Source: Triparma columacea (taxonomy: Eukaryota > Sar > Bolidophyceae > Parmales > Triparmaceae). Taken from it: 20,118 bases of DNA. The notes under the pieces are model-generated. The model was not told the DNA's origin, searched no databases, and was given only the letters and a program-made list of their open reading frames with translations. The position numbers were made by a program, and so were the translations under genes. This document shows positions 1-20,118 of the stretch, piece after piece (the stretch's first letter is position 1; each line of letters opens with the position of its first letter). The stretch spans positions 1 through 20,118 of the forward strand of contig BRYA01000934.1 of the NCBI GenBank assembly GCA_030267965.1, in the 5' to 3' direction.

Positions 1-1086
1 TCTGTACCTCCATTCCCTTTCGCAGCTTCGACTTGTACATCTGCTTCTCCTACATCGTCCCCTGGCAAGGCGTTGAGGATCCCTATGACTCCCTTCATCA
101 TATCAATGTCCGCTCCGAGTCCATCGAGCATTCCCTTCCCTCCTCCTACTCCTACTTCACTTACTCCTCTCACGCCGACCTTCTTGCCCCCTACCTTATC
201 CCCGCTCCCCCCTCCGAGAGTCTTCCTCATGTCCAAGATCATCGGTAGCACACCCTCCGCCTTCATCATCGCAAGCCTCTCCTTTCCAACCTCCCCCATC
301 CTATCCTCTGGCCAAACCTCCCCCCCCGCCTGCTCGTAACCCATCCCCTCCGCCCACTTAATTACACTCTCCTCCCAGTGCCCAATCCTAAGGTTACAAA
401 TCTCGCATCCCATACCTCTGACCGTAGTCTCAACCTTCTTCATTAAATCCCCCCCTGCTCCTTTTCCTTGAAACTCCTTCCCTATGGCAAAAGCGCTGAC
501 AACACAGACCTTCTGCTTCCCTTCAACCTCCAGCCTCGCGCAACCAATAAGGATCTCGTCTGGGTAGGGAGTCTCGACCAAGACCCACCTTCCCCCGGTC
601 CCTCCCGAGAGGTCTGAAGCGACTTGCGAAGCACTGACCCGCTGAATACCATGGCTGTCGTTGACGAGAGCGGTGATCTCCCCCGCGTCTTCAATGTCGG
701 CGAATCTGCGTCCATTTCGATGTGTGTTAGTTACACCGCCACTCCACAATACAATATCCCACACATTTCTCCTCTCACCTGAAGTCGAACTTTCCCCCTC
801 CTCCCCCCCCTCCTCCCCCCCCTCCTCCGCCTCCTGTGCCCCGCCCCCCTCTCACACCGTACCCCATCCTACCTCCAACCTTCCCCCTTCTTCTACCTCC
901 ATCTCCACCCCTCCCTCCCCTACAGCCATACCCAGCATCTCCGAATCCCGAGGAACCATGAGTCTGATCCTCCTCCATGATCAAGCGCATCGCATCCTCG
1001 TTGTGCTTCACGGCCCAGTCGGGTAGCCCGGTCGCGCTGCCTTCGGGGCGCCCCGAGCTTCCTGTAACTCTTGAAAACTCGCTCAT
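1..1086 (-). CDS. GNAT-family N-acetyltransferase, partial (runs off left edge)
   Basis: Two exons, 1086-779 and 705 to beyond base 1. The 73-base intron starts TTCAG|GTGAGA and ends TAACTAAC...GCAG, and splicing is phase 2. Residues 103-118 (RFADIEDAGEITALVN) match the first strand and helix of GNAT proteins. Residues 169-187 give strand 4 plus the acetyl-CoA pyrophosphate loop Q182-G-K-G-A-G187, which fits Q/RxxGxG/A, followed by a typical helix (DLMKKVE). GNAT enzymes transfer acetyl from acetyl-CoA to an amine; the substrate here cannot be told. The N-terminal 100 residues contain a glycine-rich tract ending in a poly-Gly run just before the splice site. The C-terminal part after about residue 260 is Gly/Lys-rich and has no stop before the window edge. 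The ATG at 1086 was chosen because it opens a coding-like segment; an in-frame ATG at 1143 would add 19 residues. It is divergent from the EF-hand gene, with 261 bases between start codons. Confidence 0.72.
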
Positions 1087-1347
1087 GGTAATTTTGATTT
1101 GTCCCTTTTTTTCAGGTTGTAAATTAACCCAAGGTAGGTCCACACACGTTAGCCCGTTCGACTCCGTACTCCTCTCCCGACCGGTAATACCATTTCATGT
1201 CCCACACATTCAAACCCTAACCCCTTCGCTGCAACCTTTCTTCCAATTGCATCCCCCAAACCCCTTCCTTGCAACGCTTCAAAACTCCCTCTCTTATCCA
1301 CTCTATCCAACACCACCCTACCTATCCCTAACCCAATCTAAGGAATA
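1087..1347. promoter_or_regulatory. Divergent intergenic region (GNAT gene / EF-hand gene)
   Basis: This 261-base stretch separates two start codons that point away from each other, so it must hold both promoters. It is C/T-rich on the plus strand towards the EF-hand gene (many CCCTA and CCAAAC-like tracts). No TATA box or clear palindrome was seen. Confidence 0.45.
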
Positions 1348-2647
1348 ATGTCGGGTGCCGACCTAATGGAGAAGAGAATTCGCGAGTACATCGAGGTAAA
1401 GTCAGGTTTCGGCGACCCTGTCGTCCAGGAGAGGATGCTTAAGAAGGAGTTCAAATTCTTCGACAAGGACGGGTCCGGGGAGATTGACATGGCGGAGTTC
1501 TGCAGCGTTCTGGAGAGCCTTAATTGCAGGGGTAGCGACAATGACGTCGATGAGGTGAGTGTTTCATGACAGGAGAAGAGAGGGCATAACATTTATCGCC
1601 GGTGCTGTCTTGAGCTGATCCTTAAATCAACCTCAACCTTGCGCCTTCGCCTCTCTCATCCCCCCAGCTGTTCGACCGTTACGATTCCGACTGCGGTGGC
1701 ACCATAACCTTCACTGAGTTCTGCTCCCATCTCTTCAAGAAGTCCGGCGACCACCACGCCGCCGAGGGCGACGTCAACGTCACCAAGTCCATCGTCGCCA
1801 GGGTCCGCGAGGAGATCCTCCGTCGCGGGGGAGGTAACGGCCTCCGTTCAGCCGCCGTCATGTTGAAGAGGATGGACAAGGACGGGTCGAACTCCCTGGA
1901 TAGGGGGGAGCTCAAGGAGGGGTTGGAGGGGATGGGGATCTGCGGGCTTTTGGATGAGGACGTTGACAGGCTTATGAAGGCCTTCGACAAGGATGACAGC
2001 GGGAAGATATCTGTAGAGGAGTTCTACAAGGGTCTTCAGGGTGACATGAAGAGGAGGAGGAAGGTAAGGAGAGAGAAACAACGCCCCTCCCCCCCCCCCC
2101 CTTCACACACTCGCTAGCTATGCCCGACCAAGTCCTGACACACCCCTTGTCTCTCCCCACCCCCTTTTCTTCTTTTTCCAAGGTGATCGTCCGCATGGCC
2201 TACAACATCCTAGACGCTGACGGTTCCGGTTCAGTGACAGTCTCCGACATCCGCGGTCTCTACGACTGTTCCCAGCACCCCCTCGTAACCGCCGGAAAAA
2301 TGACCGAGGACGAGGCCTTGACCGAGGTCCTAGCCTCGTACGAGCAGGGCGTTAGCGACGGGATTGTCACGTTCCAGGAGTTCCTGGAGTACTACAGGGA
2401 CGTGAGCGCGGGGATTGACAATGACGATTACTTCGAACTTATGGTCAGGAACGCTTGGCACATCTCTGGGGGGGAGGGGCAGGCTGCGAACACATCGTGC
2501 AGGAGGGTACTGGTTACGCACAGCGACAAGAGCGAAGAGGTGGTGGAGGTTATGAACGATTTGGGGATCGGACCGAAGGACATTGAGAAAATGAGGAAGA
2601 AACTTGAGGCTCAGGGGGTCAAGGACATTGCTAAAATAACAGTGTGA
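1348..2647 (+). CDS. Calcyphosin-like EF-hand calcium-binding protein
   Basis: Three exons: 1348-1554, 1668-2063 and 2183-2647. All introns are phase 0 with GTGAGT/GTAAGG donors and CCCCCAG/TTCCAAG acceptors. The product is 355 aa. Canonical EF-hand loops start at D39 (DKDGSGEIDMAE), D75 (DSDCGGTITFTE), D139 (DKDGSNSLDRGE), D176 (DKDDSGKISVEE) and D212 (DADGSGSVTVSD). A sixth, degenerate loop lies near residue 254 (EQGVSDGIVTFQEF). The C-terminal stretch NAWHISGGEG...NTSCRRVLVTH, which I recall as typical of calcyphosin-like protist proteins, follows the last EF-hand. Such proteins bind Ca2+ and act as soluble sensors, often in cilia or flagella; the target here is unknown. The stop lies 88 bases from the stop of the convergent TFIIF-like gene. 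Confidence 0.9.
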
Positions 2648-2735
2648 TCGTCTTTACACGTTCCCAAAAAGCAGTTGTTGTTTGCGTGCTACTGATGTTT
2701 GAGTTATTGTTTTTGGTTTTTCGTAAGGTCCCCCT

Positions 2736-4831
2736 CTACGCGTTCTGAAAGTGTTGTTTAAGCACGAGTTCCCCTTTCTCCTTCTTGCTCAGTTCCGCCA
2801 CGATCCTCAGGAATTCCGTGACCCTGTCCGTCCCCTTGTCCTTCTTCTGTATCCCGAACGTCTTGCATAGGCTTTTCATCGTGATCTTCCCCCCGTTAAG
2901 CCAGATCTCATTCCGGACAGCTTCCTTTGTAAGTTTCCTCCTTCCCTGTTCGTCTGTCTCCATAAGGTCAACCTTCCTCCTCTTCCCCCCTCCTCCCTCT
3001 CCCCCCCCCTCCTCCACATCCTCCCTCTTCCTCTTCTCCTCCTCTTCCTCCTCCCCCTCCACCTCATCGTCATAATCGACCTTATAAGCCGTAGTTTTCC
3101 CCCCGGATTTCCCCACGATTTCCTCGTCCTCAACATCCTCACCCCTAGCCCTCTTCAGCATAGCAAGCGTCCCCTTCTTCCCCTTGAAGCCCTTCGCCTC
3201 TTCACCCTCCCCTACGCTCTCGTCGCTAGAGTCCATGTTAGGGTCCATATCATTGTCGGATGCGTCTTCCATAATTTCATTCTCCTCTTGATCAACATCA
3301 TCGTTAAACTCAACATCAGGTTCAAAGTCAACGTCATCGTAAAGGACGCCGAAGTCACCCTGACGGACTATGTCCTGATCGACCTTGTCGGTACCGGAGA
3401 AACCTATCTGCTTACCCTCGATCTCATTGTAGTTTGAGACGGAGGATACCTGGACGCTTGTGAATTGCATCTGTAATCGATTTTTCGTTGGATGATGGTG
3501 TTGGTGTTAGGTGTTGGGTGATGGTGTTGGTTGTGTTGTAGATTTGTTTTAGTTATGGTTATATATACATGCATAACAAATCTCTCCCCTCCCCACCCCC
3601 CCCTTACCTTCTCTCCGAATTCCTCATCGTTCCCTCCCCCCGTGACAACATACCCGTCCTCCGCGATGGCCATAGTATTATTCCCCTGCACGTCCTCCGC
3701 AAAAACGCTGTCCCTCAATAGTTCCTCCCTAGCACCCCTACTCTGTACGACCTTTACTTCACCCCAGTCCTCAGTGTTTGTTAGGCCCTCGTTCAGACGT
3801 TCCGCTTTGGTTTTCTTACGTCGTACTTCACCTTTACCCATGATATCCGCCATGACATCGTCCTCATCTTCTCCCCCTTCCTTGCGTGATTTAGAGGATA
3901 GGATGGACATTAGTTTAGCACCACCTGAACCCTTGGAGGAGAGGGAGGAGGTACCACCGAGCATCTTTAGACGGGTTGACTCGTCGGTGTGGAAATTGCT
4001 GGCGGCACGGAGAGTGCTGAGCTTACTCTTGTAACCCCTGTTGGGAGGGAGGGAAGGTAGCGGGGGAAGGGGGGTGGGGGGGGTATTGAGCAAAGATCCA
4101 AGTGTCGCTTCGAGGTTCTTCCTTCTTTTTGCCATTCCTTGTTTTCTGTTCCCCTTTCTGTTTCCCTTCTCCCTCTTCCTTTGCCTTCTTTATGCCCTAA
4201 CCCCTCCCCTCCCCCAAATCCCATCCTCACCTTTCCTCTTCCCTTCTCCCGACCCAGTTTTCTCTCCCCACAGTTTCCACATTGACCGTCCCTCCGTTTC
4301 CCCCGCTGATAAGTACGTAGCAGCTGTCGTTCCCGTCCTGCTCGCATACGTAGGTTGTCTTGGAGCCGTCTGGACCAATGTTTGACACGTTGTAACAGGA
4401 GGTGGGATCGGCTACGCGACGCTTGTATTTGTCCTTGCGGTTCGCTACGATCTCATCGTCGTCTGAACCCGCCTGTTTTTTTGTGATGTTGTGTGTTTGG
4501 TGAGCTTGTTTTTGGAGATATTATTTGGAGACATGCGGGACCAAAATGAGTAATCCCACTGTATGCAGCTCATACAACACGTACAGAACACAGAACGCCA
4601 CACACAACCCTATGAACCAATCTCACTCACCTCAACCTGTATAGTAGAGTAGGTTGCCTCAGTTTTCCTTTTATTATCAAAGACTCCACCGCCAGAGCTC
4701 TTTACATCGTGGCTTGGAAATCTCAATAAACCACCCAAACTTATTGAGGATTTTACTAGAGTGAAAGACTCACGAACCGATCCACCACCGGCATCACGAG
4801 TAAGACCACCAAGGACTGAATCAAAAGACAT
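2736..4831 (-). CDS. Putative TFIIF alpha subunit (RAP74-like), C-terminal winged helix
   Basis: Four exons: 4831-4631, 4472-4231, 4157-3608 and 3470-2736. Donors are GAG|GTGAGT, AAAG|GTGAGG and AAG|GTAAGG; acceptors are AACAG, AAACAG and TTACAG. Junction phases are 0, 2 and 0, giving 575 aa. Residues 511-575 (LTKEAVRNEI...KQHF) follow the RAP74 C-terminal winged helix, which contacts the FCP1 phosphatase and TFIIB in known systems. Before it come a long acidic, Lys/Arg-mixed region and a basic KRKRE/KRRKV patch, like the charged middle of TFIIF alpha. The N-terminal part (DGSKTTYVCEQDGNDSCYV and ENWVGRREEE) could be the diverged dimerisation domain that pairs with TFIIF beta. Family role: RNA polymerase II initiation and elongation in the nucleus. 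The identification rests mainly on the C-terminus; another acidic nuclear protein with this fold is possible. Confidence 0.62.
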
Positions 4832-5133
4832 TTGAGGGAAGACTTAATTTGCCCTCTTATTTATTTGCTATTTGGGGAAATGTTATGAAATAAATGTGGC
4901 CCTAAGTGATTTGATTGGAAGGTAAGGCGTGCGCTCATCCAAACAGGCCCTTGGGCCCTGCCCTGGGATCCAAAGCACGCCACGGCAAAAAATTCAAAGC
5001 CACCCACCCACCCTGCTGAAATGCGTGTCTCGGACACCTTCGACGCGCTTGGAATGACAATAATCCGCACACGCGTTTAATTTGCAAATGCCTCCGCCAA
5101 ATTTATCTTAAACCAACCTAGATGGACCGTCAC
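4832..5133. other. Intergenic region, no gene seen
   Basis: About 300 bases between the start of the TFIIF-like gene and the stop of the NACHT gene, both on the minus strand. It must hold the TFIIF-like promoter and the NACHT gene 3' UTR. No coding frame, tRNA or repeat was convincing. An AATAAATG-like stretch near 4888 lies on the strand opposite to both genes. Confidence 0.4.
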
Positions 5134-8100
5134 CTAGAAATGGGTGCGGTAGGGGCGGGGGGCTGTGCGGTCATTCTGCTCGGCCTTGACCTTGACCTTG
5201 TCTTTCATAGCGAACACGGCCGCGTTCTCCTCCTTGATGGCCTCCATCTGCTCGTCAGTGGGCCTTTCCTCGATGAACGGAAGGCGAGGGACTCTCTTAT
5301 AGTCAGTCCTGTTGAAGCACTGTGGGGGGGTTGTTTGGTTAGTTCGTTGGGGTGGGTTGGGATGGGTGGGGCAATACACAAATACACACACACATACAGT
5401 ACCTCTGTCACCATCCACGCCTCTCCTCTCCTCTCCTCGCCTCGCCTCTTTCCTCCACTCACCTCAACGCGAGCCCCTATTGTCTCATCGAACCTTCTAG
5501 AACAGACGAGAGAGTCCTCGTCCTTTTCGGACTGCTTCCACTTTCCACCGCATTCGTTGCAACGCATCATCCTGCCGTTGACGTGCAGGTCAACGGCACG
5601 GGCGACAAGAACGTCCTTGGTGCCTCCGACAATCTGATCGTTCCACCTGAAGAAGTCCTTGATCTGTTCAGCCTTCATGTTCCTATAGATCTCATAGGCC
5701 TCGAGCTCAGCGTCCTCCGCCCCTCTCTCGTGGGATATTTTCATAGCAGAAGATAGCCGAGAATCCCTCCTCTGTTGCACCGACTTGGTTACGCCGAGTT
5801 TTTGCATCTGTTCAACTATGTCGTCGACCTTGCCCTTTGCCTTGTCCTTATCCTGCACCCCCTCCTTCTCGGCCTCCTTCAGCTGGTCGTTGCTTGTGAA
5901 CTTGAACCTTTTGGGCTTGTGGGATGCTTTCATAGCAGTAGCATTGGCGAACATGTTGGTTTTCTTTTTAACCTTTGACATGTTCCACTGAGACAAATCA
6001 CTGTCAAAAGAGGTCGCATTCTCGAACATGCTCCTCATATCCGTGCATTTCGATGTGTCCCATGTAGAGAGATCGGAGTTGAAAGCCGAGCAACCTTCAA
6101 ACATGACACTCATATTCGTGCAGTTCGATGTGTTCCACGAAGAGAGATCAGAGTTGAAAGCTGAGCACCAATAGAACATGTAACTCATATTCGTGCAGTT
6201 CGATGTGTTCCATGAAGAGATGTCAGAGTTGAAAGCAGAACAACCATTAAACATGCCCTCCATATCCGTGCAGTTCGATGTGTTCCATGAAGAGATGTCA
6301 GAGTTGAAAGCAGAACAACCATTAAACATGCCCTCCATATCCGTGCAGTTCGATGTGTTCCACTTAGAGATGTCAGAGTTGAAAGCAGAGCAACCCCAAA
6401 ACATTTCATGCATATCCGTGCAGTTCGATGTGTTCCATGTAGAGAGATCGGAGTTGAAAGCCGAACAACCATTAAATGCCCAGTCCATACTCGTGACATT
6501 CGAAACGTCCCATCGACTCAGGTCCTCATTGAATTCCTCCGCTTTCCTAAAAAGCCCATGAAAACTCGTAACCTCCGACACGTCCCAGTCCGCAATCTTC
6601 CCGTACTCCTTTTCAGCTTCATCCTTATCCTCTCTCCATTCTCTAACGGCATCTTGAAGGTGATGCGAACCCTGTCTGCTGAAGTACTCGCTTTCCCAAC
6701 CCTTCCACTTCCCTCCACTCTTGAATCCCTCTCCCATCTTCATCAGCAGCACTCTCTTTATTGCTATTTCGCCTCTCTCCTTGTTGACCATGAATTCGGT
6801 GTTGTCTCTCCTCTCTTTGTGACTACCCTGACGCTCATGCTTGTTCAAAATCCAGTCGACGAATGACTGATGAACTAAGGTGTAAGTATCTTGATTTCCC
6901 TGTTGTGGGTTATCCCTATCATCATCCTTGCAGAACGCTGTTATTAAGTCAAGCGTTTGGCTCAACGCCGCCACACCGCTTGCCTTTTCAAGCACGTCAC
7001 GGGGAATAGCCTCGCGCGCTGCAACAATCACTTCTAGAACGGGGCAGACATTCTCTCTGTAATTTTTCATGTCACCTGAGAACATCTCCACGAACCTGCG
7101 CTCGTAAAACTCGTAGATTCCCCCAGGCAAGTGTTGCAAAAACTGATCTACGCTCTGATTGAGAGATATACTCCCCTTTTCGATACCATCGACAATAAAT
7201 ACAGCATAGAGAAACATGCCCTCGCTTTTTTTCACAATGGCGTCTACAAATTGCTCGAGCGGTTGGATGCTCGCCCATCCACTCTTATTCACGATATCAA
7301 GGGCCTTTAACATGGTCAATTTCTCGTCGGCAAGCACGTCGAACCCAAGCCTATCGTTGAGGTACAACCTCATGTCATCGTCGTTTTTCTCCTTATGCTC
7401 CTTCTCCTCAAGTTTCACTTTCAGGTCGACAGTCTTGGCGTCCTTGAGCGTGCTCATTACGTTACTTTGGACCCGGCTAGTCACAAGCAGCCTCGTCCAT
7501 TCCGGCCACAGAACATCCTTGCCAGCCATCTTCGCCACGAGGTCGAGAATGTTAAGGTCGTCGTTCTTCTCCTTTTTCATCAGGGCGGCCTCGTCCAAGC
7601 TGTCAATAACGATGAGTTTCACGTTGCCGTCTTTCGGCTTGTCTACCTTGCTCAGTGCGCTTAGAACATGATAGAGAAGATCATCTGGCTTCCACTTCCC
7701 AGAGAGGCGTTTAAACCCGTCGTTCAACTCCCTAGAGCCTAGGCCAGGGTTAACCCATGTATCGTTTTTGTCTCCCCATTCTTGATTTTCAAAGAAAATC
7801 TTCATGAAGCCAGCAACATTCTTGATGAGAGATATGACGAGGCCTTCAATGAACTTCCTCGGGTCCAGGTTGCTCGCTCGCTCGTTAGAGCAGAAGTGGA
7901 ATGCGATAACATCGTCTTTCATATCCTCTTCCACCAGCTGAGCTGCGAAGGCGGATTTACCAAACCCTGCGGTTGCCAAGAGCACCTGCGTACGCTCGCC
8001 ATTATTATCCTTCAACCATTCGCGAACTTCTTTAAAAAGCCAATTGCGCCCGGCGAAGCGATAAGGCTTCCTACCACCCAAGTTGCTGCTCACCCTCTTG

Positions 8101-11100
8101 CCCCGCTTTTTGTCCAGGTAACCAACATTATCCAACGAGCCGTGAAGAAAATGATGGTGGGGGTGTATGAACAAGGCGAGCGGGTTAAGATCCCTGCAGT
8201 TTGATGTGTCCCAGGAAGAGAGATCAGAGTTGAAAGAAAAGCAACTCTCAAACATGCCCTCCATACCCGTGCAGTTCGATGTGTTCCATGTAGAGATGTC
8301 TGAGTTGAAAGCCAAGCAACCATTAAACATGCTCTGCATATTCGTGCAGTTCGATGTGTCCCAAGTAGAGATGTCAGAGTTGAAAGCTGAGCAATCTTGA
8401 AACATGTAACCCATATTCGTGCAGCTCGATGTGTTCCACGTAGAGAGATCAGTAGAGAGATCAGAATTGAAAGCAGAGCAACCGCTAAACATGCTCTGCA
8501 TATTCGTGCAGTTCGAGGTGTTCCACGTAGAAATGTCAGAGTTGAAAGCAGAGCAACCCCAAAACATGCCCTCCATAGTCGTGCAGTTCGATGTGTTCCA
8601 TGAAGAGATGTCAGAGTTGAAAGCGGAGCAACCCCAAAACATGGCGTACATACTCGTGACATTCGAAACGTGCCATCGACTCAGGTCCTCATTGAATTCC
8701 CTCGCGTCCTCAAAAAGCTCATAAAAACTCGTAACCTCCGACACGTCCCAGTCCTCAATCTTGCCGTACTTCCCCTTTGCCTTGTCCTTATCTTGCACCC
8801 ACTCCTTTGCGGCCTCCTTCAGCTGGTCGTTGCTTGTGAACTTGAAGCAAGCAAGACCGAACCGGACCAACGACTGAATGTCTTTATTCGCATTTATCCA
8901 CGCCTGGATCTCCTTCGCATCCTCCCTCGAGCACGTGAATCTGTGACGTGCGAAGGAGCGAGTTGTTGCGATAGTGGTGAGGTGTGGAAAGAGGTTAGAA
9001 AACTCATGCCGGCAATGGTGGCGCATATGGCGTTACTAGAATCAGGCCTGTGATCGTCACAGCAGTAAATAACATTGCTGCTCCACCTCTCTCAATTCTC
9101 ACCTGTGCTCCAATGTCATCAGCTCAAAAGTCCCGGACGAGTGAGCGACATCTCCGTCATCATTTATCTTGATTTCCAAGGGATTTTCATGATCCTCCAA
9201 CGCGTCATTGAGGGAAGTGAGAAGCTCAATGGGAAGTTGCATGAGTATAGACCCGTATCCAATTATTTTAATTCCTCGCTCGGTTTTCAACCATTTCTTC
9301 AAATCCTCCAAATGACCATTCATTTTGTCTTTCAATTTATCTTTCTGATGTTGAGGGAGGTCTGAAAATTCAACTGTTAAAGGAAGTCTACCGTCAACGA
9401 GCGTTTCAGGGTTGGTTATCATGATGCCATCTGGTAATTTGTTGTCTTTCTTCAAAACCTCCTTGAAGAATTCCCAAACGATATTTACGACTTCGGATTC
9501 TTTCTGTCTATCACACAAGACATCACATTGAGACGGATGCACCTCTAACTTCACTCGAAGGGGATCGGTAGGATTTCCTTGTGGACTAACTGGGTTGGGT
9601 AGATCTGATCGAACAACATAACGAACGCCACTGAAAGAGACGAATCGTTTATTCGCTTTTATGCTCTTAATCCTATCATGCACTAACTGAAGACTGCGTT
9701 TTAAGGATTTCGGAATATTAAGAGCATCCACGGAATTCTCCGGATCATAGCGCTTTTGCATGAAGCACAAGTTTCCTTCTGCTTTTCCTACCGTACTCAG
9801 TTGAGCACCCAAATACTGTGCAACATGATTATCTTCTACGAAACCAATCCAGTAATTTACCCCCTTCCCGTAGAAGTTCTTACTAGATTTCCTTGGGTCT
9901 GGTTCACAATAAATTTTATTTTCATGCTCGCCTTTTTTACCGTCAACAAATCTGTACCCAACACACGCCAACAAAATATGGGCTGTCTCGCCTGTTCTAT
10001 TAGCTACCTCTGAGACAAAGTTAGACAAGACATTTTGAAGAAATTCACTAGCTTTTGGACGTGCAGCAGTTCCAGTAGAGTTCGCTGGATCATCTGTAGC
10101 TGCAAGGGCAACGTAGAAAACGTAACGCTTGCCGCTGGTGCGCATAAGTTGAATCGTTGTCGCTCCGACAATATTACCAGACGATGAACGTTTGATGATG
10201 AAGGAGAAGATATTCTTCCCGTCGAAGAAACCATCATCAAAGCCAAGATATTTCTCCTTGTATAGCTGTTTGATCTCGGCAGCCACGCCAGTGTGGTCGA
10301 TGATGTACTCACAGCAAAGGTCCTCGTTGTTGGCAGTAACCTCGTTGTTGGCAGTAATCGAATCAAATGGAAGATCATCATCCTCATTGATATCGTAGAA
10401 ATAGGACAGAGACTCACCAACTTCCGATGAAGGCTCTAAGGTCAAGGTTTCCTTGCAGCTCTTCTTACTCCTGTCATCTTTGCGGAAAAAGGCATATACC
10501 TTTTGCATCAAGTAGACTTTTGCCATGAATGCTGGCGTACTGTCCGTTCCTAACAGTTGTTGTTTTCGTTTCTTGTATGCGTCAGCTCCTATCGGACCAT
10601 ACATTTCGAGCATTTCTTCAAAAGTCTTAGGGTCATTGGTGCTGTATTCAGGAAGGCAATTTATGAGAAGAAATAGTTCGCGAAAACGGGGGAGGTGGTT
10701 AGAGTTATCATGATGTCGGCCCCATATTGGAAAGTCCGACGAAATGTGGATTGAAAGACCTGCATGGAAGCATTCCTTTGTGCGCTCAGTCTTACCTGAC
10801 TGTTTGTGCCGCTCCAGGCGGCGACTTTGTGCCAGACTTGGGGGTTGAGCCGGAAATTTGAGGTTGAGGTGGAGTTGGAGGTTGAGGTGGAGTTGGAGGT
10901 CGATATTCGTTGTTAGGCAGGTCAGGCAAGGGGTTTGTGGGCGGGCTGTTATGGCAGTGTCAGGCCATAAGCGAAGAAAAATGGAGCGTACAATGAGCGA
11001 TGAGATGCAAAAGGGTGAAAAACACAGCGTATGGGGGGTTAGTTAGTGTATTAGAGACGACAACAGATGACCTAAATGCAGATGCTCGTCTACCGAATCA

Positions 11101-11933
11101 TTCGCTAGTACGCCCAATTCTGTGCCCTTTCTCACCTATTCACGTCTTGTGGTGTTGTGCTGGTGGTGTTGCTGGTGGTGGTGTTGCTGCTGGGGGGGGG
11201 TTAGGGACGGGCCGTGATGACAAGTGTTATTAATTGGATCATGAGTGAAGAAGAGTGGGGCGTTGAAGTAAATACATCCACAACGCAAGAAGACGTTGAT
11301 TGCGAGACGATAATAGCAATCTAATTCCGGTCGCTCCTCCACAGAAGGTATCCGTTGCGCATTCAGTCTTACCTGTTTGCACCAGAAGTAACGCTTCCAG
11401 TAGCAGCGTTAGCAACACCTCCAGAAGCACCGCCAGAGCCATCGTCATTGCTGCAGCCAAGGGAAGTGCATGAGTTACAAACAGCGACGATATGCACAGG
11501 ATTTGCGAATTGTACAGTGATGTGTTAGATACGTGGAGAAGAGAATCTTAGTGCGCTCGCCCAGCAGTGTTCAGTTGTGCAGTTCTCACCTGGACCCTAG
11601 TTTAGGTTTACACCAGTTTCTGACTCGAATTTTAATGCGTTTATCTGGGGGTTCCCCCCATTTTATTGGAATATCGTTTATTCCATCCACAATCGTTTCC
11701 GCATGCCTTAGCATCCCCACAGTTCCACCAATTTCACCATTGTAAGTGTAATCTTTACCATCCCATCGAACATGTTTAGCAACAAAATCAAGGATTAGTT
11801 GTCCCTCACACTCTTCTTTTTCGTTGAAAAGGTCCCTAATACGATCAGTCGGAATCGGATAATGTCGTAAATTGTTACTCCAATGTCCAAGCGTTCCTGG
11901 TTCCTCCTTTTGCCGCACTTTCTTATCCGCCAT
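5134..11933 (-). CDS. NLR-like STAND protein: unknown N-domain, DUF285 array, NACHT ATPase, DUF285 array, PADR1-like zinc module
   Basis: Seven exons: 11933-11590, 11450-11373, 11189-11136, 10945-10796, 10641-9103, 8940-5463 and 5319-5134. All splice sites are GT-AG. The first five introns are phase 2 and the last is phase 0. Total 5829 nt, 1942 aa. Residues 1-115 are unrecognised; 115-209 form a Ser/Gly/Thr/Pro linker; 209-722 form a globular region of unknown type. DUF285 (BspA-like) array 1 spans about 754-972. The NACHT module starts near 1018 (GRNWLF), with Walker A GFGKSA (K1050), Walker B LIVIDSLDEA (D1168), LLVTSR near 1208 and a helical tail ending LVHQSFVDWIL. Array 2 spans about 1482-1726. 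The C-terminus is PADR1-like, with four cysteines at 1849, 1852, 1868 and 1882. STAND ATPases switch and oligomerise on ligand binding, so the arrays probably sense and one end signals. No signal peptide or membrane segment was seen. The ATPase and arrays are certain; joining the first four small exons is inference from phase. Confidence 0.72.
5320..5462 (-). other. Last intron of the NACHT gene
   Basis: 143-base intron with donor GAG|GTGAGT and acceptor CCCCCCACAG|TGC. An AACTAAC branch-point-like motif lies about 25 bases before the acceptor. It contains a GGCGAGG/GGAGAGG tract and a GT-repeat. Splicing restores the fourth cysteine of the zinc module as the first codon of the final exon, which supports the call. 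Confidence 0.7.
5833..5906 (-). repeat. Orphan copy of the DUF285 leader segment (74 bp)
   Basis: This 74-base piece is nearly identical (a handful of mismatches) to 8773-8846. It encodes FKFTSNDQLKEAEKEGVQDK, while the other copy encodes FKFTSNDQLKEAAKEWVQDK. At 8773-8846 the segment introduces repeat array 1; here it is followed directly by the PADR1-like module with no repeats behind it. It looks like the scar of a duplication or fusion. Confidence 0.8.
5950..6590 (-). repeat. DUF285 repeat array 2 (75-bp / 25-aa units)
   Basis: About eight to nine tandem 25-residue units with framework FNSD[IL]S.WNTSNCT.M..MF..CSA, beginning after WDVSEVTSFHGLF and decaying at the C-terminal end (MSKVKKKTNMFANATAM). 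DUF285/BspA-like repeats are known from bacterial surface lipoproteins and protist proteins and are thought to bind ligands. Units are highly similar at DNA level; 6192-6266 and 6267-6341 are identical. Confidence 0.88.
8195..8750 (-). repeat. DUF285 repeat array 1 (75-bp / 25-aa units)
   Basis: About seven to eight tandem 25-residue units with the same framework as array 2, introduced by WDVSEVTSFYELF and FNEDLSRWHVSNVTSM. The last unit degenerates into NCRDLNPLALF, after which the NACHT linker starts. One unit carries an extra STDL from a perfect 12-base duplication at 8441-8464. Confidence 0.88.
10642..11589 (-). other. Cassette-exon region of the NACHT gene
   Basis: Introns 11589-11451, 11372-11190, 11135-10946 and 10795-10642 separate three small exons of 78, 54 and 150 bases. 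All three lengths are multiples of 3 and every junction is AG|C, a phase 2 serine codon. The exons encode NDDGSGGASGGVANAATG, SNTTTSNTTSTTPQDVN and a PPTPPQPPTPPQ-rich piece. Any of them could be skipped without breaking the frame. Confidence 0.55.
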
Positions 11934-12259
11934 TTGCCCGGGGTGCAGTTGTGTTTGTAAAATTTGGGACGAGAATCAAATTTAAACGCCCGACCTCCGA
12001 GTACACAAAGGTACTGTGTGTTGCCGTGTTAGGGATAAGAATTCCAATCCTCTTTGTTTAACGACTGCAAAAATTCCTTGGACTCTGACAACAGTGTTTT
12101 TGGGGTGTTCCGAAAGTGAAACCATAAACTAAGACAAGTATGTTGAGAGGAGAGAAATGCTTGCAATTGGTATGGTATATATCTCCCGCGCGAAATTAGT
12201 TATAAGGCTTGCCGAAAGACAAAAGAAGAAAATAATCGCGCGATTTGCAAAACCACATT
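11934..12259 (-). promoter_or_regulatory. Upstream region of the NACHT gene / 3' region of TGS1
   Basis: 326 bases between the TGS1 stop and the NACHT gene start. On the minus strand a TATATA stretch lies at about 12175-12182 and a TTTCGCGC sequence (E2F-like) at 12188-12195, both roughly 240-260 bases before the ATG at 11933. No coding frame is evident. The regulatory reading is weak inference. Confidence 0.35.
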
Positions 12260-13540
12260 TTACTTCCCTTTCCTCACGCCCTGCAGAACGATGAACTGCA
12301 TCTTGCACATCTCAACCCTTTTGACCACCCTTAAAATCGATGGGACGTTCGTGATCTTATCCAGATTTGCATTCATGGGTAGCTTAAGAGCAACGTAGGA
12401 ACAGTTGGCACTAGCATCCAGGACGAATTTAGACATGGGTACGCCCGAAAGAGAGAGCTTGCATAGAGTTTGGTTCTTGTAATCCACGCCTCCCCAAGGA
12501 GGATCAAAAAAGATCACATCGGCGTCAATTATCGTCGGAACCACCCGAAGACTGTCGCCGATGATGACCTTTACACCAGCGAAATGTTTATCCTTGCGCT
12601 TCATCTCTGCGCGGACGAGATCAATGTTATTGCTCAACATGGTTGCCCTCTCCTCACTCATCTCTATGCCAACAACCTCCTTAAAAGCTTTTGCAAACGA
12701 TATTGTATTGCCTCCGACGCAAGCGGTCGCGTCCACTATTTTGGAAAAATATGTGACGCCAGGGAGACTGAGCAACTCGCCGGACATCCGGTCGGCAAGT
12801 CTGCAATGAATGGGCAAGCGAAAGATGAATGAGCGGAATGATTCTACAGACTAGAATACAATGCAAATATCCAGAGAACTTACCTGGATTCTGTCACTGA
12901 AAATGTTGCGACTTCATCCATCATTATCTTCCCTTGCGCGTTGTCATCTAAATTCTTCCATAGAAAGCTCCACTTATACTTTAGATTGCCTTTGCGAGCT
13001 CGAGGCGTTAGTTAAAACGATAATGTATAATGAATAGTTGGAATGGATGCGCCAATGGATTATCTTACCTGGGGCAGTTTCCAACGTCATTCCTTTGCCC
13101 ACGGACACATTTCCATATCCAGCACTGCCATCAGGAGATTTGGAGGAAGGAAGCTCACCAGCTGTTGCCTGAGAAGATGCTGAACCCTTTTTGACAATGT
13201 TGGACGCACGTGACAAGGGTTGATGAGAAGTGATCTTAGATGATGTCGTGGAGTTTCCCTGCACCGTCTCTGCTAGTGAACCATTCAACGTCTTCCCACG
13301 TAGCGACACGTCCGCGGATCCATCCTCACTCCTCGGCACAAGCTTTGCTCCTTTATACGGAACAAACCCCTGTCTAGGCTTTTCCCACACGTTCGCTTGC
13401 GTCGACGGGCAATAGTAGTAAAATTTCTTCTGAGTTCTGGACCATTCTTGATACCACAAATCACGCGGTGCTCTTGGTTGCTTAGAGGAGCGTCCAGGAT
13501 CATCTACGGGCCTTTTCCTTTTGTTATTCTGGTGGTTCAT
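12260..13540 (-). CDS. TGS1: Trimethylguanosine synthase with N-terminal WW domain
   Basis: Three exons: 13540-13069, 12989-12884 and 12800-12260. Junction phases are 1 and 2; introns are GTAAGA...GCAAAG (with TAACTAAC inside) and GTAAGT...TTGCAG. Product 372 aa. A basic KRKRP stretch sits at the N-terminus and a WW domain at about 27-57 (W29, W52, P55). Residues 160-192 (LKYKWSFLWKNLDDNAQG...FSVTES) match the segment before the TGS1 methyltransferase core. The core has the SAM motif VDATACVGGNT (215-225), IEMSEERATMLSNNI, and the catalytic-type DPPWGG (292-297; usually SPPWGG). TGS1 dimethylates the m7G cap of snRNA and snoRNA to m2,2,7G. The start at 13540 was preferred because the upstream ATG at 13582 lies inside a palindromic promoter repeat; using it would add 14 residues. 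Confidence 0.9.
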
Positions 13541-13656
13541 TAGCAATAAAATTTCCTCACTCCACCAGTTTTGACATGTCATGACATGTCATCTTCTTGA
13601 CATGTCAATTTGTACATCAAATAAGTTTTACTTCCCAACTCTAAAAAGATAACGCG
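13541..13656. promoter_or_regulatory. Bidirectional promoter with three TGACATGTCA palindromes
   Basis: The perfect 10-base palindrome TGACATGTCA occurs at 13572-13581, 13582-13591 (directly abutting) and 13598-13607. The segment lies between the divergent TGS1 and Nudix-like genes, whose start codons are only 116 bases apart. The centre-to-centre spacing is 10 and then 16 bases. Probable binding sites for a dimeric transcription factor shared by both genes; the factor is not known. Confidence 0.6.
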
Positions 13657-14862
13657 ATGTTGAGGAAGAATATACAGTCCAAAGAATCGCATACTAAGCC
13701 GCGCACCAACGGGCGTTGGCTAAAAGCGCAGCCACTAGCGCAAGTTGAAGAACAGACTTACTTGAGCCGCCGCGGCAAGGAAAATGCAAAAAAACACCGC
13801 GCCGGAACTATTCTCGCCGTTCCAACCGATGCGGCTATCGAGATCATGACAAGGACTTACTCCTCGAAGGAGGCACGCATCGAAAATTGCGAGTGCGGTG
13901 AGCTATTGGGTATCCAGACGTTGTCCCCGGCCAGCATCATGACAAAAAGTTCTTTGTACGCTATGGAACTTCCCCGCATTATGGCGAACCCGTCCTTTGC
14001 CACTTGGACAGAGGCATCCAACAACAACGGTTGGTTAGGTGTTGGCTTTAACCCCGACTTCACCGAAAGGTGGCTTACCAATCCCACTTCCGTTGAGATG
14101 GTGAGAGATGTCGTCGACACGCATCTCTTGGTAGCTGGAATTGAGGGACCAGCCGCGAAACATGGTTACCCAACGCTCGACTGCCTCGGCGCAGCAGCAT
14201 ATGGAAACATTGATCGTAGGGATTTCAAAACCTTTCAAACGTCATACCAGCCCACGCAACAGATTGATCGCAATCTTCTGGGGACCTGGAGGGGTGCTCG
14301 TCGCGAGCTACTGGAGGAAGCAGGGGTCCTTATTCCCTTCAGTTGGATCTTCGACCATGCCATCGTCAAACATTTCACCGACACGGAAGCTCCTCGCCCT
14401 TATTATCTGCGAGATTTGTCTCGTGGTTCCAACAGGCCCCCAACTGACGTTACGCAATTTACAATCGTTGTGCCCGAAGGCTATGTTTGCGTCGAGAAAA
14501 CCTCTGCGACGATGGTGATGCACCCAGAAGATGAAGATAAAGAGCTCATTCACCTCAATCGTCAGAGGAGATCGAAGATCTACATATCTTTGGAGAAGCC
14601 CTTCGCAGGTCTGATCAACAATGATATGAGGGAAATCGCCAGTGATGGCAACCTTGCGGGAAACTTCAATTTAGGAGGTCCACCCGGAGGTCCTCCACCC
14701 ACCACCACCACGCCCCCCGGCGACTCCGTTGCTGCGTCGCTCAGGGTAGCGGTGGACCTCCACCTAAAAGACGGCAGGCACGGCAGGGAGCTCGTTGAAA
14801 GGGAAGACGCCGTGGACGCCGCCAACGACCTGGCCGCCTATGATGCGGCATATAGGGCATGA
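13657..14862 (+). CDS. Nudix hydrolase-like protein with interrupted Nudix box
   Basis: Single-exon frame of 401 aa. Residues 216-224 (R-E-L-L-E-E-A-G-V) are the second half of a Nudix box (REUxEExGU), which binds Mg2+ in enzymes that cleave nucleoside diphosphates linked to another group. The preceding helix reads GTWRGAR. The glutamate normally eight residues before the R is missing there, but GNIDRRD about 30 residues upstream could be the GG-x-D-x-G-E strand and turn separated by an insertion. The basic N-terminus (first 55 residues rich in K/R) could target an organelle or nucleus. The tail carries GGPPGGPPPTTTTPP and then a charged Ala/Asp-rich helix. Start at 13657, divergent from TGS1. 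The substrate cannot be inferred; a catalytically dead Nudix fold is an alternative. Confidence 0.5.
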   Translation: MLRKNIQSKESHTKPRTNGRWLKAQPLAQVEEQTYLSRRGKENAKKHRAGTILAVPTDAAIEIMTRTYSSKEARIENCECGELLGIQTLSPASIMTKSSLYAMELPRIMANPSFATWTEASNNNGWLGVGFNPDFTERWLTNPTSVEMVRDVVDTHLLVAGIEGPAAKHGYPTLDCLGAAAYGNIDRRDFKTFQTSYQPTQQIDRNLLGTWRGARRELLEEAGVLIPFSWIFDHAIVKHFTDTEAPRPYYLRDLSRGSNRPPTDVTQFTIVVPEGYVCVEKTSATMVMHPEDEDKELIHLNRQRRSKIYISLEKPFAGLINNDMREIASDGNLAGNFNLGGPPGGPPPTTTTPPGDSVAASLRVAVDLHLKDGRHGRELVEREDAVDAANDLAAYDAAYRA

Positions 14863-15821
14863 GGCAAAAGTTCGTCTGCAACAGTCAGTGCAACCTTGAG
14901 TGTTGTTTTCGTGGATGCGGGTACTTTGGATTTGGAGGGAGGCTTTGAGATAAGGATTTTGCTCGGAAAGCGAGTAAGAGCCCAAGTGTCGTCTCAGAAC
15001 CTCCCCAGAGTTCAGACAAGCTCGATTGTTGGGAGGGGGGGGTTAGGAAATAGGTTGAAGCAAGAGATGGGTCTTGCATTAAGGGCATAGCGAGGAGGAA
15101 GGGTGAAGATGAAGGCAGACGAGACATCAAATAAGGAGGGCTTTGCAATGCCAAATTAGCAAATGTCACCAATATCCCCCCCAGTCCACAGTCGGAACCA
15201 GGCTTCAAACCCCTTGAGAAATATTTTCTGGTCAAGTTCGCGCTCTACCATGGACAATGTGCCTGTATCGGCGTCTATTCCCCCCCATTCTTCCTCGCCC
15301 AACGTGCATCGCACAGGGGGGGGGCTCAAGAGACCTCAGACTTGTCCTCGGGTTGTAGAATTCAATTGTTGGCCTCTTTGTCACTGTAGCAAGAAATCGG
15401 CGTCATAAGGCTGCTTATTGCCCTTGTTGTATATACAATGCGATATTAAGCATGAAATCCATTATTTATGTACCGTATTAAGTTTATATCAGCCAAAATC
15501 TGTTACGAGCAAACCAGTTAGTCTTTATTTTGGGATTTTGGGGGAAGATTTGGGCATTTTTGGCAAGAAAGCTGTATTATAACCTGTAATATAGGCTTAT
15601 TATACTTTTTACGACCGACCTAACTCTTCACAATACAAACCGCGATACTCACATCATATCCAAACACATTGTAGTTTTAGCTTAAATTGGTCCCTAACAA
15701 AACTACATCGGTCCAAATCCCTAACTTCCAATCCCCTCCTCTCCATCTAAGCATTTACGCCATATCTAAGCACAAGCGCTGTCAGTACTATTACTTTCAT
15801 CCTTCCCAAATCCTTCCCAAA
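14863..15821. other. Long stretch without a convincing gene
   Basis: About 960 bases. Open frames here are short and low in complexity (for example a minus-strand Ser/Leu/Pro-rich frame over 14885-15235 and a plus frame from 15250 reading MDNVPVSASIPPHSSS). None resembles a known family and none has a clear splice partner. Two runs of seven or more G/C occur near 15038 and 15320. The last 400 bases are AT-rich with TATAA-like stretches around 15570-15610, and probably hold the promoter and 5' UTR of the LRR gene. Confidence 0.4.
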
Positions 15822-17300
15822 ATGCCCAAATCAGCAGTATACTCTGGCAAAGAGAGATTCCATTGTGATCGTGAACTCACAGAGGTGATTTTTGCAAAGG
15901 GAGTGACGTCGATTGTCGATGGCGCCTTCTGGGGATGCTCCTCCCTCGCAGCCATCACAATCCCGGAAGGAGTTACGGAGATTGGCATTAAGGCCTTCGA
16001 CGGATGCTCTGCCCTTACGGCCATCACCATCCCAGATTTAGTGACGACGATTTCCACTGGCGCCTTCTTGGGATGCTCCTCCCTCACGACCATCAGCATC
16101 CCGGACTCTGTGACGAAGATTGACCATGGCGCCTTCAGGGGATGCTCTTCCCTCGTAGCCCTCACCATCCCGGACTCTGTGACGACGATTGCTTCATTCG
16201 CCTTCTACCAATGCTCCTCCCTCACGGCCATCACCATCCCGAACGGAGTGACGATCATTAGCGAATACGTCTTCTCCAATTGCCGCAACCTCGCAGCCAT
16301 CACAATCCCGGACTCTGTGATGACGATTGGCCGTGCTGCCTTCGACTACTGCTCCTCCCTCACGGCCATCACAATCCCAGACTTGGTGACCAAGCTTCCT
16401 TATGGCGCCTTCTACGGATGCTCCTCCGTCACAGCCATCACAATCCCGGACTCTGTGACTACGATTGGCAATAGCGCCTTCTACGGATGCTCCTCCCTCG
16501 CAGCAATCACAATCCCAGACGGAGTGACAACGATTGGCGAAAGCGCCTTCTTGGGATGCTCCTCCGTCACAGCCATCACAATCCCGGACTCTGTGACTAC
16601 GATTGGCAATAAGGCCTTCTACGGATGCTCCTCCGTCACGGCCATCACAATCCCAGATGGAGTGACAACAATTGGCAAATCCGTCTTCGCGGGATGCTCC
16701 TCCCTCGCAGCCATCACAATCCCGGACTCAGTGACGACGATTGGCCATGGTGCCTTCTCTGGATGCTCCTCCCTCATTGCCATCACAATCCCAGACGGAG
16801 TGACGAAGATTGGCGAATATGCCTTTGACGGATGCTCCTCCCTCACGGCTATCACAATCCCAGACAGAGTGACGACAATTGCCTGGGGCGCCTTCAGGGG
16901 ATGCTCCTCCCTCGCAGCCATCACCATCCCGGACTCAGTGACGATGATCGGCGATTTCGCCTTCTACGAATGCTCCTCCCTAACGAAACTCAGTCTATCT
17001 CCTGCTGTCTCCATCGGTGAAGAGTGCTTCTCAAACTGCACAGCTCTAATCTCTGCCGCTGCTGATCAAAATATGTCGACTGTTGAGGACCTCCTCCATT
17101 CTAGGTGGCACCGCATACGTGAACGCGTCACCGTTCTACTCTGCCTCAAGGGAACCTGGGATCACGTGGAGAACCACCCCAGTGGACAGGATAGTCTGAA
17201 GCAGAAGAAAATGGACGGAGTTGAAGCACCGCTAATGGCAACTGAGACACGTGAGAAGATCCCGAAAGTTTTGTGGAGAGTAATTCTGGAGTTTCTGTAA
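15822..17300 (+). CDS. BspA-type leucine-rich repeat (LRR_5) protein
   Basis: 492 aa from the ATG at 15822 (MPKSAVYSGKERF). An in-frame ATG at 15687 would add 45 residues without recognisable features, so the shorter form is preferred. Residues from about 28 to 410 consist of 17 tandem 23-aa units with framework VTTIG..AF.GCSSL.AITIPD, the LRR_5 (BspA-like) consensus, forming a curved solenoid. The last units lose the consensus (LTKLSLSPAVSIGEECFSNC). The C-terminus is a charged region with a final KIPKVLWRVILEFL helix resembling the ends of other algal LRR_5 proteins as I recall them. No signal peptide or membrane anchor is visible, so a cytosolic or nuclear binding role is likely; the ligand is unknown. 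It is convergent with the zinc-finger gene. Confidence 0.88.
   Translation: MPKSAVYSGKERFHCDRELTEVIFAKGVTSIVDGAFWGCSSLAAITIPEGVTEIGIKAFDGCSALTAITIPDLVTTISTGAFLGCSSLTTISIPDSVTKIDHGAFRGCSSLVALTIPDSVTTIASFAFYQCSSLTAITIPNGVTIISEYVFSNCRNLAAITIPDSVMTIGRAAFDYCSSLTAITIPDLVTKLPYGAFYGCSSVTAITIPDSVTTIGNSAFYGCSSLAAITIPDGVTTIGESAFLGCSSVTAITIPDSVTTIGNKAFYGCSSVTAITIPDGVTTIGKSVFAGCSSLAAITIPDSVTTIGHGAFSGCSSLIAITIPDGVTKIGEYAFDGCSSLTAITIPDRVTTIAWGAFRGCSSLAAITIPDSVTMIGDFAFYECSSLTKLSLSPAVSIGEECFSNCTALISAAADQNMSTVEDLLHSRWHRIRERVTVLLCLKGTWDHVENHPSGQDSLKQKKMDGVEAPLMATETREKIPKVLWRVILEFL
15900..17045 (+). repeat. 69-bp tandem repeat array encoding LRR_5 units
   Basis: About 17 head-to-tail 69-base units (GCCATCACAATCCCGGACTC is a recurring piece) with high DNA identity between neighbours. 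Variation concentrates on the codons after ATTGG and on the residue before GCTCC. Confidence 0.88.
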
Positions 17301-17559
17301 CTGTCTTTGATTTTAAATCAATCGTTCAATTGTTTTTAAATCTGCACTTCCTCCCTGGAACCCACAACTCGGAAACGCACGTCCAACACCAGAACAAGAC
17401 CACTAAGAACGACCTGCTGCGCAGGTGCGACTACAGGACTGAAGTGAGGGACTCACCAGTTTGTGACATGCGACTTCAGAATACTTCATGACAAAACATG
17501 AAGGTAAACTCCCAGGATGGTTTCATGATTTGGAATTGTTCAAACTCTACTAAGAAGGT
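17301..17559. other. Convergent intergenic region with a short hairpin
   Basis: 259 bases between the stops of the LRR_5 gene and the zinc-finger gene. A perfect inverted repeat CTTCATG-ACAAAA-CATGAAG lies at 17484-17503. It could form a 7-bp stem in either 3' UTR; no function is assigned. Confidence 0.4.
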
Positions 17560-18543
17560 TCAACGTTCTTTGTGACGACAAGAAATGTGTTTCTTCATGT
17601 TGTGTTTCTCCTTGCACTTATATTCGCACCCCTCTATCGGGCATGGGTGCCAGGTTACGCCGATATCGTGGATATTAGCAAGGTGATGCTTGATGCCCTG
17701 GTTATCCTTCGCCTTATATTCACACCCCTCTTGGGGGCACGGGTGCCAAACTACGCCAATGCCGTGAAAATGAGCAAGGTGGGTCTTGATTTCGCTCCTC
17801 TGCTTCGCTTTATATTCACACCCTTCTTGCGGGCATTTATGCCACGTTACGCCGATATCGTGAATAAGGGCAAGGTGCCTCTTGATATCACCTCTCGCCT
17901 TCGCCTTATATTCACAACCCTCTTGTGGGCATGTGTGCCACGTTACGCCTATATCATGAACGTAAATAAGGTGTAACTTGATGTTGGCTCTCCCCTTCGC
18001 CTTAAATTCACACCCTTCTTGCGGGCATGTATGCCACGTTACGCCAATATCGTGAACATTAGCAAGGTGGTGCTTGAGGTTGCCTCTGTGCTTCGTCTTA
18101 TATTCACACCCTTGTTGCAGGCATGGATGCCACGTTATGCCAATATCGTGAATACCAGCAAGGTGCTGCTTGAGACCGTCTCTCTTTTTCGCTTTATATT
18201 CACACCCTTCTTGCGGGCATGTATGCCAAGTTACACCAATATCGTGAATATTAGCAAGATGTTTCTTCATTTCATTTCTCTGCTTCGCCTTATATTCACA
18301 CCCTTGTTGCGGGCATGTATGCCATGTTACGCCAATATCGTGAATATCTGCAAGGTGCTGCTTGAGATGGCTCCTCCTCTTCACCTTATAATCACATCCT
18401 TCTTGCGGGCATGTAAACCATATTGTGCTTTTCGTTTCACATGGTTGGCAAAGAAGCAGATCATGCTGTACTGGGAAACTGATATTAGGCGCAAATTTGT
18501 CGATATGCGACCTCAGCTCCTCGCTGGGCACCGGAGCAAACAT
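17560..18543 (-). CDS. Nine-finger C2H2 zinc-finger protein
   Basis: Single exon, 327 aa. After a 45-residue N-terminus (MFAPVPSEELRSHIDKFAPN...) come nine near-identical 32-residue units of the form C-x4-C-x12-H-x4-H, with linker DIGVTWHT between fingers in place of the classical TGEKP. The framework CPQEGCEYKAK.R..[IL]K.HLA.IH is almost invariant. The helix positions that contact DNA in known C2H2 proteins (-1, 2, 3, 6) differ between the fingers. Probable sequence-specific nucleic-acid binding protein. Start at 18543; a TATATAG stretch (minus strand, 18649-18643) lies about 100 bases upstream. The gene sits only 157 bases from the stop of the Kir-like gene on the same strand. No effector domain is visible. 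Confidence 0.85.
   Translation of the reverse strand: MFAPVPSEELRSHIDKFAPNISFPVQHDLLLCQPCETKSTIWFTCPQEGCDYKVKRRSHLKQHLADIHDIGVTWHTCPQQGCEYKAKQRNEMKKHLANIHDIGVTWHTCPQEGCEYKAKKRDGLKQHLAGIHDIGITWHPCLQQGCEYKTKHRGNLKHHLANVHDIGVTWHTCPQEGCEFKAKGRANIKLHLIYVHDIGVTWHTCPQEGCEYKAKARGDIKRHLALIHDIGVTWHKCPQEGCEYKAKQRSEIKTHLAHFHGIGVVWHPCPQEGCEYKAKDNQGIKHHLANIHDIGVTWHPCPIEGCEYKCKEKHNMKKHISCRHKER
17570..18430 (-). repeat. 96-bp tandem repeat array encoding C2H2 fingers
   Basis: Nine 96-base units in tandem, with TATTCACACCC and GGGCATG..TGCCA recurring on the plus strand. DNA conservation outside the helix codons is high, pointing to recent duplication or gene conversion. Confidence 0.85.
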
Positions 18544-18621
18544 CAGCTCGCGTTTTTGTCTACAAATCAGATCCCAAGAGTTTCCCCCTCTTTTCGCTCT
18601 TTCGCTTCTGGCCTTCTGGCC

Positions 18622-18644
18622 CTCTCACGTCCGACTTGGACTCT
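18622..18644 (-). promoter_or_regulatory. Shared 23-bp element upstream of zinc-finger gene
   Basis: Plus-strand core CTCTCACGTCCGACTTGG. It is identical except for one base to 19923-19945, which lies upstream of the neighbouring Kir-like gene in the same orientation. It is 79-101 bases before the ATG at 18543 and directly follows the TATATAG stretch, so it would lie close to the transcription start. Confidence 0.55.
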
Positions 18645-18700
18645 ATATAACAGCAAACAATCCATTTCGACGACATGAACAAAAAATGTGTTTATCTTTT

Positions 18701-19807
18701 TTAATCTACTTTTGCGCCCTCCTTAAACCCCGCAAAATCAATTACCATTCTGCGGTCCGCGCCGGGATCGTTACTTCCAAAGCTTTTGTAGCAGTCAGAG
18801 GCCTTGCCAATAACGACGTCCGACTCATTTTTAAAGCTGTACACTTTTTGACAGTCCACTTGCCCACCTATGGTAGGATTATCCGCAATCGCCCAGACCG
18901 ACAGGGCGCTCATACCTTTGATCGCCTTCACCTTGTCGAGCGTGAGTTTGTCTAGGGGATTTTCGATGTTGTGTGGACTGTCTTTTTCGAGCATTTGATA
19001 CAGCGGAGAGTCTTCGTCGACAACGTGTGTGAAAGTCATAGGAGCGTAGCACCACACGCCTTGCGGGTCGATCTTCATTTCTTTAAAAACAATAGCCCCT
19101 TCCCCCTCGTCTGTTTTAATGCTCAGCCGCCACCAGGCTTTTACGTGCAAGTTCACCGTGGCCCTCCCGAACTTATGCGTTATACGGAACCGGACGACCG
19201 GTTTCCCGTTCCTTGGTGCAATCACGCACTTGTCAGCCAGGACCATCTCATGCTGCGGCGGCCTGAGCACACGCTGGCACACGAGCCCGAACACGATTGC
19301 CTGCACAATCAGCCCAACATACCCGCTGACAGACACCGACAAAACGCAGAGCGGCTTGTCCCGGACATCGTCTTCAGTCAGCAGGTGGTTCCCGATCAAA
19401 CCCCCCACTGCCAGGACCACGTAGTTGAGCAGCATCATTTCGTTTGGATCTGATTGATCTAGATCATGGCATTTCAGCGCGTATTTGTTCAGCAACCCAA
19501 AGAGAAGGCCGATGAACATGAGCATGAAGAATGGCCATATCAGCAATGCGCGCATATCCATAAACATTACCATGTAAAGGAACCGCGAGAAAAGCGGCTC
19601 CCGCTCCGATTGATTCACCAACTTCACCGGGTAGGGGGTGCGCATCCTCTCGAAGGGAGGCATGTCCGATGCGCGATCCCGAACTGCGGTTCCCGGTATG
19701 AACTGCGAAATAAGACACTCGAACCAGCTCATTATCGGTCGATGTTTACTCTTCTCCTTCGTAAAGGTGCCCTTAATCTGGGACGTCGCGGCGATTTTTA
19801 CCGCCAT
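18701..19807 (-). CDS. Inward-rectifier potassium channel-like (Kir) protein with non-canonical filter
   Basis: Single exon, 368 aa. The plan follows Kir channels: a cytosolic N-terminus with an amphipathic segment (FSRFLYMVMFMD), TM1 at about 86-107, a pore region at about 120-150, TM2 at about 153-177 ending in QRVLRPP, then the cytosolic immunoglobulin-like domain. That domain begins ADKCVIAPRNGKPVVRFRI and contains THVVDEDSPLYQML and a late YSFKNESDVVIG strand. Kir proteins form tetrameric K+ channels gated by ligands at the cytosolic domain. The signature TxGYG is absent: the pore segment reads AVGGLIGNH (133-141). It may therefore not select K+, may need a partner subunit, or may act only as a sensor. 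Start at 19807; a second ATG at residue 26 is possible. Confidence 0.75.
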   Translation of the reverse strand: MAVKIAATSQIKGTFTKEKSKHRPIMSWFECLISQFIPGTAVRDRASDMPPFERMRTPYPVKLVNQSEREPLFSRFLYMVMFMDMRALLIWPFFMLMFIGLLFGLLNKYALKCHDLDQSDPNEMMLLNYVVLAVGGLIGNHLLTEDDVRDKPLCVLSVSVSGYVGLIVQAIVFGLVCQRVLRPPQHEMVLADKCVIAPRNGKPVVRFRITHKFGRATVNLHVKAWWRLSIKTDEGEGAIVFKEMKIDPQGVWCYAPMTFTHVVDEDSPLYQMLEKDSPHNIENPLDKLTLDKVKAIKGMSALSVWAIADNPTIGGQVDCQKVYSFKNESDVVIGKASDCYKSFGSNDPGADRRMVIDFAGFKEGAKVD

Positions 19808-20118
19808 CCCTGGGGCGTTTGGCCACGGGGGGTATTAGGATTTTCCGATCTCAGAAGTTTGACCAAAAGGGAAAAATTCATAATGATACCCAGGTAAAAT
19901 AATGGCATTTTTGCTCTCCCTACTCTCACGTCCGACTTGGTCTCTGGATTTCTCTCCAGTGCAACTCTTCTCCACGCGCAGGCGTGGACGTTCTCTGCGC
20001 CAAAGTGCACTGGAATACCAACGGAGACTGCTTTTACCACGGAATGATTGATGTTGACATGAAGAAGTAATCTGTTGGATGTTTCATTACCAATCACACA
20101 GCGATGCATTTTAATTAT
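19808..20118 (-). promoter_or_regulatory. Upstream region of the Kir-like gene
   Basis: Holds the second copy of the 23-bp shared element (19923-19945, 116-138 bases before the ATG) and a nested inverted repeat at 19956-20013. A minus-strand open frame across 20109-19798 overlaps the Kir start in another frame; it shows no family resemblance and is not called. Confidence 0.45.
19956..20013. repeat. Nested inverted repeat
   Basis: The outer arms CCAGTGCA (19956-19963) and TGCACTGG (20006-20013) match perfectly, as do the inner arms CCACGC (19972-19977) and GCGTGG (19982-19987) with a 4-base loop. It could form a stem-loop or bind a dimeric protein; it lies just upstream of the shared 23-bp element. 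Confidence 0.5.

Follow-up and report, generated by a model that had tools for sequence, protein, structure and literature searches.

A candidate NLR-like STAND gene of Triparma columacea with DUF285 repeat arrays on both sides of its NACHT-type switch

The window analysed here (the whole stretch of DNA, 20,118 nucleotides) comes from Triparma columacea (Parmales), a minute marine alga bearing silica plates. Its minus strand carries a gene whose product, as read from the sequence, is an NLR-like STAND protein with a class of repeat, DUF285, for which no link to NACHT was found in the literature searched. We call it NLR-like because of its switch, its structural neighbours, its relatives and its hypervariable repeats, and consider it fairly probable that it belongs to a small Parmales family and was remodelled by fusions of DUF285 cassettes.

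Results

The minus-strand frame is free of stops from 9032 to 5208, that is, over 1275 codons, which at the base composition of the window has a chance of about 10^-29.5. Exon 8940-5463, stop-free throughout, encodes in this order DUF285 array 1, a P-loop switch of NACHT type, DUF285 array 2 and a module with a weak resemblance to PADR1, the last of which runs past the exon, across a good intron, into the next one. The uninterrupted 3.5-kb exon of the original prediction is thereby borne out, as are (by Pfam and the open frame) its DUF285 arrays on both sides of the switch in one exon and, for intron 9102-8941, its in-phase upstream joining. The features are as follows:

9103..10759, minus strand: upstream N-domain exon (open frame 11042-9102; start at about 10759 placed by eye, AG acceptor)
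9102-8941, minus strand: intron GTGAGA...CACAG, GT-AG, in phase, also in the published model
8196..8846, minus strand: DUF285/PARCEL array 1, N-cap FKFTSNDQLKEAAKEW... and seven 25-aa units (caps compared by eye)
8194..8742, minus strand: published 'intron' over array 1 (549 nt, a multiple of three, stop-free, donor GTCGGA)
6660..8195, minus strand: NACHT-type STAND switch (Pfam, structure model, fold searches)
8045-7473, minus strand: NPHP3_N P-loop, 37.9 bits (cut-off 24.8)
7403-7149, minus strand: TANC1-like lid, 26.0 bits (below the cut-off of 29.1)
7055-6834, minus strand: winged helix (HTH_TANC1), 18.4 bits (below the cut-off of 27)
5910..6659, minus strand: complete DUF285/PARCEL array 2, with the family's own N-cap, eight 25-aa units and C-cap ...ATAMKASHKPK
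5927..6517, minus strand: published 'intron' over array 2 (591 nt, a multiple of three, stop-free, donor GTCGAT, acceptor AAAG)
5829..5909, minus strand: third N-cap fragment (RFKFTSNDQLKEAEKEGVQDKDKAKGK), from comparison with other caps by eye
5748..5828, minus strand: segment VDDIVEQMQKLG...RLSS, also found ahead of the kinase domain in kinase-DUF285 loci C650 and C203
5134..5717, minus strand: PADR1-like module in two exon parts, 5717-5463 and 5319-5134, with its stop at 5136-5134
5462-5320, minus strand: intron with donor GTGAGT, GT-AG, in phase, also in the published model

Coding scores, from a training set of 2911 codons to which the switch of the paralogue contributed, were 0.27 for the PADR1-like tail, 0.19 for the switch and near zero for the arrays. 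Separate genes joined by a chance open frame were considered and rejected because of the frame length, the coding score and the phase.

The deposited model TrCOL_g11261 (887 aa) equals the window gene minus both arrays, taken as introns, and minus most of the N-domain exon; if its splicing were right, the protein would be almost devoid of the DUF285 repeat. We hold this to be very improbable, the deposited model itself being the point in its favour. Both cuts keep the frame and contain no stop, and their donors are poor compared with those of the two introns accepted above; moreover, the array is retained in the deposited paralogue TrCOL_g3997 and in the relative P0005, and the available text of PMC10328945 describes an annotation of T. 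columacea by BRAKER2 on proteins alone, after soft-masking and with no RNA for the species. We judge both published array 'introns' to be annotation artefacts. In one of our repeat computations their ends were approximate (549 and 594 nt).

A complete NACHT module had been predicted; the switch lies at 6660..8195. All the motifs quoted for it are present (GFGKSA at 7967-7950, LIVIDSLDEA at 7616-7587, LVTSR at 7487-7473 and LVHQSFVDWIL at 6878-6846), the G, G, K and S columns of Walker A and the I, D, D, E and A columns of Walker B, with its acidic pair, are invariant in eight sequences, and NPHP3_N is over its cut-off. The lid and winged helix score below theirs, and the window was absent from the matches of Pfam's NACHT family proper, PF05729, both at E 1e-3 and up to E 1. 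PF05729 is over its cut-off in the relative P0007 (30.0 bits, cut-off 26.7), and so is the HTH_TANC1 winged helix in paralogue L005 (29.0 bits) and in P0008 (32.8 bits). Between the switch and that of L005 we obtained an omega of 0.14 at a dS of 2.35, which is near saturation. Structure searches from the model, in which the 'pdb_via' rows cover Foldseek's own 1000 candidates, returned Avs3 and plant and animal NLRs as fold neighbours (9-19% identity in the listed rows), the top rows being tied with non-immune AAA+ proteins. Confidence in the model is middling, with a mean pLDDT of 59.7; array 2 forms a regular solenoid and array 1 stays below 50, its unfolded appearance perhaps reflecting the different N-domains that other rows align there. 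Membership of the window switch in the NACHT clade of STAND NTPases is supported.

The DUF285 assignment covers five stretches (Pfam, E 7.9e-158), and the tandem 25-aa units score 516.6 bits with PF03382 (cut-off 25) and 247.3 bits with TIGR02167 (cut-off 30). Unlike most sampled arrays, array 1 has its last unit broken off mid-unit and lacks a C-cap, the caps being compared by eye. Array 2 has the same position and caps in P0005 and P0006, and represents C-terminal superstructure-forming repeats that are not LRRs in the strict sense.

The assembly of T. columacea holds at least two NACHT-DUF285 genes. The switch is common to the five closest relatives (P0005-P0009), three of which have DUF285 after it (a full array in P0005 and P0006, and an array start, below the cut-off, in P0007), while P0008 and P0009 have ankyrin repeats there. 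None of the five shows an array before the switch, P0008 being a partial protein; the P0006 model starts with the switch exon, and visual inspection of the reading frames over 5.2 kb upstream of it revealed none. These relatives do not show DUF285-NACHT-DUF285 to be a conserved order. The N-terminus of P0008 has CHAT (PF12770) as its best family (14.9 bits, below the cut-off of 24, E 0.018), and P0007 and P0009 align with P0008 over this part; that of P0005, for which Pfam gave nothing fitting, might at most be HEPN-like.

The tail is, to judge from its parts, of mixed origin. Its VDDIVEQMQKLG...RLSS segment matches C650 and C203 (loci L043 and L044) at 76% over 35 and 67% over 27 residues. 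Continuation of the frame into a PADR1-like zinc module had been predicted; the frame indeed continues over an in-phase intron, but the resemblance is weak (PADR1_N 17.4 bits, below the cut-off of 25.7; PARP1 at E 0.025 against the PDB), the module is split by the intron, and zinc ribbon PF08063 was not found at the locus. Relatives of the module occur in P0012 (83% over 44% of the query) and P0013 (63% over 28%), the last tail exon passing into other sequence in the latter, and no second copy was found in the genome of T. columacea.

These findings bear on a narrower reading, in which the functional gene would be NACHT-DUF285 with array 2 only, and array 1, the N-domain exon and the tail would be parts of neighbours, without any second-sensor role, brought in by recent fusion or by an assembly join inside the repeats, or in early decay. 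It fits with arrays that stand only after the switch in relatives, with an array 1 that stops mid-unit, with a tail piece shared with kinase genes and with a last exon that differs onward in P0013; besides, assembly joins are possible because the array units of the window are as near to those of other loci as to one another. Against it, the 1275 codons are open through all junctions with both introns in phase, the tail does not fall behind the switch in coding score, and the deposited protein spans switch to tail, though it comes from the same assembly. We consider the narrower reading unlikely, albeit of some weight. On the preferred one, of a family member remodelled by cassette fusions, array 2 is likely the family sensor, whereas fusion within this lineage would appear to account for array 1 and for the PADR1-like tail.

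The repeat survey covered the reading frames of L006-L033, 28 loci on 17 contigs, several of them overlapping, together with some 1.5 kb of flanking sequence; the repeat search gave 195 matches in total, and the details concern those among the matches listed. A typed DNA pattern for the repeat had 0 matches. By eye, 10 of the 17 contigs show a kinase-like stretch, with Pfam run on one (C650); arrays are thus joined to a NACHT-type switch or to kinases by Pfam in the window, L005 and C650 and by eye on nine more contigs. The 25-residue units are nearly invariant save for four hypervariable positions (15, 16, 19 and 20), picked after the table was seen, where pN is 0.58 versus an overall pS of 0.25. 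This comes from 138 units, whose pairs are non-independent, fitting a pattern with positions 1, 5, 13, 15, 16, 19, 20 and 22 free and most others fixed, units outside it being dropped uncounted. It is a property of the sampled DUF285 units at large, which are mostly on non-NACHT genes. Since the repeats carry such positions, a 'recognition' role for those of the window is reasonable.

Alternatively, DUF285 might be a rigid scaffold, or an adhesive or ice-interacting solenoid, spread as a cassette and variable for reasons unrelated to ligand recognition. According to the available text of PMC11992049, diatoms and other phytoplankton of high latitudes are rich in genes and transcripts of DUF285, whose solenoid is compared there with antifreeze proteins; T. 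columacea comes from the Sea of Okhotsk (PMC10328945, available text), and PARCEL elements are widespread (PMC2996958, available text). This explanation has against it that the arrays are attached to kinases and to a NACHT-type switch, and that the excess of amino-acid change is mainly confined to four positions per unit. A regular ice-binding face would have no need for change so concentrated by position, and we regard the explanation as improbable.

The N-domain exon has a frame of 647 codons without stop, whose coding score is the highest of the six frames and low in absolute terms. No homologue was found in the same genome or among 7996 scored database candidates, and profile searches, Pfam included, gave no match to known domains. 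A GNAT-like order of strands and helices in its single-sequence fold was dismissed as worthless because the pLDDT was 35, which makes the fold unusable.

Discussion

Taking the gene as an NLR-like family member remodelled by DUF285 cassettes, for its expression, splicing, ligand, oligomerisation and output we infer the following. At rest, the NACHT/winged-helix core would hold bound nucleotide. A ligand would be bound by the array 2 solenoid, at the four hypervariable residues in every one of its 25-residue units, upon which the core would exchange nucleotide and oligomerise, gathering the N-terminal parts into a signal. Repeats would be kept homogeneous genome-wide while their hypervariable positions diversify, as in the repeats of fungal NLRs. 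In T. columacea, DUF285 cassettes common in its kinase genes would have been fused in frame, array 1 directly in front of the switch, and the PADR1-like tail, together with a segment of kinase type, at the end of the gene. The 'two independent recognition surfaces' and the possible immune role of the original prediction are likewise inferred.

Fungal NLRs, in the available text of PMC4986451, have highly conserved WD, ANK or TPR repeats with a few diversifying positions, and reshuffled effector and repeat domains. The window gene resembles them in its NACHT-type switch, in superstructure repeats kept alike save for a few positions and in the reshuffling. In contrast, its repeat is DUF285/PARCEL, one array precedes the switch, and the likeness within its arrays (67% and 73%) falls short of the 85% line used for the fungal repeats. 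The 25-aa repeat, the tandem arrays and the opposite-strand open frames are shared with the PARCEL/DUF285 proteins of PMC2996958, which in its available text are ORFs without assigned function and membrane-targeted proteins, and from whose text the word NACHT is absent.

Bacterial TIR-NPHP3_N STAND proteins (79 loci; P0010, P0011) have a like NPHP3_N switch and TANC1-like winged helix, at 21-32% identity to the window, with repeats that include WD40. In the 44 of the 79 ORFs scanned with Pfam, chosen by size and length, we found NPHP3_N in 44, TIR_2 in 36, HTH_TANC1 in 32 and WD40 in 17; the DUF285 motif was in none of the 79 loci within the stretches covered. A midpoint-rooted tree was made of 53 sequences (the window, seven proteins and 45 of the 79 bacterial loci, a motif or length filter leaving out 34). 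The cores of Avs3 and of plant and animal NLRs are alike in the fold of the switch but differ at the identity given above and in their sensor and effector domains. PADLOC defence models gave none at E 0.01 with the window protein. A viral origin of the switch was discarded, 512 pattern matches in the viral_contigs scan yielding 0 confirmed relatives.

The literature searched held no paper that by its title deals with NLR-type receptors in stramenopile algae, diatoms included. The window gene may be part of a sensing system of algae that is still unexplored. It provides a concrete candidate for an NLR-type family in Parmales, the sister group of diatoms, and a repeat, hypervariable at some positions, as its candidate sensor; for DUF285, which is widespread and of unknown function, it suggests a role that can be tested. 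Repeat masking can strip the arrays from gene models, a likely reason for such genes being overlooked. A bolder and rather doubtful proposal is that Parmales have an intracellular non-self recognition in which an LRR-like, hypervariable DUF285 cassette, kept homogeneous across the genome even as its contact positions diversify, would be shared by NACHT receptors and kinases, the front cassette of the window gene being a second sensor or an integrated decoy of DUF285 proteins encoded by giant viruses of stramenopile algae. The kinase-DUF285 genes of Triparma (C650, C203, C102 and others) have cassettes, caps and a tail segment of 27-35 residues like those of the window gene, with a protein kinase where the latter has NACHT; for the N-terminus of C203, the matches were no better than E 0.05 with MLKL_N and E 0.1 with RPW8.

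Structure and annotation of the NACHT-DUF285 gene

The sequence is the complete contig C671 (20,118 bases) of the 37.85 Mb assembly of the parmalean alga T. columacea. Its minus strand carries a frame of 1275 open codons (9032-5208), a run expected by chance with a probability of about 10^-29.5 at the base composition of the window. This single frame holds two DUF285 arrays and the NPHP3_N switch, which confirms the predicted DUF285-NACHT-DUF285 order in one uninterrupted exon, and the upstream exon proposed to join it in phase does so through the intron 9102-8941. The predicted PADR1 tail is present as a module that spans the intron 5462-5320, but its likeness to PADR1 is weak.

Features of the gene and of its published model
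Further upstream exon, minus strand, joined in phase via intron 9102-8941: without known domain
Array 1, minus strand, first part of frame 9032-5208: N-cap followed by seven DUF285 units, of which the final one is truncated in mid-unit
Switch, minus strand, between the two arrays: P-loop module of NPHP3_N type, then a TANC1-like lid and winged helix
Array 2, minus strand, after the switch, end at 5910: complete DUF285 cassette of eight units
Cap fragment, minus strand, after array 2: piece of another DUF285 N-cap
Kinase-shared segment, minus strand, after the cap fragment: short stretch that also occurs in kinase genes
PADR1-like module, minus strand, spanning intron 5462-5320, stop at 5134: weak PADR1 resemblance
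Published model P0004, minus strand, exons 9242-9103, 8940-8743, 8193-6518, 5926-5463 and 5319-5134: both arrays excluded as introns

The published protein P0004 ('hypothetical protein TrCOL_g11261 [Triparma columacea]') maps to the minus strand of the window and is 100% identical in the NACHT region. Its array "introns" (549 and 591 nt) are both multiples of three and, since they lie inside the open frame, free of stops; they start with GTCGGA and GTCGAT, whereas the accepted introns start with GTGAGA and GTGAGT. According to the genome publication (PMC10328945), repeats of T. columacea were soft-masked first, and BRAKER2 then annotated the genes from protein hints alone. Moreover, the arrays are retained in the deposited paralogue TrCOL_g3997 (P0006) and in protein P0005. 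Considering the masked, protein-only annotation, the stop-free cuts in whole codons, the odd donors and these two proteins, the omission of the arrays from P0004 is most likely an annotation artefact, and the gene would then expose a blind spot of annotation. For TrCOL_g11261 the protein database names a contig 22,137 bases long, as against 20,118 in the window, and some of the original record may be absent.

Relatives of the switch

A protein search with residues 285-800 scored 7990 candidates, of which eight matched at E 1e-3, one of them being the gene itself. Among the closest relatives, P0005 and P0006 bear a DUF285 array downstream of the switch, P0007 shows the beginning of one (20.6 bits, below the cut-off), and P0008 (T. 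retinervis, partial) and P0009 carry ankyrin repeats. The last three have an N-terminal domain in common, for which CHAT was the best Pfam match in P0008 (E 0.018, below the cut-off). In these proteins a CHAT-like N-terminus (Pfam scan of P0008 alone) is combined with a NACHT-type switch and with repeats of the ankyrin or DUF285 kind; their motifs SLTVIAHG and LNGCCT are reminiscent of a caspase-fold protease. In the tree, the window gene and P0005-P0009 formed one clade (support 1.0) with the four DUF285 members nested in it (0.88). Outside it were bacterial STAND proteins from 79 loci, none of which (0/79) had the DUF285 motif; the 44 ORFs scanned contained NPHP3_N (44/44), TIR_2 (36/44), HTH_TANC1 (32/44) and WD40 (17/44).

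Within the T. columacea assembly, the NACHT-region query from P0001 matched only the window and contig C398 (36 of 309 candidates scored). At the paralogue locus (L005/L045), a kinase-like frame of 478 aa, below the Pkinase cut-off (25.1 against 31.7 bits), lies just upstream of the NACHT exon and may belong to the same gene. Comparison of the switch core with the paralogue gave an omega of 0.14 over 473 codons, with dS near saturation; this purifying selection argues that the core is in use, now or recently. The switch plus array 2 is compatible with an NLR-like sensor. Array 1, the most striking feature, and the tail are each joined in frame to the rest of the gene, but array 1 had no counterpart in any relative compared. 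The PADR1-like part has different neighbours in the environmental relatives P0012 and P0013, and no second copy was found in the T. columacea assembly. Because array 1 was seen in no relative and the PADR1-like part has other neighbours elsewhere, the two recognition surfaces of the original prediction would rest on a single locus in a single assembly.

Literature searches found no paper containing both DUF285 and NACHT and, for NACHT, stramenopile and NLR, no paper about such a family, judged by title. DUF285 is thus a candidate new sensor repeat of NACHT proteins, from a lineage that has received little study, and it bears a signal of selection.

Hypervariable positions in the repeat unit

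Across 138 units, positions 15, 16, 19 and 20 were the most variable (entropies 3.45, 3.23, 3.77 and 2.19 bits), followed by position 13 (1.97 bits). At these four positions, picked after viewing the entropy table, pN was 0.582 and overall pS was 0.250 (pS at the same positions, 0.339); the values were 0.525 against 0.263 (0.258) for the 16 NACHT-linked units and 0.555 against 0.311 (0.275) for the ten window units. The unit-collecting pattern fixed most other positions and lowered their pN, leaving the pN of the four, and the pS, unaffected. None of 200 unit bootstraps in each of the three sets gave a hypervariable pN equal to or below the overall pS. The structure model of array 2 shows recurring strands at unit positions 7, 13 and 23-24, and the hypervariable residues lie between 13 and 23. 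Concerted evolution plus diversifying selection is described for NLR repeats in a fungal study (PMC4986451).

DUF285 cassettes across the genome

DUF285 is frequent in the T. columacea genome (195 matches), and the same search gave no match in 14 control genomes. Of loci read on 17 contigs, those on ten have arrays after kinase-like sequence (by eye; by Pfam for C650), and the remainder show LRR-like, coiled or unclear sequence before the arrays within short flanks. Most arrays start with FKFTSNDQLKEAAKEW...DWDVSEVTSF and end with NATSFDSDLSQW...ATAMKASHKPK, and such capped cassettes at times stand two or three in tandem. Both caps are present in array 2, the N-cap in a variant specific to the family. 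In array 1 only the first is present, and the unfinished last unit passes directly into the beginning of the switch, a stretch that in relatives reads ...LARLHPQ..FLYG. Six units of array 1 and six of array 2 agreed with each other in 78% of bases, and with units of other loci in up to 81% on average, so that the two arrays are no closer to each other than either is to other loci.

Arrays also precede another repeat domain on C270 (L022/L033), where three cassettes are followed by an ankyrin-like segment (by eye). Kinase-DUF285 genes were seen on C203 (L044, 799-1578) and C650 (L043, 922-3102); the N-terminus on C203 bears a faint likeness to MLKL_N (E 0.05) and to RPW8 (E 0.1), and that on C650 is alike by eye. 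A four-helix domain followed by a kinase and hypervariable repeats is a possible architecture for this type.

Other genes in the window

The minus-strand frames 12260-12850 and 12974-13588 include an RNA cap guanine-N2 methyltransferase (Methyltransf_15, E 1.3e-20); the frame upstream of the match resembles a WW domain by eye. On the plus strand, a 405-aa frame (13645-14862) had no Pfam match at E 0.1 and includes GTWRGARRELLEEAG, Nudix box-like by eye; it is followed by a BspA-type LRR_5 frame of 539 aa (15681-17300, E 6e-142), which also has long antisense open frames. By eye, about nine fingers make up a C2H2 zinc-finger array (17560-18624, minus strand), which likewise has long open frames opposite it (140 and 233 aa), and the C-terminal domain of an inward-rectifier potassium channel (IRK_C, E 5e-7) lies at 18701-19834 on the minus strand.
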